Positions 1 to 64,000 of a DNA stretch of 64,000 nucleotides are shown here, piece by piece. Position 1 is the first letter of the stretch; every line of letters begins with the position of its first letter. Under the pieces are notes generated by a model, which searched no databases, was not told the origin of the DNA, and saw only the letters and a list, made by a program, of their open reading frames with translations. The stretch spans positions 1,798,001 to 1,862,000 of the forward strand of contig OY101116.1 of NCBI GenBank assembly GCA_956465555.1. Direction: 5' to 3'. A program made the translations under genes and the position numbers. The DNA comes from Nitzschia sp. pyKryTriq1 (lineage: Eukaryota > Bacillariophyta > Bacillariophyceae > Bacillariales > Bacillariaceae).

Positions 1-982
1 GCTTCGCTTGCACCGCGAAGCAATTGATAGAAGATGTGGTAGTTACGTTCACCAGAAGCATGAAAGGCGATACGGACCTTCTCGAGAAGGTAAGTTTGAA
101 CCTTGGCTCCCATCAAGTGTCCAGCACGACTGAAACCAAGCTCGATGAATTTACCAAAACGTGACGAGTTGTCATTTCGAAGAGTTCGAGCGTTACCAAA
201 TGCTTCCAAGACAGGATTTGACTGCAATACACGCTCCATGACCGAGAGCTCTCCTTCCTTCTGCTGTTCCATTCCCATTCCACCGAGAGTCGTCAAGTAA
301 GACATGACAATTTTGGTGGACTCTGTCTTTCCGGCTCCAGATTCTCCAGAGATCAGAATGGATTGAGACTTGCGACCCGTGTCCATCATTTGACGATACG
401 ATCTATCGGCCACGGCAAAGACGTGAGGATCTAGATCTGACTTTGCATTCCCCATTCCTTGAGAGCGAAAGAGGCCCTCACTTCGGTACGAATCAAGAAT
501 TTCCTACAAATGAAAGCACGACAGGTAAGTAATCGGACGATACAAGATTCTTCGACTGCCAGCCACAACGCTCGTGACAACCACTATTCACTCACATCCG
601 TGTACAAGGGAAGACGCTGGAAAGGATTGACCGCGATCAAAACGGGACCCGTCCATGTGTAGATCTTGCCGTGAAAGAATCTCTCAGACACAGAATGCAA
701 GATAGCCGGCTCGTGCAAGTGCGGAAGGGTGATGAGATCGTTGTCTCTCCCTTCCGCTCTGTCCTCGTCGCTCAGAGGCGCATTGGCAAGTTCCACGCCC
801 TGGAACTTCCGTTCTCCCGTTTCCTCGTCCTTGACTTCAATGGGGCGTTTGAAAACGTGACTTTTCTTGTCGACTTGCTGGAGTTCTAGAGCGTCCTCTG
901 TTTTCTTCAGTACTTCCGCGAGGATCCAAGCATCATCCCCCTTGGGGTCTGCTGTACACCACACATAAGATCCCGCCTCCAT
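1..982 (-). CDS. Myosin heavy chain, N-terminal part (runs off the window)
   Basis: ATP-driven actin motor; only the first two exons lie here. Exon 1 (982-596) starts at MEAGSYVW and holds an SH3-like N-terminal region, then the motor-domain entry [15 protein letters not shown] and [10 protein letters not shown]. Intron 595-504 (GTGAGT...TTTGTAG, 92 bp) joins D129 to [10 protein letters not shown]. Exon 2 (503-1) carries the P-loop [10 protein letters not shown], then [20 protein letters not shown] (switch I), FGKFIELGF and YLLEKVR, all diagnostic of myosin motors. It is still open at base 1, so the remaining motor, neck and tail lie outside. The class cannot be assigned from this piece. Transcription is divergent from phytoene synthase. 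Confidence 0.95.
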
Positions 983-2171
983 GATACGAACGTTAGGACT
1001 GACTGCAGGCTATACGGCGCAATATTCCGGTGTGGCTCCAACAACGCTTTGCCTCCACCGTGCTCGCCCTCTTGCTAGGTAGTTTTTCACCGACTGTCTA
1101 TGATACGAGGCGAGGCGACGACGAAGACTCGGTTTCTTGGGCTCCCTGGAAGGTATCGAATCCTGGGATCTTTGTGATCTACTAGTAATGGTCAACGGTC
1201 TGTGATAGGAGATCAAGGCGAAAGGACCAGCATGTAAATGACAGCGGCGCTTTGTCTTGCCACCAAAGCAAAATAATAATGGTCGTCGTCGCTGGAAATC
1301 ATCGCCACAACGCAACACACACATAACAACACGCAAGAAGCGCCCGCCCGCGGAGTGGGAGGAGTTGCATCGGCGAGGCCTGCGCGTGCGAGAGCAGTAC
1401 CACAGTCAGTCGGAGCTCGAAGGGAGAGAAATCTAAGACACCACGAGGTCCCATACGTATGCGATATCTTTAGCTAACAACGGCTAGGAAGTCCCGATCA
1501 GAGCAGCCGGTCCGGAACCGACGTCATCCTTCCAACGGCTATTTTCGTTAAATTGGCGTTACCAATCTAGAAGAATAGAATTACGGTCTGTCTTGCATCC
1601 GTTGGAAAGACACCTACATACGCACGGACCAGGGACCCGGATAAACTTGCGTCAGCAAAACTTGTAACTCACTTTTCTGGAATCGGGAATCTGGAATTTT
1701 AAAACTTCCTCTAGGCTGATCTACCAAATTTCTACCACTCTTTCTACTGGGCACAGTACGCGAACCGAGATGCGCGCGGTCGGTGATGGATGCTGGCATC
1801 CGACGATCGCACTTCAACGTGCTCGGGTATTCGTGTACGGTATGTGTGGACCGACGACCCGCGAAAGATGACGAGGGATGATGAAGGAGATGTGGTTGGA
1901 CGCAACACGAGAGGAGAGAGGAGGACGTATGTGGTATTGCCGTAGCTTCAAACAACGCAATACTGTAGAGTGGAAGAGAAACTTGGAACAAGGAACAAAT
2001 ATAATAATAGCTACGGCCTTTTAGAGAGAGTAAAGGGCGTCAGCAAGAGACGTACTCCTACTGTACTTCTATACTTTAAACCATAATATTCTTCCATTGG
2101 TTTTGGAAGCAGAATCGAAGATCGCTTCAAAGAATACCTTTTTCTCTCGGACGATTTTTTAGATTAGAACA
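983..2171. other. Divergent intergenic region between myosin and phytoene synthase genes
   Basis: 1.19 kb without a convincing gene. The ORFs on the minus strand at 1010-1336 and 1614-1991 have no recognisable domain, so I treat them as chance. The region should hold both 5' UTRs and promoters. I see no clear TATA box or tandem repeat. Confidence 0.6.
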
Positions 2172-3736
2172 ATGAAAGTCTCTTCATTGGCGCTGACCGC
2201 ATTTCTATCGGTGGGAACCTGCAGCGCCTTTGTAGCTCCACGAGCACTCCAGGTGGCTTCGCCGGGCTCGACGTCGCTTTTCTCTCTCGCCCCATCACAA
2301 GCATCTTCGGGACGAAGTAAAGGGGGACGATCAGGAGAGGAAATCAAAACAGAAGTTTCCTCTGGGAAAGTCTTAGAGGGTGGAAAGGTCATCGACTTTG
2401 AAGCAATCAAAGGCCCGTCCCAAGCGGAAAAGGCGCTCTTGGAAGCGAAGAACGAAATCCGAAGCAGTGGATTGAAATACGTACCGGCGGATAGCGGCAT
2501 TCTCGGTATCAACGCCGACGTTATCGCGGAAGTCGGACATGACCTGGGGACCTTTGCTTCCGCAGAAGAAGTTCAAAATTGTGCAAAGTATTTAAGATCC
2601 ATGGCAGCCGATGGTTTCTTTGAACAGCAGCCAGGAGTAAACGGTGAAGTCGTCAGTGGTGAAGCAGAATCCTTCACAACTATCAAGAAAACGGAGTACG
2701 ATGAACTGCTGCGCAAGGCTTATTTCGAGTCGGGGGAAGTCACCGGCGCTTTCGCCAAAACCTTCTTCATGGGAACCCAGCTGTTACCTCCAGCACCAAG
2801 AGAAGCAATCTGGGCCATCTACGTCTGGTGTAGACGGACTGATGAAATCGTCGATGCACCCAGAGAGAGCGACGAAGAAATGCTACAAGACCTAGCATCT
2901 TGGGAGATGAGGCTTGAGAATCTTTGGAAGTACGGGGAAGTAGAAGATGTTTTTGATCTTTGTCTGTTGGATGTACTTGTTAAATATCCAACACTTCCAA
3001 TCACGCCATTCATGGACATGATTCGAGGCATGTTGATGGACGTCCCTGCCTTGGGCCAAGACAGATACGATACTTTCGACGAGCTCCACCTTTACTGCTA
3101 TAGGGTGGCTGGCACGGTCGGGCTCATGAGTTTGCCGGTTTTCGGTTGTGCCGAGGGGTACAACGATGTCATTGCCAAGTAAGTGACCCAACATTTCACA
3201 CGTGTCTCAGCAGCAAAGCCTCTTTGGTCTCATATCATCCATTCTTCTTTGTTGCCTATTTGACTTACAGGGAACCAGCCCTCTCACTCGGTGTGGCGTT
3301 TCAATTGACAAATATCCTCCGTGATGTAGGAGAAGATGCCAAAGATCGTGGTCGGGTGTACTTGCCACAAGAGGATCTGAAAAGATTTGGTGTCACCGAG
3401 GAGCAAATATTTGCACACCGTGTAGATGAGAACTATGTCAATTTTATGAAATTCCAAATTGCCCGAGCGCGGATGTACTACGAACGAGCACGACGTGGAG
3501 TTTTTATGCTCGCACCACAGAGTAGACTACCTGTTCAAAGCTCATTAGATGCCTATGGAAGGATTCTCGATAAAATCGAAGAAAATGGATATGATTCGTT
3601 GACGACGAGAGCATACGTCGACAAGTGGGAAAAGCTATCAATTATCCCCTTCTCCTGGTATCGAACCCTTGATATTTCACGGCAAATTCCACTGCCGGGA
3701 GATAAACAGATTCCTACCTTGGAAGAAGCTCCTTGA
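2172..3736 (+). CDS. PSY: Phytoene synthase, plastid precursor
   Basis: Condenses two geranylgeranyl diphosphates to phytoene, the first committed step of carotenoid synthesis in the plastid. Exons 2172-3178 and 3271-3736; intron 3179-3270 (GTAAGT...TTACAG, 92 bp); 490 aa. The N-terminus is a signal peptide (about residues 1-19) followed by F20-VAP, the ASAFAP-like junction of plastid import in algae with complex plastids. Both Asp-rich substrate motifs are present: DEIVD (224-228) and DVGED (354-358, in NILRDVGEDA). The VAFQLTNILRDVGEDAKDRGR block is typical of PSY. About 150 residues of poorly conserved sequence separate the transit region from the catalytic domain. The start is the first ATG and gives the signal peptide. 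Confidence 0.96.
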
Positions 3737-3914
3737 ATGATCCTTCACGAATACACGACAAAGCATATCACTCAACGACAATAACAACATCATCATCATC
3801 ACTATCATGCCCACAAACCGCCCACATTGGACGCGCTGGTACCCTTCACCAAAAGCAGCGATTCATCTTATAAGGGTTGGATGCCTTCAAATATAATTTA
3901 TAGGCGACAACTCT

Positions 3915-4694
3915 TTACTCAAAGTCTCTTCGAGTCGCATCGCACACATGTCGTTCGCATCCTCCGAAGGCTGTCTTGAGAAGTGCATGCTGAAGGTGTT
4001 TCGCGGCAATCCTTTCCTGGGCCAGTAGCTCGTATTCTTTTTCCAGAGAAAGGATACTCATCGTCGCGGCGCCGAGCTTGTTTTCCAGACGAGATCGTTT
4101 CTCAAAAGTATCAGTCGTCCTCTGGCATTTCAGTAGAGCTAGAGGCATTCTTCCGATATTTTCCTGTCGGGACGCGCTTTCCAGCTGCTGACGACATTCT
4201 TTCACCTCGACTCGCATTTTGCCGATACGGTTCTTTGTCTTTGTGTCTCGTTCGTTGATCTCGCGCAAGTCTTTTTCAAGTACTTTCAGCTGCTCCGCGT
4301 AGAACTCCCAATTTGGCCCTCCAGAAACCTTTCTGAAGAACCAGTCTTCTTCAAGAGACTGTGTGAACACTACGCCGCGATAATATTCAAAACCCCTTCT
4401 CAGCAGCAGTAGTACTCGTTTTCGGTTCGCATTGCATACCGATACAAAACATTTGCAGCGTCGCATCTGTGCTTCAACTAAACTTTGAGCACCTTCTTCC
4501 ACGTCCTCGGCTCCTTCGAAAAGAATGGCTTCTGGATACCTCATTAGAAAACGTTCTACTTCTTTGGAATCAGCGTTGATCTTGCACAAGAAAAGAAGAG
4601 CAGTCCTCTTTGCTTGAACTTCGTCAAGCGACTCTGCCAAGGTAGTAGACCCCACCGACGAAACCGATTCTGTCGAAAATGAAAAGTCGTTCAT
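3915..4694 (-). CDS. Hypothetical coiled-coil protein
   Basis: I do not recognise this protein (259 aa from MNDFSFSTES). The frame is open to an earlier Met at 4811, but that extension (HYHYNPPQ...) looks non-coding, so I prefer the Met at 4694. The first ~45 residues are Ser/Thr-rich. Residues ~50-130 include a Cys-containing basic helix (RRCKCFVSVCNANRKRV). The C-terminal half (about 150-250) is rich in charged heptad-like sequence (LEKDLREINERDTKTKNRI, LSLEKEYELLAQERIAAK), consistent with a coiled coil. No catalytic motif, signal peptide or membrane segment. A single uninterrupted frame and convergence with PSY (178 bp apart) support a real gene; the function is unknown. Confidence 0.6.
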   Translation of the reverse strand: MNDFSFSTESVSSVGSTTLAESLDEVQAKRTALLFLCKINADSKEVERFLMRYPEAILFEGAEDVEEGAQSLVEAQMRRCKCFVSVCNANRKRVLLLLRRGFEYYRGVVFTQSLEEDWFFRKVSGGPNWEFYAEQLKVLEKDLREINERDTKTKNRIGKMRVEVKECRQQLESASRQENIGRMPLALLKCQRTTDTFEKRSRLENKLGAATMSILSLEKEYELLAQERIAAKHLQHALLKTAFGGCERHVCDATRRDFE

Positions 4695-5203
4695 TTTTGC
4701 GCTACTTGGACTGGAAAAGTGATCACAACAGAAAGACAAGACAAACCAAGCCCCGATTTGGGGAGGATTGTAGTGGTAATGCGTTTCGCGCCATTTTTCT
4801 TCCAAATGCATTCAACGGCTTCACTAGATTTTTCTTCCTTTCATAGTATCCTGCCGGAATGTTCTGTACAAACGCTATTCTCTACTCTCTACACTTCGTA
4901 GACGTACCGATACCGGTATGTACCACAGGTACCATGAAAAATGGGGATTTGAGAATTTTCCCGGGACTTTTGACTTTTGCACCCCAGGTACTGGTACTGG
5001 TACTCGTACTTGTATCGTACGTAGCGTCCTCTCTCTCTCTATCTATCTCTATCTCTCCACTCTCGTATTACCGGTAGTCTCGGTAGTCTCCCAGTAAAAT
5101 AGTAGAGAGGAGAGGTACACAAAATATTTCGATTGTTCTCTGTTGTAAATGTGGCGAACAGCTGCAGTTGAAATGTAAATAAAGTTCTAGAGTTTCTGTG
5201 AGA
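4695..5203. other. Intergenic, low complexity
   Basis: Contains GGTACTGGTACTGGTACTCG-like palindrome-rich sequence around 4905-5020 and a CTCT/CTAT run around 5030-5060. No gene seen. Confidence 0.5.
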
Positions 5204-7344
5204 TTACTTCATCAGCGAACGTACTCGCTCAGCTGCCCCCGCTGCTTCGTCTTGTTTTCCTTGCATTTCTAGAACCCTGCTCAACATTTGCCAAGCAAAA
5301 GAGTCGTCCGGAAAATTTTCTGTAGCCCGGCGAAACTCAGCCTCACATGATGGCATGTCACCGGCACCGGCATGCAGCTGTCCCACCAAACGGTGGTTCT
5401 GCAGTCTGAGGGGGCGATATTGCGAGACATATTTTCCCAGGTCATCATTAAGCTTCCCATCAGCCGCCAAGGCGTCCAAACGAGATTTCCCCTCGTCCAG
5501 ATAGCGGGCAGCATCAGTTGCACTTGCACTTGCGCCAGCCATGTCACCCGTTTGTGCCATGATATTGCCTCTAGTGTTGTACAGAAGTCCAAGATTAATC
5601 ATCGCCTTCGGCACGATCTCGGCCTCGCATTCTAGTGCTCTCAGGAACATCAATTCAGCCTGTTCTCGACGATGAAACATGAGGACACGTACGTGTAACA
5701 AATTAAAGTCTCCAGAGTCTACTTACATCATCGAGATCGCCACCCTCGGCCAATGCGGTGCCCCAGTTCAGCCATGCACCTCCGAAGCGAGGATTTGCTT
5801 TAGTGGCCTTTGCGTACATCGTCATCTCTTCCTTAGTCTTGCCCCTCTCGCCAAGCTTCACTCCTAGGTTGTAGCACAGTTCAGCGTCTTCTGCATTCAA
5901 AGCTATGCTTTTTTGGTATGCGGCAATACTTTCTTCGTCTCGGGCCTGCTCCGACAAAAGAACCCCAAGAGTGAACAGAGCATCGGAGTCTTTGTACTCA
6001 AGAAGCTCCAAAGCCTTCAGAATCTTTTCCTCTGCCTCCTGGAATCGTTTCTGTCTAAGAAGAATTTCAGCCCAGTCTTTGAGACATGTAGTGCATTTAG
6101 GATTCATTGCCAATGCCCACTCAAAGTGTTTCGCAGCCCCAATCAGGTCTTGAGCTTGTCGAAGGTCACTTCCACGGTTCTTCAGTCGCCGAACATGCTC
6201 AACGCGATCTTCTACCAGCAGAAAGGCACCAAGGATATATCTTGTCCCATCTTGTACACGATGTCCACCATGTCTCACCGAACCTGGACGAAAGGTGCCA
6301 TGGCCAACGTCCATCTGTAGAACGCTATCTGCACCCATGTGTTCGAAATATGTTCCACCGCCAACATAGTTTTTCACAGGCGTCATGGCCAATGTCATCG
6401 CCAAGATACCATTATCAATGTGAACATCCGTCCGAGGGTGGCTTGAATTGTACTTTAGCAAGGAGACTGAGTGAGCTCGAATCACAGATAGCGAGGAAAT
6501 CACCTCTGGAAAAAGGTGAGCTAGAAGCGGGAAGAATGTCGTTTCCAGCCTTGAGTTGAACCATTCCCTAGTCATGGGTAGGTGCACTAGCCAATCACCT
6601 GCAAGCTGATATTTTCCACTCTGAAACTCGTTTTTGTCGACGCCCTCGGCCTCGGCATCGGATACTACCTTGGCAGCCTCTGCCGCCGAAAACAGTGGGG
6701 AGTGTTCGGTAACCTTGATGATGTCCAGGGGAAAGCTACTCGAAAATTAGACAGTATTAAAAACACAAGCAAAATTCACTTTCAGAGTCTTACCCAAAAC
6801 TTTCCGCGAAATCTTCTGGAGGAACTGACCCCATTGAATATGACTTTATCGTTGTTTCTCCCATCAACGTCTCCATGGGGACGAGAGGTTTTGCTGGATC
6901 GGCACAGTAGTAGATCTCACAGCTCTTTCTACAGTCCTCGGCGTGCTCAATTTTGTTTTTTTCGATGGCTTCTAGAAATGGAGCTCCGAAAAGAGCTCCG
7001 AGCTCATCAATTTTCTTGGTCACATGCATTTCATATTCCGCCGACGATTCTTGACTTCCGCCCCTGAACCTACAGTACCCGTTCATGTCACAATTTTGTG
7101 AATCTCGATGCGCCAGGAACTCGCGTCTCACGTAGCTAACGGGGCCTGATCGCATCAGAGAGCCCATCAAAAAGGTACGGTTGACATCGTGGTCAAGATC
7201 AAACGCCCCTCGCGACCACAACTCCAATTTTGCTTCTTCTTCAAAGTTGGCCCGAGCATTGCCGATAGAAATCCCGTTACCCATTAGCGTGGCAAATGCA
7301 AGGACAGCAAAGTAGCACTTCAACTTAATTGAACGGCTGGACAT
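5204..7344 (-). CDS. 2OG-Fe(II) dioxygenase (prolyl 4-hydroxylase-like) with TPR repeats
   Basis: Three exons: 7344-6794, 6735-5727 and 5659-5204, with introns of 58 and 67 bp (GTAAGA...GAGTAG and GTAAGT...GAACAG). The joined frame is 671 aa. An N-terminal hydrophobic stretch (KCYFAVLAFATLMGNG) suggests a signal peptide or anchor. The dioxygenase fold carries HxD (H289, D291 in VHIDNG), a distal His in RHGGHRV (about 339-342) and an Arg (about 349, GTRYILGAF) for 2-oxoglutarate. These match the P4H alpha / PKHD family. From about residue 365 to the end there are TPR-like helices (AKHFEWALAMNPK, EESIAAYQKSIALNAEDAEL, YAKATKANPRFGGAWLNWG, CEAEFRRATENFPDDSFAW). Likely role: hydroxylation of a protein substrate in the secretory pathway with TPRs as a docking platform; the substrate is not inferable. 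Confidence 0.85.
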
Positions 7345-7799
7345 TCTCGCGTCTTTCGGTGAACTATGTGAACTATCTTAGCAACAGAATTGATAGTATC
7401 GTTTTGTTCTCGTGACTGCGAACGAGAGATAGGAGATATCTGTAAGATCGTGAAGTTGAAGTAAGGCCCAGTTTTGGCGCCAAATTAAAAAAAAATCTCG
7501 CGTGCGTCTACCAGCGGTACACAGAACAAGTACGAGTAATCGTACTGTATGGTTCGCCTGCACGGTGCTATTCATGTACGAAAATGTCCGAACGCACGCA
7601 GACAGACGGGGAGAGAGCGCGCGGCGCGACCGCGAGGACATCTACTGTGCCTTGTACCGGCATCATACGGTACTGTACGCATTTGGAGGTCCTACCTGTA
7701 GATCTTTGAAAAGTTAAGTTACCATACAATAGTATTAAAGGATATTGACCCTAGTAGAGTAGTAGCGCCTCCTTACCAGCTGCACCATCTACTAGTAGA
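7345..7799. other. Intergenic, no gene seen
   Basis: 455 bp upstream of the dioxygenase gene. Contains scattered GTAC words and TAGTAG-type sequence near 7745-7800. ORFs on both strands at 7378-7717 are shadows of each other and lack features. Confidence 0.5.
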
Positions 7800-9662
7800 C
7801 TAGTCCCCGCTCTCTGAAGCGAAACGCAAACCATCCTCTGTCTGTTCCAGTCCAAGCTTGACAAGCTGATCAAACCAATATTGCTTTCTCCCACTCAACT
7901 TAACCTTTTTATCCCTCGAAGCACGGATTTTCTCCTTAATATCGTCGTGTATTGCCTCACAAAATGGCAAGTGTTCCGTCGCAATGCGCATCGCAGAGTC
8001 GTAGACCACCCCTAGCTTTGAAGGAAAGGTGACTGACAAGCCTGCCTTCTTGTATGAGGCGAGACTCACACAACAGTTGCATCTCAGACCAACTATACCG
8101 TCAGGAAGTTTGCCTCTACCAGGAAGCCTCACCCCAGACGAGTCTTGATACTCAAATAACTCCAAGTGCTTTCGAATCAATGTATGATATTCCGTCAGAA
8201 ACTGATCATCATCCTCGAGATGTAAGCAAACAGTCCGAGATTTTGTTGTAGGGAAAGCGTTATCCGTCGTTTCTTCTTCCGGTTTGCTTCTCTTGCTTTG
8301 TCCATTGCCACTGCATTCATAGTCACGAAGTTTGATCGGCTGCTTGCGCTTGGCAGCTGGACGACTGGATCTCTCCTTGGCGACTTTGGTTCCCTGCTCT
8401 ATAATGGGTACGGCCCTATTCGACTCCTTGGAAAACCGGAGACCGTCTTCGGCTTGGTAGAGGCCAAGCTCACGGAAGCAGTCCAGCCAGTAGTGCTTAC
8501 TTCCCACCCGCTTGACACTCTGATTCTTCAATTCCGAAATTTGGTCTCGGAGCTGCTCGTCCGCCTGCTCACAATTCGGCAAGTGTGACAGAGCGATTTG
8601 GAGCCCGGCGTCATATAGGTATTCAAGCTTGGATGGGTAAGACTGTGCATCGCCTCGTTTCTTGTAGAGTGGAAGATGTGCACAGTGTACACATCGTACA
8701 CCAACAGCACCAACAGCGGTAGACTTGCGCTCGCCAGGCGCTGGATCAAATTCATAAATCTCCAGCTGTTTCCGTAGCAGTTGGTGGTATTCTGTGAGAT
8801 ATTTGTCATCATCGGGACAGGACAAAGAAAGAACTAGTCTGGATCCAGAGGAGGATCCGGCCATGTCGTCGCGTTTCTTTTCTTGAAGTGAATTCTCCAG
8901 ACTTGGAGCCGCAGACTTCTGTGAAGTTTGATCTCTGGGAGTATCATGGACGCTGGTAGTCGGGGTGACAGGAGCATGATTTGGATGCTGTGTTTGTTGT
9001 GGTGTAGCCATACTCAAGTCACCCCACAAGAAATCTTCAATCGAGCCCATATCAGCGCTAGGTGCTCCAGGATGACGTAATGTAGCGGGGAGGGCGTTGT
9101 TTCCGCTTGAAGCTTCGACATCTTGAGTTGGTGTTCCCACGGCCTGATGGCGGGGCGAGCTTCGCAGTTTCTGCGTCGGCACGACGGTCGCCACCAAATC
9201 CGTGTGGCCTTGGTGGCACCTGGTAGGACGTCGAGCCTCGGGTGTAGGTGAAATAGATGCCACCTCTTCGGGTGGATAGTCGATAGTTCGAGCCCCGTTT
9301 TGATTTTGAGATCCTTGAGCTCGATCACCACCAGTGGTAGCCCGGCGAGGTTCTGGCTGCTCGGCGGCGACATTCGCCGTTGCTCCAGCGCGGTCCTCAC
9401 CTGGCCCTGCCAACTGGAGTTCCACGCCAGGCACATAGAGAAATTTGTCTCTCGAAACGATCAGATCGAGACTATCTACCTCAGCAGTTTCTTCTTTTCC
9501 ACATTGAGAACACGCGTCGACGATCTCTAAGCTTCCCCGACCGCCCGTTCTGCCAAGGCTTGTAGCGACTTGGTTCAAAAGATCTTGAAACGTCGAATTC
9601 TCTTGATCGAATCCGACCACTTTGTACTTCCCTCCGGCTAGTTTGCACCAAATCCGAATCAT
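7800..9662 (-). CDS. Tandem CxxC/HxxxC domain protein, stramenopile-type
   Basis: 620 aa, single exon. The N-terminus (MIRIWCKLAGGKYKVVGF...) may be a small ubiquitin-like domain. A disordered Pro/Thr/Gln-rich stretch follows. Two homologous C-terminal modules, about residues 275-420 and 475-618, each read: YLTEYHxLxRKxLExxE, then VGxRCxxC, YKK, a F/YPSKL block, a helix ending HLPxC, then a linker and KxYWxDxxxxLGLxxxEDGLRF. The CxxC plus HxxxC spacing (about 33 residues between) would suit one zinc ion per module. I recognise this layout as a type common in diatom proteomes but know no function. It could be DNA-binding or protein-binding. No signal peptide; KR-rich patches between modules suggest a nuclear site. 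Confidence 0.8.
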   Translation of the reverse strand: MIRIWCKLAGGKYKVVGFDQENSTFQDLLNQVATSLGRTGGRGSLEIVDACSQCGKEETAEVDSLDLIVSRDKFLYVPGVELQLAGPGEDRAGATANVAAEQPEPRRATTGGDRAQGSQNQNGARTIDYPPEEVASISPTPEARRPTRCHQGHTDLVATVVPTQKLRSSPRHQAVGTPTQDVEASSGNNALPATLRHPGAPSADMGSIEDFLWGDLSMATPQQTQHPNHAPVTPTTSVHDTPRDQTSQKSAAPSLENSLQEKKRDDMAGSSSGSRLVLSLSCPDDDKYLTEYHQLLRKQLEIYEFDPAPGERKSTAVGAVGVRCVHCAHLPLYKKRGDAQSYPSKLEYLYDAGLQIALSHLPNCEQADEQLRDQISELKNQSVKRVGSKHYWLDCFRELGLYQAEDGLRFSKESNRAVPIIEQGTKVAKERSSRPAAKRKQPIKLRDYECSGNGQSKRSKPEEETTDNAFPTTKSRTVCLHLEDDDQFLTEYHTLIRKHLELFEYQDSSGVRLPGRGKLPDGIVGLRCNCCVSLASYKKAGLSVTFPSKLGVVYDSAMRIATEHLPFCEAIHDDIKEKIRASRDKKVKLSGRKQYWFDQLVKLGLEQTEDGLRFASESGD

Positions 9663-10557
9663 CGTGGTCGTCTCAAGATGTCAGTAAAGCAAATAGACCT
9701 AGATGAATATGTAGGTTCAGATGGGAGAGAGAAAAAGAAACGACTTCGTTTTGTTGGGACACCGTACACCGTCGTATCTTTCGACGAGAAAATCTAAACA
9801 TCTGACAACAAAATCCAACAACGTGGTGGTGCCGAGGGGGGCGGGCGATAGCGCCCTGCCGTAAAGTAGACTAACTGTACTCATATTACCGGTACAAGGG
9901 TACCAGGTACGGTACTGTACAGGTACGTGTACCGTCCCTCCCCCCCACCCTACCCGGTAGACCCCCCCCCGCAGAGATCAGAGTGCCTGTACGGGTACAG
10001 TACTGTAGAGATAGAGTATGAGTACCATACTGTACTCGTACCGGTACCACAGGTTATCGTACCGGTTCTACTAGCTAGTAGACTCTACTCTACTACTAGA
10101 GCAGTAGTAGCTCTCTCTAGCTCTCTCTAGAGTCTACTCTTGCTACGAGTGAGTAGACCTACCGGTACCGTACTCATACAGTAAAGTACCAATACAAGTA
10201 CCGCAGTACTATATCCTGCTTGTTTTCCTCCGACAGGAACAACTATTGTTCCAGTACTCCTAGTATCTTCTGGCTGGATAAAGGCTACAATGTTCGTTTC
10301 TACGAATACTCGCTAGTACTACCAGCAGCAAGGCTGTTCTTGGAGTACTCTTTCGAGATTATAATGTTGTTGTCTCCTCGACCTAGCCCCATTGCAGCAT
10401 TGTTTAAAAAAAGACTATTGAAGACGAGGCATGAATCCAGTGCAACAATCATATAGCGAAATGATGTGATTTGTACCCGATATAATCGTGGTTGGATGGA
10501 AAATCGACGATACTATAGCATTGCTAGTAGTAGCTAAACTATCTACGTAGTTTTATC
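9663..10557. other. Intergenic block rich in GTAC/TACCGGTA palindromes
   Basis: 895 bp without a convincing gene. From about 9885 to 10215 the sequence is dominated by overlapping GTAC, GGTACC and TACCGGTA words and by TAGAGTAG/CTCTAGCT runs. Two C-runs lie near 9938-9970. Small ORFs here encode low-complexity peptides and are rejected. Confidence 0.6.
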
Positions 10558-11211
10558 CTATACCGGCTTGCTAAAGATTTCATAGTCGGCTGGTTCATTG
10601 TGATTGCTTGGACTGGTGGAATCGATTTTGTAGTCGAGACGCTTGTAAAAATCCATTGCCGGTTGATTGGCTTTAAATACAGTCAGCAGTACTTTTGAGA
10701 CTTCTGCCTTGGCTGCCATCTGCTCGGCAATGCCCATCAATTTCTTCCCCAGGCCCTGTCGTCGAAACGTCTCGTCAATCTGAATTTCATACACATATAG
10801 AACTGCTTCTGTCGGATGATCTTCGTCGTCGTAGTCGAATCGAAAGTGTACAAAGCCCCCGAGTGAACTTTCCTTCTCCTCGGTAGTAGTAGTAGTAGTT
10901 GTTGTTGTTGTTGTTGTTGTTTCCACCAGAAGATACCGAGCGTTGGCGTGTTTCAACTCTGCCGACTTTTCCACAGTATCGAGTCCCCAAGAGCTATTTT
11001 TATAGAGCTCTCCCATGTTTCTTTCAAAGAGAGCAAGCAATTCGTCAAATTTCTTTGGCGGAATATCGGCGGAACGACAAAATCGGACGGAAAGTGCTTC
11101 GTCGTCGTCGTCGTCGCCGTCTTTGGTGGAGATGCCATTCAAAGGGTCGTACTCGGCCTTGTTGAGTTTGGCTAATTTTTTTCGCAATATCTTGAGGTCT
11201 TTGGCTTTCAT
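10558..11211 (-). CDS. NAA40: N-alpha-acetyltransferase 40 (NatD), histone H4/H2A N-terminal
   Basis: GNAT-fold enzyme that in other eukaryotes acetylates the N-terminal Ser of histones H4 and H2A. 217 aa, single exon. It aligns end to end with NAA40: FERNMGELYKNSSWG near the start, GGFVHFRFDYD, VLYVYEIQIDETFRRQGLGK (acetyl-CoA loop RRQGLGK), KVLLTVFKANQPAMDFYKRL and IDSTSPS. An insertion of 13 consecutive Thr (about residues 101-113), encoded by an ACA/ACT triplet run (10881-10920), sits just before the central beta-strand. A Lys-rich N-terminus (MKAKDLKILRKKLAKLNK) may direct nuclear import. Divergent from URB1, 448 bp apart. Confidence 0.9.
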   Translation of the reverse strand: MKAKDLKILRKKLAKLNKAEYDPLNGISTKDGDDDDDEALSVRFCRSADIPPKKFDELLALFERNMGELYKNSSWGLDTVEKSAELKHANARYLLVETTTTTTTTTTTTTEEKESSLGGFVHFRFDYDDEDHPTEAVLYVYEIQIDETFRRQGLGKKLMGIAEQMAAKAEVSKVLLTVFKANQPAMDFYKRLDYKIDSTSPSNHNEPADYEIFSKPV

Positions 11212-11659
11212 TATTGTCGTTTGTTGGGTCAGCTACGTACAAGAACTGTACGAAGTTGGCAGATGATGATGAAAAAGGTAGTTTTTTGTGTTTGTCGTGT
11301 GAAGAGAGAAGAGAGGGTGCTTGCTTGTGCAAGGTGTGGTGGTGGAAGCAGAGAGCAGAGACGAGGGAGGAGGGAGGAAGATGAGATGCTGGCTTTCGCT
11401 TTTGGCTCGCGCATTGGGATTGCTTTGGGATGCTTCCGTCTGGGCGTCTGTCCCCCGAATGTTTTATGGCGCGAAAACCAAAAGGCGCGGCCGATTTGAC
11501 GGGTTCTGAGCTCTCTTCGGCCTGCCAACAAAAAATCTTCGATCGATGAAGATGATGAAAGAGGAAGATGACACGAAAGTTTCACCCCGAGGCCACCAAT
11601 AATCATACTTGCATTGACGATTACCATGCATTGCACTTTTTGGCTTCTTATCCTTTAAA
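11212..11659. other. Divergent promoter region, NAA40 / URB1
   Basis: 448 bp separating two divergent genes with nuclear roles; a shared bidirectional promoter is possible but no motif was identified. A purine-rich tract (GAGAGCAGAGACGAGGGAGG-like) lies near 11350-11380. Confidence 0.4.
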
Positions 11660-14600
11660 ATGAGTACGATACGATCGCAGCCGTCCGGCCGGAAGCTAGA
11701 ACCCTTGGGAGCGTCTGAATTTGCGGCAACGCTGAATGGAGACAATCCGACTGCTATTCTTCAAGTTCTGAAACGCTTCACCAAGACAGTTCGGCGAGAG
11801 AGACGCATGGCCTTGGAAGAATCCTCTGACGAAAAATATGGACAGGGTGGTGGACATAATGACGATGCTTCGTCCTCTTCTTCTTCTTCTGACGAAAGTG
11901 AAGAGGGCGAGAAGAACGTAGAGCTCCAGCCGCCTCCAGCGAAAAAGTTCAAGAAAACAGAATTGTGGAAAGAAGATACGAATGCCTATCATGTTCCTTT
12001 TGTCGGCACGGCAGTGTCTCGAGGTGATATCGCCGAGGTAGTCAAGGGGGAGTGGCCGACAGGATTGCTACAGATGTATTTGAAGAAAAGTCCCATGGCG
12101 ATTGAGTTGACAGGAGACGACTGGATTCCCTCTTCGACGAGTACCATTCACAAATCTTTGTTGCGTCGAAAACAAACGAAATTGTCAAGGGAAATCTACA
12201 AGGCGTATCTCAAGGCTTTGTCGGAAGTAGTGACAGCCGCGATCCCCATTGATAAACTTCGGGAGGACTTGTCAGCTGCCGATGGTGAAGACGATAATGC
12301 AAACAAAATGGATCTGGATCTGGGTCAGGACGAACAACAGCTTCATCCATTTCTGTCGGCGCTGTTGAAGAAGCGGCTTGTTGGAATGTTTCATTTGATG
12401 GTCGAAGAAACTGATAAGGGACGAGGCAAGCCTGGTATATATGGTGGCTGTGGGTCGCTGGTCCCCTTGGCCCTTCAATTTCTGCAAAATGTTTCTCAAA
12501 CATCCATCTCCAACGCCCGATTGATTTGCCGGTACTTGGACGAAGAACTGTCTGATGGAGTCCTCAAAGCTATTATCCGCCCACCTCCGCCGCCGCGTAA
12601 TATCAAGGATCTGTCTGACGACCCCATCGATAAAGCAAAGGCTTTCTTAACCAAACCGTCACGAGTCGAGGCGATTCGCCTGGCTACAATTTTGCTCCAG
12701 ACGGCGGATTCAGCAGTGGCAACCTATATCTGCACGGCAGGAAGTCGCGAACGCAAAGTGAAACCAGGTATTCTTTACGGTGCCTTTCGAGAAGGTCTGG
12801 CCAAACATTCCCAGGCTGATAGTCTAGGTGGAATGGACGATGGTGAGGACTATTTCGATTGCGTTGCGGATATGCTCGAATTCAGTCGAAAACTCTTGAA
12901 GAATCCTCGACTCTCCAAAGTTGTTGGAACCAGGCTATTATTTGATTTATTTTCCCGCGATACTCTCTATCATCTCTGCGATCTTTCCGCGCGTGCTCCG
13001 CCGATGTCGACTGGTCGAACCTTCCTACAAGTTCTATCTGGAACAGACGAAATAGAGGAGGACGACACTGATGCCCTGTCCTATGCCGGAAGAGAAGCAC
13101 GTCGTCTCCTCTTTCTTCTTTTGGGTGATCTTGTCAGCTCACCGTTACTTGGCAGTTCTTCGTCAAAAGTTCAAACTCATGTGCTGGTGAATGTAATGCT
13201 TCGAATGCTACAGACCAGAAATGCTGGGGTACAGATGCGACAATTTCTGCTGCATTGCGTGGAAACATCGCCATTGCTGTTACCCGAATTCTTTCGTATG
13301 ATCTTGATCCCAGATTCCAAGAAGTCGTTCGAGTTTATGTCCGTTCTACGTTTTGTGTCGAATTTGATAGAAAATGGACCCGCCCCCTTCTTGTGTCTGC
13401 ATGATCCCTTGGACTCCCATGCAGATAGTGCTGATTTGGCCGATATTTTCGCCGTGCTATGTCCACTGAAACTGAAACGCCAGGCTGTGGGGAAAGCGAT
13501 GCAAAGTGGCGATCCTCTGGTTGTATTGGAATGTGTCAAATTTGTTCGTAGCGTCCTTGGGCGCTTTCAGTCGCTGATCAAGGGGATGACTGGAGACAAA
13601 CATCCGAAAGCGTTTATTGCAAGACTTACAGCCGAATTCGCTCAACTCTTGCCAGATCTGCAAGTCATCCTGGCGGTTCGATCAAAATACGACTTGGCCA
13701 GTGGGTCCAAGGGTACTGATCTCGTCTGTCACGGTTTGCACCTCTTGCTGGAAACATACTCCGAAACACTTCCTGAACAAATCCGGATTTCATCTTTTGA
13801 CTGGATGAAACTTCTCCCCCAACCCAAGGAATTGCTCAAGGCGAGTCCTCTGGTCCAAAGAAAGGTTGTCTCTTGTCTTTGTTCTGTCCTCCGAGTATGT
13901 GTGGTAAGTGCCAATTGTTTACCCAACCCATGGCTGTACCTCGGGCATAGAATCCTGATACATTTTCCTCCAACTCAAACAGGGAATGCCTAGCAATTAC
14001 GTCAACTCTCTCGTTTCAGTTCTCGAAATCATGTTGCGAACGAAAGATAAGGTCGTTCACACAAAATGTCGCGAAATTGCCATCATCCTTCTCGTTCCAG
14101 TTGTTGAATCAAGGAGCACCAGTGAGGAAAGTATTGCCTATCTCAAACTTGAGGTTTCCTGGTGGCTCGATGCTTTGACGCTACAGTCGCTCCCTGTTTT
14201 TTGCAGTGTGGTTGCTCTCTGCACAGATGATTCTCTTGCGGTCTTGGGACGAACTGGCAGAGCACTAAGCGCGAACGTCGAAACTATGCAGCTACACTGG
14301 AGCATCATCCTGATAGCTGCACTTTCTGAAATCGACTGTGACGCTGCATGCTGCCAGATGACAGTTCAGGTTGCAACTAGGTCGCTGCTTTTTCAGCGAA
14401 ACCCAGTCCCTTTCGCCTGCTTCATGATGTCATTAACGAGCTTGCCTGAAAGTCCTGCTGTGTCGGCGACACCTTCAGGCCGCGCCCTCATTGAATACGC
14501 CAAATCCCTCGCCGAATTCGAGGAGACACCAGCAAAGAAACGCTTAGACCAACTGACGAGCCTTCTCAGGTGTGTTTTTTCCCCACAACACGAGTTTTGC

Positions 14601-17600
14601 GACATCTCAGGAAGTTTCACTTCCGAGCAACGTCTCGATGATGCACTATACCCTAGATCCATCCGAAGGGCTATCGAGCTTGCTCGATTCGCTGTGCATG
14701 TTCGCATGATTTCACCAGGACTTGCCCGAATCCACAAATCTTGCAACGAGGTACTGCGTCGAACTATCCCTGATGTGTTGGTAAGGACATCCCACTAATC
14801 GTGCACCCTTTTCCCCAGGATTGATGATGCTGACATTCGGTTCTTCTTTGTCATTAGCTCGATCATGGAGATCAGTCTAAAATCTTTTCGTCACAGCTGA
14901 TCAAGGATGTACAAACAATGAACGAAGAAAATTCTTTCTCTGTTGTGGATGCGATTCTCTTATCCCACCCTGGGTGGGGTCAAACTGGCACCCCGGTGGG
15001 TGGCAACGGCGAACCCTCGATATCATCTTTTCCGAAGAACCCAGTCTCTGTTACTCTTGAGGACAAAGAGGCGAGACTCTTCCTCTTACAACTAGCATTG
15101 CTTGGGCGGGCGCCGTCTTCAAACACGATAGTCCAAACACAGCTCAAACTCCTCGAAGGGGACCGACCGAATAACACTGCCGCTTCGATCAATGTGCAAG
15201 CAATCCTCAGTTTGGCATCTATTTGTGACAGCGTCCATCGCTATGATTTCAAAGTTATTGCCCGGCTTTTTGAAGTTTGGTGGTCCACACCTGGTGATGA
15301 GTTCTCTGGTGTCTTTTCCCAGCAGCTGTACTGTCCACTCCGAACTTATCTAGCGCAGCGTGTATCATCGGTTCTAAGTACTACTTCACTGGAGGCAACC
15401 TTCCTACTCACCATTATGACCACAAAAAGCGAAGACATCATCATTGATCGATGTCTTGGACTTGATCACCCGACGGACGACCAAGATGAAATGCAAGCAA
15501 ATGCCCGCGTTCTTGAATCCATCATTCAATTTGACCCACTGCGGTTTGCTCCCTATTTAATCGTGAAATTCCACGAAAAAGGTTTTCTGCACTCAGCAGT
15601 CTGGAGCAAAGGTCTTTTGGATGGTGCAGTGAAAAAAATAGTCGGTCATCCTGCCATTCAGTGCATGGGTGACTCCTCTTTGTCGTCACTTGGGAATGCT
15701 GTTCTTTACCGCGCGTGTACGGTTTTGGAGAAAATGACGGATGTACGTACTGGTATTCTATCTTGTTTGTTTGCTTTGTGCATGAGCAGCGTATTCAAAC
15801 TCACAGTGCGTTTACTGGCGGGAATCCTGGGACAGGCCCAAATGCATGGACAGTGGCAGGATGTTCTGGGTACTTTGGACCTTGCAAATGAGACACTGTT
15901 GTCAGATATCATCGTGGTCCCGGTAGATGAACTTGCAACCATGATTTCAGAGTCATTATGTGCCACATTTAGCGATGGTAAGGTTGTCAAAAGCGAGGCC
16001 TTAGGGTCTGTTTGTAGGCTAGGGATGACATTAATCCGACGAAAGACCGCGGATTCGCATCCAAGTCGCAAAGCCCTCGGATACCTTTCAAGTGCGCTAT
16101 TCTGTGTTTTACTTGATTTGCTCATGGTTTCCTACAAGAAAATTAGTCGTGGGGGGGAGCAGCTTCTCGATTGTCAAACAATCCTGACGTTTCTTATGTC
16201 GTTACTTGAAAGAGAACAAGAATTTGACCCGACCATTATTTCTCGAGCGAACGATTCGTTGTTGCAGAAAGTATGCCGAAATGGGTTGAAGCATGGTATT
16301 CATGACGACGAGGGATCAGCAGAACGACTGCTGGCTGCATCTTCTCTCAGATTCGTTCGACATCTTTCTGTTCGACTATCTAAGAGCCCGACGCTGTCGG
16401 ATCATTTTGAAACGATCGCTCCATCTGAATTGTTCGAAATGTTGACGTCCCATTCGAAGTTCGTCGCTATGGTAACAAGGAAAAGAGGCCCGTTTTTTGA
16501 AGAAAGCGATCGGGTCGAGCTTGTACGCTTGATCCATTGCTGCGTTGAGTTGTCACCGTGTCAAACAGTGGTAAAACAGGGACTGTGGGAACTGCTCAAT
16601 CATGCATTCGGTGCGGGGCTTGATGAACTGGACACATCCATCAGAAGATTCTTCTATGCCTGTTCTACGACAGGGGGTAAGAACATCAGTTTACCATTTC
16701 TCGACGAGGCAAGGTGGTCCAGCTGTGCAGAGGTTCAGTCACGGGAGGGGAGAAGATGGGACTGGCTGCTCGATGCTTTGGATATCAACAGAATCCGTGA
16801 AACCGTGGCTTGTTTTCCAATCAACGACACTCTCGACTTGAACACCAATACCTCAGAGCCTACGACGACCCAAAAAGACGGCTACGAGAACGACGATATC
16901 GTAGGCGACGAAAGCGACGGGAGTGACGACTCTGGAAAAACTGGCATAGCGAAGGTTGGTCCTAACGAACCAACGCCGGTAGATGGAAGCTTCAACAAAT
17001 TAAGAAGCACGAGACGGGATGAGGATGTCAGGTATAGTCCAGCGTTCATACTATCACTTGTCCTTGGTGCGCTGCACTCCTGTTTGCCTCAAGATGACAA
17101 GGCCGAACGGGAGGTTCAAGAAGGACAAGAGGTGGATGAAGAATCCAAATATGGACAACTGGCGTCGTATAATATGAGCCCACTTGTCTCAACTGCAAAG
17201 GTGCTGATCGAGAAGGGCATCCCAGCTTTATGTCTAGCATGTCTGGCAAGTGCTTGCGAAAGAATCCGAACAGTATCGATTTCTATTCTGGGAATTTTCC
17301 TGAAGGCCTGCAATACAGACGAAGCCCGGACAATGTCGTCTTGGCGAGAGCGTCCACAGATCGCAATGTTATTGAATGCCGTCCAGAGGGCGTACGTGCT
17401 CGAGAGAGCCAAGCTACCCTACTATGCCGAAGTCGATATTCTAAGGCTACCTTCGCTTGTGTCTACATTTTTGGCGAGGTCTTCGCTGTCCATTTCCCGA
17501 CCTGACGACTCGCTGTACGTTCCGTTGAATCGTTTCTTTCTCAAATCAGATGCTGACCACGGGGCGTTTCAAGACATGAGTCGACTACCGAGTTTTATTT

Positions 17601-18631
17601 CACTCTTTTGCTCAGTAAATCACGACCCCACTCAGTCCCGAAAGGAGAGAATGTGGGCGTTACAGCTCATTCGGGATGGATTTCTTGACTCGTCTTGCTA
17701 TCGGCTGGTTTCATCTTGTCATGCCCCCGAATTATTGCTGTCTTCGTTCGAGAACGTACGTCTTTCTTCCTTCTCGGATGAAATGAAGGGCGCCGAGCTT
17801 GTTCTTTTACTTGGTTCGATTAAAACCTTCCTGGACAATGGTGGGCGTAGAGCTTCATCTCATCTGATCGGAAGAATGGGACTGCTGTCCTGGTTGCGGT
17901 CACTTTGTTCAAGTCGGCCGATTTCAGTGACATTTCCCTTAGAAAGCACTCGTGTGGCCGCTTGCGAACTCGTGCAGGCCGCGATACAAGCCGTTTCGAG
18001 GAATGTGTTTCTCTTCAAATCTGAATTGGTCGACGAGGTATGTGGTTTGATCATACCGACGTTCGAACTCTGTTCAGGGATCGAGGTCCACAAACGAGGG
18101 GGCAGCCCTGTCGTGGGGCCATTTCTCCGGACTCTCTCTACCATTCGTGATCTCCTTCACAAACTGGATGGTTTGGAGGATTTCGAGTGTCCACATATCC
18201 ATCCTTCTGGCTTGAGACTGGACTATGCAATTCACTTCTGGAAACTTCTCCCCCCAGATGATCAACCTGAATGTATTGCAGTGCTTGCCCACCTTCCTTG
18301 TCGTCTGGATCAGGGCTCCACCTTGAAAAGTGCTGCAGCACTTTGCGCTTGCTTGTTGGAATGGAGCTCCAACAGTACAGCGCAGTTGCCTGGCGAAACT
18401 GCGAAGGCGATACTAAATCGAGTGATACTTATTGCTGATCATTTCGGCGGCGATTTTGGGCCAGGTTTCAACGAATCTTTGACCCAAACCCTCCTATCAT
18501 CAAGAGACAGATACCAAGGGAACGAAGAGAGCAGTCTGCTCTGGATTGAATGCCTCGAACTTTTGAGCTTGAGGCTTCGAGAAGAAGGCATGGTAGCTCA
18601 GCTTGCAGCGGATGTGCTGAACCAAACCTAG
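11660..18631 (+). CDS. URB1: URB1 / Npa1-like nucleolar pre-ribosomal-associated protein
   Basis: Large helical-repeat protein needed for early 60S ribosomal subunit assembly in yeast and animals. Exons 11660-13903, 13983-14780 and 14858 (or 14897)-18631. Intron 1 is 79 bp (GTAAGT...AAACAG). Intron 2 starts GTAAGG at 14781 and has two in-frame acceptors, TCATTAG at 14857 and TCACAG at 14896. The protein is 2,271 or 2,258 aa, matching the size of animal URB1. The N-terminal acidic/Ser tract (EESSDEKYGQ..SSSSSSSDESEEGE) precedes the URB1 N-terminal region. The rest is alpha-helical repeat with an acidic insert (DDIVGDESDGSDDSG) in exon 3. Assignment rests on overall layout, length and N-terminal resemblance rather than a short motif. 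Confidence 0.75.
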
Positions 18632-19208
18632 CAAATGATGATTTATATGAATATAAGTTAAATCGCAAGACAGCTGGCTCCTGCACCTGAGCATGTGATC
18701 AGCAACGTCTTCTCTTGGGATGGTATCTGTATTCGGATTTCCACGAGTTTGTAGACTTCTCTACGAGCGCCTATTCATTCTACTGTAGCTGCCCGCAACT
18801 GCTCTACAGCACTCGTACTGTGCCGGTACCGTATGTATGTACTTCGTGTTCTTATCACAAATCCTCCTCGTAGTAATGATTGACTAGAATTCTAATAAGA
18901 ACAAACAGAGCTGGCCTGTCTACCGTACAGTATGTGCTGTGTATCTCCGTGTGATATATGACCAGCTCGACTGGATGATCCAATAGGTAATGAGCGGATG
19001 GTCTCGCGGCGCATTCTCATCTCGGCGGCCAGGCAGGAGAGGCAGGGGCCAGCGTTTCGCGTTTTTTGCCTCTATTTCGATCATCGACGATGGCAGATGG
19101 CACAAGCCATCCAGACTGTACTCATTCCAACCTCGACATTGACATTCCTGCTGCGACACACCACTGGTATCCCGACAGAGATACTTTTGAAATCAATTCG
19201 CGACGAAG
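18632..19208. other. Intergenic, no gene seen
   Basis: 577 bp between two plus-strand genes (3' UTR of URB1 and 5' region of CWF18). A few GTAC palindromes near 18820-18845. Confidence 0.5.
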
Positions 19209-19709
19209 ATGGGAGATAGAAAAGCTCGTCTAGCGGCCTTGGCTGCCAAAGCCGGGAGGACGAAGAAACCGGAAGAGGCGGAGGATGGCGGCGAGAACGA
19301 TGGGCAAGACGCTATTGATGAGACAAAGGCACAGCCTGTTTCCTTTCGGAATTATGCACCCACTGACGATCGTCTCGACAGGAATGGGGGAAAAAACGCG
19401 GGGGAATCACCCACGAAGCGACAACGGGTGGAAAGTGAAAAACCAGCTTCTTCTGCTTCGGCGCTACAAGATGCCCTGCAACAAGCAAAGCAAGAGATCG
19501 CCTCTTCTAGCGGACAGGGAAAGATTTCTAGTACGGAAGAAAATTTAGCTGCGCCGAAAAAGATCAATTGGGATTTGAAGCGTGACATCCAGCACAAGCT
19601 AAACCAGTTAGAAAAGAGGACACAAAAGGTCATTGTCGAAATGCTAAAGGAACGACTGGAGAAGGAAGCTGCAGAGCAAGCGGACAGCGAATCGTCAGAC
19701 CTTGATTAA
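19209..19709 (+). CDS. CCDC12: CWF18 / CCDC12-like pre-mRNA splicing factor
   Basis: 166 aa, single exon. The family is a small component of activated spliceosomes (Cwf18 in fission yeast, CCDC12 in animals). Diagnostic pieces: N-terminal RKARLAALAAKAGR, FRNYAPTDDRL (RNYxPxDxxL motif), and the C-terminal block APKKINWDLKRDIQHKLNQL followed by EKRTQKVIVEMLKERL. The middle is a low-complexity Glu/Gln/Ser linker. The length is close to the family norm. It converges on the next gene with 112 bp between stop codons. Confidence 0.92.
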   Translation: MGDRKARLAALAAKAGRTKKPEEAEDGGENDGQDAIDETKAQPVSFRNYAPTDDRLDRNGGKNAGESPTKRQRVESEKPASSASALQDALQQAKQEIASSSGQGKISSTEENLAAPKKINWDLKRDIQHKLNQLEKRTQKVIVEMLKERLEKEAAEQADSESSDLD

Positions 19710-19821
19710 ACCAGATCCAGACCCCTGGGGGGTTTCTAGCTAGGTATTAATACTGAAATATGCTTGTGTGTTAACTTAGAAGTTTGGCTCAAACTCATTT
19801 CTATATGAAATGCATTTAGGT

Positions 19822-20694
19822 CTAGACTTTGAGATTTTTGTACTTTGCTTTCTTGATTTTCTTATTCGCCTTCTTTTTGACTGGTTCGTGGGAAGTTTCT
19901 TCGACTCGCTTTCCCGAATCTTCGAGCAAGTCGTCGATGGCGAGTCCGATTCCTTCTGCCATAATATCGTCGTCACCGTCTGGTGCTTCCATTATGTGCG
20001 GTGTTCGCACTTTTGGTGCAGGCAAGTTGAGCTTGGCTCGAGTTTCTGCAGTCAATGGCCGTCCTTGATATCTTTTTCTCCCGACAACCAGGTGATCTGG
20101 TTTGGTTTCCCGGTTGTCCTTGCGAATATTTTTCTGTTTGCTACGGATTTTGCGACGTTTGTGTTTCTTCGGCACTATTTCCCCAGTAGGAGACGGTTCG
20201 TCGTCAGCGATCATGATTTCTTTGGTGTCTTCGCCAACCTGCGAATCATTCCCCTTTTCGTCTTCCTTCACCACCTCGCTTGCCTGTTCTTCTTCTTGCC
20301 TCTTCTTTCGTTCCTTCTTGCCAAGTTTTTTCTTCAGCTTCGTTTCGACTTCAACTTCCGCACGCGGCGCAGTTTCTCTTGAAACGATGGAAGTCCTCCC
20401 GGCTTCCTCGTCCTCGTCGTGGACCTCTTTCCCAGCATCCTTGTCGTCTCCATCATCATCTTCTTCTTCCGTGCGCCCTCGCTTTCGACCGACTTTTAAC
20501 AATTTCTTGGTCAAATCCGTCGGGGCTTCCTTGACAGGAACAACCGAGCCTACACCTTGTCGTTTGTTTCCTTTGGGAATACGATGATGGGCGATTTTGG
20601 ATGATTCTTTTCCTGAAGTAGCATTCTTGTTCTTGGCATCCTCCCCGAAGAAACGGTCAATCGCTGAAAATCCACCCGTGTCAAACTCGGACAT
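19822..20694 (-). CDS. Lys/Glu-rich basic protein, probably nucleolar
   Basis: 290 aa, single exon. I do not recognise a named family with certainty. It starts [19 protein letters not shown], continues through alternating acidic ([11 protein letters not shown]) and basic ([15 protein letters not shown]) tracts, and has its best-defined region near residues 172-230: [17 protein letters not shown], then [22 protein letters not shown]. It ends in [17 protein letters not shown]. The many bipartite basic clusters suggest a nuclear or nucleolar protein, perhaps in rRNA processing; that role is inference. Divergent from the Q-rich gene upstream (867 bp). Confidence 0.75.
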
Positions 20695-21561
20695 GATTGA
20701 TTATTGGGATGGGCCAAAAAATCCTGAATTTGTTCTTCCTGCTCTCAGTCCGACAAAGTCTTGTAACATACAAGAAAGATAGACAGACAGTATTTGTATC
20801 GTACTTGGCCGAAAATCGAAGTGTTTGGAAGCGTCCCTTCTGGGCCTGTGTCAGCTGCTGTCGGTTGTGCTTGTACTCGTAGAGGGAAGCTCTGTCGGCA
20901 ATAGGTCTATCATCTGATGGCATCGATGCATCGATGCAATAGAGGACGACGACTCCTCTCAAACGAAGCTTCCCGCCAAAAAATCGTCCGATGGTTGGTT
21001 CTCGAGAGGTCGGACCAGTCGAAGTTGGTAGTCAAATGAATCATCATTGTCAATCAATCATCTTTGTCGTATGTCCGTCGTGCGTGTGGATTGCCCGCGC
21101 GCGCCAGCCGGATGGAAATATTGATGCCATCGTGTGAGTAGAATCTACGCAGTTTCAGTACTGGGCATTCAGAGTGCTCGGAGTACGAAGCACTTCAACG
21201 CACTTTGAATGATGATGAAGTGGGACGAGAGAGAATTTCGAACGGATGAAGTTTGTGTCGACTGCATGCTGTCGACTAAAACTGTCGACTTGGCGACGAT
21301 GATGGTGATTGATTGATGCCCATCGCAGCAAGAGACGTCAAAAGTCATTCATCGATCGACCCCTCAATTAATTTTCTTCTGTACAAGTATCTCTTTGTTG
21401 GACGAAGCGATACTGGCATTGAGGAACGAACTTGTGTCTTGTGTGATAACGAAGAGCAATCATCATCATCATCATATTTCGATACTCTACTTGGTTCACA
21501 GTTCCGGTTCTGTCAGCTGCCGCCATCGGAATAATCAATAGCTACAAGTAGCGAACCGAAC
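20695..21561. other. Divergent intergenic region
   Basis: 867 bp between the basic protein (-) and the Q-rich protein (+). Contains short palindromes (GCATCGATGCATCGATGC near 20920-20936; three GTCGACT words at 21250-21290). No gene seen. Confidence 0.5.
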
Positions 21562-23025
21562 ATGGAGGCTTCTGAAGTGTCAAAGAGCCCGCCCGCACCT
21601 GTTGAAGCGCCCTCCTCCTCGCCTGATTCGATGGCCAAGAAAGACATCCCAGAACCAAAAGGCGACGAATCGTTGAAATCACCATCATCTCCCACTTTAC
21701 CAGCCGAGACCAAATCAGTCCCACCGTCCCCAGCCGTGTCACCTTCTGCGGGAACACAAGACAAGAAGGTTGTCTCGAACGTTCCAGAAGCAGTGCCTGT
21801 AGCGAAGACGGAAGGGGGGAGTGAACACTCCACTTTAAGCAGATCGCCTCCAGAACGAACATACTCTGGTTCCTCCAGTGTTGCGGGGGTAGTGGTAGAT
21901 GTGAAGGAAACGATCGATGGGCAAATTAGTGATGAAATTCTACAACCTGTTGAAGTGGAAAAGGGTGGACCGAGAGATCCGATTCCTCTTGGAGTTAATG
22001 TGGTACAATTTCCTGTCTCAGATTCGGCGTCGTTGGGGTCAGTACCATCAATGTTGGACAGTGTGGGTGCCGCAACGCTTGCAGAACAGCGACTGCACGT
22101 AGCACAGTCGCCGGTGGTCTCCAACCAAACAATAATGCCGTCAACCACAAACTCGCAGCAAACGCCAATCGCGGGGCATTTGAATCACCAGACGAACGTT
22201 TGCGATCGGCAGATGCCTCCTCCTGCTGCCGACCAGCCGCAGCACATCCAGCCCGAGCATATCGTCTCACAGACGGCGCCTCTCTTGGTAGCAGTTCCTC
22301 TCCAGCAATCGAGTCCAGAAAGAATGCAGCAACAGATCAATCAAGGAACGACACAGGAAAACAATACCGAGTACACGCAGACGCAGCAGACAGTTTTGTA
22401 TCAGATCCCAGGTGTCGTTACTCTTCCACAAAGCAATCATGTCGTGAACTCTAGCGGACAGGTACAGCAGGTTCAACAGCAAACGGGTATGATACAGCAA
22501 CCACTTCAAACGATAGGGCAGCAGGATCAGATTATTGGAATGGTCGGAGCAATTCCCATTGTCAAGCTTCAGGGGAATACTGTTCAACTTGTCAAGAAGA
22601 AGAAGGGAAGGTTCAAGTTTTTGCAGGATACACCAACTGTCGCTGCGGGTCAAATGGGACAGGGAGGGGCACCGGGTCAAGGAGTGGCGACGAATGCTGG
22701 AATTTCTGCAGGTGCACCAGCACCAGTAGCTCAGCAAAGTCACCCAGCACCGATCAACAATGCACCGGTACCTTCCAACATTGCGGTCCCCTCACAAAAT
22801 CAATCCATCACCTCGGCTGTATCACAATTAAGTTTGCCAACGGCGGCTCAACAATATGGTCAACAAGGCCATGATGTTCCAAAGGTGAAAAAGAAGGGAA
22901 GATTTGTTCTCACAAGTGTGAAGGACCCGATACCCATGAGTATCCAGACGCAGAATCCCCCCCCTGTGGTGGGGCCTTTGGAGGTACCTCCACTACCTCC
23001 TTTGCCAGCTCAGCAACAACAGCAG

Positions 23026-23063
<38 letters not shown>

Positions 23064-25353
23064 ATATCAGCAACCGCAGCAGCAACAGCAACCCCGACAA
23101 CAGCAGCAGCAAACAATAGCCTATCAATCTCTTCCGCAGCAGCAGATGCCGCAATATCAATATACACAGCAATATTATCCGCAAACCCAACAAACACCCC
23201 AGCAATTTTACTATCAGCAGCAGCCATCGAATATTCAGGCTCAGACTCCGCCTGAAGTGATCGCCCATTTGTCTATTCCAACATCTTTTGAAACGCAAAT
23301 TCTGCAGCCTATGGTGCAACAAAACCCAAATCATACTCAGGGAGAAGCCCCTACCTACTATACGCATTCTATTCAAGGAATGGTACATCAGCATTCTTTC
23401 CCTCAGTCGTATGGTGAGGCACAGTTTCAACAGCAACAGCAACAGCAACAAGCACCCCCGCAGCCTCCTGACCAACAACACTTTGTACCAAACAATCAAG
23501 CCCCGAACCAGTCGTCTCCGGTCTTACAAAACGGTACTCCACCTGCCACGCCTGTCACGACATCAGGAAAAGAGGCTGTGTCACCCGGGAAAGTGCATCA
23601 AGCAGTAACACCAACACTTCCCAATGCAGCCGTTCCGAAGCCTCCGAACGATACCGAGAAACCAGCTGGCCAACCAGCTGCACAACCAACTGCTCAAACA
23701 ATTTCTGCCAAGAAACCGGCACAAAAACGTCCAGCGAAAGCGTCCCAGCCGATAGGAACCTCTGGAATATACGGTAATTTTGGACTGGGCAAGCTGTCCT
23801 ATTTCCTCGATCAGATGAAATCAGAAGTCACCGAAGCAGATCGAATGATCAAGCACTTCCAGACAGACGTGAAAGTTATGGTAAGATCAGACGCAAAAGG
23901 ACCTGCATTTCAACGCTAATCGATCTCATGAATGGTCCACTTTTTTTCGTAGAGAGACAAAAATAAGGAGTTGGAAGCAAAGAACAGGGAGCTAGACCGA
24001 AAGTTGAAAGCAGAGATCGCTTTGAGAGAAAAAGCCGAGGCTCGGTGCATCGAGCTCCGGAAAAAGCTGCAAACGCAAGGGCAGGGGGGTGGTAGTCATC
24101 AGATTGCGCGACAGAATTCCGCTGGTTCAAATGGTGTATCGTCGAAGGAGGCAAAGCAAGGAGTATCAGCGAAAAACGCGGACGCGAAGAATGACACAAA
24201 GAATGTACCTGCTAAGAAAGAATTGAAACCGCCCATGGCTGCCAAGCCACATACGAAATCTAATCCTCCACTCAATGGCACGGGGATTTCAAATGAGGGA
24301 CAAGCAGCCACTACCGTCAACACAGCGCCGACGAAACAGCCGACCAATGGCGCTACTACAAAGGCTCCGGCCGTGAGCAACGGGGCGAAGGTGCAACCAC
24401 TTAGAACTCAACCCCCTGGAACTGCCACAAAGACGAAAGTTGGGGACCAGGCGACAGCAACGACGTCTCTTGCAGCAGCCAACGAAAACGTCGCCACCAC
24501 TCCAGCTGGGAGTAATCTGACCCCTAGTCCAACGAAAGCGACTTCTGGATCCAATCACCAGCGCGGCACAATCCAGAGTGATGCGTCAAGGATTGAACCT
24601 CAAACTAGACACAGTAGATCAAACAGCAACGAAAGTGCCCCGAAAGAGGTAGAGACCCCAACCAACCAAAAGTCAGACGTCCACACAAAGCCCGGAACTC
24701 CGGTGGCATCGAAGGCATCGAACGCATCGACAGCACAGGCTTCAACGGCTCAAAGAAGACCAGAAAAAAAACCCATACAACCTACTCCACCTCCGACACC
24801 CCAGCAGAGACCACTTCCTGCAACACGAGCTCGAACAGGGCCGCCCCAGAAGACGTCGTCCTTGAGCGATTTTGATCCTCTTGGACCCAATGCAACGTCG
24901 AACATGGAGGGTGATGTCGTACCTTTTATATCGTTCCCCACGAATGTCTCTCTGGGTGCAGTTCCGATAGGCCCGACCACATCATTTTTTCAACATTCGG
25001 ATGGACAGACATACTCACCGACTGGAGTTCAAGTACCCGAACAGTTCAATCAGTTTGTTGTCCCAATCACCACATTTGGTATGACGTCGACGGATGCAAG
25101 GGGCAACCAGCAGCACGTCACCAACAGCTTCCAAATGCAGCAGCCATTTATGTTGCAACAACCGATTATGTTTCAACAAATACAAGGTGGCGTCCAGCCA
25201 TGGCCTACCACTTACGAGCAACAGGAGCAGGCAATGAACGCCCAACAGTACTATCATCAGCAAGGCTTTACGCACCAACCGCCGCTGCCCCAGCCGCAAC
25301 AAACCCAGCAACCGCCCCCAGCCTGCAATCCTTTCGACCCATTTGGCTCTTAA
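21562..25353 (+). CDS. Large Q-rich, prion-like protein with C-terminal coiled coil
   Basis: Exons 21562-23880 and 23953-25353, intron 72 bp (GTAAGA...TCGTAG), 1,239 aa. Not assigned to a family. The sequence is Pro/Ser/Gln/Thr-rich and mostly disordered. Two copies of a short basic motif, VKKKKGRFKFLQ (about residue 345) and VKKKGRFVLTSV (about residue 441), stand out in an otherwise uncharged region. A Gln run (about 482-530, with Tyr/Pro interruptions) is followed by Q/Y-rich sequence, the composition of prion-like domains. The intron interrupts the only strongly helical part: YFLDQMKSEVTEADRMIKHF continuing into RDKNKELEAKNRELDRKLKA, a coiled coil of about 80 residues. The tail is again P/Q-rich and ends NPFDPFGS. 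Possible RNA granule or signalling scaffold; inference only. Confidence 0.8.
23012..23115 (+). repeat. CAG/CAA repeat encoding polyglutamine
   Basis: Interrupted CAG/CAA tract coding a run of more than 15 Gln, then Q-rich sequence with Tyr, Pro and Arg. The CAA interruptions would tend to stabilise the repeat. Confidence 0.9.
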
Positions 25354-25829
25354 TGCTTTTGCTATACCTGGCTAGAGGTGATAATTCTTTCCCCGGCTAG
25401 AGAGTAGAGAGGAACGGTACAAGTATAGTACTGAGAGTGATACTGTAGCTTCCATAAGCTCTTACAGTATCTTGCATAGCTCTCGCCTTGGCTCTGTTTT
25501 CACCCTTTCTTTATAAGTTACAAATCGCGTTAAAAACCGTTTTCGCAATAAAACGTGCTTGTTTCTTGTCTCACGCGTGAAAGAAAGGGATTTATTTTGC
25601 AGTAAACCAAATCTAGTGAAGAATCATCATCTCGGAACGAGCTCTCTCGACTTAAGAATTCAGACTGACTCACGATAAAATCGCCGTCACTTTTTCCTTC
25701 AGAAAAGAAATTGGTAAATGGTTGCAGTCACCATGTACCGGTAGCACTCCCATACACGTATTGCCTATATCATCGAACCGTTCACAACAATACCCAATAT
25801 CGCAAGCCTGAAAGGCTGAGGAATCCAGA
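25354..25829. other. Intergenic, no gene seen
   Basis: 476 bp between two plus-strand genes. AT-rich in the centre with AATAAAA (near 25547) as a possible polyadenylation signal. Confidence 0.4.
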
Positions 25830-27347
25830 ATGATTTGGCTGGATCCATTGAATCACCCTGCACACTCACCAAGCGCGGACCAGAGCTTGTGGCCGGCAGG
25901 ATCCTCGGTCCGCACAAAATTCGGAGTAAGGGTTCTATGGTGGCCAAGAAAATCGGGAGGATTTCACTTGTCCGAAAGTGAGCTTGAACCGTACAGAGCA
26001 CTGGGGGACGATTTGTTAGACGACATCTTGCGTCTGCTCGAAAAGGAAAATACTGCACTGGGTCCCACCGATGATCTTCTGCAGCTCGCCGAAAGAGCAA
26101 AGAAAACTGAAAGTTCAAAGCGCACACCAGCACAAACGGCAATAGTACGCTTCATTGAAACCTACTCTTCCCTACCAGACTGGGTGGACCTGGATCAGTT
26201 GCGCCGTGGTCAGGAAGTTTTCTTGGCTTACACCCCAGTGGCATCACTGTCATTGTACTACCGTAGCCTGGTTGCTGGATTTTCGATTCCGAAGATTGCA
26301 GCCGTGATTCGGGCAACGGCGTATCTAGCTCCTCCGTCGAGGCCTGATCAGGCTTTGCAACGCCTTCTAGACACCGGCGAACTTACCGCGGCATGCATGG
26401 GCTTGGGTCTCGATTCAATCATGCCGGGTAATTTAGGGTGGAAAACTGCAATCCATGTTCGTGTTCTACACGCCAAGGTTCGACACGCGTTGCTCCGAAG
26501 AAGGGGTGCACGAAAGTGGGACAAGAAGAAATATGGAGTACCCATCAATCAAGAAGACATGAGTGCTACTCTGCTTGCCTTCAGTGTCAATGTTTTGGAT
26601 GGGATCGACATCATTTCTGGCAGTGCCCTCTCGGAGCAAGAGAGATTGGACTACTTGGCTCTTTGGCGGTACATTGGTTGGCTGTTGGGGGTCGAGACCG
26701 CAGGGGAGATAAGGTCCGAGCTGTCCCCATCTATGATCGAGCTTCCACCACTAGATCCCTGTGGACCAGGTCTTGGAAAAAGGCCGAACCCAAACAAAAA
26801 TTCGGTGGCTCTATTGCATTCCATAATTTTCCATCTTCTTGACCCTGACGAAACATCGAAGGAAGTCTCACACCACCTCTTGAAAATCACAGACCGAAAG
26901 CCGCCATCACTGAAGATGTCTGAGATCCCAGACGAGTTCTACAGAAACGACTTGTTCTACTATCGTGCCTTTCAGTGCCGGCAATTGATTGGGGATCCAC
27001 TAGCGGATGCCCTAGAACTCCCAGTGCATCCAAACCGATGGACACGAATCAAGCACAGAATGAAATCAGTTTTCTTCATGACTTTATTTCGATATTACAC
27101 ACTCGCATCTATGTGGATACCCTTTGTCCGGAAGCGAGTCATGCAATGGCATTCCAAGGGATTTGAGAAATTTCACGATGAATGGATGAAGACGCACCAG
27201 TCGAAGATGGCCAGAGCTCTCACCAAGAAAGAAAAGGCAACCTGTATCTCCGAAGACGAAAAGTCAACAGGGACATCCAACGAGGAAGAGGCAGTGCAAG
27301 TTTCTCAGACTCTTTGTCCGTTTGCCATGGTTGCACCACCACAATAG
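25830..27347 (+). CDS. MpaB / rubber-oxygenase (DUF2236) family protein
   Basis: 505 aa, single exon. The core matches the latex-clearing-protein / ER-bound oxygenase MpaB catalytic domain: SLYYRSLVAGFSIPKIAAVI, then W-KTAIHVRVLHAKVRHALL (the His-containing helix), GVPINQEDMSATLLAFS and YLALWRYIGWLLGVET. In characterised members these helices bind a b-type heme and support oxidative C=C cleavage of isoprenoids; activity here is unknown. The N-terminus has no signal peptide. A hydrophobic stretch (MKSVFFMTLFRYYTLASMWI) near residue 415 could be a membrane anchor. The C-terminal 60 residues are charged and low in complexity. Confidence 0.82.
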   Translation: MIWLDPLNHPAHSPSADQSLWPAGSSVRTKFGVRVLWWPRKSGGFHLSESELEPYRALGDDLLDDILRLLEKENTALGPTDDLLQLAERAKKTESSKRTPAQTAIVRFIETYSSLPDWVDLDQLRRGQEVFLAYTPVASLSLYYRSLVAGFSIPKIAAVIRATAYLAPPSRPDQALQRLLDTGELTAACMGLGLDSIMPGNLGWKTAIHVRVLHAKVRHALLRRRGARKWDKKKYGVPINQEDMSATLLAFSVNVLDGIDIISGSALSEQERLDYLALWRYIGWLLGVETAGEIRSELSPSMIELPPLDPCGPGLGKRPNPNKNSVALLHSIIFHLLDPDETSKEVSHHLLKITDRKPPSLKMSEIPDEFYRNDLFYYRAFQCRQLIGDPLADALELPVHPNRWTRIKHRMKSVFFMTLFRYYTLASMWIPFVRKRVMQWHSKGFEKFHDEWMKTHQSKMARALTKKEKATCISEDEKSTGTSNEEEAVQVSQTLCPFAMVAPPQ

Positions 27348-27594
27348 AATAGCACACTTTACTTTGTCCGGAAGAACTCGAGTTGACGACTGACGACTCC
27401 TCTACTATGTAGTCTTCAGTTGGAAACTCGTACTCTTTTTAGCATCGCATTTGACAGATCTCTCTACTTCATAGACTAGGATGATTCTTTCCCACCGTTC
27501 CAACACTCACAAACGTAGTGAATGAACACTGACTTAAGAAGAATGACATGTGCTCAAAGACGATCAAATAACTAAACCGGTACCAACAAAATCT

Positions 27595-28254
27595 CTATAC
27601 AGTGAATGATTCTCCACAGCCGCATTCTCCTTTTGAATTCGGATTGTTAAAAGTGAATTCGCTCGACAATTCTGTCTCCTCCCAGTCCATCGTTGTTCCT
27701 ACAACATTGAAAAGCGCCATGGGTTCGATATAAATTTTGACGCCACGGGATTCCATCTCGATATCTTTTTCGGGCTTTTCAAAGGCATAATTCAGGGTAT
27801 AGCTTAATCCGTTGCATCCTCGCCGTTTGGTTCCCAATCGAATCCCCATCGGAGTTCCTCCATCATCACTGTTACTATTAAGAATTTCCTTAATTCGTTC
27901 GGCAGCTCGTTCCGTCTATTGTTCGTCAGAAGAATCATCAATCCATCGGAGAGAAAGAAAGAAGAAGAAGAAAGCAATCGAAAAAAATTAGAATGAACCA
28001 TCATCATCAATCATTGATGAACAAACCACTTGATTCAAACACACAGCACACTAACTTACCAGCTCAATTGGGTCCTTCGTTTGTAAAGTTCTTCGTCGTC
28101 CCGCCTTTGCCTTGGGCTTTTCGGCTGCGGCAGCAGGCGCCGACAGGTATCGCGGCGAGGACAAGCCCGTTGCAGGAGTGCGAAACGATACAGCATGGTG
28201 TGCGGATTGAAGAAGCCTTCGACCAGCATTGGTAGATGCGAGCCGAAGTGCCAT
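27595..28254 (-). CDS. ISCA1: ISCA1-type iron-sulfur assembly protein, mitochondrial
   Basis: A-type carrier that helps build [4Fe-4S] clusters in mitochondria. Exons 28254-28060 and 27915-27595; intron 27916-28059 (GTAAGT...CAATAG, 144 bp); 171 aa. Exon 1 is an Arg/Ala/Ser-rich presequence (MALRLASTNAGRRLLQSAHH) ending KDPIEL; exon 2 resumes TERAAERIKEIL. The three metal-ligand Cys are present: C99 (RRGCNGLSYTLNY), C163 and C165 (GECGCGESF). The SSEFTFNNPNSKGECGCGES end is close to animal ISCA1, which distinguishes it from ISCA2. The intron is the longest confirmed in the window. Confidence 0.94.
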
Positions 28255-29489
28255 GATGCCAAGATTATATTGAGAGTGTGTCTCTTTTCAGGAGGCAGGG
28301 TTGATTTGCTTAGGATCGATTGCAATAAAAGAGATGATGAATCGTGTGCCTTCTTACTTCGTTCTTGCTTTTTGTTTGTTGAGAAATGAGAAAGCTTGAT
28401 CATCATCACGCGCATCCTCGTCGCGATCCTCTCCTTCGCCCCTTCTCGCGTGTTTCCGCCAGCGAGAGAAATAGCGAGTGACCGGGAGCAGCGCGCAGTA
28501 GCAGCGGAGCGGAGCGAAATAATGGTGATGATGTCACGATTCTGATGACGGGCAGACCGATCAGATTTCAACGCTCGCTACCGGTACTGTGCTCGCTTGC
28601 TCGACCGAACCAGCAGAAAAGAATGACTGATTTGTTCGAATGTCGGCGTATCTATTCTGATTCCTATCGCAAGTATAAATTGTAATGTGATTCAGCAACA
28701 AAAGGAATTTTAGAATTTAACTTTTTGTCATACAATACACCATAGACAAGCCCCTTGCTCTCGCCGACGCGGTGGCTGCGAACTGCGAACGACTTCTCAG
28801 TGAAGAAAAGTTGTGGTTTACCGAGAACTGTTATCTTTAGCAGCACGACCCAAGGTCAGACATATGTCAGGTAGCATTCTACCAGCATTTACGGTGGTCC
28901 GTGAATACCGGTAAGTAGATCATCGTATGCGCCCTTACTTGGCCGTGTCGTCGTTGTTCGCAAGAGCAAGCCGCAAGCCGTGCTCCTTGTTTTGGACGGA
29001 TGGATGGATGTTGTGGACTGCAACTGCTGTAGTCTACTGCATGCGAGAGTATCATACAGGTTACAGGTGCTATTGTGCCCTTGCAGTAATTGCTTTGTTC
29101 GTCTCTCATCAGGCAATCGAGAGGATAATTGCACAGGTCCTCAAAAGCTCAAAACATCACCCCTGACACGTACAGAAAGTCTGAAACAAAGAGAAACAGG
29201 AAGAAGAGACTCCAAAGAGCACGGAAAGCGCGTTAGTCGTAGACGTAGACATTGAATACGTGAATATTATTCGCGGGAAAGGACGCTGCCAGGTACAAGC
29301 TAGGTTGAAGAAAAGTCATCTCATCTCATCGCAGGTCAGGTCGGTCTCGCGTCTCGTGTGGGTGGAGTTGAGGATTTTGCGAAAACACAAAGGGACCGTT
29401 TGACTGTATTTGTCCCCAAAGACGAAGAAGAATCAACAACCATTTCAGACTTTGCCAACAGCAACGCTGCGCAAACCCACGCCGCAATC
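28255..29489. other. Divergent intergenic region, ISCA1 / SAPS
   Basis: 1.2 kb. Short ORFs on both strands (28664-28846, 28879-29255) show no domain. The frame of the SAPS gene is open back to 29358 through a GTG, but no ATG exists before 29490. A CAG at 29334 preceded by TCATCTCATCTCATC could be a 3' splice site in the 5' UTR. Confidence 0.5.
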
Positions 29490-32400
29490 ATGTCGTTACT
29501 GGACGCGGCTGGTGTAGTGACCGGAGACATATGGTGCAGTGGAGCATTTTCGTTCGAAAGTCCGCTCAAGGACCTTTTAGATTCCGGAGCATATACCCTG
29601 GAGCAGCTGTTAGCCGAAGATGAGCTCTTGCAGGAACTGCGCGGTATTCACCCGCAGCTGATTGAATTCTTTTCGACGGACCAGGCCGTGACTGGTCTTG
29701 TCAAGTATGTAATTCTCCTTCCCAACGGAACACCTCCAGCCCCCACTACTACGGATGGTGGTGGTAGTGGTGGTGGTGGTAGTCCTTCTATTCTTGCGTC
29801 TTCTAGTATGGTCTCGGAATCATTGAACGATAGCGATGATGAGAAAGTCAAAGATGAAGCGAAGGGAGATGACGATACCCAGGAGAAAGCCACAAGCGCT
29901 AAAAGCGAATCACCCGAGAACGGCTCGAATGAACAACAACCACCACAGCAACAACAAAAAGAGGACCACGGGCAAGAGTTAGATGATTCCCAGGATCAAA
30001 AGGACACTGTCTTTGTCCGATACCCATACATGGCATGTGAAGTTATTTGTTGCGAAATCAAAGGCATTGTGGACAGACTAGTAGACGGATATGTGCCGGA
30101 TTCTTCGGAGACTAGTTCAGAGGACAAGAAGGAGGAAGAAAACGCTGGCACGCCGGAAGGAAAGGACGAATCTTCTGGAACAGAAAACCAAGTCACACAA
30201 ACAGACAACCGGAGATCAATACTTGACCTTCTATTTTCAATGCTTTATGATTCCAAGGCAGGGGAAGTCGATGACTATCGAGCCGGATATTTTGATAAAA
30301 TCCTTTCCGTTCTCTTTCGAAAACGACCACAGGCTCTCGCCCGATACATTAACGAAGGCGGGGGACGAGGTCAGGTGGAGTTGATGAAAGCTATGTTCAA
30401 ACACTTGTACTCTCACTCCATCATGCAGATTGTTCAGCGGTTACTGTTGCCACAGCCGCCCTTGCCACCAAGGGATGTTGATGATGATGATGATGAAGAT
30501 AAGGAAGGACAAGAGATCTTTTCTGACCAGATGGACGGAGCGGACATGGATGGTTTTGGATCTTTCCGATGTAACTGGTCCGAGTCCGAGGAAGCCTTGA
30601 AACTCTTACTGGAATGTCTGATTGACAAGTCACCGTACCCGGAGATCGACCACGATGAAGAGCGACAGCTAAGCTTGTACCAGAACGCGTCCGAAGTGCT
30701 CATCACGATTATCCAAAACTCCCCTCTTACCTCTCCAACTCTGCATACATTGACGACAAATCCGATTCTTGAACGACTCATCCAAGCTGCCACAACTATT
30801 GAAGAGGGTGGCACATTCAGTCCACACGATAGCCGACAGACATGTACGATGAATGTATTGGAAAGTCTCATCCTACAGCTAGGAGGATATGGATCCGTTG
30901 GAACTATGATGTACCCTGAAGACGAAGACGACGAAGAAGGGGGTGAAGATGGAGAAAATGGTGAAGCCAAGAATGGCACCGGTTCCGAGGACGGCAATGC
31001 TTCCAAGCAATTCCGAAGCACACGGCAAGAATTTGCAACCTCAGACACGCTGATTAGTCACTTACCGTCTATGCTATCGAACCTATGCCACCTCTTGCAG
31101 TACCCCGAAGCCGAAGGGTGGACTTCACCCGTTCAATTTTCTCGAACGGAACCACAGAAGATTTTGGGATCGTCACGGTTACGAATTGTCAGATTATTGG
31201 AATCCCTTGTATTGCTGGGGGATCCAAACGTTGATTCACAGCTATGTGGATCGAAATGCTTGGAAATTTGTCTCGATCTGTTCTGGAAGTTCCAGTGGTG
31301 TTCTATGCTACACCAGTCTGTGGCCAACTTGCTCGTTCACGTTTTTGAAGGTGCTAACACAAGAGCCGAGCTCCAATCCTACTTTCTGCACAACTGCAAC
31401 CTACTTGGTAGGCTTATGGATTCATTCTGGGAGGGAGCAGATAATCTTCCAGACGCGGTCATGGAGGAATCTCAGACGGAACCCCCTCCCTCGTCTGTGG
31501 ATGGCGAGATTGGGAGTATTGACGAAGACGCGGCAGCTGCTGAAGTATCTGATGACGAGGAAGTGGCTCCAGGCGAGGGCGAGGAAAAAGAAGTGCAGAA
31601 CATGGACTCACCACTGGGAAGTAAAAATTCAGAGCACGTACCGCCTCAATCATTCCGCTTGGGATACATGGGGCACGTCATAATCATTTGTCAAGCCCTC
31701 GTCCATGCGTGCTCAAACCCAGCAGATGACCCCAGCGTGGGGGGCACCAACAGCACGGAGATGAACGGGGAACTGGGTGACTTCGTCGAGCGTGAAAATG
31801 AAGCGAACAATGGCGCGGAAGGCGAAGAGGGTGGCGAGCTCCAGCAAGAACTTGACAGGGGACAAGCTGCAGACAGTGTCATAACTGATGAGACCCCGGC
31901 GAATCCATTGATACTAGCCCAGCTTGTTGAGTCACATTCGCTTCGGAAGCAGTGGGAAGAGTTTGTGCAGACGACACTTGCCCAAGAAACCGCAATACAA
32001 TCGACACCACTCGGCGGCTTCCCAGGCCAAGGCGGTCCTGGTGCTGATCCTCTCCACTTACATCGACCTGGACTAGCGGAAGACGATGACTATGACGATG
32101 AAGATGGTGCTGCGCCCCCGCTGCCACCCAGGGGCTTGCTAGTTGGCGGTGATGTAATAGACATGGACGACAACGACTTGGACGTTGCCGCAAGCATGAT
32201 GGCTGGACTCAGTATGGGGCGATCGGCTGAAGGTGCTGGCAGAAACGATCAGGATCTTCTGGCAGGGATACCTCAACAATCGGGCGATGGCGCACGTGGA
32301 TACATGTTTGATGATCCACTGGGGGATGGACGCTTTGGAAGGTTTGATGGCGACGATGACGATGACAGTAGCGACGAGGAATCTGAACTATCGGGCAACA

Positions 32401-32816
32401 CAGGGGATTCAGGTGGCGCGGTGGTCGAGGGGGTCTCCGGTTCCGCCGATCATACGCCAGAAGCTCCTGTTATGGATTTGTTTGCTGGGAACTTTGAGGC
32501 CTTCGATGGCGCCGAACAAGAAGGGGCGAATCAACAGGGTGGAGACTGGTCCGATTTTGCGAACTTTGATAATGCATTTGAAGGAGCAAATGGTCCACCA
32601 CCTGACAGCGAGGATCCTTTTAACGCAGGCCCGACCAATGTTAATGTCGATGAGATATTTGGTGATGTGAAAGACCACGCTGAGCTATTGGAAGTTGACG
32701 TTGATCCTGCTGCTGATGCATTCGCTGCAAAAGTCAGCTCCTCGGAGGATGGTGATTCTTCTTCGGACGAAGAGGATCCTGTTCCGGAACAAGCCGGGAC
32801 TCCCGAGGCGTCGTAG
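29490..32816 (+). CDS. SAPS-family protein, PP6 (Sit4-type) phosphatase regulatory subunit
   Basis: 1,108 aa from the ATG at 29490 (MSLLDAAGVVTGDIW). SAPS proteins bind and direct the PP6/Sit4 catalytic subunit. The N-terminus has the family signature: SPLKDLLDSGAYTLEQLLAE, DELLQELRGIHPQLIEFF, LVKYV. Helical repeats follow (RPQALARYINEG, KAMFKHLYSHSIMQIVQRLL, RLRIVRLLESLVLLGDPNVD, NLLVHVFEGANTRAELQSYF, RLGYMGHVIIICQALV), interrupted by acidic inserts (SDDEKVKDEAKGDDDTQEKA, DDDDDEDKEGQ). The C-terminal third is acidic and disordered, with WSDFANFDNAF, a recurrent SAPS-tail type. The Met at 29490 sits at the usual family start, so the earlier GTG at 29358 was not used. Confidence 0.9.
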   Translation: MSLLDAAGVVTGDIWCSGAFSFESPLKDLLDSGAYTLEQLLAEDELLQELRGIHPQLIEFFSTDQAVTGLVKYVILLPNGTPPAPTTTDGGGSGGGGSPSILASSSMVSESLNDSDDEKVKDEAKGDDDTQEKATSAKSESPENGSNEQQPPQQQQKEDHGQELDDSQDQKDTVFVRYPYMACEVICCEIKGIVDRLVDGYVPDSSETSSEDKKEEENAGTPEGKDESSGTENQVTQTDNRRSILDLLFSMLYDSKAGEVDDYRAGYFDKILSVLFRKRPQALARYINEGGGRGQVELMKAMFKHLYSHSIMQIVQRLLLPQPPLPPRDVDDDDDEDKEGQEIFSDQMDGADMDGFGSFRCNWSESEEALKLLLECLIDKSPYPEIDHDEERQLSLYQNASEVLITIIQNSPLTSPTLHTLTTNPILERLIQAATTIEEGGTFSPHDSRQTCTMNVLESLILQLGGYGSVGTMMYPEDEDDEEGGEDGENGEAKNGTGSEDGNASKQFRSTRQEFATSDTLISHLPSMLSNLCHLLQYPEAEGWTSPVQFSRTEPQKILGSSRLRIVRLLESLVLLGDPNVDSQLCGSKCLEICLDLFWKFQWCSMLHQSVANLLVHVFEGANTRAELQSYFLHNCNLLGRLMDSFWEGADNLPDAVMEESQTEPPPSSVDGEIGSIDEDAAAAEVSDDEEVAPGEGEEKEVQNMDSPLGSKNSEHVPPQSFRLGYMGHVIIICQALVHACSNPADDPSVGGTNSTEMNGELGDFVERENEANNGAEGEEGGELQQELDRGQAADSVITDETPANPLILAQLVESHSLRKQWEEFVQTTLAQETAIQSTPLGGFPGQGGPGADPLHLHRPGLAEDDDYDDEDGAAPPLPPRGLLVGGDVIDMDDNDLDVAASMMAGLSMGRSAEGAGRNDQDLLAGIPQQSGDGARGYMFDDPLGDGRFGRFDGDDDDDSSDEESELSGNTGDSGGAVVEGVSGSADHTPEAPVMDLFAGNFEAFDGAEQEGANQQGGDWSDFANFDNAFEGANGPPPDSEDPFNAGPTNVNVDEIFGDVKDHAELLEVDVDPAADAFAAKVSSSEDGDSSSDEEDPVPEQAGTPEAS

Positions 32817-33006
32817 TAGAACTTGCATGTCCGCCCAACTCTTCTCTCTATTGTGCATAACAATTCGTTCACGTGGGAGTAGATGCACAACTTTCTTCGC
32901 TACCGGACGAGGCATAGTGTAACCATTTGCTAGACTTGAATTTATTTGGAAAATGTTTGATTGTAAGAAGAGTGGTTGTAGAGGAAAAATCGCCTAAGGA
33001 GGTTTT

Positions 33007-34731
33007 CTATTCCATAACATCATCGTCATAGAAATTTTCGATTTCAGGATACACCGTTTCGAATGTGGCGTCTTGGAGACTCACGCGGTGGTAGACTTCC
33101 GAGCCCACGACCAACAGGAGCACGCAGACAAGATTCAAGCTGTCGATCGCCGGGCCATAGCTGAAATCAGGTATTCCCAAATCATAAATGTACAGTCCGA
33201 CAACCGAGACGATGATCCCGGCGCTGACACCTCGAAACATGACTTTTGTTGCCCCCGCATTGACAATTTTGTCAACGGCTACCCCCACAGCAATGATGGA
33301 AAAGGAATGCACCAGCACCAACGATAGTGAGTACTTGCATTCCGCGAAATCATCGTATCCGTTCAGGGCGCGATCTTCGTCCAATACTCCCATAAAACAT
33401 TGAAAACCTTCGACAAAATTCTTGCTGAAGCTGGATGACGGATATAGCTTGGACCAGTCCCCGCGGGCTCCCAATCCCAGTAAGGTGTAGACAAGCGGTG
33501 ACATGATCGACGCAAAAATCAATTGGAACACTGATAAGATCAAATTCAGAAAATCTGCCTGCACGGGTTGTTTGTATTGGAGGAATATGTGTTCCTTGTA
33601 CAGCTGCGACGCAGCTGCCGGAATGCAACTCGAAACGAATAGCATTGTATTGTATGCGGTTTGAATTGGAATCGTATCAGCATAAATAAAAAAGTCGGGA
33701 TCCCAGATAGAGTACAGTGCCGGACAAAGAGCCAGCAGTACTGCCATAGCAATGATAATTGAGCCAAGAATGTGCTCGGTTGAAAGACCTCCCCAGCCCG
33801 GCAGAGGGCGCCCTTCCGACGCGATGCCGTTTCCATAATCTCTCTCAGCCGGAGGAGTGGCTGACCCACAACATCCCTTGATGCACCCATCTGAATGCCA
33901 AAACTGTGTTAACAGCGCAGTTAATGGCAAAGTAAATTGAACAAGAATCACCGTAAGTGTTGGTGCCACATGGTATCCTGTCAGGAACACTAAAAGCATG
34001 TGAACTGTGTCCAAAAGAGCCATCACTACAACACAAGAGAAATAAAGAGGCGTTTCAAACATTGAGGAAGAGAATCAACGGAGCAAGAATCGAACCGATT
34101 GTGCCAACTTACAACCAACGTCAACTATAGGTATCCCCAAAGCATGGACTGAAAAGTCCTTTCGGGATAGCGCCGATATGAACATTCCCAGTGCAATCAT
34201 GAAGGCATGAGTGAACGTAATCATTTCCACCGCAAATAATCGAAACGGACCAGACCGATCCACCAAAAATTTGAATGTTGACCGTTCCAGTGCGTAGGAC
34301 ATGGCCAGAATGAAAAACCAAAAGAACACAATGTAGTGATTCCTTCTTGATATTTCCCGATGCCCATTATTTTGTGAAGGTGAATCCCACAGATTCTCCA
34401 CATTGACTACGAGTATGAAGCAACTTTTCGCGGCGTCCCACGCCTTGGTAAATAAAGTGGGCGCAGGCTCTGCTTCGGACCCCTCTTCATCGTTCCAATC
34501 TCCCATCAGATACGCTTCGTCATCGTCGTCGTCCGAAGATCGCGAATCGCCGCTGCCATCGTCGCCGTGCTGAGGGCTTCTCATGGACGCATAATTGACG
34601 TCTTGAGTTGTCAAGGTAGGCAGCAGCAAGTCTGTTTCTGAAACTCCTTGGCTTCGGCGCTCGAGTCCAGCCTGTTGCTCTTGGGCCTGCTGTTCTCCCT
34701 TGGCAGCAGCATCTAGAGCTTGCCGCAACAT
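33007..34731 (-). CDS. CRT-like (DMT superfamily) transporter
   Basis: Exons 34731-34113 and 34025-33007, intron 85 bp (GTAAGT...GTTGTAG), 545 aa. An N-terminal cytosolic Gln/Asp-rich segment of about 110 residues is followed by about ten hydrophobic helices. The first helix pair is HYIVFFWFFILAMSYALERS and FAVEMITFTHAFMIALGMFI; the intron lies in GIPIVDVG|LMALLDTVHML. Later pieces (FTLPLTALLTQFW, MLFVSSCIPAAASQLYKEHI, PVQADFLNLILSVFQLIFA, NAGATKVMFRGVSAGIIVS) match the chloroquine-resistance-transporter-like family, which includes plant plastid thiol (CLT) and apicomplexan vacuolar (CRT) transporters. No plastid presequence is visible, so a vacuolar or other endomembrane location is possible. 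Substrate unknown. Confidence 0.85.
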
Positions 34732-35264
34732 CTCGAAATGAAAAACGTGTCTAGGGTTGCACCAGCTCCTTCGCCCGCTTCTCAGGGTCGGTTGTTGACT
34801 CGGAGTACTTGTATTCGCCGGGCAGCGAGAGAGATCTTCCTCGTCTTGAGAGATCTAAACTCATATGATATGAGGAGCAAAGTGATGAATCCGGTCCTCT
34901 AACTCCACTTGATAATGTCTGTGTCAACAGCGGTACCGTACTTGCACAGTAGAAGAGAGGAGATGACAGATGATGATGATCACCTCTTGTTACCTCGGAG
35001 TATCGTTGAAGATGCTGTTTTGCGTCTATTTTGGCTTAAGTTGCTGATTGCTGATTGATTGATTCATTCCTTCGAGATGATGATTCTTCCTCGCTGGTTA
35101 GCGCGGCGGGGGATAAAGGTGCGAGCACCGTTCATTCTCTCGCTCGACGACGACGACTACTCCTCCTCTCTCAGATTGCTTCTCCCGCACGCCTGCACTC
35201 GCACGCGCAATGACGGACCGACTCATACGACTAACCACTGTTTTTTCTCTACCTACTCTCTCTC

Positions 35265-35415
35265 TACAGTAGTACCGGTATCCATACCTGGAACCGTACC
35301 CCTTTTTTACTCTCTACTCTCTACTACCACTCTCTCTCTCTCTCTCTAGTAGAGTAGTAGAGTAGAGAGTAGTAGAGTAGAGAGTAAAGAGAGAGTAGTA
35401 GAGAGAGTCTACTGT
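35265..35415. repeat. CTCTA/TAGAG low-complexity, self-complementary tract
   Basis: The left part is CTCTCTACT-type, the right part TAGAGTAGTAGAGTAGAGAG, so the tract can fold back on itself around 35345. Confidence 0.85.
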
Positions 35416-36391
35416 ACCGGTACGTATATCACTACCGGTAGAGTATCATATACCAGTACAGTCAGCAGTACTGTACAAGGGTGCGTCTGCTCTTTCCACT
35501 CTACAGTACCAGTATGTACTGTACCGGTACATAACCCTGAAAAATCTACCGAAGTCGTACTTTTCTACCAGATGCGGATTTCCCGTATGTAGAAATAGGT
35601 CTACGGTGACTGAAGAAAGTAGATTTCGGACGGTAGCTGAAAAATAAATCTACCGCCGCGTCGCTCGTTTCGTCGCCTTTTGCGACGTTTTATTCTACCC
35701 GACAAAGAACAGACGCTGCACGATAACAACACGCACGTTCACAACCCCTCAAAACGTTCACGCACTACTGTGTAGTTGAAAAAAATTCTACTGTACCGTA
35801 CTGTCTGTGCGCCGCAAATCGACCTCCGCGTCGCTCGTTTTCATCGCATTTTTCGACAAAACAATTCACACCAACGCAATAACAATAATGCTCGTCATGA
35901 TAAAGGACGACGGTAACAGCAGCAGCAGCAGCACGTGAGAATCTTCATACGGCGGCCCCACGAATTTTATTCCATGCCAAGCTTCTTCTCGAGGAACAGC
36001 AAATGGCACCCAAAAAAACAAATCATTCTGCCCGATCCGAGTCCAGGCATTGCAGCTACTCCAGGAGAAGCATTCCTCAAAAGGAAAAATCTCTCATCAT
36101 CGTCAGAGGAAGAATACTGCTAGCTTTCAACAGGGGGAAGAAGAACAATACCAGCAGCAAAACGAAAGAAGCCTCATCCATCATTGAGCAGCTAGTACCG
36201 CCGGAGGGAATACCTACCACTGCTGACCGAATACGAGATCAAGCAAGCAAATGGCAGAGGAAGATGCCTATCAAAAAGAAGAAGCCCGTCGTCTCAAGCA
36301 GGATAAACAAGCCACATAGTAGTAGTACTGTGTAGTGCCATCAGCGAGCAAGCTAGCGACTCTCTAGAATTATTTTTAGTCAGTACTTGTA

Positions 36392-36448
36392 ATATCGTAA
36401 AGCAGCCACAGAGTGTAGTAGTACTAGTACTTCGCTGCTTTACGATAT
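36392..36448. repeat. 15-bp inverted repeat (hairpin), third copy at 37150
   Basis: ATATCGTAAAGCAGC at 36392-36406 is the exact reverse complement of GCTGCTTTACGATAT at 36434-36448, with a 27-nt loop. The right arm plus AGTA recurs at 37150-37168, immediately before a TAG repeat. Confidence 0.85.
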
Positions 36449-36980
36449 AGTACTTAGTACTACTAGAGTGACAGTAGTTACTAAATTACCTCAGCTCTCT
36501 ACTCTACTACTAGCTAGTAGCTCTAGCTAGAGTAGAGACGAGTACAAGTACAAGTAGTTGTACAAGTACTGCTACGAGATGCATCATAATACTAGCTACT
36601 GTTGTGTTTCGCGACTTGTTGACACCGCGTGCCCACCGTGTGCTTTCGGCTCTCCAACCGACTTGACGCATTTCGCGTCCAAAAGGGGTGAGAGCGCACC
36701 GACTTGTACGATTTCGGAGATGAGAACCCCGTGTTATTGTTAGTAGATTTTATGGTAGATTATTTTTCGACTACATTCACAGTACAGTACAGGTACAGTA
36801 ACGGTAACGGTAACGGTACATACAGTACACTACCGGTACTTAATCTACTACCGGTAGCTCTACTCTCTACCGTACTCTACTAGTACCTTGCAATTCTACG
36901 TGCCCACTGGGAACAGCCCGAGCTACTACTCAACTCAATTATTGAGGTCGAGGAAAGCTGCAAGCATAGGACTAGGTTCC

Positions 36981-37090
36981 ATCGTCTCTTGAGATGTGCA
37001 GATTAGCGCTGATGATCCCGTAAGGGTGAAACGAGTCCATTGAGTCAATCAATTGGACTGTCTGGCGTGGATGGTATCGTTCCGGCGGGA
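36981..37090 (+). ncRNA. Candidate type I hammerhead ribozyme
   Basis: Core CTGATGA (37009-37015), stem II CCC-GTAA-GGG (37017-37026), then GAAAC (37028-37032). Stem III starts with A31-C32 pairing to G60-T61, a bulged G33, then AGTCCA (37034-37039) pairing with TGGACT (37054-37059) and a further TTGA/TCAA. Stem III closes on GTC (37060-37062), the expected cleavage triplet. Order core-II-GAAA-III-GUC leaves stem I open, hence type I. Weak points: the 10.1/11.1 pair is U-U, and stem I is poor next to the core (U-G, G-C), with better pairing only distally (CCATC at 36979-36983 with GATGG at 37070-37074). It may be degenerate or may derive from a mobile element. Confidence 0.5.
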
Positions 37091-37162
37091 GAGAGATTAA
37101 TTGCTCTCAACCGTCAAGGTAGCAACTATATTAGACAGTGCACTTTTTCGCTGCTTTACGAT

Positions 37163-37255
37163 ATAGTAGTAGTAGTAGTAGTAGAGAGTAGAGTAGAGTA
37201 GAGTAGAGTAGAGTAGGGAGTAGTAGGGAGTAGTAGTAGTAGAGAGTAGTAGAGG
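37163..37255. repeat. TAG / GAGTA microsatellite tract
   Basis: TAGTAGTAGTAG followed by repeated GAGTA units (GAGTAGAGTAGAGTAG) and GGGAGTAGTA variants. Confidence 0.9.
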
Positions 37256-37648
37256 CGCCTATCGCCTGTACTAGTTGACTTGACAATAATACTCCTATAC
37301 TTTGTTCTTGGGTACTGGTACCTTCTTCTTGTGCTTCAAAGTACTGGTAGCAGCCCCTTCACTACGACCCGTAACAGTACATACATTCTGCTACTATACT
37401 AGTATTTGCTGGTTGAAAATCCTTCATCGCCTAGTATTATTACTACCAGTAGACTAGCTTTCTCGACATCGGTTGGTAGATCATGGTGATAAATGGATAA
37501 ACAACGTGCGTGCTATAGTAGGTACACGTATCTAACCTAGCTGCTAGAGTGGAGAATAGATAAAGAAGAATCAAGCTAGCTCTATCACGCACAATGCTTT
37601 TTTATAAAGTCACGTGAGGAGAGGGGAGCCCGAAACGTTGTCGGCTCT

Positions 37649-38122
37649 CTAAAATTCCGATTCCGCGACCGGTGGAATCGTTCCAGCTTCCTCGCCGCCC
37701 ACACCATCTACTATCGATTCTTCCGCTCCGACCATAGCGCTCGACAAAATCGATGCCAGCATTTGTGCATCTGCTTCGTGTCCCAAAGTGTACAGGTAGG
37801 TCCAAATGAGAAGCATTAGTGCTCCGCTACTGAGGAGACCCGTCAGCAGAATCTTATTGTCATAAGATTCTTGATCGGCCCCAAGAAATGTACTGCAATA
37901 TAGAACTGGAACGAATGTAATGAAATTGAATCCCAACAGAACATTGACTCCTGCGTTTTCTCGGGCGGGGGTCAACCCTAGATACGTCCCATACAAGGCC
38001 GCGAGGGCGCACCGGAACCAGACGAGGATATCCGGCAATTCAGGAAAGGTTTCTTTTGTCGGCTTGGAATTTACTGCCAGAAATTTGCTGAGTAGAGATG
38101 GCTTTTCTTCCGTCGAAGGCAT
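37649..38122 (-). CDS. RAB5IF / OPTI-like membrane protein
   Basis: 157 aa from MPSTEEKPSLLSK; the frame is open upstream to 38251, but that extension (RCTTLFRRHRRLPQSNN) looks non-coding. Resembles RAB5IF (C20orf24, also called OPTI), a small ER protein that partners insertase subunits and belongs to the Rab5ip/EMC6 superfamily. Supporting sequence: PELPDILVWFRCALAALYGTYLG, PARENAGVNVLLGFNFITFVPVLY, ADQESYDNKILLTGLLSS and MLLIWTYLYTLGHE, giving three or four membrane helices. The ~40-residue C-terminal tail (GAEESIVDGVGGEEAG) is acidic and family-atypical. Identity is inferred from pattern and helix layout. Confidence 0.7.
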   Translation of the reverse strand: MPSTEEKPSLLSKFLAVNSKPTKETFPELPDILVWFRCALAALYGTYLGLTPARENAGVNVLLGFNFITFVPVLYCSTFLGADQESYDNKILLTGLLSSGALMLLIWTYLYTLGHEADAQMLASILSSAMVGAEESIVDGVGGEEAGTIPPVAESEF

Positions 38123-38294
38123 GTTGTTGGATTTGAAAAAAAAGGGAAGCGAACTATTGGGAGCAATTGCTGCGATAGACCAACGGCAAAGATTGTTAGA
38201 TTGTGGCAAACGCCGGTGGCGACGGAACAGTGTGGTGCAGCGGATGTGCACGTAGCTGTTGTACTATTGAGGTACTGGCAGGAGCACTGTCTCT

Positions 38295-38403
38295 CTGGAG
38301 GTCGGGAAGACTCTAACGGAACAAACGACCACTGATATAGAAGGAGCCTGTCCGTCGCCCGCCTCGCTGCGGCGCGACAGTGGCGAAGTGCAAATGAACC
38401 AGA
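38295..38403. repeat. Short imperfect direct repeat, copy 1
   Basis: 109 bp starting CTGGAGGTCGGGAAGACT and ending AAATGAACCAGA; repeats at 38669-38775 with a handful of substitutions and a 2-bp indel. Confidence 0.9.
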
Positions 38404-38668
38404 AGACAATGGTGTTGTACCAACGACAGTCATAAATCTGAAGTAGTAGGGAAGAGCAGGCAGCCCCCAAAACGGCAGAGGACTACTTCGGATCGCTTCT
38501 CCCAAAGCTCATGAGATAGTGCCAAGTGGCCACTGAGACCGATCTCCCTGAGATTTACGAGATACTTGCAAATACCAAGAAGGGTAAAATTCGCTCCTCA
38601 ACACTTCAGACGGCAGTAGAAAATATCCTCACCAGCCGGAACTACTTGGAAGATTTTCCCCTCTCGCC

Positions 38669-38775
38669 CTGGAGGTCGGGAAGACTAACGGAACAAACGA
38701 CCACTGATATTGAAAGAGCCTGTCCGTCGCCCCCCTCGCTATGGCGTGACAGTGGCGAAGTGCAAATGAACCAGA
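38669..38775. repeat. Short imperfect direct repeat, copy 2
   Basis: 107 bp copy of 38295-38403, lying 121 bp left of the large duplication boundary. Confidence 0.9.
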
Positions 38776-39423
38776 TGTTATTTTTAAAAATTTGAGGAAA
38801 GAATTTCAGTTTCTCGTTACTTTTGTGAGGGTATTTTTTGGCGCGATCGCATCGTGATGGATGCTCATTTGACCGTTAACTACAGAGCCGGCCAAGCTAT
38901 GATGAAGGCATGGTACCGCGAAGGTACCTATGATAGCTATTTTACGACTACTCCGAACCTGGTACCATATTATGGTAATGGTACCTGTCCGTCTGACCAC
39001 CAGGCGTTTGCCACAATCGTCATATTTGACATTTTTTTTAAGTCAAACGCTATTTATCCCACTACTACTAGTAGTAGCAGTCCTTTACACCTTATAAATG
39101 TAAAGCGGATAGAAAGAAGCGGAACTTTGATGACGAATCAAGTATTCTGGAGTTGCTTGAAACCGTTCATGCCACGTTTCGTCTCTGCGAGAGGTGGGTG
39201 AAAACTTTTAGTCCGCCCCCATACGGTCTGACATGTTGTGGTTGTGCCATTTATGTGGACAGCGTACCTGTCCTTTGCAAGAGGAAGTCACCAAGAGAAA
39301 AATTGTTGTTCCACTAACGTTGTATGTATTATTTAACCTGTTTCATGAAGTGCCGTCACTGTTTGACGGCAAACTGCGTGAAAAACAATCAGAATGCTAC
39401 CCGCGATGGGGAGGAATGCAGTA

Positions 39424-41456
39424 TCAACGCCAGTCGCCAGGCCCGGAGATACGAGGGCGCTTCGCTCCCACTGGAACATCATCATGCCACGCCGGGAGTG
39501 CGGTAACCTTGGAGTCGTCCACCATGGCTTGTCTCTCCTTTTCTTCATCTGATGGCTCGGACTTCTTCTCTTCTTTGTACGATTCGAAGGAATGATAGCT
39601 TGGCAGGGTAGAACTGTCCAGAGCATCAAGAGTTTTGATGAATTGCACCATCAAATCTTGCACCAGAATTCGTGTGAGATTGCTCTTGCAGACGATGCGA
39701 AACATGGTAGCATCCGCCCCCACATCTGTGCAGATATTTTCTCTCGCGCATCCGTTAGTCAAGTCATGAAAGCTTAGACTGTAGCCGCTCACATACCAGT
39801 GACTGACAAATAATCATGATTCAATTCAAGAAGAGCAAAATGCGTCAGGGCATGTCAGTCTACACTTACTACTTCAATGATAATCAGTCCCATACCTAGT
39901 TGAGATTGCGCGATGGAAATCTATGTCGTTGTACCTGAGCTGCACCTCTGGGTTCAGGCGAGCTGCTACGACAGGAAGGCAGCAGTTGTTACCACCATCC
40001 ACAATTTGAAAACGAGGCAATCCATTTGGATGCTTGAGGTCCTTGAGAAAGGTCCGAATGCAGGAGGCAACATTCATCTGGTTTAACACCTTAGCGCGAT
40101 AGCCTTCTTTTCCAAGACGAAGTAACTTGTAGAACTGAACGTAGGGTCCTGAGGCGGGTCGCGAGAAGTTCAGCGTTATGGAATCGCAGTGGCCCCCGAG
40201 GTACGTTACAGACACAGCAATATGCTCTGCCAGATCATGACGCTCTCGAAAGATGACCCATCCAGTGCCACAGATACTTTCGCCAAACTTGTGGCCACTT
40301 GCAGACATAGACAACACATTCGGGAGTCGAAAGTCAAAGGGAGGGGGGCTAGGCATCTGGAAGGGAGCAATGAAGCCTCCACTTGCTGCATCCACATGAA
40401 TGCCAATCTGCCAGCCTTTCTCCATGTTGAGCTGCTGGATCTCGTGGTCGATATTCCAGACAGGATCGTATACACCATTGTAGTGATTACCGAGGATGGC
40501 AACGACACCGATTGTCTTATCATTACATTTTTTGACGAGTTCTTGTGGGTCCACTGCCATTTTCTGCTGAAGCAAGCTTGGACGCACTAGTATCGGTGAT
40601 ACGTCAAAGAAGCGGAAGAACTTTTTCCACGAATGAGATTAGATTGTGAGATGCCGCAGTATTAGAGCTAACTTATCAGATTGTTTCACATTCAGTACGC
40701 ACTTTTTCCCATGCAGCATGGTGTGCTGTCGAGATGACAATATTTGGCTTGATGGCCTGAACTTGGTCTTCCGAAAGGCCGTGGTGTGCAGCATACCACT
40801 TTCGCCAACGAAATTTGAGGGCCAATCCTAAGGATGGAAAAAAGAAAAGGAGCAATTGTGTTGGATGGCCGGAAGAAATGAGGAAGACGAGAAGGCACTG
40901 AGCATGACCCACCCGCCAGAAGGCAAGCTTCCGTGGACCCAACCGTTCCAGCCCCTACGTAGTTCCCACCCCTTATGGCAGGCTCTGATGGGGCATTCCA
41001 GAGTTTTGCTAGGAGATTGACTACAGTATCATGGAGGTTGATACTTCCTGGGTAAACAGCAGCATTTGCCAGATTGACCTCGGCGCCCATGCTGGCAACC
41101 TCACGTTCTTCGGGCTCCGAAACGACGTTAACATAGGAACCTGTGTTAAGCTGAGGACGAGAGTCACAAAGCCGAACTGAATCTATCAGTTCCTTGACAA
41201 AGCGTGCTGGCATCCCATTCTGAGGAATCTCGTTTCCCTGCACCAGCTGGGCATGGGAGCTGGCATAGAATGTAGTTGACTCGTTCCAATGATTGGCCTG
41301 GGTTTGTTGCAACAAGGCGATTGCTTGTTTCAACAAGGATGATTCCTCGCGGAGGAAAGAGGTTTCCTCGCGGAGGGCGGCAATGAGCTTTTGGTTGTCA
41401 TTGTCGTGGTCGGCACCTGCACCTGCACCTGCACCACCTGCACCGGTACTCGCCAT
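39424..41456 (-). CDS. GAD: Glutamate decarboxylase, copy 1
   Basis: PLP-dependent group II decarboxylase converting glutamate to GABA. Four exons: 41456-40913, 40827-40703, 40620-39896, 39802-39424; introns 85, 82 and 93 bp (GTGGGT...CCTTAG, GTGCGT...AAAAAG, GTATGG...TTGTCAG). The joined frame is 590 aa. Conserved pieces: LNTGSYVNVVSEPEE, NYVGAGTVGSTEACLLAG|LALKFRWRKW, GIHVDAASGGFIAPF (D300) and SASGHKFG with the PLP lysine K334, then YLGGHCDSITLNFSRPAS and WYVSGYSLSFHDL. Unusual: a Gly/Ala-rich start and a heptad-like helix (KLIAALREETSFLREESSLL, about residues 22-45) before the catalytic domain. No targeting peptide. No calmodulin-binding tail was identified; the C-terminus is acidic. Confidence 0.93.
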
Positions 41457-41839
41457 GATGGCGTGAGTGCGGAGGGAGTGAATGAATGCTTTTGCAATTT
41501 TAGATTTCAGGCTTCAGGCTATGGATCGAAAGCTTTTGGCGGGATCGAAAGCTTTTGACGAGCTCTCAACGTATCTTCAGAAGTCAGAAGGAAGCGTGGT
41601 GTTGATTGTAGTAGCGAGACAACAGGAGAGGAGGACAGACGAACGACGGACGAACACATACTGTGAGGATGAGAGAGAGCAGCAGCTAACGGATGACATC
41701 CACCGCGGCAGACTCTCTCATTTCTATTGCTGTTGCAGTTATCAAGCCGGAACGCCGGACCTTGTATAACTACAACCTATTCTTGACGACACATCGGTGC
41801 CGTTGAGACTTAGATAGAATGATTAATCCTACGGCAGTC
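41457..41839. other. Upstream region of GAD copy 1
   Basis: Probable promoter/5' UTR of GAD. Contains a tandem GATCGAAAGCTTTTG repeat near 41524-41555. The plus-strand ORF at 41482-41769 has no domain. Confidence 0.5.
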
Positions 41840-42023
41840 ACCGGTGGCCAAGCCACCGGTGCAGCCTTCACTCCTACCAATTATCGGGCGTTGTACGAAG
41901 CTCATGGGAGAATTGCGAAGCATGGCGTTAGGCTTACCGGGCTCGGCCGGCCTTCTTTCTCTATTGCAAAATGGGCTGACCGTAGCCCTTCGAAATAGAC
42001 GACGGGTGCATTTGAAGCCAGCC
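41840..42023 (+). mobile_element. DIRS-like retroelement remnant, cut by the A/B joint
   Basis: Encodes the end of a reverse transcriptase-RNase H region (ELRSMALGLPGSAGLLSLLQ, RRRVHLKPA) and stops being homologous exactly at 42023, where block B starts. The continuation survives only in copy 2 (47868-48908). No upstream RT motifs are visible, so it was already 5'-truncated. Confidence 0.8.
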
Positions 42024-43416
42024 CCTCGTCGTCTTGATCAATGCCGTCCTCCCCCATCTCATTAGTAGGAGAGGGTATGGCCTAGGCGATTTCTGAGGAT
42101 GAGGATTCCTCGTCGCCGCTTGTCGCTAGTCCAAAACTTCGACATTTTCATTGTTCGAATCTTTTGTGCCGTACAGTATCAAGTATGTTGAGAATGAATC
42201 ATCATCATGCCGTTATGTATATGACTAACCGGACCAAATCCAGCATAATCGGCGGGAGCATTACAGACGCTATCACACGGACCACGTGGACAAGGATGCG
42301 GCGGACATCCGATCGCCCACCGATCGGTCTTTAGTCATCGGGATCCACCGATCGGACATCGGTCGCCAATACGTACGACGTACGGACCGATTCCACGCCA
42401 GCATGGCCACATTCGTTCTGCCCAACGAAGATCGATGCGGAACCGATGAAAAGCAACACGGGAAAGTACGGGGAGATAGGAACTGGATAGGAAGCGCTGC
42501 GCGCAGACGAGCGACGAGATCTTTTGTTTTACTGCACCATACCGTAGGTCCCTACGAAGTACTCGTACCGGTATACCGGTACCGGTATCGGGGAGATGTG
42601 TCAAACCTGGCTTCCCCCAATAATTCGAACTCCCCTTTTACAGTCGGCCACGTCGTTTGGCTGAAATTTCACATGGTCGCGAATGTCAATAAGTGAAGTA
42701 CCGGCCGGCGCGACCCCACAACTTTGTGGGTTCTGGGTCATAGGTATGAACCATACCCTACAACATTGTGGGTCGGCGTTGCGCGAATTGGTGACTGCCC
42801 GGTGGGACCCCTTGACGTGAAATCTCAAATCTCAATAAATTTCGTGCGCGCGGAGAGCGTGTGAGAATCTCAATTTTTTACGATCTCAATTTTTCACGTG
42901 CGTAGCTTTAATATTTGGATATTTGACCTGGCAGTCTGCTGATAGATTTGGGGGAATAAACGAGGGGAGAAAACTGACGTTGACACATCTCCCGGTACCA
43001 GGTACGCGGTATCTTCGGCACATATTTGACCTGTGTGCCCTGGACTTTATGTCATTCTTTGTGCCTTGCGCGCCGAAATCGGAAAAGCGCTGGAGTCGGA
43101 GAAACTATTCGTGCCAGTCAACCGACTCCAACGCTCTACGTGCAAGTCTACGAAGAATTGTGGTACACGGAGTCGGTATTTGAAGGCACCGTCATTTTAC
43201 ACCTGCCTGCTGGCTATCGCCAAGAAAGAATTGAAGAGGGAACAGAGAGATCCTTGTGGTACAGTACTGGTACTGAACACGGTACTTGTACAGGTACAGT
43301 GTCGTGTATCGTAGCTTGTTCACCGTGCGTATCTGCTATCTTCTCCTCATATATCAGCCGTCTTCTCGAATTCTCGAACGCAAAAAGTTTTCATCATCAT
43401 CAACAACAACAACATC
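42024..43416. other. Left part of block B1, no firm gene
   Basis: Overlapping ORFs (42286-42696, 42923-43484) have no recognisable domain. Contains TACCGGTATACCGGTACCGG palindromes near 42566-42590 and an imperfect inverted repeat (CGACCCCACAA at 42711 with TTGTGGGTCG at 42766-42775) enclosing GGGTCATAGG/CCATACCC-type sequence. The inverted repeat may be a structured RNA or a small element. Confidence 0.5.
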
Positions 43417-43656
43417 ATGAAGCTCTTCTTCGCTCTTACTACTCTCGCCGCAATGGCTGTTGTGGTTGCATCTTCGTCTGCTGACCACGATGAACAAGCC
43501 GCCGCTGGCGTTGACCGTGGCCCTCGTGGCGCCACTAAGGAGAAGAAGGATGTGCCTATCGCTAGAGCTTTGAAGGGGATGACCGGCGGCGGCGAAGGTG
43601 GCATGATGGGCGGCGGAGGTGGCATGATGGGGGGCGGCAGGGGTCGTGATTTTTAA
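43417..43656 (+). CDS. Small secreted Gly/Met-rich protein, copy 1
   Basis: 79 aa. A clear signal peptide (MKLFFALTTLAAMAVVVASS, cleavage near SSA|D) is followed by an acidic then basic segment (DHDEQAAAGVDRGPRGATKEKK) and a C-terminal (GG)MMGGGGGMMGGG tail ending RGRDF. The leader before the ATG is a CATCATCATCAACAACAACA run, as often precedes diatom start codons. No family known to me. Could be a cell-wall or extracellular-matrix peptide; a processed peptide is also possible. No Cys. Confidence 0.65.
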   Translation: MKLFFALTTLAAMAVVVASSSADHDEQAAAGVDRGPRGATKEKKDVPIARALKGMTGGGEGGMMGGGGGMMGGGRGRDF

Positions 43657-44590
43657 TCACAGGAGGTGTGATTAAAAAGAAGAAGTTGGTCTTGTCTCCT
43701 GTCGTTGGAGATGTCACCATCATGCTCCTCGCAGGAGGGAGGGATTCCTTGGCTTTTTTAAAAATTAACAATTACTAGACAAGCATGACGGTCTTCTTTG
43801 TTGTTACTACTAGGTACATCCTCTGCGTTGAAACAGTACTAGACGAAGCAGCTTTTGCATCTTCATGTGGGATGAGGACGACACTAGCTGGTGGCGATGT
43901 GGTGGACGACACAACGAGGATTTCATGTCGTTGATTTTGTCTACAGATGGGGTAGGGGGGGTCGCCAGAGTTCGAGAGGAGGAGGATGTCTAAATCTGAA
44001 CCTCGTCTTCTTTTGAGCTGGTAGAACATCTCTTCTTTCATTCGATACCACCACCACAGTGTGCTGGAAAAGCAATGCCGGGGAGGTGGTTGCATTCGAC
44101 CACTGCAGTCCTGCTGATTGGTTCTTCTGCGGTATTCCTGTTCGTGATGGTGATCATGGAGCTACAGGTTCCATCATAAGGGTGCATGATCGAATCCAAT
44201 ATCGGTTCCGTAGGCAACCATGCGATGTTTCCGGGCTGGACTGCTACTGGAGTGTGGTTTGCTGGGCATGGTACAGCAGAAGGAAACAAACGGCGTACTA
44301 TGGCCGTTCTAACAACATAGTACAGTACTGTTTCGTCGTAGAGCTAATTAGACAAAGTACAGGTTAAAGTAGTACATCTACGTTCTTCTTAATCGTAATA
44401 GAGACTGTACTAGCTTTTTTCCTTTTGCGTGCAATGATCTTCTCCGGTCATTACTCTACTATTAGTACACTACTGTTTCGTCGTAGAGCTCCTGACGAGA
44501 CAAAGTACAGGTTGAAGTAGTACATCTCCTATTCGTAGTAGAGACTGTAGCGTTCCTTCTACTTACAATATTGTTCTCCGGTCATTACTA
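43657..44590. other. Right part of block B1
   Basis: Holds minus-strand ORFs 44289-44038 and 44095-43775, which might be pieces of one gene but lack domains. The single B-copy mismatch (44182) is silent in the first of these and changes V/M in the overlapping plus ORF. Two related segments, ACTGTTTCGTCGTAGAGCT at about 44326 and about 44471, are an internal direct repeat. Confidence 0.4.
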
Positions 44591-44924
44591 CTAGGCCATC
44601 ATTATCGTTTCATAGGTTCCTCCTTCTTGCTGATGACGTCTCGAAGGTCGTACAAAGTAATGTTCCATAAATTCGACCATCAAAATCGCACAGAGAACGA
44701 CCAACAGTGCAACTGCGGCCCAGCCATACGCCCACCCGGCACCCGCCGTATCCTGACTGACTGTACTGGCCACCATCTTCCAAACAAAAGACGCCATTCC
44801 ATAGGCGACTCCATCAACATACGCAGAAAAGAGTCCCTTGTGATTGCCAAAGGTGGTTCCCACCAAACCAGGAATATGGTAAAACATGACAGCAATACCC
44901 ATACTCATGCAAAAGGATGCAAAG
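44591..44924 (-). pseudogene. MFS transporter, 5'-truncated copy (C-terminal 111 codons)
   Basis: Identical to the last 334 bp of the complete gene at 53529-55565, from FASFCMSMGIAVMFYHIPGL to the stop. Homology ends at AAG (44922-44924) where block A2 starts. The frame reads on into A2 DNA up to 45028 and gives a chimeric 145-codon ORF with a spurious start. It lacks the promoter, the N-terminal domain and most membrane helices, so it is a non-functional fragment. Confidence 0.9.
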
Positions 44925-45451
44925 CTATGATGAAGGCATGGTACCGCGAAGGTACCTATGATAGCTATTTTACGACTACTCCGAACCTGGTACCATATTA
45001 TGGTAATGGTACCTGTCCGTCTGACCACCAGGCGTTTGCCACAATCGTCATATTTGACATTTTTTTTAAGTCAAACGCTATTTATCCCACTACTACTAGT
45101 AGTAGCAGTCCTTTACACCTTATAAATGTAAAGCGGATAGAAAGAAGCGGAACTTTGATGACGAATCAAGTATTCTGGAGTTGCTTGAAACCGTTCATGC
45201 CACGTTTCGTCTCTGCGAGAGGTGGGTGAAAACTTTTAGTCCGCCCCCATACGGTCTGACATGTTGTGGTTGTGCCATTTATGTGGACAGCGTACCTGTC
45301 CTTTGCAAGAGGAAGTCACCAAGAGAAAAATTGTTGTTCCACTAACGTTGTATGTATTATTTAACCTGTTTCATGAAGTGCCGTCACTGTTTGACGGCAA
45401 ACTGCGTGAAAAACAATCAGAATGCTACCCGCGATGGGGAGGAATGCAGTA

Positions 45452-47484
45452 TCAACGCCAGTCGCCAGGCCCGGAGATACGAGGGCGCTTCGCTCCCACT
45501 GGAACATCATCATGCCACGCCGGGAGTGCGGTAACCTTGGAGTCGTCCACCATGGCTTGTCTCTCCTTTTCTTCATCTGATGGCTCGGACTTCTTCTCTT
45601 CTTTGTACGATTCGAAGGAATGATAGCTTGGCAGGGTAGAACTGTCCAGAGCATCAAGAGTTTTGATGAATTGCACCATCAAATCTTGCACCAGAATTCG
45701 TGTGAGATTGCTCTTGCAGACGATGCGAAACATGGTAGCATCCGCCCCCACATCTGTGCAGATATTTTCTCTCGCGCATCCGTTAGTCAAGTCATGAAAG
45801 CTTAGACTGTAGCCGCTCACATACCAGTGACTGACAAATAATCATGATTCAATTCAAGAAGAGCAAAATGCGTCAGGGCATGTCAGTCTACACTTACTAC
45901 TTCAATGATAATCAGTCCCATACCTAGTTGAGATTGCGCGATGGAAATCTATGTCGTTGTACCTGAGCTGCACCTCTGGGTTCAGGCGAGCTGCTACGAC
46001 AGGAAGGCAGCAGTTGTTACCACCATCCACAATTTGAAAACGAGGCAATCCATTTGGATGCTTGAGGTCCTTGAGAAAGGTCCGAATGCAGGAGGCAACA
46101 TTCATCTGGTTTAACACCTTAGCGCGATAGCCTTCTTTTCCAAGACGAAGTAACTTGTAGAACTGAACGTAGGGTCCTGAGGCGGGTCGCGAGAAGTTCA
46201 GCGTTATGGAATCGCAGTGGCCCCCGAGGTACGTTACAGACACAGCAATATGCTCTGCCAGATCATGACGCTCTCGAAAGATGACCCATCCAGTGCCACA
46301 GATACTTTCGCCAAACTTGTGGCCACTTGCAGACATAGACAACACATTCGGGAGTCGAAAGTCAAAGGGAGGGGGGCTAGGCATCTGGAAGGGAGCAATG
46401 AAGCCTCCACTTGCTGCATCCACATGAATGCCAATCTGCCAGCCTTTCTCCATGTTGAGCTGCTGGATCTCGTGGTCGATATTCCAGACAGGATCGTATA
46501 CACCATTGTAGTGATTACCGAGGATGGCAACGACACCGATTGTCTTATCATTACATTTTTTGACGAGTTCTTGTGGGTCCACTGCCATTTTCTGCTGAAG
46601 CAAGCTTGGACGCACTAGTATCGGTGATACGTCAAAGAAGCGGAAGAACTTTTTCCACGAATGAGATTAGATTGTGAGATGCCGCAGTATTAGAGCTAAC
46701 TTATCAGATTGTTTCACATTCAGTACGCACTTTTTCCCATGCAGCATGGTGTGCTGTCGAGATGACAATATTTGGCTTGATGGCCTGAACTTGGTCTTCC
46801 GAAAGGCCGTGGTGTGCAGCATACCACTTTCGCCAACGAAATTTGAGGGCCAATCCTAAGGATGGAAAAAAGAAAAGGAGCAATTGTGTTGGATGGCCGG
46901 AAGAAATGAGGAAGACGAGAAGGCACTGAGCATGACCCACCCGCCAGAAGGCAAGCTTCCGTGGACCCAACCGTTCCAGCCCCTACGTAGTTCCCACCCC
47001 TTATGGCAGGCTCTGATGGGGCATTCCAGAGTTTTGCTAGGAGATTGACTACAGTATCATGGAGGTTGATACTTCCTGGGTAAACAGCAGCATTTGCCAG
47101 ATTGACCTCGGCGCCCATGCTGGCAACCTCACGTTCTTCGGGCTCCGAAACGACGTTAACATAGGAACCTGTGTTAAGCTGAGGACGAGAGTCACAAAGC
47201 CGAACTGAATCTATCAGTTCCTTGACAAAGCGTGCTGGCATCCCATTCTGAGGAATCTCGTTTCCCTGCACCAGCTGGGCATGGGAGCTGGCATAGAATG
47301 TAGTTGACTCGTTCCAATGATTGGCCTGGGTTTGTTGCAACAAGGCGATTGCTTGTTTCAACAAGGATGATTCCTCGCGGAGGAAAGAGGTTTCCTCGCG
47401 GAGGGCGGCAATGAGCTTTTGGTTGTCATTGTCGTGGTCGGCACCTGCACCTGCACCTGCACCACCTGCACCGGTACTCGCCAT
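45452..47484 (-). CDS. GAD: Glutamate decarboxylase, copy 2
   Basis: Exons 47484-46941, 46855-46731, 46648-45924 and 45830-45452; 590 aa, with every translated segment I compared identical to copy 1, introns included. The PLP lysine (SASGHKFG) and all conserved blocks are intact. The upstream sequence is the same back to the DIRS-like remnant, about 380 bp, so both copies keep the same proximal promoter. Downstream the copies differ: copy 1 faces unique DNA, copy 2 the truncated MFS tail. Confidence 0.93.
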
Positions 47485-47867
47485 GATGGCGTGAGTGCGG
47501 AGGGAGTGAATGAATGCTTTTGCAATTTTAGATTTCAGGCTTCAGGCTATGGATCGAAAGCTTTTGGCGGGATCGAAAGCTTTTGACGAGCTCTCAACGT
47601 ATCTTCAGAAGTCAGAAGGAAGCGTGGTGTTGATTGTAGTAGCGAGACAACAGGAGAGGAGGACAGACGAACGACGGACGAACACATACTGTGAGGATGA
47701 GAGAGAGCAGCAGCTAACGGATGACATCCACCGCGGCAGACTCTCTCATTTCTATTGCTGTTGCAGTTATCAAGCCGGAACGCCGGACCTTGTATAACTA
47801 CAACCTATTCTTGACGACACATCGGTGCCGTTGAGACTTAGATAGAATGATTAATCCTACGGCAGTC
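47485..47867. other. Upstream region of GAD copy 2
   Basis: Same as 41457-41839. Confidence 0.5.
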
Positions 47868-48908
47868 ACCGGTGGCCAAGCCACCGGTGCAGCCTTCACT
47901 CCTACCAATTATCGGGAGTTGTACGAAGCTCATGGGAGAATTGCGAAGCATGGCGTTAGGCTTACCGGGCTCGGCCGGCCTTCTTTCTCTATTGCAAAAT
48001 GGGCTGACCGTAGCCCTTCGAAATAGACGACGGGTGCATTTGAAGCCAGCCGTCAAGGCGCACATCCGGGATCTACTCGCTTTGGCGAGAGACTTGGGGC
48101 GCCGCTCCACACGCATTGCAGAATTATTTCCAGCTCACCCAGCTCATGGCTATGGTGTGTGTGACGCGGCCAAGTCTGGTTTTGGGGGTTCCTTATTTCC
48201 TTCCGCCTCCTTGCGCATACCCCCAATCGTATGGCGAGAGCCACTTCCCCGACAGCTCCAAGACAAACTCGTCTCAGAATCAAATCCACAAGGAACGATT
48301 ACAAACTCAGACTTGGAATTGGCCGGCACAATCATGCAAGAAGTGATCTGGTCAGAAGAAACAAGCATCACGGAAAAGACGATTATTACCGGATGCGACA
48401 ACACTCCAAGCGTGGCGTGGAGACACAAGGGTAGCAATAGCCTGGACGGGCCATCTGCTTACTTACTAGGTGAAGCCTCCCTATTGCAACGACAACAAAG
48501 ACATGTCCCATGACTTGCGTACCTCCATGGGACAGCCAATGTTCTCGGCGATGTCCCGTCCCGAAAATTTGATTGGAACGACTCACACTTGCTGCACTTC
48601 CTGGATTCTAATTTTCCACAGAACGAACCTTGGCAAATGCGACGCTTGCCAACCGCTTGGCGTTCGAGACTGATCTACGCCTTGCAAACCAAATCGCCCG
48701 AACTGCTGTCACTCGAGACTGTGCCAAGGCCACCGATAGCGTCTGGGAAAAATGTTGGATTCCATTCCTTACTCAGAACGGAATCCAAGACCCTTTCCTC
48801 TCCAGCCTCGATGACAAAATCCCGCTCCTTAGGGTTTTTGCCACGCGGCTCCGAGATGGACGGCTCTCACGTAGTGGCAAACCAATCCGATCGTGTCTTA
48901 TTTTTTAA
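47868..48908 (+). mobile_element. DIRS-like retroelement fragment (RT end, RNase H, start of tyrosine recombinase)
   Basis: The reading frame runs from 47872: RT tail (MALGLPGSAGLLSLLQNGL), RHLKPAVKAHIRDLLALARD, then an RNase H-like domain with first acid in GVCDAAKSGFGGSLF, E in NSDLELAGTIMQEVIW, D in GCDNTPSVAWRHKGS and last acid in ANVLGDVPSR. An in-frame TGA (48511-48513) breaks the frame between DNTPSVAW and ANVLGD. After a frame change, WEKCWIPFLTQNGIQDPFLS and LLRVFATRLRDGRLSRSGKP resemble the N-terminus of a tyrosine recombinase. RT-RH-YR is the DIRS order. Both ends are missing. It crosses the A2/U boundary at 48051. Confidence 0.75.
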
Positions 48909-50961
48909 CTGGATTGTTTTGAGAAAGTGAGCCTCTCAAAACACTTATGTATTATTCTACTGCTAACTTGTCCGCGCGGCAGCTATCCTTCACCACGTCA
49001 GCCCAAGTCTTCTTCTCCTCCTTTAGGATGTGGGAGTGATGCTACGAAGGCCTCTAAAGTGCCTCGGGAGGCTGCTTGCGCGCGGAAATCGCGTAATTTC
49101 TGAGTATGGATACCGGTAACAGTACGGGGGTTCAATGCTGTTTTGCTTTCACAAGAACACCGCAAGGGCCACCGGCATCACAAATAATGTTTATCAATAT
49201 CAGTATCGCTGCTTGATGACTTCTCAAACAGGATTGATCAGTGGAGCTACTCACCTCCTCCTCCTGCTTCTTCCGTGCTTTCAGACGACAAGATCTGAGG
49301 TTATCTCTCCAAAGTGCTACGCAGGTCATGTCACCAAGGAAACACTACTGCGGACGCCGCACGAGATAGTTAATGCCAGCGAAGGAGGCTGGCCAGTTTC
49401 TGTCGACGAGGCCCTCAAGGCTCCATTCGAGAAAGGCGATGACGTGATTTGCTTCACCGTAGGATCTGTTCAAGGTTATCTTGATATTCAATACTGCAGG
49501 GTAGAATCGACCACTGACCACATTGTTTCGGTATCATGTGGCTTTGATGGGGTTGATACAGACTTTGATGGGGTTGTTACAGAAGTGGCGGAAGAATGCT
49601 GTGAACGCTATTCTCTGGATGACACTACAGTTTTCAAATCACCAGGAAGTGGGCTACACTACTCAATCCTATGGCAGACAGAGGGCATTATGAGAGGATT
49701 CTACGAACTGGAGCGCCAGTATCCAAATCTCAGCTTTGACGATGATACTCTCTTTGCCTACTATGGCTACTATGATTGGGATGGTTGGTCTGATAATATG
49801 GATGATGAAGGAGGGCACTACTGGATTGACACAACTTTTCCCAAACGTATCGAGCAGTCTACCAACAAGTACAAGAAGATGTATCATGCTCTCACACGCG
49901 AAACATCCTACCTCATCGATGACAAGTTGAAACTGGCGAAGAGGGCGCACGAAGCAGGGCTGGTGGGACTTGGCCCCTTTCCTAAAACCTACCTGTCTTG
50001 CGAGGCAGCTCTTGAAGCCGTATCAGATGCGGAAGCACTCTTTTATGTCAAACTACCAGATGCTACCTGGGGTTTGGGAGTCGACGTGATTACTCGAGAA
50101 GCGCTCCAAGAGAAACTGGACGAAACCGATGAGTGCAAGGAGGATTTAGTTTTCCAGGAAGCAATCACAGACCTTGCTCTCATTTCGGGGCAACGCTTTG
50201 ACATTCGCTTTTACATCCTTGTTCATGGCGAAAGCGTATATCTCCATGAGAATTCACATGCTAACTTTCACGCTGCCGCAGAGGAGGATACCTTTGATGC
50301 AACGTCTGTGGACCAAGCTAACGCGTTTGTGAAAAAGTTTCATTCAACAGGACACATTTCAGCCTTTCTGGAAAAGGATCAACAGACAGGCGGCTGGATG
50401 GATGCTCTCCATAAGGCGCTTGTCGAGGTACTTCCCGTATTTGAAGGTCTTTTCAATGTCACGGCCAAAGACCATGATCGCTATCATATTTTCGGTGGCG
50501 ATGCCATGATTCGTGAAAATGGAGAAGCCATTGTAGTTGAGTTCAATGACTGGCCCTCGATGAGCTCTGTAGGAGGTGTGCACCTGACCACGCTTGACAT
50601 CAACGGTAAGGAGGTTGGCGAAAGGACTTACAAGGGAGGGAGAGAGAAATCCTTGGTCGAGAAAGGCATTGTGCTCTGCGATTTCTTTGCAATCGTCATG
50701 GGACTAGTCGACACCAATTCTTGTGGTAGTGATGGAACGCTTCTGGATGGACGCGTGAGGGAGGTTTCGGCTCAAACGTGCTCTGGCAGCACTTCTGCTG
50801 AGTAACTTGACCGTTCGTACTCCGTACTCCTACTCTTTCTAGTTTACAACTATTTAATAAGTTAGTTGTGATTGAGCTGCAAATTTTGATCCATGGTGCC
50901 TTTATACTGTCGTATGGTTTAATGCGCTGGATATCGCGTCCTACAATCATGTCATTCTCGT
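48052..50961. other. Unique segment U, absent between A1 and B1
   Basis: 2,910 bp present once. Contains most of the DIRS-like fragment, about 300 bp of unassigned sequence (48909-49215) and the TTL-like gene. Confidence 0.95.
49216..50805 (+). CDS. TTL-like ATP-grasp protein with signal peptide
   Basis: 529 aa from MTSQTGLISG; the frame extends back to 49135, but the Met at 49216 puts a signal peptide (THLLLLLLPCFQTTRSEV) at the N-terminus. The C-terminal half resembles tubulin-tyrosine-ligase-like ATP-grasp enzymes: KYKKMYHALTRETSYLIDDK, FPKTYLSC, LFYVKLPDATWGLGVDVI, VFQEAITDLALISGQRFDIR, FYILVHGESVYLHENSHAN and the Mg-binding end IFGGDAMIRENGEAIVVEFN. TTL-family enzymes ligate amino acids to protein side chains or ends, normally in the cytosol, so secretory targeting is odd. 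The first 150 residues are unassigned. Cys-rich pieces suit an oxidising compartment. Identity is moderate confidence; a more distant ATP-grasp ligase is possible. Confidence 0.7.
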   Translation: MTSQTGLISGATHLLLLLLPCFQTTRSEVISPKCYAGHVTKETLLRTPHEIVNASEGGWPVSVDEALKAPFEKGDDVICFTVGSVQGYLDIQYCRVESTTDHIVSVSCGFDGVDTDFDGVVTEVAEECCERYSLDDTTVFKSPGSGLHYSILWQTEGIMRGFYELERQYPNLSFDDDTLFAYYGYYDWDGWSDNMDDEGGHYWIDTTFPKRIEQSTNKYKKMYHALTRETSYLIDDKLKLAKRAHEAGLVGLGPFPKTYLSCEAALEAVSDAEALFYVKLPDATWGLGVDVITREALQEKLDETDECKEDLVFQEAITDLALISGQRFDIRFYILVHGESVYLHENSHANFHAAAEEDTFDATSVDQANAFVKKFHSTGHISAFLEKDQQTGGWMDALHKALVEVLPVFEGLFNVTAKDHDRYHIFGGDAMIRENGEAIVVEFNDWPSMSSVGGVHLTTLDINGKEVGERTYKGGREKSLVEKGIVLCDFFAIVMGLVDTNSCGSDGTLLDGRVREVSAQTCSGSTSAE

Positions 50962-52354
50962 CCTCGTCGTCTTGATCAATGCCGTCCTCCCCCATCTCAT
51001 TAGTAGGAGAGGGTATGGCCTAGGCGATTTCTGAGGATGAGGATTCCTCGTCGCCGCTTGTCGCTAGTCCAAAACTTCGACATTTTCATTGTTCGAATCT
51101 TTTGTGCCGTACAGTATCAAGTATGTTGAGAATGAATCATCATCATGCCGTTATGTATATGACTAACCGGACCAAATCCAGCATAATCGGCGGGAGCATT
51201 ACAGACGCTATCACACGGACCACGTGGACAAGGATGCGGCGGACATCCGATCGCCCACCGATCGGTCTTTAGTCATCGGGATCCACCGATCGGACATCGG
51301 TCGCCAATACGTACGACGTACGGACCGATTCCACGCCAGCATGGCCACATTCGTTCTGCCCAACGAAGATCGATGCGGAACCGATGAAAAGCAACACGGG
51401 AAAGTACGGGGAGATAGGAACTGGATAGGAAGCGCTGCGCGCAGACGAGCGACGAGATCTTTTGTTTTACTGCACCATACCGTAGGTCCCTACGAAGTAC
51501 TCGTACCGGTATACCGGTACCGGTATCGGGGAGATGTGTCAAACCTGGCTTCCCCCAATAATTCGAACTCCCCTTTTACAGTCGGCCACGTCGTTTGGCT
51601 GAAATTTCACATGGTCGCGAATGTCAATAAGTGAAGTACCGGCCGGCGCGACCCCACAACTTTGTGGGTTCTGGGTCATAGGTATGAACCATACCCTACA
51701 ACATTGTGGGTCGGCGTTGCGCGAATTGGTGACTGCCCGGTGGGACCCCTTGACGTGAAATCTCAAATCTCAATAAATTTCGTGCGCGCGGAGAGCGTGT
51801 GAGAATCTCAATTTTTTACGATCTCAATTTTTCACGTGCGTAGCTTTAATATTTGGATATTTGACCTGGCAGTCTGCTGATAGATTTGGGGGAATAAACG
51901 AGGGGAGAAAACTGACGTTGACACATCTCCCGGTACCAGGTACGCGGTATCTTCGGCACATATTTGACCTGTGTGCCCTGGACTTTATGTCATTCTTTGT
52001 GCCTTGCGCGCCGAAATCGGAAAAGCGCTGGAGTCGGAGAAACTATTCGTGCCAGTCAACCGACTCCAACGCTCTACGTGCAAGTCTACGAAGAATTGTG
52101 GTACACGGAGTCGGTATTTGAAGGCACCGTCATTTTACACCTGCCTGCTGGCTATCGCCAAGAAAGAATTGAAGAGGGAACAGAGAGATCCTTGTGGTAC
52201 AGTACTGGTACTGAACACGGTACTTGTACAGGTACAGTGTCGTGTATCGTAGCTTGTTCACCGTGCGTATCTGCTATCTTCTCCTCATATATCAGCCGTC
52301 TTCTCGAATTCTCGAACGCAAAAAGTTTTCATCATCATCAACAACAACAACATC
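50962..52354. other. Left part of block B2, no firm gene
   Basis: Same content as 42024-43416; inverted repeat at 51649-51713. Confidence 0.5.
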
Positions 52355-52594
52355 ATGAAGCTCTTCTTCGCTCTTACTACTCTCGCCGCAATGGCTGTTG
52401 TGGTTGCATCTTCGTCTGCTGACCACGATGAACAAGCCGCCGCTGGCGTTGACCGTGGCCCTCGTGGCGCCACTAAGGAGAAGAAGGATGTGCCTATCGC
52501 TAGAGCTTTGAAGGGGATGACCGGCGGCGGCGAAGGTGGCATGATGGGCGGCGGAGGTGGCATGATGGGGGGCGGCAGGGGTCGTGATTTTTAA
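52355..52594 (+). CDS. Small secreted Gly/Met-rich protein, copy 2
   Basis: 79 aa, translation identical to copy 1 at 43417-43656, with the same leader sequence. The nearest downstream gene, MFS, is on the opposite strand and convergent. Confidence 0.65.
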   Translation: MKLFFALTTLAAMAVVVASSSADHDEQAAAGVDRGPRGATKEKKDVPIARALKGMTGGGEGGMMGGGGGMMGGGRGRDF

Positions 52595-53528
52595 TCACAG
52601 GAGGTGTGATTAAAAAGAAGAAGTTGGTCTTGTCTCCTGTCGTTGGAGATGTCACCATCATGCTCCTCGCAGGAGGGAGGGATTCCTTGGCTTTTTTAAA
52701 AATTAACAATTACTAGACAAGCATGACGGTCTTCTTTGTTGTTACTACTAGGTACATCCTCTGCGTTGAAACAGTACTAGACGAAGCAGCTTTTGCATCT
52801 TCATGTGGGATGAGGACGACACTAGCTGGTGGCGATGTGGTGGACGACACAACGAGGATTTCATGTCGTTGATTTTGTCTACAGATGGGGTAGGGGGGGT
52901 CGCCAGAGTTCGAGAGGAGGAGGATGTCTAAATCTGAACCTCGTCTTCTTTTGAGCTGGTAGAACATCTCTTCTTTCATTCGATACCACCACCACAGTGT
53001 GCTGGAAAAGCAATGCCGGGGAGGTGGTTGCATTCGACCACTGCAGTCCTGCTGATTGGTTCTTCTGCGGTATTCCTGTTCGTGATGGTGATCATGGAGC
53101 TACAGGTTCCATCATAAGGATGCATGATCGAATCCAATATCGGTTCCGTAGGCAACCATGCGATGTTTCCGGGCTGGACTGCTACTGGAGTGTGGTTTGC
53201 TGGGCATGGTACAGCAGAAGGAAACAAACGGCGTACTATGGCCGTTCTAACAACATAGTACAGTACTGTTTCGTCGTAGAGCTAATTAGACAAAGTACAG
53301 GTTAAAGTAGTACATCTACGTTCTTCTTAATCGTAATAGAGACTGTACTAGCTTTTTTCCTTTTGCGTGCAATGATCTTCTCCGGTCATTACTCTACTAT
53401 TAGTACACTACTGTTTCGTCGTAGAGCTCCTGACGAGACAAAGTACAGGTTGAAGTAGTACATCTCCTATTCGTAGTAGAGACTGTAGCGTTCCTTCTAC
53501 TTACAATATTGTTCTCCGGTCATTACTA
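52595..53528. other. Right part of block B2
   Basis: Same content as 43657-44590; 3' flank of both the secreted-peptide gene and the MFS gene. Confidence 0.4.
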
Positions 53529-55565
53529 CTAGGCCATCATTATCGTTTCATAGGTTCCTCCTTCTTGCTGATGACGTCTCGAAGGTCGTACAAAGTAATG
53601 TTCCATAAATTCGACCATCAAAATCGCACAGAGAACGACCAACAGTGCAACTGCGGCCCAGCCATACGCCCACCCGGCACCCGCCGTATCCTGACTGACT
53701 GTACTGGCCACCATCTTCCAAACAAAAGACGCCATTCCATAGGCGACTCCATCAACATACGCAGAAAAGAGTCCCTTGTGATTGCCAAAGGTGGTTCCCA
53801 CCAAACCAGGAATATGGTAAAACATGACAGCAATACCCATACTCATGCAAAAGGATGCAAAGATTTGGAAAAATAGTACGAGACCGGGAGCATCCATAGC
53901 TTGATAGAGAGTCGGAATGGCAAACAAAGCCATAGCATAGCACGAAGCAATCGTCAACATGTAGAGACGGGAAACAAATACTTTTCGCTGACGCTCCTGG
54001 GAAAGAGACGTAAAGTAGGTACCACAAACCGCCAAGCCCACAATCGTCCCCAAGGATGCAAAGATGCTGAGGCCGCTTGCCTTTTTCTGAGAGAGATAGC
54101 CCATGGAAGTGTCATGAAAATACGTGGTAAGGATACGTTCCGAAGTTCGAATCATACTCGAACCCGTATGAGCGAAAGCAACAATCCAAAAGGTTCCACT
54201 CTTTAGTACATGCTTCAAAGACGGCAATAGATTTTCCACTGCCAAGGAATGCAAGACATAAGACATGAGCCGCAGGAGTCGCCGCGGTTGGAGGAGTGGC
54301 AGATCCGAAAGCTGACGCAATAAGGTAGGATGCAGGGGATTTTGCGGTTCGTTGATTCGCTGGGGCGAGTCCGCCAGGAAGAGATAAGCAACCGAGGCTG
54401 CGATCATAGCCGCCCAGGCCCCCATGAAACATACCCATCGCCACTGGGACTCGTGTCGAAGAAAGGTAGAAAAGAAAGGAATCCCCACGAGCGATCCGAA
54501 TCGCGAAGCAATGGAAGTGATATAAATTCCTCCTTCGTACATGGTATGATTGGAGGTTGAAGAAAAATGTTGCTGGGGGCCGTAGTGTGTCGCGAGAATA
54601 ATCAAAATACAAGGCCACTGTACGCTTTGAAAGAATTCCACAAAGAAGCAAGCCCAAGTAACGGATGGAATGTCATTGCACAAGCTCATTACTAGGAGTG
54701 CCACGGATAAAAGGATCGAATAGAGTACCGATGTTCTTCGAGCACCCAAAACGTCTCCCATTGGCCCATTAAGAAACTTCCCACATGCGGTGCCCAAGAC
54801 TGCCGATGCCGCGGCCCGGGAGGCAAATCCAGAGTTGTCGCCAGCACCGTTGTCATCCGTGAGGAATACTTTGCCAATGGTAGGTATCAGTAGGACCGGC
54901 ACAGTCGTTGCCGCTGTCGTCAGCGTATAGGAAGCAAAGAGCGCCATATTGAGTGGATTCCAGATGGATCCTTTTGCTGCTGTGACATGCTCTTCCAAGG
55001 CGTCATTGTGATCATAGTCAAATGATTCCTCAAAGGGTTCTTCATACATGAATCCAAAGAAGAATCCTGAGAGACCTTTGGGGCGCGGTTCATCGTGCGT
55101 GTTTGAAAGAGTGCTAGTCGTAGTCTCCATGCTTGCATCCAAATCGATAAGAAACCGATTGCGCTCGGAAGGGGTACTCGTATTAGCGATATCGTTGCCT
55201 CTTTGCATTGATGGGAAAAGGCTATTTGTAGTAGAATCGCTTGCAGTAGTTGTATGAAGTTCTCGCATGCCGCCGGTCTGTTCGTACTCGTACTGTTGTG
55301 TCGGGTGGTCCTGGTACGGCCGCTGGCGTGGTCGTTGTCGCTGTCGCACCGGGAGAAGAGGCGTCGAGGTGCTGGGAGAGCGATGTTTTTGCTGGGAGCC
55401 CGTAAAGGAGGGGGGCAGGGGGATCTTCCATTCATCATCCTCGTTTCGTTGGTTTTCTTTGGAGGATGCCGAATTCCTTTTTGACTTTGGTTTGTCACTC
55501 TGCGTATTTGTATTTGTATTCGTATTCGTACTGGATCGAAATCCATCGTCTTTTTTCATTGCCAA
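53529..55565 (-). CDS. Major facilitator superfamily transporter
   Basis: 678 aa, single exon. A long hydrophilic N-terminus of about 200 residues carries Asn-Thr repeats (NTNTNTNT), basic and polar stretches and no signal peptide. It is followed by twelve-helix MFS architecture: NMALFASYTLTTAATTVPVL, the loop motif GPMGDVLGARR between helices 2 and 3, CFFVEFFQSVQWPCILIILA, WRWVCFMGAWAAMIAAS, a cytosolic loop with PQNPLHPTLLRQL, then FWIVAFAHTGSSMIRTSERI and the C-terminal helices. The pattern suits the organophosphate:phosphate antiporter-like (SLC37/GlpT) branch, but the substrate is uncertain. Bases 53529-53862 are shared with the truncated copy. Divergent from the GH10 gene. Confidence 0.88.
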   Translation of the reverse strand: MAMKKDDGFRSSTNTNTNTNTQSDKPKSKRNSASSKENQRNEDDEWKIPLPPSFTGSQQKHRSPSTSTPLLPVRQRQRPRQRPYQDHPTQQYEYEQTGGMRELHTTTASDSTTNSLFPSMQRGNDIANTSTPSERNRFLIDLDASMETTTSTLSNTHDEPRPKGLSGFFFGFMYEEPFEESFDYDHNDALEEHVTAAKGSIWNPLNMALFASYTLTTAATTVPVLLIPTIGKVFLTDDNGAGDNSGFASRAAASAVLGTACGKFLNGPMGDVLGARRTSVLYSILLSVALLVMSLCNDIPSVTWACFFVEFFQSVQWPCILIILATHYGPQQHFSSTSNHTMYEGGIYITSIASRFGSLVGIPFFSTFLRHESQWRWVCFMGAWAAMIAASVAYLFLADSPQRINEPQNPLHPTLLRQLSDLPLLQPRRLLRLMSYVLHSLAVENLLPSLKHVLKSGTFWIVAFAHTGSSMIRTSERILTTYFHDTSMGYLSQKKASGLSIFASLGTIVGLAVCGTYFTSLSQERQRKVFVSRLYMLTIASCYAMALFAIPTLYQAMDAPGLVLFFQIFASFCMSMGIAVMFYHIPGLVGTTFGNHKGLFSAYVDGVAYGMASFVWKMVASTVSQDTAGAGWAYGWAAVALLVVLCAILMVEFMEHYFVRPSRRHQQEGGTYETIMMA

Positions 55566-56226
55566 CTACTGTAGTCTACCGTATTTGTTGTTTCTTGCAC
55601 AGTGCGGATGAGTTGTGCCGTATTTTGCGTTTTGCTGCTCTACATTGCGTCAAGAGGTGAGGAGTGAGGAGTGGCCGTTGTCTTTGTCCGATTGTCGAGT
55701 GGGTTTTGCCTGCCGTGGACTTCATTCTAAATGCCAGTCGGCATCGCGGATATTTTAAAGTCGATTGAGTCCATTTTCAAATCCATGTCGCCGGCTGGAT
55801 GTCCAAGACTATGACTAACGTGACTCAATCGTGATGCGAACCCGGACGCCGGACGCCGACAAACCGCTGTGGATGTCCATTACCCCCAAGCCATTTGACA
55901 CATACCAAACAACTTTATCGAATAAAAATGAATCAGGTTTGCAACTCGGGGGTTCAGTCTTGAATCTTGGGTTTGTTTCTTCTTGATGCCATCATCATCA
56001 TGCATCGAGAACCCAGAACTGAGAACACTGTCTGTTGGACGCGCGACAATTCTTCATCAACCTTGACGACAACTCCTCCCTCCTCCCTCTCTGTCGTTGC
56101 GTCGTCGCTGCTGCACCCATAGAAAGAAGAAAGAGAAGGTAACTCGAGAAAAAAACTTCAAAGTACTAACATCAGACTAACCGCAGCGCACCACACCGCG
56201 AACCGCACCGCTCTGTTCCAAGCAAG
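55566..56226. other. Divergent intergenic region, MFS / GH10
   Basis: 661 bp, presumably both promoters. No gene, repeat or clear motif seen. Confidence 0.5.
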
Positions 56227-57627
56227 ATGTACGAAGACGGTGTCGACGGCGATTCCTTACGCGAAGTTCTCGAAAAGGCCTGCAAACGCGTCGACTTGGG
56301 TGCCGCCGTGATTCCCAAGGCCCTGTTGAATCCCGACGTCGATGAATTCCCACTAGACATTCTGCTAGCCCATGGGGACGTCAGTGATGGTGTCGATATC
56401 CGTGCCTTGCGAGAAGGCGTGGCGCCAGATGATTTTAATTTGCACTCCATGTCGACGACTGCGAAATCGAATCGCTATTCTCGAACTTTGCAGCGCGAAT
56501 TCAACGCCGTCGTGGTCGAACATCACTTGAAGTGGGCGCCGCTATGTGTCTCGGAACCGGGGCCTCTGGCAGACGGTAAGCCCAGTGATCGTCTGGGACG
56601 CTACGACTTTCATCACGCCGATGCGATCGTCGATTGGGCGATTCGCCATCGCATGAAGGCCAAGGGCCACGTACTGTGCTGGCATGTCACCTCACCCAAT
56701 ACTCTTTTGGAAGACATGACACCCGCCCAAGTTGAAGAAGAGCTGCGGCGGCACATCTTTACCGTCATGGGACACTTTCGAGGACGGATTCGTGTCTGGG
56801 ATGTAGTCAATGAAGCTCTCGCACCGGATGGCTCGCTCGCAGAAAATGTCTTTTTTCGTAAGCTTGGGCCCTCGTACATTGAAAAATGCTTTCGATGGGC
56901 ACATCAAGCCGATCCTGACGCTATATTACTGTATAACGACAACAAAGTAGAAGGAATGGATGGACCCAACAAGTCCAAGGCGGATGGCTTTTATCATTTG
57001 CTGGCAGATCTACTCAAAAAGGGAGTTCCTGTGCACGGCTGTGGAATCCAAGCTCACTTCAATGGGGCTGGTGTCGGCCGCAATCGACCGCCCACCCCAC
57101 GAATGGTCAAGAACCAGATCCATCGCCTGGGGGAACTGGGTCTCACGGTCAATATCTCCGAGATGGACGTCCGGGTCAGCCAGCTCGATCCCAATATACG
57201 GCAGATTGCGCAACGGCAAATTTATCGAGATATCATTGCCGCCGCTTTGAGCGAGGCTTGTTTCGACGGAATTTGGTTGTGGGGATTCACAGATCGTCAT
57301 ACATGGGTCACGCACTTTTACCACGATGATGAACCTCTCATTTTTGACGAAGATTACGGACGAAAAGAAGCCTACTATGGCTTGCGCGAAGCATTGAGTT
57401 CCATCACTCCTAATGGCATCGTGGGTGCCAATGTTCCTCTGGATTCCGATGTCGACGAGGAGGGAAATTCGTGGGGGCATATGTGGATGCAACCAGAACC
57501 TGAACCAAGTGCACAAGACTATGCCGAATCGGCGCGGAGTGAACAAAGCGATGACGATTTCGACGACGACGACGGCGACGATGCAGGAAACGATAAACCG
57601 GACTGGGAGATCCCCCAGATCACGTGA
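56227..57627 (+). CDS. GH10 family endo-beta-1,4-xylanase-like glycosidase
   Basis: 466 aa, single exon. The TIM-barrel GH10 fold begins near residue 10 (SLREVLEKACKRVDLGAAV) and includes REFNAVVVEHHLKWAP, GHVLCWHVTSP, the acid/base Glu E196 in WDVVNEALAP, and the nucleophile E312 in NISEMDVRV; later ACFDGIWLWGFTDRHTW matches the conserved barrel end. Both catalytic residues and the substrate-binding W/H are present, so activity is expected. No signal peptide and no carbohydrate-binding module; the C-terminal 60 residues are an acidic low-complexity tail (DDDFDDDDGDDAG). GH10 enzymes are usually secreted, so the intracellular form is unusual. A missed upstream exon is possible. Confidence 0.92.
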   Translation: MYEDGVDGDSLREVLEKACKRVDLGAAVIPKALLNPDVDEFPLDILLAHGDVSDGVDIRALREGVAPDDFNLHSMSTTAKSNRYSRTLQREFNAVVVEHHLKWAPLCVSEPGPLADGKPSDRLGRYDFHHADAIVDWAIRHRMKAKGHVLCWHVTSPNTLLEDMTPAQVEEELRRHIFTVMGHFRGRIRVWDVVNEALAPDGSLAENVFFRKLGPSYIEKCFRWAHQADPDAILLYNDNKVEGMDGPNKSKADGFYHLLADLLKKGVPVHGCGIQAHFNGAGVGRNRPPTPRMVKNQIHRLGELGLTVNISEMDVRVSQLDPNIRQIAQRQIYRDIIAAALSEACFDGIWLWGFTDRHTWVTHFYHDDEPLIFDEDYGRKEAYYGLREALSSITPNGIVGANVPLDSDVDEEGNSWGHMWMQPEPEPSAQDYAESARSEQSDDDFDDDDGDDAGNDKPDWEIPQIT

Positions 57628-58208
57628 AAATGTGCTGGTGTATGCAGTAGAACGGATGAATGTTGATCGAGCGCCCAATTGCTGTTATTGTGTTGAAGTA
57701 GTAGAATGTTGCGGTAAAAGTCTAGCTATGTTTCTATGTTGCTATCTTGATACCTCCTCTTTGGTAACATAGGGCGCCATCCCAAAGAATGCGGGATAAA
57801 CTTGGCTACCGCTGCTAAACAAGGGAGCCTAGTAAGGATCCATACCCCTTCGTTTCACATCGTCGTCTACTAGTAGTACAAACCATCCTTGATCCTTGGA
57901 AGGCTGCAACAACCAAAAACCACAGTAGAGTACAATGCCCCCAACGACTCCTTCACTCACTACTGGGGCGCCCCGCCCACCCCCCCACCCCCCCCCCCCG
58001 AAAAATACATGCAAGTACGAAGTACTATTTACCGTACCTGGTACACTGTACCTATACCGTTGCGCGTACGGTGTGTATCATACTGTAGAGAGAGGAGTGC
58101 GTGGCATCTGCAGGCCCATCAGCAACGGGCAACGACCGCAGAGGAACAATAGTCTCATCGACTGAATGATCTTGGAGGCTATGGTACATACCTACTGGTA
58201 ATACAAAG
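57628..58208. other. Intergenic between GH10 and GH39-like genes
   Basis: 581 bp holding the gene-fragment copy (57707-57909) and a C-run (57971-57999: CCCCGCCCACCCCCCCACCC and on) whose complement is G-quadruplex-prone. Otherwise GTAC-rich. Confidence 0.7.
57707..57909 (-). pseudogene. Decayed copy of the 3' end of the NTF2-like/membrane gene (60012-60204)
   Basis: Aligns in the same orientation with the last ~55 codons and 3' flank of the gene at 60042-61931. Starts TGTTGCGGTAAAA, ends GGAAGGCTGCAA. About 27 bp around the stop codon are replaced by TAACATAG. Small insertions look like local tandem duplications: ATCCTTG doubled near 57888, CTATGTT doubled near 57730, TAGTAG-type extra bases near 57868. 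The coding frame is broken. Confidence 0.9.
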
Positions 58209-59930
58209 ATGGCATCATCCGCTTACTATTTGGCAACGTTCGCTACTGTGCTGCAATCCTTGCTGCTGGTTCAAGGATTGTCCGTAATATTTGCTGCAAA
58301 CAGTCATAGTTCAACGGCGGTAGACCAGGACGTCTTGACTGATTGGTGGGAGAATGTCGAGGCAATATCCAAAACGGTGGCAACGTTGCAGGTCGTTGCC
58401 AATCCTTTGTTGAATACTAAAACATCTCCGATTGCTTCCAAATTGTTCCAAAACTTGAATCACTTGCAGGCGGATTTGGTTCGTTATGTTCCTTGGTATC
58501 CGTATCCACTGGTAGGAGTGGCCGAACTGGAACCCCCCAATGCTGAGACGCGCCAAACATTCTGGAATTTTTCGTCCTATTTGCAGCAGCAGTTTTTGGA
58601 TACCTTTCATGCCGTGACCGATCCCCCAGTAGTAATAGCAGCAGCGGGAGCAGAAGCAGCCTCCGATGACGACGACGACGACGATGATGATTCGAAGATC
58701 CGCAGCAGCAGCAGCAGCACCGAGCTGCAAAAGCGAGTCATCATTAATTTCTCGACGCAGCCCACTTGGATGTTCGACACTACCGACTGGAGCTACAATA
58801 ACCAAGATCCCAACAAGGCAAGTTGGAATTATCCTCGAGGACGCTGGATCAATACGACCACCCAACTTGTGGCCGACTACTATGGACGCTTGGCTTCTTG
58901 GATCATCCAAGGATCCTTCTTGGATGAATTTGGAACCCTCATTGATGGTGGACCCGCATTGGGAGACAAGGTTACACACTGGGAAATTTTCAACGAGCCC
59001 GAAGCCGAGCATCGACTGACTCCCGAGGAATACAATATCTTGTTTGATGCCGTGGTTCGAGCCATTCGAAAGGCTGCCGATCCGGATCATCGCATCCGAT
59101 TTGTGGGCATGGCGTTGACAGGACACAACGAATGGGACTTTTGGAGAACCTTCTTGACAAAGGAAAACCACGACCGGGATGTACAGGATGCCGTGGCGTC
59201 TGGTATGGCGTCATTTCATTGGTATGGAAGTCCATCGTCTCGGACCAACGTGTCTACCTTTGTCGAACCCTTTGAACAGATCTATACATTTCTCAAGGAA
59301 GTAGACACCATCATTGCCATGCGAGATCAAATGTCTCCGACCACTGGTTTGGCCATCAATGAAGCCGGAGTGATCCCTCCGAATGACAACACGATTGGAG
59401 CGGAAGACTCGCCGCCCATTTACTACAACATGGTAGCCGCAGTCTACACAGTCCTTGTTTCTGAATTATCAGTCAAGGGCGTCGATGTTGTTGGATCCAG
59501 CCAATATTGTGGCTGTCCTGAAATCCCATTGTGGGATATCCCAGATCGTCAATACCCAGGAGTGTCCATGACGAATTGGACTACGGGTAATGGCAACCCA
59601 CGGTATTGGGCACTGAAACTGTACCTCCAACACTTTGGTCCGGGCGACAGGATCGTCTCCTCCTCAATATTAGTCGGGGCCGCCAACAACAAGAATAGCA
59701 AGATTTTCCTTCAAGCTCGGATTACTGCCGGCAATAACCAATATGCCGTAATTGTGGTCAACAAGAGTAATCAGCCACAGACTGTGAAACTGAAACACCC
59801 TCTTTTCTTGGGGGCCAGCGTCAGCATTGTAGATGAAACGACGCACGATCAACCCTGGAAGGAATATATATCCAATTCCACATGGCTCGATTTGGAACCG
59901 TTTGCAGTGGCGGTCGTTCTTGTAGAGTAG
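58209..59930 (+). CDS. Secreted clan GH-A glycosidase, GH39-like
   Basis: 573 aa, single exon. An N-terminal hydrophobic stretch (YLATFATVLQSLLLVQGLS) suits a signal peptide. The TIM-barrel shows the acid/base Glu E263 in THWEIFNEPEAE and the nucleophile E385 in LAINEAGVIP, with SFHWYGSP between, the arrangement of GH39 and neighbouring GH-A families. A C-terminal beta-sandwich-like region (FLQARITAGNNQYAVIVVNK to the end) follows. An Asp run (residues 153-161) and Ser run (166-170) make an acidic insert within the barrel. Possible substrates include beta-xylosides or glycosaminoglycan-like polymers; the specificity cannot be inferred. Confidence 0.82.
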   Translation: MASSAYYLATFATVLQSLLLVQGLSVIFAANSHSSTAVDQDVLTDWWENVEAISKTVATLQVVANPLLNTKTSPIASKLFQNLNHLQADLVRYVPWYPYPLVGVAELEPPNAETRQTFWNFSSYLQQQFLDTFHAVTDPPVVIAAAGAEAASDDDDDDDDDSKIRSSSSSTELQKRVIINFSTQPTWMFDTTDWSYNNQDPNKASWNYPRGRWINTTTQLVADYYGRLASWIIQGSFLDEFGTLIDGGPALGDKVTHWEIFNEPEAEHRLTPEEYNILFDAVVRAIRKAADPDHRIRFVGMALTGHNEWDFWRTFLTKENHDRDVQDAVASGMASFHWYGSPSSRTNVSTFVEPFEQIYTFLKEVDTIIAMRDQMSPTTGLAINEAGVIPPNDNTIGAEDSPPIYYNMVAAVYTVLVSELSVKGVDVVGSSQYCGCPEIPLWDIPDRQYPGVSMTNWTTGNGNPRYWALKLYLQHFGPGDRIVSSSILVGAANNKNSKIFLQARITAGNNQYAVIVVNKSNQPQTVKLKHPLFLGASVSIVDETTHDQPWKEYISNSTWLDLEPFAVAVVLVE

Positions 59931-60041
59931 ACTAGCTAGAGTAGAGTAGACTACTACTACTACTACTACTACTAGGCAGTTTGATCTACTTGGTGTCTTC
60001 TTTAGATGACATTGTTGCGGTAAAAAAGTCTAGCTATGTTG

Positions 60042-61931
60042 CTATCTTGATACTTCCGCTTTGGAGGGCAGGGGATCTCGAAAGGTCAAATAAGCGGCCA
60101 TCCCAAAGAACGGGATAAACTTGGCTGCCACTGCTAAGGGAGCCTTAGGATCCATACCCCTTCGTTTCACATCGTCGTCTACAAACCATCCTTGGAAGGC
60201 TGCAAAGATCGCCAAATCGACCAGAAAGCTTGAGCCCACTCGGTCAATGCTCAGTAATTCCAAGAAACTCGTGAGACGTTCATGGAACCCTCCAAAGTCG
60301 GACGCTCGCGCAAAAATACCCCAGAATATTGAACCAGATCCTACCACTGTCAAAAAGGGTGCCAAAAAACGACTTTCTGTGATTTGCGCCACCTGCCCCA
60401 AGTCCTCCATGTACACTACACCATCATCTTGTTCGTTGGATCTCGTAACCAAGTAGGGGAGAAGGAAGGCGGATGTCAAAAATTGCATCCCAGCCACCGT
60501 GGGGAGCATGGGCAAGACGTTGGGTTTGTTGGGTCGGTCATCACTGAGGAATCCAGCGAATAAGGCCGCCCACGACAAGAGAAGATTGAAGACACCTTCC
60601 AACATGGGGTGGACAACAGGAGCAAAGGGCAAGTGAAGGATTGGGCTCACCAAGAAAAAGTTCAAGGACAGATCGCGAACTTCTTCCCATGTGCGCTGCT
60701 CGAGTGCAGTCGCAGGAAGACCGTAGAACCAATCGGAGAAAAAGACAACATACATGTACGTAATCCAGGTGACCAAGGGGATAAAGCGAAGCGGTTCATT
60801 CGACAGTTTGGTGGCGATGGATTGCACCACCAGCGATACACCGCCCGTTTTGAACACGGCTGGCTCAACGAAATCAATTCCTTTGGTGATCTTTCCAGCT
60901 TCGATATTGTAAAACGAGCATCCTCGTGTGAAGAAAAGCTCTTCTTCGTTGCTTTCGACGTGCCATTGGACTAGAATTTTGTTGTCACCAATGATTTGGT
61001 CGTCGACACAAAATTCAAAAGTCGAAGGAAAACTGTCTGCACAAATTTTCAAGTGTTTTTCCAGAGCTTCTTTGCCTTGAAAGGGGGCCGGAAAGGCGGT
61101 GTCGTCGTATTCGCAAAACTCGGAGAAGAGGGAGCATGCCTTGACCATGTCACGTTCGTTCCATGCGGCAAAATATTCTTCTGGTAGTGTCGTAGAGGAG
61201 GAAGGTACGCTTGCCTTGGGAAAGAACCAGCTCATTGGGCTGTTCGACGTCGTCGTGGATGTGATGTCAGCGTCCATATCAATTGTTGTCGTTGCTTGGG
61301 TATTTTCTGTCCCATCTTTGGATTTGAAGAGATCGGCGAACGCTGTCGCTCTTCGTAGCAGTGTCAAGTTGGCTTCCCCCGACTTGTTGTTTTCTTTGAC
61401 TAAAAATACTTTCTTGATGAGCCCCGAATCGGGATCAAGAGTAAAAGATGCTGCACCCTTTTTGTCGAAGGATCCGTCAGCCCTTTGAGTATGAAATCTA
61501 ACCCCAATTTTTTTCGAAATGTCGTCGTAGGCAACATCCTCGACGGCAATTTTGTCACTATTGTTGGAAATTTCGGACGAAAGACGCAGTATCCTCTCGA
61601 GCTCTTCCTTGCCCACGAAGGGTCCCGGAAAAATGGCATCTTCAAATTCAATATCGTCGTCGACTAGATTCGTGGCCTCTGTTATTCGGTTGGCATTCCA
61701 TTCTTCAATGAATTTCTCGGCAATAGTTTGAGTGGGGTTGGATGGAATGGAGAGAAGATTTCTGCTGTTGAGTAAATCCCCGAAAGGGTTGGCGACCATC
61801 TTCATTGCCGCCGATCTGTATTGATATTGTCCGAAACATTTACCATGTCGCATTGATTTTGTTGAAAGAAAGGAAAAACCAAACGGCGCAGCTGACAAGA
61901 GTAGAAAACTGAGTATGAATAATCTGGTCAT
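60042..61931 (-). CDS. Plastid-type protein: two NTF2/SnoaL-like domains plus membrane domain
   Basis: 629 aa, single exon. The N-terminus (MTRLFILSFLLLSAAPFGFSF) is a signal peptide followed by an F-containing junction, consistent with plastid import. Two SnoaL/NTF2-like domains, about residues 68-180 (AEKFIEEWNANRITEATNLV; PFVGKEELERIL) and 245-350 (PEEYFAAWNERDMVKACSLF; PFQGKEALEKHL), are internal repeats. Residues ~370-629 hold about six hydrophobic helices (FIPLVTWITYMYVVFFSDWF, MLEGVFNLLLSWAALFAGFL, AIFAAFQGWFVDDDVKRRG). Related membrane parts occur in algal and plant chloroplast proteins, but I know no function. Probably a thylakoid or envelope protein with lumenal or stromal ligand-binding domains. 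Confidence 0.75.
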   Translation of the reverse strand: MTRLFILSFLLLSAAPFGFSFLSTKSMRHGKCFGQYQYRSAAMKMVANPFGDLLNSRNLLSIPSNPTQTIAEKFIEEWNANRITEATNLVDDDIEFEDAIFPGPFVGKEELERILRLSSEISNNSDKIAVEDVAYDDISKKIGVRFHTQRADGSFDKKGAASFTLDPDSGLIKKVFLVKENNKSGEANLTLLRRATAFADLFKSKDGTENTQATTTIDMDADITSTTTSNSPMSWFFPKASVPSSSTTLPEEYFAAWNERDMVKACSLFSEFCEYDDTAFPAPFQGKEALEKHLKICADSFPSTFEFCVDDQIIGDNKILVQWHVESNEEELFFTRGCSFYNIEAGKITKGIDFVEPAVFKTGGVSLVVQSIATKLSNEPLRFIPLVTWITYMYVVFFSDWFYGLPATALEQRTWEEVRDLSLNFFLVSPILHLPFAPVVHPMLEGVFNLLLSWAALFAGFLSDDRPNKPNVLPMLPTVAGMQFLTSAFLLPYLVTRSNEQDDGVVYMEDLGQVAQITESRFLAPFLTVVGSGSIFWGIFARASDFGGFHERLTSFLELLSIDRVGSSFLVDLAIFAAFQGWFVDDDVKRRGMDPKAPLAVAAKFIPFFGMAAYLTFRDPLPSKAEVSR

Positions 61932-62681
61932 TTTTTTAGCCTTTCGACAAGAACTTAGAGCGCCGACAACAGTTTTTTTGGTAATCGTAGCAATATTGGG
62001 CTTGTCAGCAGCAGCTCGGACTACTCCTGTACTAACTAGAGAGAGAGATAGGTGGCTGCTGACTACAAGTTCGTACTTGCAAAAGAGATGATGATGGCGA
62101 TGATGATGGAGTCGGTAGTTGGTGGTGTGGTTGGGGTGATGTCATCGGTCGAAACACTACCTGGTACCGAATGATGATGGCGATGAATGATGAAGCAGAC
62201 AGTGTGATGTGGTGGGAATTCTTGAGATAAAACAAGACACGTCATCACCAATGAGGAAACCCCTAATTATGCTTGCGTCATGTCACTTGGAAATAACGGT
62301 CAGCCATATTCGGACTTCAAAAATGATGCAGGCGAGGCGCGCAGTGATTGCTACCGGTACCCGGTACCAGGTACTGTAGACGTACCGTACCAGGTACCTG
62401 GTACGGCGAACCGGTACAAGTACCAGTACCGCCGACAACGGCAGCCGCGAGCCGCCACGTCCAACCAGAACAAAGCAGCAGCAGGCTTCTCCAATACTGT
62501 AAGTACAGTAAGCTGCCACCCATCACCTGTGCGTGGAACAACGAACACAACAAGCAAAAAACCCGAAGACGGGCCTTCGCAGCTTCATTCATTCTTCCGA
62601 TCACCGTGTCATAAAAAGACATCTCCTCTCCTCGTTAAACGACGACAATCAATAAATCTGCGAAGCTAGCTTTTCACCAAG
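61932..62681. other. Divergent intergenic region
   Basis: 750 bp. Short ATG-rich ORFs are low complexity. From about 62350 to 62440 the sequence is a dense cluster of GGTACC and CCGGTA palindromes (GCTACCGGTACCCGGTACCA...GGTACCTGGTAC). No gene seen. Confidence 0.6.
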
Positions 62682-63616
62682 ATGGCAATCACAAACACTC
62701 CACGAGAAGTCACGGTAAGTAATCACAACAATTCACTTTGTGGGCTCCAACGCGAAGAACCAGCAGCGATCTAACTTATTTTGTTTTTTCTTGGTGTTCT
62801 TCTCGGGTGCAGGTCATTGGTGTCAACGATCTGGCGCAAGAAAATAAAAGAAATGTCTCGCTACTTGAGAGCAGCCACTCCGCTCTGTCTTCCGATGAAA
62901 GTACTTGCGCCTCTTCTCTTTCCTCCGATTCCAATTCTCCTCGTCGCCGAAGACGCCGCGCCCCTCGCAAAAAGGCGAAGAAAACAGTATCGCGTTCTTC
63001 CAACAAAGCGGCCGCCGAGGTCGAACTTTCCTTGGAACAGCAAGCCCAGTATGTCGCTTTGGATTGCGAAATGGTAGGCACGGGATACCGGGGCAACAAG
63101 TCCTCTGTAGCTCGCGTCACTTTGGTGGGATGGAACGGCGAGACGATTTACGATGAATTCATTCGCCAAGATCGCGAAGTAACAGACTACCGAACATTTG
63201 TTTCAGGCATTACGGCCGAAGATATGGAATCTGCCGAGCTCACTCTCGAGGAGTGTCGAGAACAAGTTCTTGACCTGTTGGAAGGCAAGTTCTTGATCGG
63301 TCATGCTCTCAAAAATGACCTCAAAGCACTTGACATCCAGCACCCGTGGTTCATGACACGTGATACTGCGAAATACGAACCATTCCAACAAGTCCGATTT
63401 GACGATGGAGTTTTGTGGCCGCGTAAATTGAAGGATCTGGCCAAGGAAAAACTTCATAGGGATATTCAAGTGGAAGGGAAACCACACAGTGCTTACGAAG
63501 ATGCCTTGGCTGCTTTGGACTTGTACCGAATGACACGAACAAAGTGGGACAAGGTTATGCACTACAAAATCCAGAAAACTCTGGCAATGGAACAAAAAGA
63601 GGAAGTTCGTCAATAA
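62682..63616 (+). CDS. REXO4: REXO4-like 3'-5' exonuclease
   Basis: DEDDh exonuclease; Rex4 processes rRNA precursors in yeast and has nuclear roles in animals. Exon 1 is 33 bp (62682-62714, MAITNTPREVT); intron 62715-62812 (GTAAGT...GGTGCAG, 98 bp); exon 2 is 62813-63616; 278 aa. A basic nuclear-type segment (SPRRRRRRAPRKKAKK, residues 53-68) precedes the catalytic domain. Catalytic residues: D95 and E97 in VALDCEMVG, D in GHALKNDLKAL, and the H...D pair in PHSAYEDALAALDLY. The frame of exon 2 is open further upstream, but the small first exon restores a Met in good context. Confidence 0.9.
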
Positions 63617-63805
63617 AAATGTCTCAATAATTTGACTGCTCCCTCCCCAAAAACTCTTGAACGCGTGCGCTACGGAAAATGATCACGATTACGACCAATC
63701 TGGGAACGTTGCGTCGCCATGCATGATTTTGAAACAACGTATCAATGTCTATGTCATCAGTTAAAAGCTAAAGAATAAGATACGAGCTACTCTACTAGTT
63801 ACAGA

Positions 63806-64000
63806 CTAACTTTTAGAACTATCCTTTCTCTCTTCCGTCTGTATTAGATTGATCACCAAGGCACCCAAATCATCAATGGCACACTTCGTGACAAATTCAA
63901 AGTCATTTGGCATTCCTGCACTAAACATGGGAACGCACTTTCCGCGCATATTAAAACATTCCAAGAGTATCTGTCGTAGCATAGGTCGGCGCTTTGAGAG
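63806..64000 (-). CDS. Unidentified gene, 3' end only
   Basis: A minus-strand frame open from the window edge to a TAG at 63806-63808, 64 codons plus stop: RRPMLRQILLECFNMRGKCV, SAGMPNDFEFVTKCAIDDLG, ALVINLIQTEERKDSSKS. Codon use looks coding-like, but the fragment is too short to identify. It converges on REXO4. Confidence 0.5.
   Translation of the reverse strand, partial: LSKRRPMLRQILLECFNMRGKCVPMFSAGMPNDFEFVTKCAIDDLGALVINLIQTEERKDSSKS

What the first reader, a model, noticed from the sequence alone, without database searches (positions are those of the whole stretch)
36981..37090. Candidate type I hammerhead ribozyme in a gene-poor spacer
CTGATGA, a CCC/GGG stem II with GTAA loop, GAAAC, a stem III of eight base pairs plus a further four and a GTC cleavage triplet occur in the right order and spacing. 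A rough estimate puts chance occurrence in a window this size well below 1 in 1,000. Hammerheads in eukaryotic intergenic DNA often belong to retrozymes or other retroelements. Weaknesses are a U-U at the 10.1/11.1 position and poor stem I pairing near the core.
Basis: partly seen in the sequence, partly recalled or inferred. Interest (0 to 1): 0.75.

Follow-up and report, generated by a model that had tools for sequence, protein, structure and literature searches.

The report
Hammerhead-like relic in diatom retroelement
The hammerhead-like motif is an inherited RNA element in the tail of a many-copy Penelope-like retroelement of what looks like a diatom, and protein relatives suggest that half of a hammerhead ribozyme is written into the end of the element's gene, although this copy probably does not cut itself well.

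Summary
Longer copies encode a GIY-YIG endonuclease of Penelope-like type; the ORF stop lies 2 nt before CTGATGA. No Rfam hammerhead reaches its threshold, stem I has 2 bp, and a descriptor loose enough to find the motif hits 3 of 60 shuffled windows. Three findings rescue it. The block is better conserved between two subfamilies than the rest of the UTR. U-U at 10.1/11.1 is a known tolerated variant. In protein relatives the ORF end, S-[TA]-D-[DE]-X1...X2-E-[RK], has X1/X2 codons with complementary first two bases in 80 of 83 usable proteins (unique: 63 of 66, shuffled mean 15.9; 18 changes on a tree), as if hammerhead stem II lay inside the coding end. Best reading: a hammerhead-derived RNA element at the ORF/3'UTR junction of a PLE clade; the window copy is probably inactive or weak in cis.

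The parts
36887..37165 (+). 5'-truncated copy of the 3' end of a Penelope-like element (end of ORF + 3' UTR), ending in GATATA before a TAG-rich microsatellite
   Evidence: blastn of the window against 38 fetched regions (its own among them): most matches begin at 36887 or further 3' and end near 37165-37200; other copies run further 5'; 43 matches in the genome
36887..37006 (+). last 39 codons of the endonuclease ORF (...RFHRLLRCAD) and its stop TAG at 37004-37006
   Evidence: protein search of the own genome matches here (82% over query 147-180); homologue P0001 ends in the same RFHRLLRCAD
37009..37015 (+). CTGATGA, hammerhead core positions 3-9; in relatives the place of the S-[AT]-D-[DE] codons at the ORF end
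37016..37027 (+). hammerhead stem II: U-U mismatch, CCC/GGG, GTAA loop
   Evidence: 10.2-11.2 and 10.3-11.3 paired in 47 of 47, 10.4-11.4 in 44 of 47, U-U in 46 of 47 aligned copies
37028..37031 (+). GAAA, core positions 12-15.1
   Evidence: 46-47 of 47 at each position
37034..37059 (+). 3' UTR hairpin read as stem III (AGTCCATTGA/TCAATTGGACT), joined to the core by an internal loop
   Evidence: pair probability 0.88-1.0 for five outer pairs and 0.53 for the sixth; hairpin kept in subfamily B and several divergent copies, with exchanges, read by eye from the alignment
37060..37062 (+). GTC, candidate cleavage triplet
   Evidence: U16.1 and C17 in 46 of 46 scorable copies
37063..37070 (+). would-be 3' strand of stem I; pairs only 2 bp with 37007-37008
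37089..37108 (+). second 3' UTR hairpin (GAGAG..CTCTC), replaced by a different paired sequence in L051 and L055
   Evidence: alignment; seen by eye, not tested statistically

Best explanation
The site lies in the last part of an endonuclease-bearing Penelope-like retroelement (PLE) that has spread through what looks like a pennate diatom genome as 5'-truncated copies. In the wider clade the last codons of the endonuclease ORF double as one half of a hammerhead ribozyme: CUGAUGA, a short stem II, GAAA. In the diatom family a frameshift has ended the protein just before this half, so that the RNA half now sits at the start of the 3' UTR, followed by a conserved hairpin and GUC. Most likely mechanism (inferred): the element folds into a hammerhead-like structure at the ORF/UTR junction of tandem PLE RNA, where it processes or once processed that RNA, or serves the PLE protein as a folded landmark. 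The window copy, and most copies of its subfamily, lack a proper stem I and are probably weak or inactive as cis-cleaving ribozymes. Shown: the repeat, the ORF end, block conservation in subfamily B, the stem II coupling in relatives' peptides. Inferred: hammerhead nucleotides in relatives, any cleavage, the role.
For: Copies: 43 matches at 86-100% identity, the window itself among them; 61 places with the 31-nt core at up to 3 mismatches against 0 for the reversed control. GIY-YIG: Pfam 24 bits over cut-off 22.6. Head-to-tail pair of copies in L019. Block more conserved than the rest of the UTR between a main-family copy (L010) and subfamily B: L051 54/56 vs 68/103, L055 53/57 vs 70/103 (Fisher 3e-6 and 1.6e-4; the two are close kin, so not independent tests), although L051's ORF end reads through the block start (SADSADDPG*). 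Relatives: 80 of 83 usable X1/X2 pairs complementary in the first two codon bases, 63 of 66 unique versus shuffle mean 15.9 and maximum 30 in 20,000; z 16 against a next best of 5.6 in 1,244 tests; fewest changes on the tree: pair state 18, X1 17, X2 17; 88 of 101 tails can encode CTGATGA-stem-GAAA, 4 of 1,010 body windows and 61 of 2,020 shuffled tails can. U10.1-U11.1 occurs in natural hammerheads and is the best tolerated mispair (PMC3088659, passage). PLEs carry minimal type I hammerheads (PMC7761336, passages; PMC11167929, passages).
Against: No Rfam hammerhead match in the window region or in eight divergent copies, none over the cut-off in the genome (RF00163 best 19.7 bits against 34; RF00008 and RF02276 no match; only 66-73 candidates were scored in each). 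Stem I is 2 bp in 38 of 44 scorable copies. No coupling that would clearly mark stem I or III was found in the relatives' proteins. CTGATGA in relatives is only compatible with their peptides; no DNA of relatives could be obtained. RNAalifold prefers another fold that pairs the CUGAUGA region with downstream sequence, and the fold of 36976-37095 does not form stem II. Two divergent copies show no excess conservation of the block (L064 50/57 vs 95/103; L061 49/57 vs 94/103). Of 115 anchored proteins, 32 lacked the motif or were too short. No reverse transcriptase match lies beside an endonuclease match.
Confidence: 0.7

Rival explanations
1. The window copy is a catalytically competent type I hammerhead that cleaves after 37062 in cis.
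For: All 13 core positions are present and each is kept in 45-47 of 47 copies (U16.1 and H17 46 of 46); U-U at 10.1/11.1 is tolerated in nature; stem II pairs 0.87-0.89 and five stem III pairs 0.88-1.0 probable in the 97-base fold; this copy even has C15.2-G16.2.
Against: Stem I 2 bp and its 3' strand not conserved; bulged G37033; A15.1-U16.1 probability only 0.255; no Rfam match; a longer fold competes.
Confidence: 0.12
2. The motif is only a relic of protein-coding DNA: CTGATGA is the S-A-D-D codons, the rest coincidence plus recent common ancestry of copies.
For: CTGATGA coincides with a conserved coding motif; many copies are 95-99% identical, so their agreement says little; chance hit about 1 in 20 windows; L061 and L064 show no excess conservation.
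Against: Hairpin and GTC after the stop are conserved between the main family and L051/L055 while the rest of the UTR is not; X1/X2 base complementarity has no obvious protein logic.
Confidence: 0.12
3. A non-catalytic folded landmark (binding site of the PLE protein or a translation/termination signal) that happens to look like a hammerhead half.
For: Conservation without a stem I; a second paired element downstream; in Anolis PAc, hammerhead cleavage is not needed for insertion in vitro (PMC11167929, passage).
Against: In relatives the constrained parts are those that a hammerhead needs: bases compatible with CUGAUGA, a freely varying paired stem, bases compatible with GAAA.
Confidence: 0.3

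Closest known systems
Minimal type I hammerheads of Penelope-like elements (Cervera and De la Pena 2014; Lunse et al. 2017: not held, known here from citations and passages in PMC7761336)
   Same: Same carrier class, same core letters
   Different: By those passages they lack helix III and lie in pseudo-LTRs, and cleave as dimers; here a long hairpin stands in place of helix III, helix I is almost absent, and the place is the end of the ORF
Hammerhead of Poseidon PAc, Anolis carolinensis (PMC11167929, first of four parts and passages)
   Same: Hammerhead overlapping the ORF of an EN+ PLE
   Different: PAc's overlaps the ORF start (cut 26 bp after the start codon); here the overlap is with the ORF's last codons
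Terminon 3'-terminal hammerheads (PMC6431247, passages)
   Same: Hammerhead fold at the 3' side of a PLE
   Different: Terminons are EN-deficient and carry telomeric repeats next to the fold; here there is a GIY-YIG ORF and TAG/CTA-rich 3' flanks
Retrozymes (PMC7761336, passages)
   Same: Repeated, hammerhead-bearing, short copies
   Different: Retrozymes are non-autonomous; this repeat is the truncated end of a coding element

Membership tests
Hammerhead ribozyme (window copy) | Conserved core CUGANGA / GAAA / U16.1 H17 | tested here: met
   each position kept in 45-47 of 47 (U16.1, H17 46 of 46)
Hammerhead ribozyme (window copy) | Stem II closed by a pair at 10.1-11.1 | tested here: not met
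   U-U in 46 of 47; a known natural exception
Hammerhead ribozyme (window copy) | A15.1-U16.1 and stem III | tested here: inconclusive
   A15.1-U16.1 possible in 46 of 46, but predicted probability 0.255; 15.2-16.2 paired in 2 of 46
Hammerhead ribozyme (window copy) | Stem I adjoining the core | tested here: not met
   2 contiguous pairs in the GUC register in 38 of 44 scorable copies, the window's included
Hammerhead ribozyme (window copy) | Score at or above an Rfam hammerhead threshold | tested here: not met
Hammerhead ribozyme (window copy) | Self-cleavage in Mg2+ | not testable with these tools
   needs a bench test
Hammerhead stem II inside relatives' ORF ends | Compensatory exchange of paired bases | tested here: met
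   80 of 83 pairs; 18 changes of the pair state on the tree; first two codon bases only
Hammerhead stem II inside relatives' ORF ends | CUGANGA and GAAA at nucleotide level | tested here: inconclusive
   compatible in 88 of 101 peptides; DNA not available
Penelope-like element (EN+) | C-terminal GIY-YIG endonuclease | tested here: met
Penelope-like element (EN+) | Telomerase-like reverse transcriptase upstream in the same ORF | tested here: inconclusive
   none of the 7 PF00078 matches lies beside an endonuclease match (positions compared by eye); in L065 no RT was recognised by eye among the upstream ORFs, which were not searched; Pfam found no RT in the longer relatives scanned
Penelope-like element (EN+) | Tandem or partial tandem copies, 5' truncation | tested here: met
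   one head-to-tail example, L019; variable 5' ends
Retrozyme | Non-coding, non-autonomous unit bounded by hammerheads | tested here: not met
   copies extend into an ORF

The most novel reading that the evidence does not exclude
In this clade of Penelope-like elements the hammerhead is written into the last codons of the endonuclease gene, and the cleavage triplet is the final Val (or Ile) codon, so that self-cleavage would part the ORF from its own stop codon and define the 3' end of each unit in tandem RNA. Support: 52 of 83 relatives end in V and 9 in I (some ends may be contig ends); in copy L051 the GTC is a Val codon in the GAA frame, followed by TAC, one base from a stop (sequence, reading by eye).
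Probability: 0.15. Interest if true: 0.85.

Novelty: new variant of a known kind. Interest (0 to 1): 0.6.

Why it matters
The role of hammerheads in Penelope-like elements is open in the passages read (PMC7761336: 'still a mystery'). A hammerhead half locked inside the end of the ORF, with paired codons exchanged together, would be a strong sign of function on the RNA level and gives a clear place to test it. It also suggests that ribozymes can be traced from protein sequences alone, which opens metagenome proteins to such searches.

Tried and rejected
Rfam scans of the window, the region, eight divergent copies, and three hammerhead families over the genome gave no hammerhead over threshold. 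One search gave a MIR6224 match in L054 (31.1 bits, cut-off 171), which I take for an inverted pair of element 3' ends, and weak sR10 matches on the C/D-like letters UGAUGA..CUGA, judged chance. SINE: dropped after longer copies proved to code. Coding relic alone: my reading, given up. Coupling that would mark stem III or stem I in the relatives' proteins: next best z 5.6, taken for shared descent. Alternative triplet CUA in subfamily B gives a stem I of 3, 5 and 8 bp in L051, L055, L052: three copies only, not pursued; a GCG/CGU pairing 6 nt into the 3' strand occurs in 29 of 44 but is lost in others. DNA of relatives in viral and prokaryote genome contigs and in phages: none. Solved structures related to the endonuclease: none at E 0.01. 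Rows dropped before counts: of 15 divergent stretches L062 and L063 had no match; L012 (overlong extraction) and L050, L056, L057, L059, L060 were left out of the 47-row alignment; L053, L054 and near-identical rows out of the RNAalifold set; L061, L053 and L054 had no usable anchor for the stem I count. The L052 figure (51/57 vs 42/99) and that of L058 (45/57 vs 51/101) are not used as evidence, because their homology to the element ends early, so the contrast is inflated; the Fisher value for L052 (2e-9) falls with it. Of the 115 anchored proteins 14 were under 16 residues in the tail and were not used.

Full report
Check of the observation. The letters are as described: CTGATGA 37009-37015, stem II 37016-37027, GAAA 37028-37031, hairpin 37034-37059, GTC 37060-37062. 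Rfam finds nothing at gathering scores in the window nor up to E 10 in 36850-37200. A descriptor relaxed enough to accept the site hits it and nothing else in the window, but also hits 3 of 60 Markov-shuffled windows. By itself the motif is therefore a weak find, about 1 in 20 rather than under 1 in 1,000.

What carries it. A search of the window's own 40.65-Mb genome with 36900-37160 gave 43 matches, the window's own included (40 of 373 candidates were scored, so a lower bound). The 31-base core pattern with up to 3 mismatches occurs at 61 places, the reversed control at 0. Copies share the 3' end (...GCTTTACGATATA) and differ in their 5' ends; 27 of 34 copies with an intact 3' end are followed by TAG/CTA-rich sequence, by a simple count without a background control. 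Copies that run further 5' (L022, L017) encode ...VVYKLGCRTCGKFYIGNTQQKL... (L022), a GIY-YIG domain by Pfam. L019 holds two copies head to tail. A C-terminal GIY-YIG endonuclease, tandem copies and 5' truncation fit an EN+ Penelope-like element; PMC11167929 (first of four parts, passages) describes the domain order and the tandem layout. The reverse transcriptase was not seen: none of the 7 PF00078 matches of the genome lies beside an endonuclease match. The host is most likely a pennate diatom: named relatives of its phytoene synthase include Cylindrotheca fusiformis, Nitzschia and Pseudo-nitzschia multistriata (that these are pennate is recalled).

Where the motif lies in the element. In the window family the ORF ends ...RFHRLLRCAD and TAG 37004-37006; CTGATGA starts after two more bases. 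In L051, a broken copy of another subfamily (B), the frame reads ...RFHRLRRSADSADDPG*, through CTGATGA into the stem II loop, and the protein relative P0002 ends ...RCADSADDRV. So CTGATGA is, or was, the codons of S-A-D-D. This first looked like a coding relic that explains the hammerhead away.

Relatives. A profile search gave 391 relatives, 120 listed; with the earlier search 134 distinct proteins. Of these 115 have the C[KR]H..FH anchor. After it many show S-[TA]-D-[DE]-X1-...-X2-E-[RK]. X1/X2 are S/D 37, G/P 17, R/R 8, P/G 8, A/A 7, E/S 2, C/H 1 and three others (S/K, A/N, H/R): in 80 of 83 usable proteins the first two codon bases of X1 can be the reverse complement of those of X2 (Ser, Arg and Leu may use either codon set). 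For 66 unique strings 63 agree; shuffled pairing gives 15.9 on average and at most 30 in 20,000. Slid positions give 0-10 of up to 83, except X1 with the residue after X2 (38 of 83), which is E, whose codon also begins GA. In a scan of 1,244 position pairs the true pair has z 16.1 and the next 5.6. On a tree of the preceding domain (quick search) the pair state changes at least 18 times, X1 17 and X2 17 times, that is, nearly always together; supported independent pairs alone are too few for a significant sign test (at most 5 for any type). 88 of 101 tails of 16 residues or more can be back-translated to CTGATGA, a stem of at least 3 bp and GAAA, against 4 of 1,010 windows of the same proteins and 61 of 2,020 shuffled tails. 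Of the 13 that cannot, four (P0046, P0089, P0111, P0112) fail, by my reading of the list, only because positions 10.1 and 11.1 are both forced to be pyrimidines, the same kind of mismatch as in the window. Five of the 32 unusable ones (P0005, P0027, P0034, P0074, P0120) carry L-M at this place, which can encode CTGATG in another frame (by eye). The residue after E is R 58, K 21, T 2, I 1, N 1, all of which can begin with A, as position 15.1 asks.

What this means. Exchange of G/P, P/G, S/D, R/R and A/A has no obvious protein logic but is just what a paired stem asks for. Set between bases compatible with CUGAUGA and GAAA, it is the signature of hammerhead stem II. So the clade very probably carries a hammerhead half in the end of its ORF. 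The other half (stem III, U-H, stem I) could not be located in the relatives: no coupled positions stood out, and no DNA was available.

Back in the diatom. The block AGCGCTGATGA...GGACTGTC is 96% and 93% identical between the main-family copy L010 and the subfamily B copies L051 and L055, the rest of the UTR 66% and 68% (Fisher 3e-6 and 1.6e-4; gap columns not counted; the two copies are close kin). L064 and L061 show no such excess (88 vs 92%, 86 vs 91%); L053 and L054 show little (90 vs 84%, 74 vs 71%); L052 and L058 show much, but their homology ends early, so I do not count them. Stem II stays paired in 44-47 of 47, U-U stays in 46 of 47. A U10.1-U11.1 start of stem II occurs in natural hammerheads and is the best tolerated mispair (PMC3088659: abstract, passages and one of seven parts). 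Against activity: 15.2-16.2 is A.G in 44 of 46, stem I is 2 bp in the GUC register in 38 of 44, the 3' strand of stem I is not conserved, and predicted folds compete. Hence I do not file the window copy as a working hammerhead; I file the block as hammerhead-derived.

Known or new. PLE hammerheads are described as minimal type I motifs in pseudo-LTRs that lack helix III (PMC7761336, passages); PAc's overlaps the ORF start (PMC11167929); Terminons have one at the 3' end (PMC6431247, passages). A hammerhead half in the last codons of the ORF was not met in the listings of searches (titles and starts of abstracts; only the four papers named here were opened), and the main papers on PLE hammerheads are not held, so novelty is provisional.

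Noticed in passing
window 39874-41513 and 45902-47541; 42229-43484 and 51167-52422: Two sets of ORFs with the same translations at offsets of 6028 and 8938 bases (compared by eye): segmental duplications within the window; the first pair looks like a decarboxylase (recalled, not tested)
   Followed up: no
window 36392-36415 and 36431-36452: An inverted (24 nt, 88%) and a direct (22 nt, 100%) copy of the element's 3' end just upstream: probably remains of further insertions of the same element
   Followed up: partly
window 38313-38403 and 38685-38775: 91-nt direct repeat, 93% identical, 372 bases apart
   Followed up: no
window 37089-37108 and the same place in L051, L055: Second 3' UTR hairpin whose two arms differ between subfamilies but stay complementary (by eye); may be part of the element's recognition by its own protein
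   Followed up: partly
L054 233-402: Inverted pair of element 3' ends that mimics a microRNA precursor (MIR6224 match, E 0.0023, far below its cut-off)
   Followed up: no
whole genome G000: Only 7 PF00078 reverse transcriptase matches beside 58 endonuclease matches, many of them fragments: no intact driver of this element seen
   Followed up: partly
P0001-P0134: Many relatives end in V or I (52 and 9 of 83), unexplained unless the last codon is the cleavage triplet or a protein-binding tail
   Followed up: partly
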